Source: Bacteroidaceae bacterium
GTDB lineage: Bacteria > Bacteroidota > Bacteroidia > Bacteroidales > Bacteroidaceae
NCBI GenBank assembly: GCA_024401215.1
Contig: JAKSLL010000037.1
Coordinates: forward strand, 1-33,830
Direction of reading: 5' to 3'
DNA: 33,830 bases
The number at the start of each line of letters is the position of its first letter. Within the stretch, counting starts at the first letter, position 1. Both the position numbers and the translations under genes were made by a program. Below, one piece after another: positions 1 to 33,830 of this stretch. The notes beneath the pieces are model-generated. The model had not been told where the DNA came from, did not search any database, and saw only the letters and a program-made list of their open reading frames with translations.

Positions 1-17
1 GGAGGGTGTCAACTTTG

Positions 18-56
18 ATACTTTTAACAAAATTGAGTCATACTTTTAACAAAATT
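18..56 (+). repeat. Two 17-bp direct repeats, 22-bp period
   Basis: ATACTTTTAACAAAATT occurs exactly at 18-34 and again at 40-56. A partial third copy, ATACTTTTAACA, lies at 721-732, just outside the right inverted repeat. The first copy forms the inner part of the left inverted repeat of the candidate element. Confidence 0.8.
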
Positions 57-59
57 AGC

Positions 60-227
60 GCCCCCTCTAGCTCCCCCAGGGGGGAGGACACCATTCGGCG
101 ATAGCGTGTTTAATGAGACTGCTGTTTGATGTGATCGCTGTTAGTGTGGATTTTGGTTTTTGTCAACATATAGGTCGCACCCATCATCCCGCATGGTGTC
201 CTCCCCCTTGGGGGAGCTAGAGGGGGC
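60..227. repeat. 35-bp inverted repeat pair flanking 98 bp
   Basis: The arm at 60-94 starts GCCCCCTCTAGCTCCCCC and ends GGAGGACACCAT. The arm at 193-227 is its reverse complement with a single mismatch. Each arm can also fold on itself (CTCCCCC against GGGGGAG). The 98 bp between them contain no gene. This resembles the C/G-rich extragenic palindromes scattered through Bacteroidetes genomes. A recombinase-invertible segment is an alternative, but no recombinase gene or adjacent promoter-dependent gene is visible. Confidence 0.75.
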
Positions 228-239
228 TATGTTGTCTTA

Positions 240-262
240 CCTCGCAACGCAACATAGCGTTG
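240..262 (+). repeat. Single copy of a 23-bp dispersed unit
   Basis: The unit begins CCTCGCAACGC and ends ATAGCGTTG. It matches the three tandem 23-bp units at 25721-25789, about 25 kb away, including the preceding GTCTTA and a following TGGG. Its CAACGC and GCGTTG ends can pair as a small hairpin. Confidence 0.7.
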
Positions 263-385
263 TGGGACAAAGTTACCTATAAAAGCGGAGAAACAAGAAA
301 AATGGCTACATTTATGAAAATAAATGTAAAAATATTTTGTAGGTATAATTATTTTTCGTAAATTTGCAATCGAAATAAGAGACAG

Positions 386-426
386 ACCCCTCCCGACCTC
401 CCCTGTATGGGAGGAGAGCCATTCGG
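386..426 (+). repeat. Degenerate third copy of the C/G-rich palindromic element
   Basis: This stretch follows the layout of the arm at 60-94: a CCCCTC run, then CTCCCC, a short spacer, GGGAGGA, then CCATTCGG. The shared trailing CCATTCGG also follows the left arm at 60-94. It is diverged, but the order of blocks is the same, which suggests common origin. Confidence 0.5.
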
Positions 427-485
427 GACTAGGGGCGGACACAAAGCAATGAGAACACAAACACATTATGAACCACAAACACAAC

Positions 486-642
486 TGAGCGAAACGGTCT
501 TACTGGCTGAGCGGGCATTGTCAGTAGGGGAGGTGACCGATAAGCGAAGGAAGTAACTAAAAAACACGATTGAGCGAAGCGGGCTTACTGACTGGGCGGG
601 CATTGTCAGTAGGGGGGGTGACCGATAAGCGAAGGAAGTAAC
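486..642 (+). repeat. 72-bp direct repeat, two copies
   Basis: Copies at 486-557 and 571-642 are the same length, 85 bp apart start to start, and differ at 5 of 72 positions. Both begin TGAGCGAA and end GATAAGCGAAGGAAGTAAC. The GAGCGAAGCGG theme recurs in the nrnA leader (about 4303-4341). No convincing reading frame runs through them, and nothing else is recognisable between 643 and 827 apart from the right inverted repeat. Confidence 0.85.
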
Positions 643-827
643 AAACACACGACTATGAGGAACACAAAACACACAATCAGCAATACGCATTTTGTTAAAA
701 GTTCAAAGTGGACAAGAATCATACTTTTAACACCTTGCTCTTTGTATATGCGTGTATATTAGCAAGTTAAGTAAAAATGTTAAATGTTAAAAGTTAATTT
801 TTGATTTTTGTTTCTTGTAGCATTTTA

Positions 828-2378
828 TTACATTGTTCTGATTCCCTTCTCTGTGTTTTTGCGGGATGTATGGATAGCATAGATGAGGGAAAGCAGGATG
901 AGATAGTAGAGGAAGACGAGGGGAAGGTTGGGACGCCAATGCAATGTGGAGTAGGGGAGCGATGCCATTTGTTCGGTGATGGCGTTTGTTGTGCTGGCGC
1001 ACCAGAGGATGAAGTCTGTGAGAGGTGCATTGACGCTTGGCAGCCATAGTGTTGCCCACCACGCAGCACACCCAATTATGATTGCTGTCACGAAAAGAGT
1101 CACGGCAAGGTTGGCGGCGATGGAGAGCAGGGAGATGCTGCCGAAGTGGTATGCCACAAGCGGCGCTGTTGCTAAAGAGCAGACGAAAGAAACGACTATC
1201 AGCTGCCAGATGTATTGGATTATCATGTTTTTCACTTTACAGAGAGATGACAGCTCTTTTGCCATGAGTGCGATGGCAGTCACGGAGATGAACGACAGCT
1301 GCATGCCGGCATTGAGTATATGCATCGGGTTGCAGCAAAGCATGAAGACGAGCGTTACCGCTATTGAGTTGACAGACAGAAGCTGGTGGGTGAAGGAGTG
1401 GCAGATGAGCAAAAGACTGCACATCGTGCTTGCCCTGACGAGCGACGGCGGTGTGCCTGCAACAAAGGTGAAACACCATAGTATGGGGATGATGACCATG
1501 TTTGTTGTCCATCGCCATCTTAAAGGTATGACTTTGCTGAAAAGGATGAATTGCAGAAGTGTGAGTATTATGGCAATATGAAATCCCGACATGGCGAGCA
1601 CATGACTCACGCCCGAACTGGCGTAGCTGCTGCGCACGTCTTGTGACAGGCTGCTTTTCCTGCCTATTGTCATGGCCTCGATGACGGCTCCTGCATCGCC
1701 GTTGATGCCTTGCTGGTCGTAGATGTGGTGGAGTGTCTCCTGAAGGCTGTGAGACAGTTCGGAGATGTTGGTTTGAGGTGAAGCGTCGGCACTCCTCCTT
1801 TTCGCTCTCCATCCGTTGCTTTTGACGTAGGCGGTGGCGCAGATGCCGTTTCTGAAAAGATGGCTGTTGTAGGCTTGGAATGCGCTTGTGTCTTTGTTTG
1901 TTATGTTCAGATGGCTGACAGCGGCGTAGATGGTGTCGCCGATGTTTAGAGAGGAGAGGCTGACGGAGTCGGAAGAGTGGGTTTTGCTTTTGCCCACATA
2001 CAGAATAACTTCTGTGCCGTCGTGTTGCCTGATGCGGAGGGCGTATGAATGTTGTTTGTTTTCGGGCTTTGCCTGCAGCGTGCCTTGGCAATGCGTGGTG
2101 AGCAGACGCGCTCCGCTTTCTATGTTTTGGTGCTGGCGGGTGTAGAGTGTCATGCCGATGCAGAAAGACAGAAGGCATGCCCCAATGCCAAACCATGGGC
2201 TATGCTCTCCATCCTTCTCCTTGCGCAAGAAAAACAGCAATGACAAGACAGCTCCGCAGACACAGAGGAGAACGTAAGCGTCAAGCTTCTCGGCAAAGGC
2301 GCTGCCTGCTCCTATGCCGGCGATGAAGGGTATGGCGATGCGCAGGAAGGGCTGCCCTTGCCACATGCTGTCACTCAC
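828..2378 (-). CDS. comEC: ComEC/Rec2-type DNA-uptake channel protein, short form
   Basis: Polytopic inner-membrane protein of 516 residues of the ComEC/Rec2 family, which moves single-stranded DNA across the cytoplasmic membrane during natural transformation. The first ~60 residues are membrane segments, followed by a soluble stretch (about 80-200) as in the DUF4131 region. The competence domain starts near residue 230, with the characteristic SGVSHVLAMSGFHIAII segment followed by many hydrophobic helices to the end. The C-terminal metallo-beta-lactamase-like nuclease domain found in many homologues (700-800 residues) is absent, and the protein stops soon after its last helix. The start ATG overlaps the end of rpe by 8 bp, so the two are translationally coupled. 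Family assignment is firm; competence of this organism is not shown. Confidence 0.9.
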   Translation of the reverse strand: MSDSMWQGQPFLRIAIPFIAGIGAGSAFAEKLDAYVLLCVCGAVLSLLFFLRKEKDGEHSPWFGIGACLLSFCIGMTLYTRQHQNIESGARLLTTHCQGTLQAKPENKQHSYALRIRQHDGTEVILYVGKSKTHSSDSVSLSSLNIGDTIYAAVSHLNITNKDTSAFQAYNSHLFRNGICATAYVKSNGWRAKRRSADASPQTNISELSHSLQETLHHIYDQQGINGDAGAVIEAMTIGRKSSLSQDVRSSYASSGVSHVLAMSGFHIAIILTLLQFILFSKVIPLRWRWTTNMVIIPILWCFTFVAGTPPSLVRASTMCSLLLICHSFTHQLLSVNSIAVTLVFMLCCNPMHILNAGMQLSFISVTAIALMAKELSSLCKVKNMIIQYIWQLIVVSFVCSLATAPLVAYHFGSISLLSIAANLAVTLFVTAIIIGCAAWWATLWLPSVNAPLTDFILWCASTTNAITEQMASLPYSTLHWRPNLPLVFLYYLILLSLIYAIHTSRKNTEKGIRTM

Positions 2379-3015
2379 CTCTCAGCTCTTTGATGACCTT
2401 TTCGGGGTTGTCGTTGCCGAAGACATAGCTGCCAGCAACGAGGACATCGACACCTGCTGCGGCGAGGCGTGGGGCTGTCTCTCCGTTGACACCTCCATCG
2501 ACTTCGATGAGGGCGTGGCTGCCTGTGTCGCTGATGAGCTTACGCAGTCGCTTGACTTTCTCTATGGAGTGTTCGATGAATTTCTGTCCTCCATAGCCTG
2601 GGTTTACGGTCATGAGCAGCACCATATCGACATCCTGGATGATTTCTTCGAGGACGGACACGGGGGTGTGGGGGTTGAGTGTGACTCCTGCCTTCATGCC
2701 AGCGTCGTGAATCTGCTGGATGGTGCGGTGAAGATGCGGACAAGCCTCATAATGCACGTTCATCATGTAGGCTCCGAGGTTTTTTACTTCGTTGATGAAT
2801 TTCCAAGGTTCGACAATCATGAGGTGAACGTCGAGCTTTTTCTCACAATGCTTAGCTACTGCCTTGAGGACAGGGAAGCCAAAGGAGATGTTTGGCACGA
2901 AGACGCCGTCCATGACGTCGAGGTGCAGCCACTGGGCATCGCTGCGGTTAATCATGTCGATGTCGCTCTTCAAGTCGATGAAGTTGGCTGAAAGGAGGGA
3001 AGGGGAAACTATCAT
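2371..3015 (-). CDS. rpe: Ribulose-phosphate 3-epimerase
   Basis: Cytoplasmic TIM-barrel enzyme of 214 residues, the usual family length. It interconverts ribulose 5-phosphate and xylulose 5-phosphate in the pentose phosphate pathway. Visible signatures are SPSLLSANF at the N-terminus, HLDVMDGVFVPN (residues 31-42, metal-binding His and catalytic Asp), MTVNPGYGGQKF (phosphate-binding loop) and IEVDGGVN (second catalytic Asp). The gene runs directly into comEC with an 8-bp overlap. Immediately upstream of the ATG the minus strand is a run of 8-bp CCACAAAA-like units instead of a normal leader, and no TAnnTTTG box is seen in the 210 bp up to the next gene. Transcription may therefore come from the coiled-coil gene upstream or from an atypical promoter. 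Confidence 0.96.
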   Translation of the reverse strand: MIVSPSLLSANFIDLKSDIDMINRSDAQWLHLDVMDGVFVPNISFGFPVLKAVAKHCEKKLDVHLMIVEPWKFINEVKNLGAYMMNVHYEACPHLHRTIQQIHDAGMKAGVTLNPHTPVSVLEEIIQDVDMVLLMTVNPGYGGQKFIEHSIEKVKRLRKLISDTGSHALIEVDGGVNGETAPRLAAAGVDVLVAGSYVFGNDNPEKVIKELRGE

Positions 3016-3036
3016 TTTGTGGTTTGGGGGGCTTGG

Positions 3037-3084
3037 TGGTTTTGTGGTTTTGTGGTTTAGTGGTTTTGTGGGGTGGTGGTTTGA
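3037..3084 (+). repeat. 8-bp tandem repeat in the rpe leader
   Basis: Six consecutive 8-bp units on the plus strand: TGGTTTTG, TGGTTTTG, TGGTTTAG, TGGTTTTG, TGGGGTGG, TGGTTTGA. Looser repeats of the same composition continue to the rpe start codon (3013-3015). Read in the direction of rpe this is a CCACAAAA-like leader. Confidence 0.85.
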
Positions 3085-3120
3085 GGAGCGGTTGGCCGAT
3101 TTTCGGAATCTCTAAAGCTC

Positions 3121-3194
3121 CTAGAATTTCTAGACTCTCTATACTCTCTAGAATTTCTAGATCTCTAGATCTCTATACTCTCTAGAATTTCTAG
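3121..3194 (+). repeat. 9-bp CTAG-containing tandem array
   Basis: CTAG occurs at 3121, 3130, 3148, 3157, 3165, 3182 and 3191, with degenerate CTAT at 3139 and 3173. This gives a 9-bp period with two 8-bp steps. Typical units are TCTAGAATT and TCTAGACTC. The array lies between the coiled-coil gene and rpe. Confidence 0.85.
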
Positions 3195-3225
3195 AATTGA
3201 TCGGTCCCGTTTTTGGGCTACACCA

Positions 3226-4125
3226 TTAGTTTAATGTGAAACTTGTCTGTCCAATCATCTGCTTGTCGCAGAAGATGAAGACTTTGTATGTGCCAGCCTC
3301 GATGAACTCGTCTATGTCGGAGTACATGGTGATTTTCTGCTCCTCACCTGTGTATTCGATGTATTTCTTCTCGCTGTAGTCGAGGTTGGTGTTTTCGTAT
3401 GGGAATGTGCCCTTTGAGCCGAGGATGCTGTTGTCGGGCTTGAGGATGCGGGCGTAGATGATGCGCTGTCCGTTGGCTGCTGTGACATTCTTGACGATGG
3501 TGAAGCCGAATGCCACCTTCTTTGTGTCTTTAGCCTTCTTGGCGTCCTTGCCCTTCTTGTTCTTTGGCGTCACCCAGAAGCCTGTGGCGTCGAGCTGAGC
3601 GGCGATGTCAACCTTGTCGCGCAGCTGGTTGCGCTCGGAGGAGAGATTGCTGATTTGTGTGTTTGCCTCCGACACCTGCGCCTTGACTTGCGTGTTTTCC
3701 GCTATGAGAGCCTGGTTGAGCTGGTTGAGGGAGTCAACCTGCATGATGTAGCTCTGGAGAACTTTGCGGAGCGACGCAATCTCTGCCTTGAGTCGCTTTA
3801 TCTCGCGTGCGTCGGTGGCTTTGGTGTTTTCGAGTTCCTCGAGGAGCTGCTGTGTGTGGCGTCTCTCCTCCTCAATCTGCGCTATGAGGGAGTCGTTGGA
3901 GAGCTTGTTCTGAAGTTCGCCATACTGCATGTCGAACTGCTTGTACTGCTCGGTCATGTCCTGCTTCTCCAGTTCGGCAAGTTCGAGGAGTTCCTCATTC
4001 TGCTTCTGCTGGTCAACGAGCATGTAGGCGAGATAGCCTGCGCCTCCAGCGAGGAGTATGACGATGATGGCGAGGATGATGATGCCTGTATAGCTTTTCT
4101 TCTGGGTGTTTCTTGTTTCTTCCAT
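3226..4125 (-). CDS. Membrane-anchored coiled-coil protein, function unknown
   Basis: Protein of 299 residues. A short basic cytoplasmic tail is followed by one membrane helix (about residues 13-36) with no lipobox or cleavage site. A long charged heptad region (about 40-175), rich in Glu, Gln, Lys and Leu, indicates an extended coiled coil. After a Lys-rich linker (about 187-203) comes a C-terminal domain of about 95 residues of predicted beta character (FGFTIVKNV through GQTSFTLN). The layout suggests an inner-membrane protein projecting a coiled-coil stalk and a small beta-domain. I do not recognise a named family. It is upstream of rpe and in the same direction, but 210 bp of repeats separate them. 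Confidence 0.85.
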   Translation of the reverse strand: MEETRNTQKKSYTGIIILAIIVILLAGGAGYLAYMLVDQQKQNEELLELAELEKQDMTEQYKQFDMQYGELQNKLSNDSLIAQIEEERRHTQQLLEELENTKATDAREIKRLKAEIASLRKVLQSYIMQVDSLNQLNQALIAENTQVKAQVSEANTQISNLSSERNQLRDKVDIAAQLDATGFWVTPKNKKGKDAKKAKDTKKVAFGFTIVKNVTAANGQRIIYARILKPDNSILGSKGTFPYENTNLDYSEKKYIEYTGEEQKITMYSDIDEFIEAGTYKVFIFCDKQMIGQTSFTLN

Positions 4126-4186
4126 TGTAGTGTTTTGTTAGTTGCGTTGCCGCCGGAGATGTGTGTGTGACGGCGCATTTTTGATG

Positions 4187-4194
4187 CAAAGTTA
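4187..4194 (-). promoter_or_regulatory. Probable -7 box of the coiled-coil gene
   Basis: On the minus strand this reads TAACTTTG, a full match to the Bacteroidetes TAnnTTTG box, 62 bp before the ATG at 4125. No good TTTG -33 box is found 19-21 bp upstream, so the match rests on the -7 box alone. Confidence 0.45.
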
Positions 4195-4269
4195 TGAATA
4201 TTTCATTATTTGGTATGTATAATCTATGTTTTTTTGGGTTTGTGTGGGTGTTTTTCTTTATATAATGTT

Positions 4270-4277
4270 TAACTTTG
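4270..4277 (+). promoter_or_regulatory. Probable -7 box of the nrnA-rfbC-aroB operon
   Basis: TAACTTTG matches TAnnTTTG. The -33 region is T-rich, but its TTTG (4239-4242) is 27 bp away, which is too far. The implied leader of about 95 bases contains a GCGA-rich stretch (4303-4341) like the 72-bp repeats near the left edge. The opposing box at 4187-4194 makes this a divergent promoter region. Confidence 0.5.
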
Positions 4278-4377
4278 TATCCAATAGCGACCTGCAGTCC
4301 TCCGGCGAACGGTGAGCGGCGAATAGCGAGCGACGAAGCGGAATGGAGTGGCGGGGGAACTAAAACAGAAAACTAAT

Positions 4378-5412
4378 ATGCTTAAACAAAAGATAAATGC
4401 GCAGGAGGCTACTGCGCTGAAGAAGATTTTTGGCGACTGCAAGAATGTGGTGATTGTGAGCCATGTCTCGCCCGACGGCGATGCCATTGGCTCGTCGCTC
4501 GGTCTTTATGAGTATCTGAAGAAGAAAGGGAAGAACGTGACGGTCATCGTGCCAAACTATTTCCCCGATTTCTTGCATTGGATGACAGATGCTGAGCGAA
4601 TAGTGATGTTTGAGCGTCAGAAGACTCTGTCGTATAACCTCATACGCATGGCTGACCTCATCTGCTGCCTCGACCTGAACTCTCTGACACGCATCGAGGA
4701 CCTTGGCGCTCCTGTGGCTGGGGCGAGGTGCAAGAAGCTGCTTGTGGACCATCATCTGAATCCCGATAAGCGTCAGTTTGACTTGGTAATCTCACATCCG
4801 GAGGCGAGCAGCACCTGCGAACTTGTGTTTCGCATCATCAGCGCCATAGGCGGGGTGGACTCGCTCACGAAGGCTGGCGCAGAGGATCTGTATGCAGGAA
4901 TGGCGACGGATACGGGATTCTTCTCTTACAACAGCAACGACCCTGACATCTTCGAGATAATAAGCGAGCTGCTGAGAAAGGGCATCGACAAAGACCTCAT
5001 CAACCGACGCATACAGAACAACTTCTCTGCCGACAGGGTGAAGCTCATGGGGTATGTGCTGTATGAGAAACTGCAGGTGCTGCCCGAGATGCATGCCTCA
5101 TATTTCACTATGACGAAGGAGGAGCTGGCGAAGTTCAGCTATATGAAGGGCGACCTCGAGGGCATCGTGAACATGCCTCTGCAGATAAAGGGGCATAAGC
5201 TGAGCATCTCGCTCAGGGAGGACACGGAGAAGCCTATCATCAGGGTGTCAACACGCTCGGTTGACGACTTCCCATGCAATGAGCTGTGCGAGAGGTTCTA
5301 CAATGGCGGCGGACATAAGAATGCGTCGGGAGGCACTCTCGAGTGCAGCATGGAAGAGGCGGTAGAGGTGACAAAGAGGGCGCTGGAAGCATATAAGGAG
5401 CAGTTGATGTGA
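4378..5412 (+). CDS. nrnA: DHH-family oligoribonuclease / pAp phosphatase
   Basis: NrnA-like cytoplasmic phosphoesterase of 344 residues. Family members degrade short RNA or DNA oligonucleotides and often dephosphorylate 3'-phosphoadenosine 5'-phosphate. The DHH domain shows SHVSPDGDAIGSS (residues 28-40, metal-binding Asp residues), CCLDLN (96-101) and VDHHLNPD (DHH at 124-126). The DHHA1 domain at the C-terminus ends with NGGGHKNASGGTL, the substrate-binding glycine motif. A GTG at 4348 in the same frame would add ten residues. The ATG at 4378 is preferred because it puts the protein start right at the conserved region. It is the first gene of a plus-strand run, with rfbC beginning 51 bp after its stop. 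Confidence 0.93.
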   Translation: MLKQKINAQEATALKKIFGDCKNVVIVSHVSPDGDAIGSSLGLYEYLKKKGKNVTVIVPNYFPDFLHWMTDAERIVMFERQKTLSYNLIRMADLICCLDLNSLTRIEDLGAPVAGARCKKLLVDHHLNPDKRQFDLVISHPEASSTCELVFRIISAIGGVDSLTKAGAEDLYAGMATDTGFFSYNSNDPDIFEIISELLRKGIDKDLINRRIQNNFSADRVKLMGYVLYEKLQVLPEMHASYFTMTKEELAKFSYMKGDLEGIVNMPLQIKGHKLSISLREDTEKPIIRVSTRSVDDFPCNELCERFYNGGGHKNASGGTLECSMEEAVEVTKRALEAYKEQLM

Positions 5413-5463
5413 TTGAGAATTCAGAATCAAGAATTCGTAACTTGTAAATTCGTATTTAGCACT

Positions 5464-6036
5464 ATGATAAATGTTATAGATACAGAGATTGAAGGTGTGA
5501 AAATCATCGAACCACGCATTTTTGGTGATGCGCGTGGATATTTCTTCGAGTCATTCTCACAACGTGAGTTTGAGGAGAAGGTGTGCAAGACAACATTTGT
5601 GCAGGACAATGAAAGCATGTCGGTGGCTGGTGTGGTGCGCGGACTGCACTATCAGAAACCGCCTTTCACGCAGTCAAAGCTTGTGAGAGTGGTGAAGGGC
5701 GCTGTGCTTGATGTGGCTGTCGATATACGCAAGGGCAGTCCGACTTTCGGCAAGCATGTGAGCTGCCTCCTTACGGCAGAAAATCATCGTCAGTTTTTTG
5801 TGCCACGAGGCTTTGCCCACGGTTTTGCCGTACTAAGCGACGAAGCGGTGTTCCAGTATAAATGCGACAATTTCTATGCTCCGCAGGCGGAGGGAGCCAT
5901 AGCATGGGACGACCCCGACCTCGGCATCGACTGGCAGGTGCCAAACGAGAATCGCATACTCTCTGACAAGGATTCTCACCACCCACGACTGAAGGATGCC
6001 GAACTTGTGTTCGACATCAACGAACCGCTGTATTGA
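5464..6036 (+). CDS. rfbC: dTDP-4-dehydrorhamnose 3,5-epimerase
   Basis: RmlC-type cupin enzyme of 190 residues, the normal family length. It carries out the third step of dTDP-L-rhamnose synthesis for surface polysaccharides. Visible motifs include FGDARGYFFESF near the N-terminus, VRGLHYQ with the catalytic His (residue 62), VVKGAVLDVAVDIRKGSPTFG, VPRGFAHGFAVLS, and FQYKC with the likely catalytic Tyr (about 132). The ATG at 5464 gives the standard N-terminus; an upstream TTG at 5413 would add 17 unrelated residues. No other rml genes are nearby, so the rest of the pathway must be elsewhere. It is probably cotranscribed with nrnA and aroB (gaps 51 and 53 bp). Confidence 0.95.
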   Translation: MINVIDTEIEGVKIIEPRIFGDARGYFFESFSQREFEEKVCKTTFVQDNESMSVAGVVRGLHYQKPPFTQSKLVRVVKGAVLDVAVDIRKGSPTFGKHVSCLLTAENHRQFFVPRGFAHGFAVLSDEAVFQYKCDNFYAPQAEGAIAWDDPDLGIDWQVPNENRILSDKDSHHPRLKDAELVFDINEPLY

Positions 6037-6089
6037 TGCTGGCAGGCGCATCTGCGCTCGCGCAATTTTTTAACAAAGAAGATAGATAC

Positions 6090-7136
6090 ATGGCAAATAA
6101 AGTAGTTATTTCAACTGACATAATGAAGACGCTCACAGAGGCTGTGGGCGAGGTGAAGCACGATAAGCTGTTTCTCCTTACTGATGAGACAACACACGAA
6201 CTGTGTCTGCCTAAGGTGAAGGACATCCCTTGCATGAAGGATGCCATAAATATCACCATTGGGGCTACCGACACACATAAGACGCTCGAGACTCTCGCTC
6301 ATGTGTGGACAGAGATGGGCAACGGCGGCGGCACACGCCACTCCCTGATGGTGAACCTCGGAGGCGGCATGGTGACCGACCTCGGCGGCTTTGCGGCAAG
6401 CACATTCAAGCGAGGGATAAAGTATATCAATATCCCTACCACGCTCCTCTCTATGGTGGATGCATCGGTGGGCGGCAAGACAGGCATCAACTTCAATGGC
6501 CTGAAGAATGAGATTGGCGTGTTCAACTCTCCTGAGACGGTGATTCTCGACACGGAGTTTCTCAAGACTCTCGACCATGAGAATATCTGTTCGGGATATG
6601 CTGAGATGCTCAAGCATGGACTGATATCCAATGACAAGAATTATGCCGAACTGCTGAATTTCGACCTCTCGGATGTGGATTACAAGCATCTTGGCGAGAT
6701 GGTGGGCACTTCGGTGGCAATCAAGGAGCGTGTGGTGGAGGAGGATCCTTTTGAACATGGCATACGCAAGGCTCTGAATCTCGGACATACGGCAGGTCAC
6801 GCCTTCGAAAGCTGGGCGCTGACACGCAAGCCTTATCTGCACGGATATGCTGTGGCGTGGGGGCTCATCTGCGAGTTGTATCTCTCTTGCGCAAAGACTG
6901 GCTTCCCAACCGAGAAGATGCGACAGACGGTGCGTTTCATCAAGGAGAATTACGGCGAGCTGCCTATCACCTGCGATGACTACCCTGAACTCTTCGAGTA
7001 TATGACACACGACAAGAAGAATACTGCAGGCATAATAAACTTCACTCTCCTCGGCGGCATTGGCGACATAAGAATAAACCAGACTGCCAACAAGGAGGAA
7101 ATCTACGAGATGCTGGATTTCTTCAGAGAAGGATGA
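6090..7136 (+). CDS. aroB: 3-dehydroquinate synthase
   Basis: NAD-dependent enzyme of 348 residues converting DAHP to 3-dehydroquinate, the second step of the shikimate pathway to aromatic amino acids. Family signatures are NLGGGMVTDLGGFAASTFKR (89-108, nucleotide-binding), IPTTLLSMVDASVGGKTGIN (115-134), GYAEMLKHGLI, and LNLGHTAGHAFE with metal-binding His residues. The ATG at 6090 is chosen because upstream codons of the open frame encode residues unlike any AroB and overlap the end of rfbC. It is the last gene of the run, and its transcript probably ends at the hairpin at 7197-7240. Confidence 0.96.
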   Translation: MANKVVISTDIMKTLTEAVGEVKHDKLFLLTDETTHELCLPKVKDIPCMKDAINITIGATDTHKTLETLAHVWTEMGNGGGTRHSLMVNLGGGMVTDLGGFAASTFKRGIKYINIPTTLLSMVDASVGGKTGINFNGLKNEIGVFNSPETVILDTEFLKTLDHENICSGYAEMLKHGLISNDKNYAELLNFDLSDVDYKHLGEMVGTSVAIKERVVEEDPFEHGIRKALNLGHTAGHAFESWALTRKPYLHGYAVAWGLICELYLSCAKTGFPTEKMRQTVRFIKENYGELPITCDDYPELFEYMTHDKKNTAGIINFTLLGGIGDIRINQTANKEEIYEMLDFFREG

Positions 7137-7196
7137 AGGTGAATATGTAGGTAATCAAAATTTATGGAGTTAAAGCGGAGTTATCGCTTTGCTCGG

Positions 7197-7240
7197 AGTT
7201 AAAGGGACGTTTGTCATGTCGGACATTCGTCCCTTTAACT
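7197..7240. terminator. 13-bp stem hairpin between convergent genes
   Basis: AGTTAAAGGGACG (7197-7209) and CGTCCCTTTAACT (7228-7240) are perfect reverse complements. The 18-base loop carries a further TGTC/GACA pairing. It lies between the ends of aroB (plus) and the S9 peptidase (minus), so it could stop both transcripts. There is no clean T-tract after it on the plus strand. Confidence 0.6.
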
Positions 7241-7283
7241 TCTCTTTAACTCCCCTTTAACTTCCCTTTAACTCCTCTTTAAC
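7233..7283 (+). repeat. 11-bp tandem repeat
   Basis: CTTTAAC recurs exactly every 11 bp, at 7233, 7244, 7255, 7266 and 7277, embedded in units such as TCCCCTTTAAC. The first unit is also the 3' arm of the hairpin at 7197-7240. Similar but irregular AACTCC/TTTAAC text occurs at about 25843-25942. Confidence 0.85.
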
Positions 7284-7297
7284 TCCCCAATATTGTT

Positions 7298-9760
7298 TTA
7301 CAAAGCTTTGTCTCCGTACATCTCTTTCCACCATGAAGGGTCGTCTTGCAGGTATTTGGCAAACCATGCCCAGATGGTGTTCTGCCACTTCACAAATTTC
7401 TGATACTGCAGAATCCAATGATTTTCGCCATCGACAAGCACGAGGGCTGTTGGGCGGTTGAGAAGCTTGAGGGCGGTGTACATCTGTATGGACTCGCCAA
7501 CAGGCACGTTGGTGTCGGATGCTCCATGCACGAAGAGCAGAGGGGTGTGTATCTTGTCGGCATTGAAGAGCGGCGACTGGTCAACAAACAAGTCTTTGCG
7601 TGTCCATGGATAGGAGTTTGCCATCGACACCTGACTGTAGGAATAGCCCCAGTAGCCCTCTCCCCAGTATGAGGTGTGGTCGGAGATGCCTGCATGAGAG
7701 ACTGCGGCAGCGAAGATGTCGGTGACAGTCTGCAGATACTGAGTCATAAAACCTCCATAGGATGCTCCGATACAGCCTATCTTCTTGTCATTGATGAAGG
7801 TGTGCTGAGCTGTGAACGCCTTGGTGGCTCCTATGATATCTTCTGCTACGCCCTTGCCCGCTGTGTTGACATGTGCTGCCGACCACTTCTGTCCGAAGCC
7901 TGTTGCGCCACGAGGGTTGACGATGAGCATGACATAGCCGAGGGCTGTGTAGGCATGGGCTGAATAGCGTCCGCCAAAGCTGCGGCTTGTTGGCGAACAG
8001 CCTCCGTAGTAGTTGACAATCATAGGATACTGCTTTGAAGGGTCGAAATGCGGTGGCAGGTAGTAGCGGCAGCAGATGCTGTCGCCTTCAGGATTCACCC
8101 ACACGAAAGGGTGGCACTCGCCAAGGTCGATATTGTCGAGCTTATCCTTGCAGAGATCCTCAAGGAGTGTGCTCTTGAGAGTCTTGGTGTTGAGCGAATA
8201 GAGGCGAGAGGCATTCTGCGCACTCTGTCCGTACCATGCTATGGTGCCTCCTCTTGAGGCGATGCTCCATCTGCCAATCATCTCCTCGGGCAGAGGGATA
8301 TACTGAATCTTCTGAGTCTTTGGATTTATGCGGTAGAGGCATACGCTGTCTTTATGCTCAGCCGAGAAATATATCTGTCCGTCGGCTTCCGACCACTCGA
8401 AGCTGCTGACAGAAGGATTGAAAGCCTTTGTGAGGGGTGTGATGGATGAAGGATTGTCGATGTTGATGATATACAGCTGATTGTCATAACTGTTTGGTGT
8501 CATGCCTTCAGGCACAACATTGCCCACGCCGCCGAGGCACTCTGGCGAGCCGCACACGAGAATCTGCTTTGCGTCGGGGGAGAAAGAGGCATTGCTGATG
8601 AAGCCGTCATTGCTTACGATCTTCGTAACTTCGAGGTTGTCGAGGTTCATGTGGTAGATGCTCACAAAATCTGTAGGGCGCATCTTTGACGCATCATGCT
8701 CATTCTTGAAGAACAGGGCAGACTTGCCGTCTTTGGAGATGTCGGCAAGAGAGATGTTGTGATGGCCGAAAGTGAGCTGCTGCACAAGCCCTGTCTTGAG
8801 GTCGAACTTATATATGTTTGTTCTGTTTCGCCATCCTGGCTGTCGGTCGTCGGGAGTGATGACTTCATACACATCCTTTGCCTCTTTTGGTCCCTCCTGG
8901 CTCTCCTCGTAGATGACGAAATCCTCGGTAGGCGACATGGTGAAGGTGCTCTTCGGCAGACTCTCGGAGAGTATTGTCTCCTGGAGCGTGAGGGGGTCGA
9001 CAGCCACGAGTGTGTAGCCCGGCTTGGTGGTGTTGCTTCGAGTGACGAGATACTTGTTTGTGCGAGGCATCCATTTTATGCCGTCGGTATTGTGCATGGA
9101 GGCTGAGGATATGTTCCAGAGGTGGTTTTTGCGGTTCTCCTTGCCGTCGGGGGAGAGGTGGTAAGTGCTGGAGATGAGGAATCTGCCATCGGGTGACACC
9201 CTCGCCGATGAGTATTGCTTGAGTTCGAGCACATCATTGACTGTGAGCGTGCGCTTGCATCCTTTGCCTATGTCGCCAATGACAGTCTTGTCGGCATCGA
9301 CAGAGATGCTCAGCGTGTCGGATGTGCCAGCCTGAGTGAGATACTTCACTACCACCTTATGCACAGCAGGCTGCAGAGCTGTATATCCGCCGCTAATCTG
9401 CTTGCCGTCAACATAGATATTGTAACTCTGCTTTGCGCCGCTGAGGGTGAAGTAGGCAGAAGTCTTTGCTGTGTTGCTGATGGTGAATCCCACAAGATGT
9501 AGGGCAGCCGAATTGTCGGATGACAGCACAACGGCATTGCCTACGGTGTCGCCTCTCTCAACGATGTCCATATCGATGGTGGCATTGAGGAGGTCGGATG
9601 TGAGATATGATTTGGAGTTTACGTCGATGCTGTCGAGCATGGCAGGCTTCATCACAGGGATTGGCCCGAAATGACGCAATGTGGTGATATTCTGGTCGTC
9701 AGCATTTGCGCTGAGGCTTGCCATAGTGATGGCAGAGCATAGAAGGATTTTCTTTATCAT
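7298..9760 (-). CDS. Secreted S9-family (prolyl oligopeptidase-like) peptidase
   Basis: Protein of 820 residues with a signal peptide (MIKKILLCSAITMASLSANA). About 150 residues of beta-rich N-terminal sequence precede a WD40-like propeller region (about 170-550) and a C-terminal alpha/beta-hydrolase domain (about 560-820). The catalytic triad is visible: Ser667 in GASYGG, Asp749 in HGASDTNVP and His781 in GENHW. The family cleaves after proline or similar residues in short peptides; DPP-IV-like and acylaminoacyl-peptidase-like members cannot be told apart here. Export implies action in the periplasm or at the surface, typical of Bacteroidales that use peptides. It lies 51 bp downstream of the membrane regulator gene in the same direction, so cotranscription is likely. 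Confidence 0.9.
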   Translation of the reverse strand: MIKKILLCSAITMASLSANADDQNITTLRHFGPIPVMKPAMLDSIDVNSKSYLTSDLLNATIDMDIVERGDTVGNAVVLSSDNSAALHLVGFTISNTAKTSAYFTLSGAKQSYNIYVDGKQISGGYTALQPAVHKVVVKYLTQAGTSDTLSISVDADKTVIGDIGKGCKRTLTVNDVLELKQYSSARVSPDGRFLISSTYHLSPDGKENRKNHLWNISSASMHNTDGIKWMPRTNKYLVTRSNTTKPGYTLVAVDPLTLQETILSESLPKSTFTMSPTEDFVIYEESQEGPKEAKDVYEVITPDDRQPGWRNRTNIYKFDLKTGLVQQLTFGHHNISLADISKDGKSALFFKNEHDASKMRPTDFVSIYHMNLDNLEVTKIVSNDGFISNASFSPDAKQILVCGSPECLGGVGNVVPEGMTPNSYDNQLYIINIDNPSSITPLTKAFNPSVSSFEWSEADGQIYFSAEHKDSVCLYRINPKTQKIQYIPLPEEMIGRWSIASRGGTIAWYGQSAQNASRLYSLNTKTLKSTLLEDLCKDKLDNIDLGECHPFVWVNPEGDSICCRYYLPPHFDPSKQYPMIVNYYGGCSPTSRSFGGRYSAHAYTALGYVMLIVNPRGATGFGQKWSAAHVNTAGKGVAEDIIGATKAFTAQHTFINDKKIGCIGASYGGFMTQYLQTVTDIFAAAVSHAGISDHTSYWGEGYWGYSYSQVSMANSYPWTRKDLFVDQSPLFNADKIHTPLLFVHGASDTNVPVGESIQMYTALKLLNRPTALVLVDGENHWILQYQKFVKWQNTIWAWFAKYLQDDPSWWKEMYGDKAL

Positions 9761-9811
9761 AGTAGCTTTCCCGATTTTATGTAGGCGACAATAGGTTGTT
9801 TTGCATTCCGT

Positions 9812-10942
9812 TTATTTCTTTTCCTGCTTCGTGCCACCGCCAGCTTCCTGCTCCTTTACGACTTGTTCTGCAAACTGCAGAGGAGTCATTCCGGTGTATT
9901 CATTGAAAGTCTTCTTGAGGCTGTCGAGAGAAAGGAATCCGCAGAGCATAGGCAGCACGTCCTGATTGATGTTCGGATTAGTCTCTATCTGGCGTTTCAC
10001 CTCCTCGACGCGGAGCAGGGCAATGTAGGTGTTGAGAGGCATGTCGTATGCAAAATCCATCATGTAGGATATCTCTGACGGAGTGACGTTGAGTTCGCTG
10101 GCGATATATTTGACATCGAGGTCGGGCTTCATGAAGAGCTTGTCGTCATTCATGGCATCTCTGAACGCCTTGGAGAGTTCGTAGAGCTGTTCTTCAGGCA
10201 TTTCGAGCATCATGTGAGAGTTGTCGGAATTCAATGCAGGCTCTTCTGTGAATTTGAGGGCAAGTAGTGAGAAACCGGTAGCGCCAATGAAGGATGCATA
10301 CACCATAAACCAGAATATGGTGTCAGGATTCCAATATGTGTGCGGACGGCTGATGATGAAGGCGACAGCGAAGAGAAGTCCTGCTGTCCATGTCAGAAAC
10401 CAGTAGAAATTTCTTGACAGGTGGAGTCTCTTCTTCTTCATCTTGGTGTAGAGGAATACGATGCGCACGAGGCATATTATGGTCTGTATCAGCATGATGA
10501 TGTTTGACACAGGATAAGGTCCATAAAGCTTGCCATCGACGATGATATTCCAATGCCCCTTAATGACAGTATAGGAAGAGAGTGTGTAGTAGTCGGGCTC
10601 TGTGCCATAGATGAATGTGCCGCTGAATACGATGAGCAGCAGGATGGCAGACAGCATCCATGGAAGGATGCGTGAATAGCGCACACCAAACTTATAGCAG
10701 ACATACACATACACCGTTGGCGCAAAGAGTGAACAGGCTATGCTCCTGACTATCTCCGACCAAAGCTCGATGTCGGTTCCAACATAATATTCCATCCACA
10801 TGAATCCGAAGTTGAGGACTATAGTGGCAATGATGCTTATTTTGATTGCGACATCAAAATTGTCGTTGTTGATGGCACTTACTGCTATCGACCAGAGGAA
10901 AGCCGCGAAGGTCGGCAGAAATATGGCGTAGAATAGAAGCAC
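9812..10942 (-). CDS. Membrane-bound AraC-type transcriptional regulator
   Basis: Protein of 376 residues. The first ~230 are hydrophobic, with about seven membrane helices (for example 1-22, 33-52, 95-113, 145-166, 181-198 and 208-229). The C-terminal 100 residues (about 265-362) form an AraC-type double helix-turn-helix, with YIASELNVTPSEISYMM and the family-typical GFLSLDSLKKTFNEYTGMTPLQF. The layout suggests a one-component sensor that binds DNA from the membrane, a design common in Bacteroidetes. The start is a GTG at 10942; an in-frame stop lies 21-23 bp upstream and no earlier start exists. A strong Bacteroidetes promoter precedes it. The next gene is the S9 peptidase, a plausible target, but this is inference. 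Confidence 0.85.
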   Translation of the reverse strand: MLLFYAIFLPTFAAFLWSIAVSAINNDNFDVAIKISIIATIVLNFGFMWMEYYVGTDIELWSEIVRSIACSLFAPTVYVYVCYKFGVRYSRILPWMLSAILLLIVFSGTFIYGTEPDYYTLSSYTVIKGHWNIIVDGKLYGPYPVSNIIMLIQTIICLVRIVFLYTKMKKKRLHLSRNFYWFLTWTAGLLFAVAFIISRPHTYWNPDTIFWFMVYASFIGATGFSLLALKFTEEPALNSDNSHMMLEMPEEQLYELSKAFRDAMNDDKLFMKPDLDVKYIASELNVTPSEISYMMDFAYDMPLNTYIALLRVEEVKRQIETNPNINQDVLPMLCGFLSLDSLKKTFNEYTGMTPLQFAEQVVKEQEAGGGTKQEKK

Positions 10943-11051
10943 GGATAAAAATGTTTTTAATTAATAAGTAGGTAATCACTTTGTGGTAGTGAAGAAACAA
11001 AACTTTAGTAAAAAGAATAGGGCATAAAGTCCACCTTTCTAAAAAGATGTG

Positions 11052-11082
11052 CAAATATAGTGAAGAATGCAGACAAAACAAA
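11052..11082 (-). promoter_or_regulatory. Promoter of the regulator-peptidase pair
   Basis: On the minus strand TTTG (11082-11079), 19 bp, then TATATTTG (11059-11052): both boxes at the Bacteroidetes spacing. Predicted transcription starts near 11045, giving a leader of about 100 bases before the GTG at 10942. Confidence 0.75.
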
Positions 11083-11088
11083 ATATTT

Positions 11089-11186
11089 GTTAAGTAATGG
11101 TAAAATCATTCCACAAACTCCACTTTAGTAATGGTGAAAAAATAACATCGGAAGATTTGGCTTGTATTTTTTGACTATTACTTAAC
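11089..11186. repeat. 10-bp inverted repeat in a divergent intergenic region
   Basis: GTTAAGTAAT at 11089-11098 is the exact reverse complement of ATTACTTAAC at 11177-11186. It lies just upstream of the regulator promoter, in the 484-bp gap before the SGNH hydrolase. It could be a regulator-binding pair or a chance match in AT-rich DNA. The rest of the gap shows only the two promoter boxes. Confidence 0.35.
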
Positions 11187-11290
11187 TTCCCAAAGCGAAA
11201 GTTGAATAAAATAAGTAAGTGGTTGCTTAAAATTGATGGGGATGATATGATTTTGTCATTACTTATTACTTTCTTGTCAGATTATATTGC

Positions 11291-11298
11291 TATCTTTG
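11291..11298 (+). promoter_or_regulatory. Probable -7 box of the SGNH hydrolase gene
   Basis: TATCTTTG matches TAnnTTTG; the -33 region offers only an imperfect TTTC 17 bp upstream. The implied leader is about 120 bases long before the ATG at 11427. Confidence 0.45.
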
Positions 11299-11426
11299 CA
11301 TAGAGAAGTATATCATAAGGTGTGCGGATGGTGAGGGCTCAGTATTTGTTGACAAGCATCAGATATGACCGATAGATTCTGCCGCCTACTTAATTTATAA
11401 ACCGCTATTTAGAACTATTTACTAAA

Positions 11427-12593
11427 ATGAAAAAGCAAATTCTTGCATTAGCGTTTGCTGCTGTTGCATCGTTGGCAATGGCGCAGACACCACAATGGAC
11501 AGGCACTTGGGCCACAGCTGTGGAATTTACCGGGCCAGGCGATATGCCAAAGTCAAGTCTCTCAAATCGCTCTCTTCGCGAGATAATCCATGTGTCGTTA
11601 GGCGGAGAGACATTGCGTATGCAGCTGAGCAATATCCACAGCAAAGAGCCAGTGGAAATCAAATCTGTGTTTATCGCTAATCCTACCGACTCTTGCGACA
11701 TCGATGTGAAGTCGGCTAAGTACCTAACTTTCAACGGCAAGAAATCTGTTACAATACAACCAGGCGAGGCTGTGTATTGTGATGTGATGAAGTATCACCT
11801 CACACCTCTGCAGCAACTCTCCATCACTATCAACTATGGTGCGACAACACCTGTCAATGCCTCTTCTCACCGCGGCTCACGCACCACATCTTATATTATA
11901 GCTGGCGAAGCAAAGCCAAAGACAAAATTTGTTGACGCAGAGAAGCTTGACCATTGGTATAATATCTCTTGCATTGATGTGCAGACAGAACAGCCAACAT
12001 CATGTGTGGCTATAATAGGCAATTCTATCACAGATGGACGTGGAAGCACAACAAACAAGCAGAATCGCTGGACTGACTTCTTCGCAGAGGCTCTTCAGGG
12101 CAAGACTGGTGTGCTCAACCTCGGTATCGGAGGCAATGCTGTGGTGTATGGCGGACTCAGCGAGCCTGCTGTGAAGCGTTTCGACCGTGACATCCTTCAG
12201 CAGACTGGCGTCACTTCTGTTGTCATCTTCGAAGGCGTGAATGACATCGGCGGAAAAAGACCAAATCATGCTGACATCGTCAAGGGACTCATCGATGCAT
12301 ACACAAGTCTCATTCAGAAGTCTAAGGCTGCTGGCAAGAAGGTGTATATCGCCACTATAACTCCATTCTTCGGCAACTCATACTACAATCACTTCAGCGA
12401 GGCTGCACGCCTCACTCTCAATGATTGGATTCGTGCAAACAAGGATGTGGACGGAGTGATAGATTTCGATAAGCTCGTGCAGGACCCTGCAAATCCAAAA
12501 GCACTCCTTCCAAAATATTCTGACGACGGTCTGCATGGCTCACCTGCTGCCTATGAGGCAATGGGCAAGTATGCAGCACAAATCGTGAAGTAA
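11427..12593 (+). CDS. Secreted SGNH/GDSL-family hydrolase
   Basis: Exported protein of 388 residues with a signal peptide (MKKQILALAFAAVASLAMA). An N-terminal beta-rich domain (about 22-165) precedes the SGNH hydrolase domain (about 190-388). The four blocks are visible: the serine block IGNSITDG (Ser200), LGIGGNAV (231-239), EGVNDIGG with Asn272, and the Asp-x-x-His block SDDGLHGS (Asp367, His370). The family hydrolyses ester bonds, often acetyl groups on plant polysaccharides, but substrate cannot be read from sequence. It sits alone on the plus strand, followed by a strong terminator. Proximity to GH3 and PL11 genes makes a carbohydrate esterase plausible, not proven. Confidence 0.88.
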   Translation: MKKQILALAFAAVASLAMAQTPQWTGTWATAVEFTGPGDMPKSSLSNRSLREIIHVSLGGETLRMQLSNIHSKEPVEIKSVFIANPTDSCDIDVKSAKYLTFNGKKSVTIQPGEAVYCDVMKYHLTPLQQLSITINYGATTPVNASSHRGSRTTSYIIAGEAKPKTKFVDAEKLDHWYNISCIDVQTEQPTSCVAIIGNSITDGRGSTTNKQNRWTDFFAEALQGKTGVLNLGIGGNAVVYGGLSEPAVKRFDRDILQQTGVTSVVIFEGVNDIGGKRPNHADIVKGLIDAYTSLIQKSKAAGKKVYIATITPFFGNSYYNHFSEAARLTLNDWIRANKDVDGVIDFDKLVQDPANPKALLPKYSDDGLHGSPAAYEAMGKYAAQIVK

Positions 12594-12620
12594 GATAATA
12601 AGGAAGCTGACATAAAAAGA

Positions 12621-12654
12621 AAAGTGCCAATCCCAAGATGCGGGTTGGCACTTT
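12621..12654 (+). terminator. Rho-independent terminator of the SGNH gene
   Basis: AAAGTGCCAA (12621-12630) pairs perfectly with TTGGCACTTT (12645-12654), with an extra CCC/GGG pairing inside and a six-T run (12652-12657). It starts 27 bp after the stop codon. Confidence 0.9.
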
Positions 12655-12672
12655 TTTGTGATTGGTGTGAAA

Positions 12673-12699
12673 CTCCTCTGCCTTGGTCTGGCTGAGGAG
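12673..12699 (-). terminator. Hairpin after the lipoprotein gene
   Basis: CTCCTC (12673-12678) pairs with GAGGAG (12694-12699), and after one mismatch GCC pairs with GGC around a 7-base loop. It lies 15 bp beyond the stop codon of the minus-strand lipoprotein and probably ends the GH3-lipoprotein transcript. Confidence 0.55.
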
Positions 12700-12713
12700 G
12701 CTTGAACACCTAC

Positions 12714-13394
12714 TTATTTATGCTTCTTCAGATATTCCTCTATCTCTTTCATCTCATAACGCACATTGTTCTTCCAGTCTTCGCTGGCTTCAGGATCGTC
12801 GAGGATATGGTTGGCAGTCTCTCTCAACTCAGACGAGCGCAGATAATTGAGCTGTGATGAATAGTAATTCTTCATGGTGTTCAGATTGTTGTCATAGTCG
12901 GCAACAACCCATTCTCCATCTCTAAGCACAAGCTTGAAGTTATGCGGCAGGTCATTCTCCTCGCTGTGACTTGGATGCATAATGTTGAATTTCACATAAG
13001 CAGTATCGCCTTTGACTTCTGCTGACTTCATCTTGACAGTATGTGTCTCGCAAGGGTCATTGCCGCATACTAAATACCATAGGAATTCTCCCCCTCCGAT
13101 GTCGCCTAATCCTGCTGGTGGTATTTCTACAGCCTTTGTCCATGACGTGTAAAAATCATCAGTAAAGTTTTTATCACCGTCATTTTCGTCTCTGTATGCT
13201 ATGGAATTGAGCAGCACTTGAAGTCTGTTCTCTGTAATTTCGACAGCAGGTGCTGTCTCCTCGACAGCTGTCTCCTCCTCTGCTGCCACCACGTTTGTTG
13301 AGTCTGTATCTGAAGCCTGCTGCTCTCCGCCTGTGTTGTTGCAAGCTGTGAGCATCAATGCACCTAACAGGTATATTCCGAATTTCTTTTTCAT
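12714..13394 (-). CDS. Small lipoprotein, DUF3828-like
   Basis: Protein of 226 residues with a lipoprotein signal (MKKKFGIYLLGALMLTAC; lipidated Cys18). A low-complexity acidic linker of Thr, Glu and Ala (about 19-52) precedes a compact domain of about 170 residues. This domain alternates predicted helices and strands (for example FTDDFYTSWTKAVE, AEVKGDTAYVKFNI, FKLVLRDGEWVVADY). The strand pattern with an 'RDGEWVVADY' step recalls DUF3828/NTF2-like lipoproteins common in Bacteroidales, a resemblance judged by eye. It follows the GH3 gene by 53 bp in the same direction and is probably cotranscribed. Its role is unknown. Confidence 0.7.
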   Translation of the reverse strand: MKKKFGIYLLGALMLTACNNTGGEQQASDTDSTNVVAAEEETAVEETAPAVEITENRLQVLLNSIAYRDENDGDKNFTDDFYTSWTKAVEIPPAGLGDIGGGEFLWYLVCGNDPCETHTVKMKSAEVKGDTAYVKFNIMHPSHSEENDLPHNFKLVLRDGEWVVADYDNNLNTMKNYYSSQLNYLRSSELRETANHILDDPEASEDWKNNVRYEMKEIEEYLKKHK

Positions 13395-13447
13395 GATGTG
13401 TAACTGAATTATATTTTTAATATGATGCTATGTTTGGTATCTGTCTG

Positions 13448-15763
13448 TTATTTTGCAGATGTCAAGTCCATGCTTGGTTTGAGGACATCGTGGCATTGCA
13501 CCTTTTGCATCTTTGCTACGTTGTAGGAAGCTGTGGCGCGTACATCCTCCACGCTTGCTGCAAACTTCACATTATAGCGTCCTGCTGCAGTCTCCCAGCA
13601 TTGTGTGCCTTCATTGTAAGAGGCAAGGTCGTAGGCTGTGACATACATTGTGACAGTCTGGCTCTCATGAGGCTTGAGTTCGCGAGTCTTGGCAAAGGCT
13701 TTCAGCTCTTGTGCTGGTTTTTCAAGACCGCCAGAAGGGGCAGAGACATAAAGCTGCACAGCTTCTTTGCCAGGCACATTGCCAGTATTGGTGACAGTCA
13801 CCGATGCTGCAAATCCATCCTTTGTGGCTTTGACTACTGGCTTGCTGTAAGAGAATGTAGTGTAGCTAAGTCCAAAGCCGAAAGGATAAGACACTTCCTT
13901 GCCCGCTGTGTTGAAATATCTGTAACCAACATTCAGCCCCTCTTTGTGGAGAGTGTAGTCGTTGAACTCCTGCTTGCCGCCTCTGCGCTCAGCATTTCTC
14001 ACATTAGGGAAGTTGGCAGAAGATGGCACATCGAGAAGTGTTACAGGCCATGTCATAGTGAGCTTGCCAGAAGGGTTTGCCTTGCCGGTAAGCACATCAG
14101 CAACAGAGTATCCACCCTCTTGTCCTGGCTGCCATGCTAAGAGGATAGCATCTGGCTTGCCTTTCCAAGATGCAGTCTCAAGCACATTGCCCATATTGAG
14201 GATTACCACCACCTTCTTGTTTTTAAGGTGGAAAGCAGCACAGACATCAGATATGAGCTGCTGCTCCACATCGGTGAGGTTGAAGTCGTCAGCTTCTTTT
14301 CTGTCGCTGCCTTCGCCAGCCTGTCGTCCAACGGTGATGATGGCAATCTCTGACTCTTCTGCCTGTGAGTTGATGATGTCGCGTGAGAGTTTAAGTTCGG
14401 GAAGCACAGGCTTGCCCCAGAACCATCCTCTGCGAATCACAGCAGCAGAGAGGCTTTCCTGATATGCCTTGTAGCTTTGATACACCTTTGCGAGTTTGTC
14501 GTTCACCTCAAGTCCTGCGCTGTTGAGACCTGTCATGAGGTCGATGGTGTATGCTTTGTTGACATCGCCCGAACCTGTACCGCCGGCAATGAAATCGTAT
14601 GATGTGATGCCAAAGACTGACACCTTCTTGATGTCTTTCATAGGGAGAGTGCCTGAAGCGTTCTTCAAAAGCACCATGCCCTCGTTGGCACTCTGTCGTG
14701 TCACAGCAGCATGAGCTTTAAGGTCTGGCGTGTTGCTGTATTTATAGCCTCTGTACTGCGGTGTCTTCACAAGGTATTCGAGTATTCTCTTGACGCAGAT
14801 GTCGAGGTACTCCATCTTCAGTTCGCCGCTCTTCACCTTGTCGATGACCTCCTTGGTCTGCTCTTGTGTGCCAGGTTCCATAAGGTCATTGCCAGCCATA
14901 ATCTGTGCTGCAGTATTACGTCGTCCTGTCCAGTCGGTCATCACAATGCCTTTGAATCCCCATTCGTCACGGAGGATTGTTGTGAGCAAATCACGGCTCT
15001 CCTGAGTGAATGGGCCGTTAAGTCTGTTGTATGATGACATGACAGTCCACGGACTTGACTCTTTCACCGCAATTTCAAATCCTTTGAGATAGATTTCACG
15101 CAATGCACGCTGTGAGATTACCTCGTCAACTTCTGTTCGGCGTGTCTCCTGTGAATTGCCAGCATAGTGCTTTATCGATGTGCCCACGCCCTGACTCTGT
15201 ATGCCTCTTACATAGGCGGCGGCAATCTTGCCGGTCACGAAAGGGTCTTCGGAGTAATATTCGAAATTTCGTCCGCAGAGAGGGGAGCGGTGAATGTTCA
15301 TGCCTGGTGCAAGCAACACATCGCAGCCATATTCAAGCACTTCATTTCCTATGGCCTTGCCCACTTCCTCGACAAGCTCTTGATTCCATGTACAGGCAAG
15401 TGCGGTGCCTACAGGGAAGCCTGTGCAGTAGTATGTCTTGCTGTCATTCTTTCGTGTTGGGTTGATGCGCACTCCAGCAGGGCCATCTGTGAGGATTGAT
15501 GCAGGGATGCCGAGGCGTGCAATAGGCTGTGTTGTGCCAGCAGCGCCAGGCACTTGGTCAGCATGTGAGCCAACGATGCCGTTGCTGTTCTGATTGCCGC
15601 CAGTAGAGCCTTGGCGACTTGTGCCTACAACGAGAGTTGCTTTCTCCTCCAGCGTCATAGCATTGAGAATCTCATCAATATTGTCTGCTCGTAATTTTAA
15701 CTGGGCATCAGCTGTAATGATGCCGGCAAGTAGCATTGCTGCCGAGACAAGTAATTTTTGCAT
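13448..15763 (-). CDS. Secreted glycoside hydrolase family 3 beta-glycosidase
   Basis: Exported enzyme of 771 residues (signal peptide through ~20, MQKLLVSAAMLLAGIITADA). The order is the standard one: GH3 N-terminal TIM barrel (about 28-345), C-terminal alpha/beta sandwich (about 355-600) and a fibronectin-III-like domain (about 660-745). The nucleophile is Asp277 in GIVMTDWTG; LTDGPAGVR, GRNFEYYSEDP and KHYAGNSQE are further family motifs that shape the -1 subsite. GH3 enzymes release terminal beta-linked sugars, most often glucose or xylose; the exact specificity is unclear. Export fits trimming of oligosaccharides in the periplasm. The small lipoprotein follows 53 bp downstream. Confidence 0.93.
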   Translation of the reverse strand: MQKLLVSAAMLLAGIITADAQLKLRADNIDEILNAMTLEEKATLVVGTSRQGSTGGNQNSNGIVGSHADQVPGAAGTTQPIARLGIPASILTDGPAGVRINPTRKNDSKTYYCTGFPVGTALACTWNQELVEEVGKAIGNEVLEYGCDVLLAPGMNIHRSPLCGRNFEYYSEDPFVTGKIAAAYVRGIQSQGVGTSIKHYAGNSQETRRTEVDEVISQRALREIYLKGFEIAVKESSPWTVMSSYNRLNGPFTQESRDLLTTILRDEWGFKGIVMTDWTGRRNTAAQIMAGNDLMEPGTQEQTKEVIDKVKSGELKMEYLDICVKRILEYLVKTPQYRGYKYSNTPDLKAHAAVTRQSANEGMVLLKNASGTLPMKDIKKVSVFGITSYDFIAGGTGSGDVNKAYTIDLMTGLNSAGLEVNDKLAKVYQSYKAYQESLSAAVIRRGWFWGKPVLPELKLSRDIINSQAEESEIAIITVGRQAGEGSDRKEADDFNLTDVEQQLISDVCAAFHLKNKKVVVILNMGNVLETASWKGKPDAILLAWQPGQEGGYSVADVLTGKANPSGKLTMTWPVTLLDVPSSANFPNVRNAERRGGKQEFNDYTLHKEGLNVGYRYFNTAGKEVSYPFGFGLSYTTFSYSKPVVKATKDGFAASVTVTNTGNVPGKEAVQLYVSAPSGGLEKPAQELKAFAKTRELKPHESQTVTMYVTAYDLASYNEGTQCWETAAGRYNVKFAASVEDVRATASYNVAKMQKVQCHDVLKPSMDLTSAK

Positions 15764-15837
15764 TTGGTAAAAGTATAAGTGGTGTTTAATAAATATAAAT
15801 ATTCTACAAGAGTTTCTCGTGAATAAAAGAATTAGTA

Positions 15838-15845
15838 CAAATGTA
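15838..15845 (-). promoter_or_regulatory. Probable -7 box of the GH3 gene
   Basis: Minus strand TACATTTG matches TAnnTTTG, 75 bp before the ATG at 15763. The -33 position has only TTTAC. Apart from this box and the hairpin at 16059-16088, the gap 15764-16159 shows nothing recognisable. Confidence 0.5.
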
Positions 15846-16058
15846 CAACAATATCATGGCATTACGTAAAAATGTTATGAGAAATAATGCATATTGAGGA
15901 TAAATTGATTGTGTTAGATGCTTTGAACTGTGAAATTGTCCACCAATTTGATGGACGATATAGGTTCATCAGCAAAAACTAAACTTTCCGAAGTTTTTAT
16001 TTCACCTACTTATACATCGAGAAAAACAAGAAGACACTTCAAAAATACGTAATAGAAA

Positions 16059-16088
16059 GAGTCAGCCACATTGAATTGTAGCTGACTC
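16059..16088 (-). terminator. Terminator of the small-gene cluster
   Basis: GAGTCAGC (16059-16066) pairs perfectly with GCTGACTC (16081-16088). After one C-A mismatch, ACA pairs with TGT around a 6-base loop. Read on the minus strand it is followed by TTTCTATT. It lies 72 bp beyond the stop of the last small gene. Confidence 0.7.
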
Positions 16089-16159
16089 CGACTGTTCTTC
16101 ATACATTATGCTTTCATGGACTTCAGAAACAGGTCCACACATCATGCCGCTAATGCAAA

Positions 16160-16333
16160 TCACAAACTTTTCAAAAACGCAAAGAAGCCTATCAAGCCCA
16201 ATGCCCCTGCGCCAGCTTTAATGATATTGTTTCTCTGCTCTGGAGAAGAATGCTTATACATATCGCTGACGGTGTCTACCATCTGCTTCATCTTGTCGAT
16301 GCCGCTTTTTGAATCAATTAAAGAATTGTTCAT
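16160..16333 (-). CDS. 57-residue amphipathic/membrane small protein
   Basis: Short frame running from the ATG at 16333 to the TGA at 16160-16162, easily missed because of its length. The N-terminal ~38 residues are polar and helical (MNNSLIDSKSGIDKMKQMVD, then TVSDMYKHSSPEQRNNIIKA). The C-terminal ~20 are a glycine-rich hydrophobic helix, AGAGALGLIGFFAFLKSL, long enough to enter or span a membrane. It is the last of five co-directional small genes, 40 bp after the 121-residue gene and ahead of a good terminator, which supports it as real. An overlapping plus-strand frame over the same bases is its antisense shadow. No family recognised. Confidence 0.65.
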   Translation of the reverse strand: MNNSLIDSKSGIDKMKQMVDTVSDMYKHSSPEQRNNIIKAGAGALGLIGFFAFLKSL

Positions 16334-16373
16334 GTTGTTTTTTTGATTTTATGATGTGGTACTTTTTTTATTT

Positions 16374-16739
16374 TCAACTCTCTCTCAAACTATCCATCAA
16401 TTCTTCGTGAGCAGCAAGGCTATTCATCCACTTGTCTTTGATTTTATCGTCAACAACATCGTCAAGGACCACATACTCAGAATTAAAGATCAGTCTGAAA
16501 TTTTCAAATTCCAGTTCTTCATCAATTATTTTCTTAAGTTCATGCTCGTCATATACGCTACATAGCAATTCCTCCTGCCCAAACAGCATTAATGTGTCGA
16601 TCATAAACATATACCCAACGGTCTCTGAATACAGCTTGATGAAATCGGCGTAGTGAGACAGTTCTCTGAAAGATCTGCTCTGGACAGCCTTCTCTATTTT
16701 CTGCTTCCCTGCAAAGAACTTTTCAACGATTGATTTCAT
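16374..16739 (-). CDS. Hypothetical 121-residue soluble protein
   Basis: Predicted soluble, mostly helical and acidic protein. It starts with a basic helix (MKSIVEKFFAGKQKIEKAVQ), a Tyr/Phe-rich middle (about 28-55) and a strongly acidic second half (ELKKIIDEELEFENFRLIF, VVLDDVVDDKIKDKW). There is no signal peptide or membrane helix. Its start lies 11 bp after the end of the DUF1232 gene, so the two are very likely cotranscribed and may work together. I do not recognise a family. Confidence 0.7.
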   Translation of the reverse strand: MKSIVEKFFAGKQKIEKAVQSRSFRELSHYADFIKLYSETVGYMFMIDTLMLFGQEELLCSVYDEHELKKIIDEELEFENFRLIFNSEYVVLDDVVDDKIKDKWMNSLAAHEELMDSLRES

Positions 16740-16750
16740 GTCATTACGTT

Positions 16751-17143
16751 TTACTTGCCCATAACCATCTTGTACTTCTGCAGCTCATCATGAATCTGTT
16801 TCATAGCCCATAGTATAACTGTGACATCATCGGTAAAACCCATGACAGGTATTGCGTCTGGAATCAAGTCAATAGGACTTACCACATAGATGATTGCCGC
16901 AACGGCGATTGTGAGCTTCACAATAGAATACCCCTTATACCGACCTTTTGCGATGTCTGTGACATAGTCAATCAACAGAGTCAAGTCATCCAACACATCG
17001 GAAAGACCAACTTTCCCCAGAAGAGATTTTGCGTCTTTCACAAGTTCAAGCATCTTAGACGGATTGCCAACATAATCTGCTGCCTTACCAATCCAATCTG
17101 CCTTGAAATTCTTTACTATAAAATTTTTGTCCATATTTTTCAT
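16751..17143 (-). CDS. DUF1232 (YkvA-like) membrane protein
   Basis: Protein of 130 residues. The diagnostic DUF1232 motif is at 84-104: a hydrophobic segment IIYVVSPIDLIPDAIPVMGF followed by TDD. A helical N-terminal half (about 28-68) and a short C-terminal helix surround it. DUF1232 proteins are small membrane proteins of unknown biochemical function, known in Bacillus as YkvA. The ATG at 17143 is preferred: a longer form from a GTG at 17188 would add 15 residues with no similarity to the family. ATG 17134 is also possible. It is the third of five co-directional small genes. Confidence 0.85.
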   Translation of the reverse strand: MKNMDKNFIVKNFKADWIGKAADYVGNPSKMLELVKDAKSLLGKVGLSDVLDDLTLLIDYVTDIAKGRYKGYSIVKLTIAVAAIIYVVSPIDLIPDAIPVMGFTDDVTVILWAMKQIHDELQKYKMVMGK

Positions 17144-17226
17144 TTTTTTTAATAGTAAACAAGTTAATTCAAGCGACCGTATAACCACTCATGTGAAGCT
17201 TGCTAAACTGAGTTGTTAACTGAAAC

Positions 17227-17475
17227 TTAGTCGCCTTTGATCCAGCTAACAATAGCCTTCACCCAATAAAACAGAAGCACTAACGCAAATAAGTAAGCAA
17301 TCCAAAGCAGGCAAGTACAATAAATCGTGATAAAAATATTATCACATTTAATGTACACCCATTCAAAACTTCCTAACTCATCTTGGTAAATACTTAGAGT
17401 AACCAATGTTCGTATAATCTCACCAATGACAAGAAATGCTATGCATCCCAATCCACCAGTATTTTCCTTTTTCAT
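17227..17475 (-). CDS. Small two-helix membrane protein
   Basis: Protein of 82 residues with two predicted membrane helices (about 8-30 and 48-74) joined by a short acidic loop containing SIYQDELGSFEWVYIKCDN. The C-terminus KAIVSWIKGD is basic then acidic. Two cysteines (Cys11, Cys44) lie near the helices, with another at 53. No family recognised. It is 41 bp after the 78-residue gene and 83 bp before the DUF1232 gene, within the same minus-strand run. Confidence 0.65.
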   Translation of the reverse strand: MKKENTGGLGCIAFLVIGEIIRTLVTLSIYQDELGSFEWVYIKCDNIFITIYCTCLLWIAYLFALVLLFYWVKAIVSWIKGD

Positions 17476-17516
17476 AACGATTGCTTTTTTGATTACTATT
17501 CATTTATGCGCTCTGC

Positions 17517-17753
17517 CTACTGCATCATCGTCATATATTGTCGCCGGTCAACCCATGTATCCTTCTCACAGAGCGACAACGCAAAATCCTCCTGAGTGTT
17601 GAAAATCTCAACCCACTCATTTGTCTCGTATTTCTTCTCAAGAGCGAGTATGTCATCCGTAGGATTTTCAAGACGCTTCAACTGACTCAGACTCTTTGAA
17701 ATTTCAACAGCGAAATACTTCCTTCCTTCAAACAAACTTTCTATGTTCATCAT
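17517..17753 (-). CDS. Hypothetical 78-residue soluble protein
   Basis: First gene of the five-gene run. The protein is polar and helical, without signal peptide or membrane segment, and reads like a small alpha-beta domain (MNIESLFEGRKYFAVEISKS, EWVEIFNTQEDFALSLCEKD). Two adjacent ATG codons (17753 and 17750) could serve as start. A TAnnTTTG box and a palindrome lie 14-38 bp upstream, so this is the promoter-proximal gene. No family recognised; a DNA-binding or antitoxin role would be a guess. Confidence 0.6.
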   Translation of the reverse strand: MMNIESLFEGRKYFAVEISKSLSQLKRLENPTDDILALEKKYETNEWVEIFNTQEDFALSLCEKDTWVDRRQYMTMMQ

Positions 17754-17766
17754 ATTATTATTTTAA

Positions 17767-17791
17767 AGTATAATTTTATACTGCAAAAGTA
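17767..17791 (-). promoter_or_regulatory. Promoter box with overlapping palindromic operator
   Basis: Minus strand TACTTTTG (17791-17784) fits TAnnTTTG. Immediately downstream is a 16-bp palindrome at 17767-17782, AGTATAA-TT-TTATACT, with perfectly matching 7-bp arms. It covers the predicted start of transcription (about 17778). A repressor bound there would block the small-gene run. No TTTG -33 box is present, which also fits an activator-dependent or regulated promoter. Confidence 0.55.
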
Positions 17792-17845
17792 CAACCTATC
17801 TCATATAGTTAGATTAAAAAATTAGCAAATACAATAAATAAAATA

Positions 17846-18220
17846 TCATTTTGCATGCGTTTTGTATTGAAATACAAAATACGCGCAACAAAACAAGGCG
17901 TTTGTGAGGTGATGAGAATGAATTTCGTTGTGTACAAAGGCAAAGTCAGCGAACCCTTTTCCTGAAGGCAACTCCCTAATGACATTATAATAGGCAGGAG
18001 CCGTGAAGTATGCCATAGTTACAACACATGACAATGCATTTTCATCGTTATATTTCAACGCAGAAGAATATGTCTCATGTGCAAGCTCTGTATTTTCCGT
18101 CACCTTGCCCTCTTCCTTATCAATTGTAGCCCATAAAAAATTATTACAATTAGCAAGTGTCGCTTCAATCTCCTTCCAATGTCCTGTCTCAAGTTTGGTA
18201 CAGTTAGAAGATTGGGTCAT
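17846..18220 (-). pseudogene. Remnant of DUF1703-type AAA-ATPase/PD-(D/E)XK nuclease
   Basis: The frame encodes residues typical of the C-terminal nuclease half of a large Bacteroidales family (AAA-ATPase-like plus PDDEXK_9). These include AHETYSSALKYNDENALSC, then YYNVIRELPSGKGFADFAF, which contains the conserved Asp of the nuclease fold. Two things are missing: the whole N-terminal ATPase part, and everything after GFADFAF, where the family continues with a 'VELK' catalytic strand. Here the frame runs into unrelated residues and stops. It is therefore a truncated relic of a gene normally over 500 residues long. It is squeezed between the terminator of the giant gene and the promoter of the small-gene run. 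Confidence 0.75.
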
Positions 18221-18230
18221 ATGAAATATA

Positions 18231-18260
18231 AAAGGGAGCATCGATGAAGATGCTCCCTTT
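18231..18260 (-). terminator. 11-bp stem terminator of the giant PL11-like gene
   Basis: AAAGGGAGCAT (18231-18241) pairs perfectly with ATGCTCCCTTT (18250-18260) around an 8-base loop. It lies 40 bp past the stop codon at 18300. Short T runs on both sides allow bidirectional function. Confidence 0.85.
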
Positions 18261-18299
18261 TTCATTGTACTGCTATACGGCTTGTTGCCGCAAGCGATA

Positions 18300-21200
18300 T
18301 TACTTAACGCTGACGAGGATGATGAGGCTTGTGACATCGGAGATGTCGATAGATTTATCATCATTGATATCAGCAGCATTGTAAGTGTCTGTACTCTTTC
18401 CGAGGATGATGCTTACGAGTGCATTCACATCAGCGATATTTACAGAACCGTCATGGTTGACATCACCCTTAGCGAAGAGTGGCTCCTCTGGCTTCTCGCC
18501 GAGATAAGTGAGTTTCATGTTATCCCAGATAGTCCAGTCTGTGCCCTCATGCAAAGTCTTCTTGACACCGATTCTCAAAGTGCCGTCAGTAACCTCGACT
18601 TCAACCTCATTGTTATAGAGACCGAGCTCGAATGCATTCTTTGCCTCAAGCTGTGAGAATGGCATCTTGCCTCCATTAGCAGCAACTGCTTCTTCATCAG
18701 CAATAGACATGAGAGGAGTCTGAGCGTCGTTAGCATAGAGGAAAGAATTGATTTTTTCTGTTCCTGCTGCATGAGCAGCCGCTGCAACATCGTTAGTGTT
18801 TTCTGTTGTGTTGTTGTAGCGATAGAAGCCCTGAGCAGAGAGTTTGTAGATACCATTTGGAAGACCTGTGAGAGTCTGGTAGCTGTCGAAGAGCTGTGAG
18901 TTGCCTCCCCACATCTCAGCATTCATGTTTTGTGCGTATGTAGCATTCTTGCCATCTCCCTTGTTTGGCTTGTTGCCTTCCCACTTGTTAAACTCAGTGT
19001 TGTTGCGGCTGAAGTTAGGGTCAGCAATGAGGAATGTCATGTCAACAGGGGTTTCAGCTGATGCTGCAGATGCGTTTGCTGCAAGCACCTCGCTCTTTGA
19101 AACAATCTTCCACAATGAAGCGTTATTAGCCTCTGTACCGTTGAAGTTGACAATGTTGCCCTCGTTGACAGCAAGGAGTTTGCCATCATTCTTGATTGTG
19201 AAGATGCCGTCGCTCACCATTTCGATTGTGTGGTTGGCAGCTGGCTGATCCATGAATGTGTTGTCGCCAATACCGAGGTAGTGGTTGTCGCCACCATTAG
19301 AGATGTGAGTGTCGATAGTGTAAGTGCCGTCTTCATTCATCTTAAGAGTGAGGAGCTGTCCGTAAGTTGTAGCAGAAGCCTTTGTGCCCCATGCGTTTGC
19401 ACCATTGAGGAAGAGTCCAGACTCTGCATTCATGATGTAGTAGTCGCCGTTAGCAATAACAGGCTCGAAAGGCTCTGGTTCAACAGGCTGCTCTTCTTCC
19501 TTAAGTGGCTCCCAGAATGTGCAGAGAGTCCAGTATGAAGGTTCAGCAGAAGTTTTAGTGCCTGCGAGGTATGCTGTATTGCCGACATTCTGGAGAGTGA
19601 ATCCTTTTCCTTCAACATACTGGAGATTCCAAACAGCACCATTCTGCATGTCTTGTCCATTCTGTTCGTTCAAGCCGAGGTTGAATGTCACACCATCCTC
19701 AGCAGGCTGTGCGTTGAGGTAGCATACTGGGTTGCCCCAGAGATAGTAATTAGACTCTCTATCATATTTGATTGTCTGCAAGAGGTAACCTCCGTCAGTT
19801 TTCTCAAGCTTGTAGTAGTTTGTGGCTGCTTCCTCTGCGAATGCCTTTTCTGCTGTGTCGTACGCCATGTTCTGAGCGTCGCTGCCATACAAAGCTTTGT
19901 TGTCGTTGAGGTTGACGATTGCAAATACATTTGAACCGATCTCTTCGATGCTTGTGAAAATCTTTGTTGGCTCAAGAGGTGTAACTTCCTCTGCAATCTC
20001 TTCTTCCTTCTCGCCGAAGTAAGTGAGGCGGAATGTGTCGAATATTGTCCACTCTTTTACCGCTTCGCCGTTGCGAGTTACACCGATAGTAAGAGTGTTG
20101 TCTGTTACGACGATGTTCTCGATAGTGTTGACGTATGCGCCAGTAGAGAAACATGCAGCAGCCTCAGCCTGTGAGTTAGGGATGAAGTATGCACTTGAGT
20201 TTGTAGCCCAACCGCCTTCGGCAGTATTCTTAGCTTCAGAGAAGACAGACTTCATAGCAACCTTCTTGTCGTTAGCAAAGAGTGAAGGCAGAATTTCTGT
20301 GCCAGCCTCAAATGCACTTGCAGCTGCAGGATCAGTAGCATCGCCTTGGCGGTAGAAGCCTTGCATTGTCAATGTGTAAACACCATTAGGGATGTCGGTG
20401 ATTGTCTGAGATACTGTGTATGTACCTTTGTTCCACACCTCGCCGTTAGTGCTGTTTGTGAGTTCACAATTCTGACCTCTGTCACCACCAATTTGGACGC
20501 CTCCTTCCCATGCTGCATTTGCTATGTCTTCGTTGAGGAAGTCTGGTGCCTTGATATAGACTGTTGCATCAACAGGTGCAGAAATGCTTGCATTTATGAG
20601 CTGCTCTTTGCGTGCCTGTGGTGTTACGAACTTCCATATAGAGCCGAATGTTGGCTCGTCTAAGAACTGAGGAATGAATGAATCTCCGTTATGAGAATAG
20701 TATTTCGTACCGTTGAACAATACAAGACCGTCGTCAGTATCGAGAATTTCCCATTCGCCGCTTTGGTCATTGAAACCATCGCTTGGGCGGAGTGCCTTGT
20801 CGGCGCCCTTAATGCCAGACTTAAGAGTGTACTTCTTTGTGCTCTCGTTGTAAGATATCTTATAGAGGATACCCTCGCTGCCAAGAACAGCCTGAGTGCC
20901 CCAGTGTGCGCCATTAGAAAGATATGAGTCGGCTTCCACATTATATACAAAGTATTCGCCATCTTCGAGACGGAAAGCAGGTTCTTCTGGCTCAGGTTCT
21001 GGCTCTTCAGGTGTTTCGCCTGATGCCTCCTTCTGTGGGTTCTGGACAGTAATCTTTGTGATGTATGAAGATGCGTCGTTATATGTGCCCTTAGTCATAC
21101 AGAATCCAAGATTTCCGTCTGTGAGCATTGTCACGCGATATCCGCCATTGATCTTCTCTACATTCCATGTACCGTCGCCTTCGCCACCTCCTTTGAAGTC

Positions 21201-24200
21201 GATAGGGAACTTGTCAGTATTAGCAATGTTGAATGTAACAACAGCACCTGCATTGAGGTTGAGGACAGCTGCCGAACGAGTAGCGTTGAGCATACCCATA
21301 CCATAACCTTCACGAATGATAGTGCCTTTGCCATTCCATTCGTTAGTGACAGCCTGGAATGCAAACTCATTGCCCATCACAGTAGGTGAAACACACTTGT
21401 AGATGTCCTGATAGCGAGCATTGCCAATCTCCCATGCAGTACCAACTTTCTTATATTGGCCATTGTCGTTGTTAGAAATGACACTCTTGTCAGCATCCCA
21501 GCTTGCAAAGTCATAGACTGTGACTGTTGTGACAGTTGAAGAGAGGCGTTCGAGCTTGATAGCGCCAAAGGCGAACCAGCCTGCTGTGATATTGATAGGG
21601 CATCCAAGCTTGATAGTGAGTGTGCCATTGTCGTTTGCAACATAAGCGTATGCCTCGTTGACATACTTGCCTTCATTAAACTTAACGTTAGCTTCTGCTC
21701 TGCTGTTTGGATTGCTTGTATTAGTATATGCGCTTGCCCAGTCTTTGATCTGTACCTGCTTGCCATCTACTTCCATATAAGCTATTGACATGCGGTTGTC
21801 GGCAAGTGTTGCGCAGTCTGCGTAAGTACCTTGACGATAGAGGGCAGGGAGTGTAACACGGTAGAGACCCTTCTTCAAACCTGTTGCAGTCTGTGTGAGG
21901 TTTACTGTGCCCTGGAACACTTCATATACATTGTTTTCAGCAGCAAGACCAAATGTAGTGTTTGGAATGGCATTTGTACAGTTTTCTTCAACAGTAAGCT
22001 GTGAAAGGTTGCTGTAGTTTTCTACAGTAATGCCAGCCAGTTCTGCAGCTTGTACGGCAGCCTGCTCTGTGCGGTTAGCGATGATAGCATTGCGCTCAGC
22101 TACAGTGACGAGCTTCCAGTAGCTGTTGCGAAGGTCAGGAGTGTTGACTGCGCTTGAGTTGTTAGCTACACGATAGAGCTCTTTTGTGTTGATGTACATA
22201 TTGCCATCATCAGCAGCATTGGTGTTGTTGTGGAATGTGAATGTGTTCTCCATTCCGCTAACAGGTGCGAGGAGGTATTTTGTTGCATTCTCAGCTGTGC
22301 TGTTAGCTTCTGTCCAGTACATGCCAGAGTAGTATCTGCTGTTGTCTGCCTGCATGAGTGAGTATGTAGAGCCAGAAGACTGGAATACCATTGGCACACC
22401 GAAGTTGTCAACCTGAGCGTTGTTGCCGTTGCGGCTGAGGAACTTGTCCTGAAGTTCATTATATACATAGAAAATCTTGCCGCCGATGTTGAGAGGGTCG
22501 CCAGAGTTGTCAGAAACCTTTGAGTTGCCGATGTGGAGATAATACTTGCCACCATTAGCAAAAACCTGAGCAACACTTCCAGACTTGCCATTAGGTGTCT
22601 CAACTACGATGTCGCCGAGAGAGCCTGAGCCAAGTGTGCCGAAATCACCAAGCAGGTAATCGCCAGCAGCAAGGGCGCCATTTGAATGGATTTCAAATAC
22701 AGGTGCAGAATAACGTGGACCATACTGCCAGTTGCGCTTGCGGATGTCAATGATGCCTGTGATGTCGAGTTTGTCACCATTAGCATTGTTTGCGCCATTG
22801 AAGTCGAATACGATACGAGAACCCTCTTTAATGCTGAGGTTGCCGACTTTCATGTGAGCATAACCATTGTCAGTAATCAAAGGAGTTGATATTGCCTGAC
22901 TTGTGATGTAAAGAGCTGAGCCATATTCCATTTCGATGGACTTATACTCGCTTTCCTGAGCATCCAGGCTGTTTCCAAGGAAGAGCTCTGTGTGTATGTT
23001 TGCCCAAATTGGACTATAAAGCACGCTACCATTACAGATGAGTGCGCCATCCCACACATCAGTCTTTCCTGAATGGGTGTGATTGCCATAAGAGAAATGA
23101 GTAGCAGAAGCACCCTGCTTACAGATGTTTGTTGTTCCTGTGAATGGTTCACCTGTGAAACGAACGCGGTCCCAGGTGTGCTTTGTCTCTTTGTATGCCA
23201 CCTGATCTCCACCTTCGATAGTTGTGCGTGAATTGATGAAGAGGGTAGAAGGACAAGCATTTGCATTCACCTTGATAGAGCGTTCCTGACCTTCGCCGTA
23301 TGTCATGATAAGCACATCCTTACCACCGATGAGCGAACCACGAAGTTCACCGTTATAGTCTGCACTTCTTCCTGTCCAAGTGAGTGGAGGAGGAGCTTGA
23401 GTCAATCCTTCAAGTTCACCTACGAAGAAGCTTGGATGAGGAGGCTGGTTGTAACCTTCTGTCTGCCAAACCATTGCCTGACGATACTGGTGGTCGTACC
23501 AGAGGGATGGCATACGGTTGGTAGTTGGGGTTACAGTAGTATATACACGAAGGAAGCGGTTGTCGGAAGAACGCATCACGATTTCTTCGCGCCAGTCACC
23601 GAGGATATCGCCTGTAGCACAAGGGTTCTTCTTTGTGCCGTTGATGTTCGTCGTTTCATAGTTACCATGACCAGTATCAAAGATACGACCTCCCCATTTA
23701 TCCACAAACAGATATCCTTCAGATGCACCAGGACCGTTGATTGTCTCCGATAGGAGGTCTCCGTCCCAATAGATGCGGAAGTTGAGAGCGATAGGATTTG
23801 GGGTGTTGGCATTCCAGTTATTAGCTAATCCGTTGATGTAAGTCGGAGCTGTAGGATTAGGCTGCACATAACTTAGAGGGATAATTCCTGATGAAGTAGA
23901 AGCTCCCTGTCCGCCAGGGTAATCGTTTGTGAAGTTTCCTGCCATAGCTCGTCCATCATCTCCACCAGCAGTGGTGCGGGCGTAAATCTCACATGTGGCA
24001 GCATTGCGGAAGTTGTTGCCAGGGCGCTCTTCATTACAAGCAAACGTCTCCAAACCTTTGCGGTATGGGTCTAAGTCACCTGTGTGTGATGCGTCACCAT
24101 GACCAAGTCCTGTAGAAGACATGCCATGAAGACTTGTGTCACCAGTGTGGAAATCAAGAACCATCGAACCATATATGATTTCATCGCTTCCATCAAGATC

Positions 24201-25328
24201 AACATCTGCTATTGAGAAGTTGTGGTTACCCTGGCCATACCAACCTGCATTGTTGTAACTGTGCCAAGTGCTTCCAACCTTGTACAGTTTATTAGTGCTC
24301 TTGTTCACTCTATAAGTACAAGCATCAATCTTTGTGTAAATACCACGACCAAGGAAGATGTATGGGTTGATACCATCAAGATATGGGGCTCCCATAAAGT
24401 ATTTGCTTGAACGGTGTCCGTAGCCATCTCCCCAATCAGAAGCTTTACCACGAGGGAGAGGATAGCTGATGACATCGTATGCTTTTCCTGTACGGCCATC
24501 GATGTACATAAGCCACTCCTCACCAGCATTTGTGAATGTCGCGTTTGCTGAGTGGCTAATACCGCCTCGGATATTCTCAGATGCATTACCAATCACACGA
24601 GTTGTACCATCGCTGTGGTGAAGCACCGTATTCGCTCCACCACGATAGAGCACTTCGCAGGCACCATCTTCGTTCCAGTCGAATGCTACGGCATCCCACT
24701 GCTCGTCAGCACCATAACAGATGTTTGGACCACAGTCTATCCACCACAATCTGCCGTAGTTGATAGAAGATGCATAGCATTCTATGTGTGCAAAGTATAA
24801 GCCATTGTTAGTTGGAAACAAACTGTTTGCATCCCACATGTTTTTACGCTTAACAATGAAGTCAATTTTTCCGTCACCGTCCACATCACCTAATGCGACA
24901 TCATTGATAGCATAGTCTCCCTGATCAATCACTTTACCGCTTGAGTGCTTCCAGATGGTAACTCCATTACTAGCCTGTACGTTAGCCATTGGGATTTCAA
25001 GATACTGCTTAGCCCAAGTGGCAGATGCTGCGCATTGAGCTCCTACTACACCATTTTTTACTGGTGCAACGGTATATGTGCTTGAAGTGTTTCCTCCTGT
25101 ATCTGAATAGTTAGATGCAAGAAGATTTTGGGCTATTAGTGACCCATTGCGATAAAGATTGTAAGTGACGCCATAGTATTCGTCAGCTTGAACTCGCCAG
25201 CTTACAAACACACCTGAATTTGTCTTCACTGCCACCAGACCGCGATCAAGAGGGTCAGTCTTGCGCTGTGCCGATGCCGTGATTACACTTACCACAGCAA
25301 TGAGTAAGCATAATAGGATTCGTCTCAT
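18300..25328 (-). CDS. Giant secreted PL11-like rhamnogalacturonan lyase with dockerin
   Basis: Exported protein of 2342 residues. Order: signal peptide (1-20); PL11-like lyase (about 23-645); a beta-rich module (646-945); repeat module 1 (946-1262); a further beta module (1266-1432); a Pro/Glu linker (1437-1450); repeat module 2 (1452-1773); a single unit (1785-1940); a second Pro/Glu linker (1944-1956); repeat module 3 (1957-2277); a dockerin-like domain (2285-2342). The lyase part shows the Ca-binding FG-GAP-type motifs GDVDGDGKIDFIVKRK and DVDLDGSDEIIYG, plus GLGHGDASH, ILGDWREEIVM and GYNQPPHPSFF. PL11 cleaves the rhamnogalacturonan-I backbone of pectin. The KTAPG-type segment of typical members is replaced (VLYRGGAN), so activity may differ. 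There is no T9SS sorting tail. Confidence 0.88.
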   Translation of the reverse strand: MRRILLCLLIAVVSVITASAQRKTDPLDRGLVAVKTNSGVFVSWRVQADEYYGVTYNLYRNGSLIAQNLLASNYSDTGGNTSSTYTVAPVKNGVVGAQCAASATWAKQYLEIPMANVQASNGVTIWKHSSGKVIDQGDYAINDVALGDVDGDGKIDFIVKRKNMWDANSLFPTNNGLYFAHIECYASSINYGRLWWIDCGPNICYGADEQWDAVAFDWNEDGACEVLYRGGANTVLHHSDGTTRVIGNASENIRGGISHSANATFTNAGEEWLMYIDGRTGKAYDVISYPLPRGKASDWGDGYGHRSSKYFMGAPYLDGINPYIFLGRGIYTKIDACTYRVNKSTNKLYKVGSTWHSYNNAGWYGQGNHNFSIADVDLDGSDEIIYGSMVLDFHTGDTSLHGMSSTGLGHGDASHTGDLDPYRKGLETFACNEERPGNNFRNAATCEIYARTTAGGDDGRAMAGNFTNDYPGGQGASTSSGIIPLSYVQPNPTAPTYINGLANNWNANTPNPIALNFRIYWDGDLLSETINGPGASEGYLFVDKWGGRIFDTGHGNYETTNINGTKKNPCATGDILGDWREEIVMRSSDNRFLRVYTTVTPTTNRMPSLWYDHQYRQAMVWQTEGYNQPPHPSFFVGELEGLTQAPPPLTWTGRSADYNGELRGSLIGGKDVLIMTYGEGQERSIKVNANACPSTLFINSRTTIEGGDQVAYKETKHTWDRVRFTGEPFTGTTNICKQGASATHFSYGNHTHSGKTDVWDGALICNGSVLYSPIWANIHTELFLGNSLDAQESEYKSIEMEYGSALYITSQAISTPLITDNGYAHMKVGNLSIKEGSRIVFDFNGANNANGDKLDITGIIDIRKRNWQYGPRYSAPVFEIHSNGALAAGDYLLGDFGTLGSGSLGDIVVETPNGKSGSVAQVFANGGKYYLHIGNSKVSDNSGDPLNIGGKIFYVYNELQDKFLSRNGNNAQVDNFGVPMVFQSSGSTYSLMQADNSRYYSGMYWTEANSTAENATKYLLAPVSGMENTFTFHNNTNAADDGNMYINTKELYRVANNSSAVNTPDLRNSYWKLVTVAERNAIIANRTEQAAVQAAELAGITVENYSNLSQLTVEENCTNAIPNTTFGLAAENNVYEVFQGTVNLTQTATGLKKGLYRVTLPALYRQGTYADCATLADNRMSIAYMEVDGKQVQIKDWASAYTNTSNPNSRAEANVKFNEGKYVNEAYAYVANDNGTLTIKLGCPINITAGWFAFGAIKLERLSSTVTTVTVYDFASWDADKSVISNNDNGQYKKVGTAWEIGNARYQDIYKCVSPTVMGNEFAFQAVTNEWNGKGTIIREGYGMGMLNATRSAAVLNLNAGAVVTFNIANTDKFPIDFKGGGEGDGTWNVEKINGGYRVTMLTDGNLGFCMTKGTYNDASSYITKITVQNPQKEASGETPEEPEPEPEEPAFRLEDGEYFVYNVEADSYLSNGAHWGTQAVLGSEGILYKISYNESTKKYTLKSGIKGADKALRPSDGFNDQSGEWEILDTDDGLVLFNGTKYYSHNGDSFIPQFLDEPTFGSIWKFVTPQARKEQLINASISAPVDATVYIKAPDFLNEDIANAAWEGGVQIGGDRGQNCELTNSTNGEVWNKGTYTVSQTITDIPNGVYTLTMQGFYRQGDATDPAAASAFEAGTEILPSLFANDKKVAMKSVFSEAKNTAEGGWATNSSAYFIPNSQAEAAACFSTGAYVNTIENIVVTDNTLTIGVTRNGEAVKEWTIFDTFRLTYFGEKEEEIAEEVTPLEPTKIFTSIEEIGSNVFAIVNLNDNKALYGSDAQNMAYDTAEKAFAEEAATNYYKLEKTDGGYLLQTIKYDRESNYYLWGNPVCYLNAQPAEDGVTFNLGLNEQNGQDMQNGAVWNLQYVEGKGFTLQNVGNTAYLAGTKTSAEPSYWTLCTFWEPLKEEEQPVEPEPFEPVIANGDYYIMNAESGLFLNGANAWGTKASATTYGQLLTLKMNEDGTYTIDTHISNGGDNHYLGIGDNTFMDQPAANHTIEMVSDGIFTIKNDGKLLAVNEGNIVNFNGTEANNASLWKIVSKSEVLAANASAASAETPVDMTFLIADPNFSRNNTEFNKWEGNKPNKGDGKNATYAQNMNAEMWGGNSQLFDSYQTLTGLPNGIYKLSAQGFYRYNNTTENTNDVAAAAHAAGTEKINSFLYANDAQTPLMSIADEEAVAANGGKMPFSQLEAKNAFELGLYNNEVEVEVTDGTLRIGVKKTLHEGTDWTIWDNMKLTYLGEKPEEPLFAKGDVNHDGSVNIADVNALVSIILGKSTDTYNAADINDDKSIDISDVTSLIILVSVK
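18303..18476 (-). other. Dockerin-like double EF-hand domain at C-terminus
   Basis: Residues 2285-2342 contain two 12-residue calcium loops in EF-hand order. The first is DVNHDGSVNIAD (2289-2300), followed by a helix. The second is DINDDKSIDISD (2320-2331). This is the type I dockerin pattern. No cohesin is encoded in the window, so its binding partner is unknown. Confidence 0.8.
18498..22493 (-). repeat. Three copies of a ~320-residue non-catalytic module
   Basis: Residues 946-1262, 1452-1773 and 1957-2277 of the giant protein share an order of parts. First comes a tyrosine-rich 'YxxxN...FL...' domain with a trailing W-K-(L/F/I)-V segment. A beta-sandwich-like domain follows, with G-(V/I/L)-Y-x-(L/V), (G/A)-(F/L)-Y-R, a small-residue-rich loop and a closing LTY-(F/L)-GEK in copies 2 and 3. 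Copies 2 and 3 are closest; copy 1 is more diverged. Carbohydrate binding is likely but unproven. Confidence 0.65.
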
Positions 25329-25529
25329 AAGAAATAGTTGTTAGTTGTTATTAGTAAAAGTAATTATTATCAAAGTGATAAATCTGTCACTGAACATTTT
25401 TAACTCCTTTTCTGTTATATAAATATATGTGTAAAGAGTTTTTGTTCAAAGACAGTAATACAATATAATCGTTGAGGAAAAATATCGATGTTATCTACTG
25501 ATTGTTAGTTGTTAGTTACTTCTCGGTTG

Positions 25530-25537
25530 CAAATTTA
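25530..25537 (-). promoter_or_regulatory. Possible -7 box of the giant gene
   Basis: Minus strand TAAATTTG, about 200 bp before the ATG at 25328, with a T-rich but imperfect -33 region. The leader is AT-rich and contains GTTAGTTGTTAGTT-like repeats near both its ends (about 25332-25345 and 25504-25517). Confidence 0.4.
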
Positions 25538-25720
25538 TGCTTTTTTCTGATTATATTAGGTTAAAAAAGAAGAAAAAGTGTTATTTTCTCATAAAAAAAG
25601 TATATATTGTTATATAAATAATTACAATTGGTTTGTTTTCGTGTGTTAATATGACACTTTATTTATCCTTCTTGTCACTACCGATGCATGGGGAAAACTG
25701 AAAAGGCAGAAGGCGTCTTA

Positions 25721-25789
25721 CCTCGCAACGCAGATCAGCATTGCCTCGCAACGTTAGGTAGCGTTACCTCGCAAAGCAAGTTAACGTTG
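25721..25789 (+). repeat. Three tandem 23-bp units
   Basis: Units at 25721-25743, 25744-25766 and 25767-25789 each begin CCTCGCAA and mostly end AGCGTTG or a close variant. They match the lone copy at 240-262, and GTCTTA precedes both loci. There are no spacers, so this is a simple tandem repeat and not a CRISPR array. Between here and 25970 there are only short AACTCC-type repeats and the 19-bp direct repeat. Confidence 0.8.
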
Positions 25790-25868
25790 TTGGGCATCGT
25801 TTCTACAAAAATGTACTAAATCAAACGAATGTCCCGCATTTGTTAACTCCTGTAAACTCCTTAAAGCT

Positions 25869-25980
25869 AAACTTGTATTATCTTATTCAAGTTTCTTTCT
25901 GCGATAGCGCAAGTTTTTAACTTCCTTAACTCCTTTAACTCCACAACAAGTGGAGCTTGCGAAACTTGTATTATCTTATT
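25869..25980 (+). repeat. Perfect 19-bp direct repeat at the end of the PQQ-propeller gene
   Basis: AAACTTGTATTATCTTATT occurs at 25869-25887 and 25962-25980. The second copy contains the stop codon and last codons of the propeller gene. The 93 bp between the copy starts carry AACTCC-type repeats and a small hairpin (CTCCAC/GTGGAG at 25939-25955). Confidence 0.8.
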
Positions 25981-27584
25981 TCGAATTTGTGTATAGTGTT
26001 GCCTCGTGAACCAACAACAAGCTGGTTTCCAACAACCACGGGTGAACTCTCAAAATTGCCAACCATAAGTTTTGTGAAGATAATTTCACCTGTCTTGCCG
26101 TCTATCAGATAGGCAAATCCAGACGCATCACCCGCAAAGATGTATTGTTTGCCATTCTCGTTGAGAAAGCCTACAGGAGATGACCATGCAAAACTTTTCA
26201 GCTGAGTGCGGTAAATGACTTCACCTGTAGCCTTGTTGAATGCTGTGAACTCTGCTCTGCTTGATTTGTCACGCTGGCAGATATTAGCAAAAATCAAACC
26301 TTCGCAGTCGCCTTTTCCAATGAGTGGGGTAGAGTAGAGACCGCCATCGAAATGCTTCCCTCCAAAGTTGAGTTTCTTGCAAGGTATGATGGTCTCCCAA
26401 AGACATTCGCCTGTTAGTCCGTTGAGTTTCACAAAATGGCATGTGCCTGTGTCGCCTTGGCGGTCCACCTCGCATCCGCAATACAAATAAGGTGTGTTGT
26501 CGATGACTTCACAAACGATTGATGCATCAATGTCATCATGATTGTCGTAATGCCATATAGGTGTCAGCGTGTTGAGATCCACGCAGATGACATCTCCATG
26601 GTTTGTGCCATAATACCCATAATTCTTATAAACGCAGAGGCTGTTTTCTGTGCCTGCATATCCATCGCCTTTGGCATGGAATCGCAGTGTGGAATGCTTG
26701 GTTAGGCTCTCGCCGTCAATCTTGTATTTATATAATGTGCCATTTTCTCCTGGCCAGAAGAGGAATTGACCGAGTCGGATAGGAGATGAGTCGAAGGCGC
26801 ACCATGAAATACGTGCATTTGGATCTTTCCCGGAGAAGAAGGTTTGATTATGAGTGAAAAGGTTAAACGCCATTTGGCTCATAGGGTTTACCTTTGGGAT
26901 TCCATGACCGACATAAAGATTACCGTTGAGCGTAGGATCAAGACTCACGGAACCTTTTATTGGATTGATGACATCGAGTGGCTTTCGTGATGCTTCGCCT
27001 GTCTTGAAGTTAATGAAATATACTTTGCAGCAGAGTGAGCCAAGTATTATCTCCTCATTGCCAAAGGCTTCGGTCAGCGCAGGAGACTCTTTTTTAAATC
27101 TGTCCATCAGCTCGTCACTCCACTTTACATATACAGGCTGACCGGTCCATCCAGTACCGCCTCCCCATGTGCCCATTGAGGTGTGTGTGCCATCGTATTC
27201 GGTTTTGAAACTCCATAATTCGACAATTTCTTTCGGAGTGCCTTTTACCTTACCGCCATAGTTGGCATTTCTCATTGGATTGCCTCTGAAGGTGAATGAA
27301 CCGCAGCTGTTGTCGTATAGGCTTTTCAAATTCTGTATGTTGCCAGAAGTTACAGAGTCAAAGACGGTTATGCTGTATTCTATGCCGTCAACAGATGGCA
27401 GCTGTTTGTTTGGGAGGGGAGTGTTTGCTATTCTTTCTGCCTCAATGACTGCGCGTATTGAGTCAGAGTCGACAGCGAGAGTGTCAACATTGTTTGTTTG
27501 CGAACATGATGTGCATGAAGATGAAAGAAAGTTTGCTGCCGAGAAGATTGTGACAAATAGGATTGTCAGGTATTTGGACTTCAT
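25971..27584 (-). CDS. PQQ-type beta-propeller lipoprotein
   Basis: Protein of 537 residues starting at the ATG at 27584. The signal ends in FLSSSC with a lipidated Cys24, so it is probably anchored in the outer or inner membrane facing the periplasm. An earlier in-frame ATG (27635) would add 17 polar residues before the signal and is less likely. The body alternates short strands typical of PQQ/quinoprotein-like propeller blades (for example NGTLYKYKIDG, GDVICVDLNTLTPIWHYD, EVIYRTQLKSFAWSSPVGF, FAYLIDGKTGEIIF). The whole sequence resembles Bacteroidales 'PQQ-binding-like' lipoproteins. No catalytic residues are recognisable; binding of a ligand or partner is the best guess. It stands alone, divergent from the EcsC-like gene. 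Confidence 0.8.
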   Translation of the reverse strand: MKSKYLTILFVTIFSAANFLSSSCTSCSQTNNVDTLAVDSDSIRAVIEAERIANTPLPNKQLPSVDGIEYSITVFDSVTSGNIQNLKSLYDNSCGSFTFRGNPMRNANYGGKVKGTPKEIVELWSFKTEYDGTHTSMGTWGGGTGWTGQPVYVKWSDELMDRFKKESPALTEAFGNEEIILGSLCCKVYFINFKTGEASRKPLDVINPIKGSVSLDPTLNGNLYVGHGIPKVNPMSQMAFNLFTHNQTFFSGKDPNARISWCAFDSSPIRLGQFLFWPGENGTLYKYKIDGESLTKHSTLRFHAKGDGYAGTENSLCVYKNYGYYGTNHGDVICVDLNTLTPIWHYDNHDDIDASIVCEVIDNTPYLYCGCEVDRQGDTGTCHFVKLNGLTGECLWETIIPCKKLNFGGKHFDGGLYSTPLIGKGDCEGLIFANICQRDKSSRAEFTAFNKATGEVIYRTQLKSFAWSSPVGFLNENGKQYIFAGDASGFAYLIDGKTGEIIFTKLMVGNFESSPVVVGNQLVVGSRGNTIHKFEIR

Positions 27585-27632
27585 TTTGTGATTTATAGGG
27601 TGTTTACCTTTTTTGCTGTTAAAAATTTTCCA

Positions 27633-27640
27633 CAAAGTTA
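27633..27640 (-). promoter_or_regulatory. Probable -7 box of the PQQ-propeller gene
   Basis: Minus strand TAACTTTG, 48 bp before the ATG at 27584. No clear TTTG -33 box is present. It pairs with the opposing promoter at 27701-27731. Confidence 0.5.
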
Positions 27641-27700
27641 CAATAAATAATTAAAATGAAGTATGTTATGCGCCATTCTGTGCTTTTTCTGAGATAATAT

Positions 27701-27731
27701 TTTGCTAAATGATGTAAAAATGTTAAATTTG
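27701..27731 (+). promoter_or_regulatory. Bacteroidetes promoter for the EcsC-like/PL11/hrpB run
   Basis: TTTG (27701-27704), exactly 19 bp, then TAAATTTG (27724-27731): a full match to the Bacteroidetes consensus. Transcription should start near 27738, with a leader of about 60 bases to the ATG at 27801. Confidence 0.8.
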
Positions 27732-27800
27732 CAATAGTAAGAATATCAAATATTCACTTCATAAGCAGCATTTTAATAAGTATAAACAAAGCATCAAATC

Positions 27801-28598
27801 ATGGCAATAGGACCAAAGATACAGGCAAAAGTAGAATGGGGGCTTGATAAGTACCGCCGTGCTTTGGCTTTGCTGCTTAGGGTGAGTTTTATGAAAGTTG
27901 ACAGAGACGCCTTCATAAGGCGAGTTGTGTTGAAGTCGAAAAGCGCAGATGTTGAACAGCTCGTTATGAAAGCAAAAGATTCATCTTTGGCAGATGTGCT
28001 TGATGAAAAATACATGAAAAGCTATTATAAAAAGATGATGTGTAGATATTCTTGCGTTTTGTTCATAGCATCTTTCTTTTTCACCATAGTACCAGAAAGT
28101 TTATGGTACACAATTCCTGCTTGTATTGCTGATTTCATCCTCTTTCAATGCCTTCTATATATTGCTATGCAGAAAATTATGATAATGTATGGTGAGGAGT
28201 GCGACTTAAAAAGAGACAAGAAGGCTGGCATCGAGAAAATCATAGCTATCGACAGTTCTGGGTTGATGATTGGCAAGTATCCGCTTCTGCAAAAGTTGAA
28301 GAGTTTGCTGGGGTGGTTGAGCAAGCAGATTGTTAAGCGGTTGGGGCCTAAAGCTATTGCAAAGTTCTCACGTCCGGCATTTGTCGTGATAAGGCGAATG
28401 GCGATAAAATGGTTTTCTGTTATTGTGGCAAAAGAGAATGTAATTACAATATTTGATGCACTTGTGCCAATTACATGTGGCGTAATATCTGGCGTTGTGT
28501 CGGTGGTGATATTTGTTCCTATGTGTAACAAATTGAAGCGACATCTTCTTGAGAGAAACGCAAGTGAGAAGGATTGTGATAATGTTGTAAAAGGTTGA
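27801..28598 (+). CDS. EcsC-like membrane protein
   Basis: Protein of 265 residues. The N-terminus has the 'VDRDAFIRRVVLK' segment (about 34-46). A membrane-associated pair of helices follows (about 84-121, SFFFTIVPESLWYTIPACIA onward, then an alpha-helical QKIMIMYGEE). The C-terminal third reads LSKQIVKRLGPKAIAKF and ends with VPITCGVISGVVSVVIF, then a Lys/Arg-rich tail. This order matches Bacteroidales EcsC-family proteins as I know them, though the central glycine-rich part is degenerate. EcsC proteins have no established biochemical role. It leads a plus-strand run, 53 bp before the PL11 lyase gene. Confidence 0.6.
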   Translation: MAIGPKIQAKVEWGLDKYRRALALLLRVSFMKVDRDAFIRRVVLKSKSADVEQLVMKAKDSSLADVLDEKYMKSYYKKMMCRYSCVLFIASFFFTIVPESLWYTIPACIADFILFQCLLYIAMQKIMIMYGEECDLKRDKKAGIEKIIAIDSSGLMIGKYPLLQKLKSLLGWLSKQIVKRLGPKAIAKFSRPAFVVIRRMAIKWFSVIVAKENVITIFDALVPITCGVISGVVSVVIFVPMCNKLKRHLLERNASEKDCDNVVKG

Positions 28599-28651
28599 CT
28601 TGCAACTGTATATGTGTGAATAATTACTGATGACGTGTGATTTGAAATTCT

Positions 28652-30667
28652 ATGTATATGAATAAATGTTTTTTGTTTGTCTTTCTTCTGCTTTGTTTGC
28701 AGGTAAAAGCACAGCAGGTGAAAGAAAGACTCAATAGGGCGCCAGTGGCTGTCACGGCGTCTAATGGTATTCTTGTGTCTTGGCGTTCATTGATAGATGA
28801 CAAAGAAGGGGCTACTTTCAATGTGTCAAGGAATGGCAAGAGGGTGGCATCTGGCATCACAACGAAAACGAACTTTCTGGATGCAGAAGGCAAAACTGGC
28901 GATGTGTATGTGGTGGAGACTGTTTGCCAAAATCAGGTAGTAGAAAAGAGTGAGTGTAAGGCTTGGGGAAGCATCTTTACTAAAATTTCAATAAGCAAAC
29001 CACCAGTTCAAACGGCAGCAAATGGCGCAAAAGGTTATTATCGTCCAGATGATGCAAGTGTGGGTGACCTTGACGGTGATGGCGACTATGAGATTGTGTT
29101 GAGATGGATTCCTAATAACAGCAATGACAATGGGCATAATGGATTCACGTCTCCTTGCATCTTCGATGCTTATGAGATGGATGGCACTTTGTTGTGGCGA
29201 CTGAATCTGGGTTTGAATATTCGGTCGGGCAATCATTACTCTCCTTTTTTAGTTTATGACTTTGATGGTGATGGCAAGGCGGAATTTATATGCAAGACTG
29301 CTCCAGGCACTATTGACGGAGTAGGAAGGTATGTGTCAGAAGCTTCTGCTGATGATAGGATTAAGTCTGTTGATAATAGCAAGGTGTATGTAAATGCTGC
29401 TGGTCATGTTTTTGGAGGAGAGGAGTTTCTGACGGTTTTTGATGGACAAAATGGTGCGGCAAAGAACACAATCTGGTATGCTCCAAATAGAAGCATGAAT
29501 GTTGGCGGTGAAAAGATGGAATATGGCGATTGGGAGACTGTTATGGGCAAACCAACAAATTACAATCGCGGAGAACGATATAATGCTGCTGTGGCTTACC
29601 TTGACGGTGAGGAGAGGCTTCCGTCTGCCATAATGGAAAGAGGATATTATACTTATTGCTTTTTGTGGGCTGTGGATTGGGATGGCAAGATTTTGAAAAC
29701 CAGATGGCTGCACAGAGGTAATCGTGACGGATGGGAGGTGACAGATTCCCTCGGTCACGTCCTGTCAAGTGGTAAAGGTGCGTCGAGTTTTGGCCAGGGT
29801 GTACATAGCATATCAGTAGCCGACGTCGATACAGACGGCAAAGATGATATTGTTATTGGTGGCGCGACAATCTCACACGATGGAAAACTGAAATGTTCAA
29901 CAGGGTTAGGACATGGAGATGCCATTCATCTTACTGATTTATGTCCAGATAGGGCAGGACTTGAAGTGATGATTCCGCATGAGGAGCGTCCGTATGGTTA
30001 TGATGTTCACGATGCAGCAACTGGCGAACTGCTGGTGTATCGTAAAGGAGAATTCGATAATGGAAGGGCATTGGCTTGCGATTTTATCCCTAAAAATAGG
30101 GGATATGAATTTTGGACTATAGCTGAGCGTGGAATATTTGCGTGTAGCGATGGCAAGAAACTTCTTGACGCACAAGCTGATATGAATTTCAGAGTGTATT
30201 GGACAGGCGACCCTTATGATCAGACTTTCGACGGGCGTTTCAATAAACGTGCTTTCCGAAGTTTTCCTCGTATATGCTCGTATGATAGTGCAAATGACAG
30301 GATTGTGACATTTATAGAGTTTGCTGATTATGGTAACCCTTCAACATGCAATTACACGAAGTCTGTTCCTTGTCTTCAAGCAGATTTGTTAGGAGATTGG
30401 CGTGAAGAGATAATCATGTATCAAGTCGATAGAGATGGGAGTGAAGAGAAATATAATCTTGTGATATTCTCAACCCCAGAGGAGACGGATTATAAAGTAC
30501 CATGTCTGATGCAGGATCATGTGTATAGGTTGGGTGTGGCGTGGCAGAATTCATCTTATAATCAACCACCTCATCTTGGTTTCTATCTTCCTGATTATCT
30601 TGGAATAGATGGAGATAAGTATGTCACAAAAGTTGAGTCGCATGCACCTAAATACGTGAAGGAGTAG
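28652..30667 (+). CDS. Secreted rhamnogalacturonan lyase, PL11
   Basis: Exported enzyme of 671 residues (signal peptide cleaved after about KA20; ATG at 28658 is an alternative start). A short N-terminal beta domain (about 22-112) is followed by the eight-bladed PL11 propeller. Signature segments are GDLDGDGDYEIVLRW, YDFDGDGKAEFICKTAPG, VADVDTDGKDDIVIGG, GLGHGDAIHLTDLCPDR, ADLLGDWREEIIMY and SSYNQPPHLGFYLPDYLG. The DxDGDG loops bind calcium. The enzyme cuts the rhamnose-galacturonate backbone of rhamnogalacturonan I by beta-elimination. Unlike the giant homologue it keeps the KTAPG segment and has the length of a stand-alone lyase. It lies 13 bp before hrpB. Confidence 0.93.
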   Translation: MYMNKCFLFVFLLLCLQVKAQQVKERLNRAPVAVTASNGILVSWRSLIDDKEGATFNVSRNGKRVASGITTKTNFLDAEGKTGDVYVVETVCQNQVVEKSECKAWGSIFTKISISKPPVQTAANGAKGYYRPDDASVGDLDGDGDYEIVLRWIPNNSNDNGHNGFTSPCIFDAYEMDGTLLWRLNLGLNIRSGNHYSPFLVYDFDGDGKAEFICKTAPGTIDGVGRYVSEASADDRIKSVDNSKVYVNAAGHVFGGEEFLTVFDGQNGAAKNTIWYAPNRSMNVGGEKMEYGDWETVMGKPTNYNRGERYNAAVAYLDGEERLPSAIMERGYYTYCFLWAVDWDGKILKTRWLHRGNRDGWEVTDSLGHVLSSGKGASSFGQGVHSISVADVDTDGKDDIVIGGATISHDGKLKCSTGLGHGDAIHLTDLCPDRAGLEVMIPHEERPYGYDVHDAATGELLVYRKGEFDNGRALACDFIPKNRGYEFWTIAERGIFACSDGKKLLDAQADMNFRVYWTGDPYDQTFDGRFNKRAFRSFPRICSYDSANDRIVTFIEFADYGNPSTCNYTKSVPCLQADLLGDWREEIIMYQVDRDGSEEKYNLVIFSTPEETDYKVPCLMQDHVYRLGVAWQNSSYNQPPHLGFYLPDYLGIDGDKYVTKVESHAPKYVKE

Positions 30668-30680
30668 AGGATAAGAAAGG

Positions 30681-33194
30681 ATGGTAAAGGCGTATAAAAG
30701 ACAGGCTGAGATAGAGAAGCTTCCCGCGTTTGGCATAGCTGATGAAGTCAATGATAGGTTGAAACAGAATGGTAGTGTGGTGGTGACAGCTCCGCCAGGA
30801 GCAGGAAAATCTACGGTTTTGCCTCTCACTATTCTTAATGAGTGGGGAAATGAAGGCAAGATTCTTGTTTTGGAGCCACGACGCGTTGCCGCAAAGCATA
30901 TTGCTGAGCGAATGGCTTATCTTGCTGGCGAAGAAGTTGGCGAGAGTGTAGGCTATAGGGTAAGGTTTGAAAGCAGGATTTCGAAGGCTACTCGTGTTGA
31001 AGTTATAACAGAGGGAATCCTTACTCGTATGATTGTGGATGACCCTACACTTGATGGGGTGTCTGTGGTTGTGTTTGATGAGTTTCATGAACGCAGTATT
31101 ACGTCGGATGTAGCTTTGGCGATGATACGTGAAGCTCAGCAGATAATACGGCCTGATATTAAGATTGTTATAATGTCGGCAACTATTGATGCCTCTTTTA
31201 TTTGCTCAGCACTTAATGCACCTCTTGTTCAATGCGAAGGCAAGATGTTTCCTGTTGATATTGTGAGGGTTGGTGATTGTGATGTGTCAGAAGTTTCGGC
31301 ATCGAACGAAATAGCGGATGCTGTGAAATCGGTAGTGGTTAAGGCGTTTCGTGAACAAACAGGCGATATCCTTGTCTTTCTCCCTGGACAGGCTGAGATT
31401 CTTATGTGTGAGAAACTGTTGAATGTGACATTGCCCGATACTCGTGTATATAAGTTATATGGATCTCTCTCACCTCAACAGCAGAGCATGGCTCTGTCGC
31501 CAAGTAAGGGGGGAGAAAGAAGAGTGGTGCTTGCCACGCCAATAGCTGAGACGTCCTTGACGATTGAAGGAGTGAGGGTGGTTGTCGATTCGGGATTGTG
31601 TCGCACTCTTGTTTACAATCAAAGAAGTGGGTTGAGCAATCTTGAGACGGTAAGGATAAGCAAAGATATGGCAGACCAGAGAGCAGGTCGAGCTGGACGA
31701 ATTGAAGCAGGAGTGTGTTACAGGATGTGGAGCGTTGCCACAGAGCATAGGATGAATGAGTGTCGCTCTCCTGAAATTATTTATTCTGAGTTGTCGTCAG
31801 TATTATTGGACGTCTCTGCATGGGGAGGTGCGGAAATACGTGGTTTGCAATGGCTTACGCCTCCTCCGACAGGAAGCTTGATAAGCGCGGAAGAATTGTT
31901 GAAGGTGCTTGGTGCTATTGGCGATGACAAACGTATAACGCAATTTGGCAGACGAATTGCGAATGTGCCTTGTCATCCACGCATTGCGGCAATGTTGCTG
32001 TCTGCTGAATCTCCTCAGATGAAGGCGCTGGCTGCTGATGTGGCGGCAATCCTTGGAGAGAAAGATCCTCTTGCAGATGGTGATGACATAGATATGAATT
32101 CTCGTGTCGTTATGCTTCGCGAGCAGCGACGGAGTGGAAGAATGAGCAGAGTCTGGGAAAGGGTAAATCGTGTTGCATTGCAATACCGGAAGATTGTGGA
32201 TGTTGAAGAGGATAATAGCATCACTCATTCTACGGATTGCGGATATGTTATGATGCATGCTTTCCCTGAGAGGATTGCTAAAGCTGACGATAAGTGTGTA
32301 GGCGAGTATTTGCTCGCAAGGGGAGATAGGGTTTGTATTCATGCAGATAATGCTGTCTGCACATATAAATGGCTTTCGATAGCTTCGCTGCATTCTCATC
32401 ATGGTAAGGGGCGTGTCTTTTTGTGTTCTCCGCTTGATGAGGCTTGCTTGACGGGAATGGTGAAAGAGCGAGAGTATGTGGCATGGAATAGTAGAGAAGG
32501 CGCTGTTAATGCTGTCCGCGAAAAGAGGATTGGACAGATAGTGATTGATTCTCAAACGAGTAACACCGTAAATAAGGAAGATGTGCTTGCTGCGGTATGT
32601 AAGGCGGCAAGTAAGGAGGGGGATAGCATGTTTGATTTCGCTTCTGATGATTTGCTGCGACTGCAGAGAAGGGTGCAGGCTGTTGCTTCTTGGGCTCCAG
32701 AATTGGAACTACCTGATGTTGACAAGGATTCTCTGGTTATGACAATATCCGACTGGTTGCCATTTTACATAGACAATGCAAGGACATCTAATGAATTGAA
32801 AAAGATAAACATGAAAGAGGTTGTCTGGAGCAGATTGTCTTACGAACAGCAAAAGGAGGTGGACAGAAGGGCTCCTTCTCATATTGTGGTGCCTACTGGC
32901 AGTAAGATAAAGGTCGACTATAGGGTGGGGGCAGAAGCCCCAATCGTTTCTGTCAGACTTCAAGAGTGTTTTGGACTTAATGATACACCTCGCGTGAATG
33001 ATGATGAAATTCCGGTTCTTATGGAACTTCTTTCTCCAGGCTATAAACCTGTACAGTTAACTCAAGATTTGCGAAGTTTTTGGAATGGTGCATATTTCGA
33101 AGTGAAAAAAGAACTCAAAAGGCGTTACCCCAAGCATTATTGGCCAGATAATCCTCTTGAGGCGGAGGCTGTAAAGGGAGTAAAGCGTAAGTAA
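30681..33194 (+). CDS. hrpB: ATP-dependent RNA helicase HrpB
   Basis: DEAH/RHA-type helicase of 837 residues, close to the normal HrpB length. Motifs are in order: Walker A PPGAGKST (38-45), LEPRRVAA, the DEFH form of motif II (133-136, DEFHERS), SAT (166-168), and motif VI QRAGRAGR (333-340). A helicase-associated domain follows. The HrpB-specific C-terminus has SHIVVPTGSKIKVDYR, then RLQECFGL, LLSPGYKPVQLTQDLRSFW and RYPKHYWPDNP. The in vivo role of HrpB is poorly defined; roles in mRNA processing are known for some homologues. It begins only 13 bp after the PL11 stop codon, which implies cotranscription of a housekeeping gene with a secreted lyase. Confidence 0.94.
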   Translation: MVKAYKRQAEIEKLPAFGIADEVNDRLKQNGSVVVTAPPGAGKSTVLPLTILNEWGNEGKILVLEPRRVAAKHIAERMAYLAGEEVGESVGYRVRFESRISKATRVEVITEGILTRMIVDDPTLDGVSVVVFDEFHERSITSDVALAMIREAQQIIRPDIKIVIMSATIDASFICSALNAPLVQCEGKMFPVDIVRVGDCDVSEVSASNEIADAVKSVVVKAFREQTGDILVFLPGQAEILMCEKLLNVTLPDTRVYKLYGSLSPQQQSMALSPSKGGERRVVLATPIAETSLTIEGVRVVVDSGLCRTLVYNQRSGLSNLETVRISKDMADQRAGRAGRIEAGVCYRMWSVATEHRMNECRSPEIIYSELSSVLLDVSAWGGAEIRGLQWLTPPPTGSLISAEELLKVLGAIGDDKRITQFGRRIANVPCHPRIAAMLLSAESPQMKALAADVAAILGEKDPLADGDDIDMNSRVVMLREQRRSGRMSRVWERVNRVALQYRKIVDVEEDNSITHSTDCGYVMMHAFPERIAKADDKCVGEYLLARGDRVCIHADNAVCTYKWLSIASLHSHHGKGRVFLCSPLDEACLTGMVKEREYVAWNSREGAVNAVREKRIGQIVIDSQTSNTVNKEDVLAAVCKAASKEGDSMFDFASDDLLRLQRRVQAVASWAPELELPDVDKDSLVMTISDWLPFYIDNARTSNELKKINMKEVVWSRLSYEQQKEVDRRAPSHIVVPTGSKIKVDYRVGAEAPIVSVRLQECFGLNDTPRVNDDEIPVLMELLSPGYKPVQLTQDLRSFWNGAYFEVKKELKRRYPKHYWPDNPLEAEAVKGVKRK

Positions 33195-33660
33195 ATAAAG
33201 ATTTTGGATAAAACATCAAAAATTATAAAGGTACGCTATCTATAAAAAGACTGCTGCCCACCCAAATAAACTGCATGTTTTTCAATGTATGAATGTTTTA
33301 TCCAAATTCAAGAAACCTTCAGCGCCCATAGATGTGCGGCGTCGGCAGGTCATTCATCCTCTCGAAACATCCCCGTGAGGCTTTGCCCTTTCGCGTGCAG
33401 AAGCTTTGCGGGCGCAAGCATCTATGCTTTACGGGCAGAAGCATCTGCATCTTAGCCCGCCTCGCATTGCGGGCACAAAATGCGCATTATCGGCACAGGA
33501 AATTGCGGCTTATCACACCCTGCATTGATGCGGCGGAACTAATAGGGCGGTGAAATATGCTAATATAATATTATATATGTACGCGTGAGAGGCGTGCGCT
33601 TCGCGCAAGAAAGGAAAAATAATAAAAATAATAAAAACAGATAAAAAGAGCCTTTTTCTT
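33195..33660. other. Gene-free, GC-richer stretch with short hairpins
   Basis: No credible gene is seen between hrpB and the CTAG array. From about 33318 to 33560 the base composition is richer in G and C than the surroundings, with small stems. AAGCA-TCTA-TGCTT lies at 33416-33429, and GCCCGC/GCGGGC at 33455-33474 with a competing GCGGGC at 33408-33413. TGCGC-TTC-GCGCA lies at 33595-33607. It could be a small RNA or the remains of one, but no known RNA family is recognised. No clear terminator follows hrpB. Confidence 0.35.
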
Positions 33661-33671
33661 ATTCTTCTTAG

Positions 33672-33824
33672 CTTTCCTAGCTTTTCTAGTATTTCTAGCT
33701 TTCCTAGCTTTTCTAGCTTTTCTAGTATTTCTAGCTTTCCTAGCTTTTCTAGCTTTCCTAGCTTTTCTAGCTTTTCTAGTTTTCCTGGCTTTTCTAGTTT
33801 TTCTAGTATTTCTAGTTATCCTAG
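33672..33824 (+). repeat. Seventeen 9-bp CTAG units in tandem
   Basis: Exactly 17 consecutive 9-bp units with no slip. The main types are CTTTTCTAG, CTTTCCTAG and TATTTCTAG; one unit ends CTGG instead of CTAG. A partial unit precedes them, and the array may continue past the window end. It has the same core and period as the array at 3121-3194. Confidence 0.9.
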
Positions 33825-33830
33825 TTTCTT

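Follow-up and report, generated by a model that had tools for sequence, protein, structure and literature searches.

Do five small genes lying head to tail on a contig of a Bacteroidaceae bacterium make up a conserved, regulated membrane system that has escaped description, or are they a set peculiar to one lineage? The genes, here called A to E, lie in a window of 33,830 nucleotides (the whole stretch of DNA analysed, i.e. positions 1 to 33,830 of contig JAKSLL010000037.1). All five were found at the places, on the common strand and with the product lengths (78, 82, 130, 121 and 57 residues) given by the first-pass annotation, which had proposed such a system:

17517..17753, minus strand: gene A, 78 aa, acidic (-5), without a hydrophobic segment, orphan.
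17227..17475, minus strand: gene B, 82 aa, two hydrophobic segments (both strong), orphan.
16751..17143, minus strand: gene C, 130 aa, DUF1232 (PF06803), one hydrophobic segment.
16374..16739, minus strand: gene D, 121 aa, strongly acidic (-11), without a hydrophobic segment, orphan.
16160..16333, minus strand: gene E, 57 aa, marginal C-terminal hydrophobic segment, orphan.

The intergenic gaps, calculated from the coordinates, are 41, 83, 11 and 40 nt. For gene C, the list of open reading frames (ORFs) gave a GTG start at 17188 and a length of 145 aa, and the start was set to the ATG at 17143 because the extension scores as non-coding (-0.87 bits per codon by the codon score). Two or three membrane products, as had been estimated, is a fair count in view of the hydrophobic stretches in B, C and, marginally, E.

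The five ORFs occupy 89% of the 1,594 bp that they span, whereas 2,000 dinucleotide-preserving shuffles reached 21% in the median and 71% at most, and this coverage is beyond chance. Codon use was scored with a model derived from 11 larger window ORFs and referred to 84 open non-coding windows (95% level 0.041, highest 0.198). Genes A (0.080), C (0.247), D (0.099) and E (0.159) scored above the 95% non-coding level, with A, D and E below the highest non-coding window, while B (0.020) fell inside the non-coding range. The score is a blunt tool, since even within the training set two of the 11 ORFs reach no more than 0.025 and 0.008, similar to B. With B scoring low and an antisense ORF at 16356-16565 scoring high (0.194), codon use alone neither proves B nor excludes all antisense frames.

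Signals that might govern expression of the cluster, and the remains of a gene next to it, are situated as follows:

17784..17791, minus strand: TACTTTTG box, fitting the TAnnTTTG -7 box and starting 38 nt ahead of gene A's ATG.
17767..17782, no strand assigned: palindrome AGTATAA-TT-TTATACT with arms of 7 bp, close to where transcription would be expected to start, of chance-level frequency.
16058..16089, minus strand: terminator-like hairpin of 13 pairs, loop 6, 3' of gene E.
18230..18261, minus strand: terminator-like hairpin after the upstream gene for a 2342-aa protein, between that gene and the cluster.
17849..18223, minus strand: decayed gene fragment directly upstream of the cluster, with a weak PDDEXK_9 match (Pfam E 0.11).

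According to PMC7366714, the -7 consensus in Bacteroides is TAnnTTTG, and 5' UTRs in B. thetaiotaomicron are most commonly 23 nt long, with a median of 32. The position of the TACTTTTG box together with these lengths would be compatible with a transcription start within the palindrome. Such a box occurs on the same strand in 15% of mononucleotide shuffles (n=5,000) of the 100 bp upstream. Together with the gene content, the box points to Bacteroidota. A TTTG element 17-22 nt upstream of the box was looked for and not found; the same source describes this element as not identifiable in another Bacteroidota species. The first-pass annotation had the box overlapping the palindrome and read the latter as an operator. 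Both elements are indeed present, but they stand 1 bp apart and do not overlap. Over the whole window, perfect inverted repeats of this kind (arms of 7, loops up to 6) are about as frequent as expected, 18 being present where 10 shuffles average 17.7; of 500 shuffled versions of the upstream 100 bp, 30% carry one. Operator-repressor control would call for a palindrome that is commoner than chance or conserved in relatives. At this chance-level frequency, and with no relatives found for comparison, the operator was rejected, and regulation through it is not supported.

The good terminator reported at the end of the cluster holds up in its hairpin, which is strong (fold z -4.9 for a 71-nt stretch), though not in its T tail, which is poor (TTCTATTACG). 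Terminator-like sites amount to four, against 1.1 expected, and there is a weak one of 7 pairs within gene B (17433-17449). The hairpin at 18230-18261 makes readthrough from the 2342-aa gene into the cluster less likely.

Some of these data would suit a reading in which the cluster consists of adjacent unrelated orphans, or decaying fragments, that share a strand and form no functional unit. The non-coding-like codon score of B and the low one of A, the terminator-like site inside B, the decayed gene immediately upstream and the lack of comparative support for the gene set all point in that direction, whereas the five uninterrupted ORFs with their short gaps, followed by a strong hairpin, argue against it, and we regard it as unlikely.

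Gene C is the sole member of the set to match a curated family, and its assignment to DUF1232 was borne out: residues 77-112 match PF06803 at E 5e-14 (52.2 bits vs a cut-off of 23). Its PHROGs match (E 5.8e-11) is to a family without known function, and nothing meaningful was found among PDB sequences. An alignment with 35 homologues, eight of which cover the domain part only, gives the motif P-x-D-x-x-P-D ... D-D after the hydrophobic segment, and gene C fits it with SPIDLIPD ... DD. From about residue 10 to residue 130, i.e. over nearly its full length, it aligns with same-genus homologues at 33-44% identity. A second DUF1232 gene in the same genome is 44% identical, and gene C is, judging by sequence, a diverged relative of that gene. 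Matches were found in 29 of 100 related genomes at E 0.001 (own genome left out) and in six of 246 other genomes at E 1e-10, in a sample spread across the order. Five plasmid records also match, four of them annotated as DUF1232 or YkvA. No match was found in phage records or viral contigs. The search of genome contigs was equally silent, which is uninformative on distant relatives because it missed DUF1232 proteins of about 40% identity. A quick tree places gene C beside more distant DUF1232 proteins with low support at the nearest nodes (0.25-0.27), compatible with an origin by duplication or by transfer. Among open-licence papers, the term DUF1232 occurred only in plant RING-finger surveys, judged by title, and one passage from a paper on YkvA and membranes does no more than list a YkvA gene. 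No description of the five-gene arrangement turned up in this narrow search; the first-pass annotation, too, knew of none.

The surroundings of DUF1232 genes were compared at 48 fetched loci, which reduce to 30 distinct places, and at five more, making 35 in all; about 1.5 to 3.5 kb was covered on each side where the contig allowed (only some 1.5 kb at 10 of the 30). When A to E were run against the 30 places with tblastn, C alone matched, bar one alignment of A at E 0.53, and at the five further places A and E gave short alignments only (E 0.075 or worse). At none of the 35 places, including that of the 44% identical copy in the same genome, did A, B, D or E have a convincing relative near DUF1232. 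In six out of 10 loci listed, again including this copy, an ORF near the DUF1232 gene looks like what we take to be purN. In other words, gene C resembles the DUF1232/YkvA family in its domain and in its nearly full-length alignment, but differs in its company, since the homologues stand without A, B, D or E. The first-pass annotation had named separate occurrence of the genes in relatives as evidence against its proposal, and for C this is what was seen. For A, B, D and E, the sampled genomes yielded no relatives in which separation could be compared.

Searches of Pfam, NCBIfam, PADLOC and PHROGs gave no usable match for A, B, D or E, the best being in PHROGs, where 13 residues of B align (E 0.0085). 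Gene B matches no Pfam family up to E 10. An assignment of B to DUF2569 (PF10754), considered because of a sequence pattern, was rejected, with no match in the own genome at E 0.001. Several other matches were treated as chance: for A, those with Sec20 (E 0.033, below the cut-off), with a beta-lactamase model (E 0.097) and, in the PDB, with a designed protein (E 0.023); for D, the one with a histidine phosphotransfer protein (E 0.36). Nothing meaningful was otherwise found for A and D among PDB sequences, and their single-sequence structure models are helical but of low confidence (pLDDT 55 for A, 57 for D), too poor to use.

Within its own genome, each of A, B, D and E matches only itself. 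Besides this genome, 300 were searched for A, 200 for B, up to 392 for D and 343 for E. At E 0.05, weak matches were found for A in nine of 300 (best 2.0e-4), for B in 14 of 200 (best 0.0026), for D in 21 of 392 (best 0.0014) and for E in two of 343; gene D had no match in 100 genomes at E 0.001 and one in 200 at E 0.01 (7.1e-4). The weak matches that were aligned, a part of the total, lie within unrelated longer proteins, in antisense frames or in frames with stops, and look like chance. The most suggestive, 45% identity to A over 31 residues (locus L079), runs antisense to a 505-aa ORF. The best genome match of A (locus L072) falls inside a 294-aa ORF, next to a gene presumably ABC-transporter-like. 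Some BLAST E-values among these look small (down to 6e-6) only because the loci had been preselected for a match and the database was tiny. Furthermore, neither the DNA at 15800-18300 in plasmids or phages, nor the A, D and E proteins in plasmids, nor A, B, D and E in viral contigs, nor D in genome contigs gave any match.

Conserved gene order in relatives, which had been put forward as a check, was thus not found within the genomes sampled. A conserved, regulated and undescribed membrane system, whose relatives would lie in unsequenced or untested lineages, could still draw on the compact order with gaps of 11-83 nt, on the hairpin at the end and on the fact that gene order was merely sampled, with up to 393 genomes per search. 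It has against it that the other genes were undetected at every DUF1232 place compared and that the aligned weak matches belong to unrelated proteins or to antisense or broken frames, and we consider it quite unlikely. Of the membrane-associated system proposed earlier, an operon with membrane products stays plausible, while a second copy of the gene set was not found. The cluster looks like a lineage-specific accessory set rather than a conserved new system, and the reading that we find probable, on a modest balance, is that the five small genes form an accessory operon restricted to one lineage.

The genomic setting adds to this picture. G+C content is 39% at 16-17 kb and 36% at 17-18 kb, compared with 46% for the whole window. 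This is not peculiar to the cluster, since 25-26 kb (36%) and 28-29 kb (39%) are equally low. Downstream of the cluster, Pfam identifies a GH3 enzyme with orthologues of 75-77% identity in nine genomes of the genus. The contexts of these orthologues differ, as in a comparison of 16 window proteins with 12 fetched loci only GH3 itself matched, and a search for empty sites via GH3 is uninformative because the orthologues sit in other contexts. The decayed fragment at 17849-18223 matches three longer genes of the same genome (527-568 codons) at 36-39% and is presumably what is left of an AAA-ATPase-like/PDDEXK_9-type gene. Together, the differing GH3 contexts and the decayed upstream gene suggest that the cluster probably sits in a rearranged spot.

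Such a spot, and small acidic soluble and small membrane proteins without found relatives, would also be in keeping with an orphan immunity or toxin-neutralising cluster, i.e. small, fast-evolving proteins directed against the toxins of neighbors. Orphan immunity genes of human gut bacteria are reportedly small orphan ORFs in a row, as in the present cluster. To our knowledge, DUF1232 is not an immunity family. Orphan immunity genes have been described in human gut bacteria (PMC12247911). The present cluster differs from them in that PADLOC gave no match to any of the five proteins at E up to 1, so that no component of a known anti-phage defence was recognised, and in that no toxin or recombinase relative was recognised nearby. 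A, B, D and E gave no usable family match that could tie them to a toxin-linked immunity gene, but such genes often lack family matches. Of 15 larger window ORFs compared with Pfam, two matched nothing and none matched a recombinase or secretion family. We consider an immunity role about as improbable as the conserved system.

If the cluster is indeed a lineage-restricted accessory operon, one transcript would begin at a promoter of the TAnnTTTG type immediately before A. The inner membrane would house B, C and probably E, and A and D would be cytoplasmic acidic partners binding these membrane proteins. An inner-membrane assembly of this kind around a diverged DUF1232 protein is a tentative proposal, which we rather doubt. 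The likeliest role of the operon would be that of a dispensable envelope-associated module, acting in membrane homeostasis or in protection against envelope damage; taken by itself, a protective role seems unlikely. It may have been gained horizontally, or be evolving too fast for relatives to be visible. A bolder version, in which all five products join in one inner-membrane complex and the acidic cytoplasmic A and D, along with the small membrane proteins B and E, hold a recruited DUF1232 protein, is very unlikely in our judgement. With no second example of the gene set, operon and complex are without comparative support. Were the complex real, it would give the widespread, little-studied DUF1232 family defined partners and hence a testable function, and an operon working as a unit would already attach partners to DUF1232. 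As it stands, the locus is mainly an example of small lineage-specific genes accumulating next to the diverged copy of a conserved gene.

Lastly, some further features of the window and its source may be mentioned. The source assembly measures 4.35 Mb with 7% contamination, compared with 2.1-3.7 Mb in 44 other genomes of the genus, so some of its contigs may be foreign. The 2342-aa protein encoded upstream of the cluster (18300-25328, minus strand) has a rhamnogalacturonan lyase 11 domain at its N-terminus and, at its C-terminus, what we take to be a dockerin repeat; a second family 11 lyase is found at 28652-30667. A short array with a 9-nt periodicity, in which TCTAGAATTTCTAGA is repeated 34 nt apart, is situated at 3109-3204, between ORFs ending at 3015 and 3226. 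Near the start of the contig, an inverted repeat (60-98 / 189-227) has 39-nt arms that are 95% complementary and 90 nt apart, each holding a CCCCC/GGGGG palindrome.
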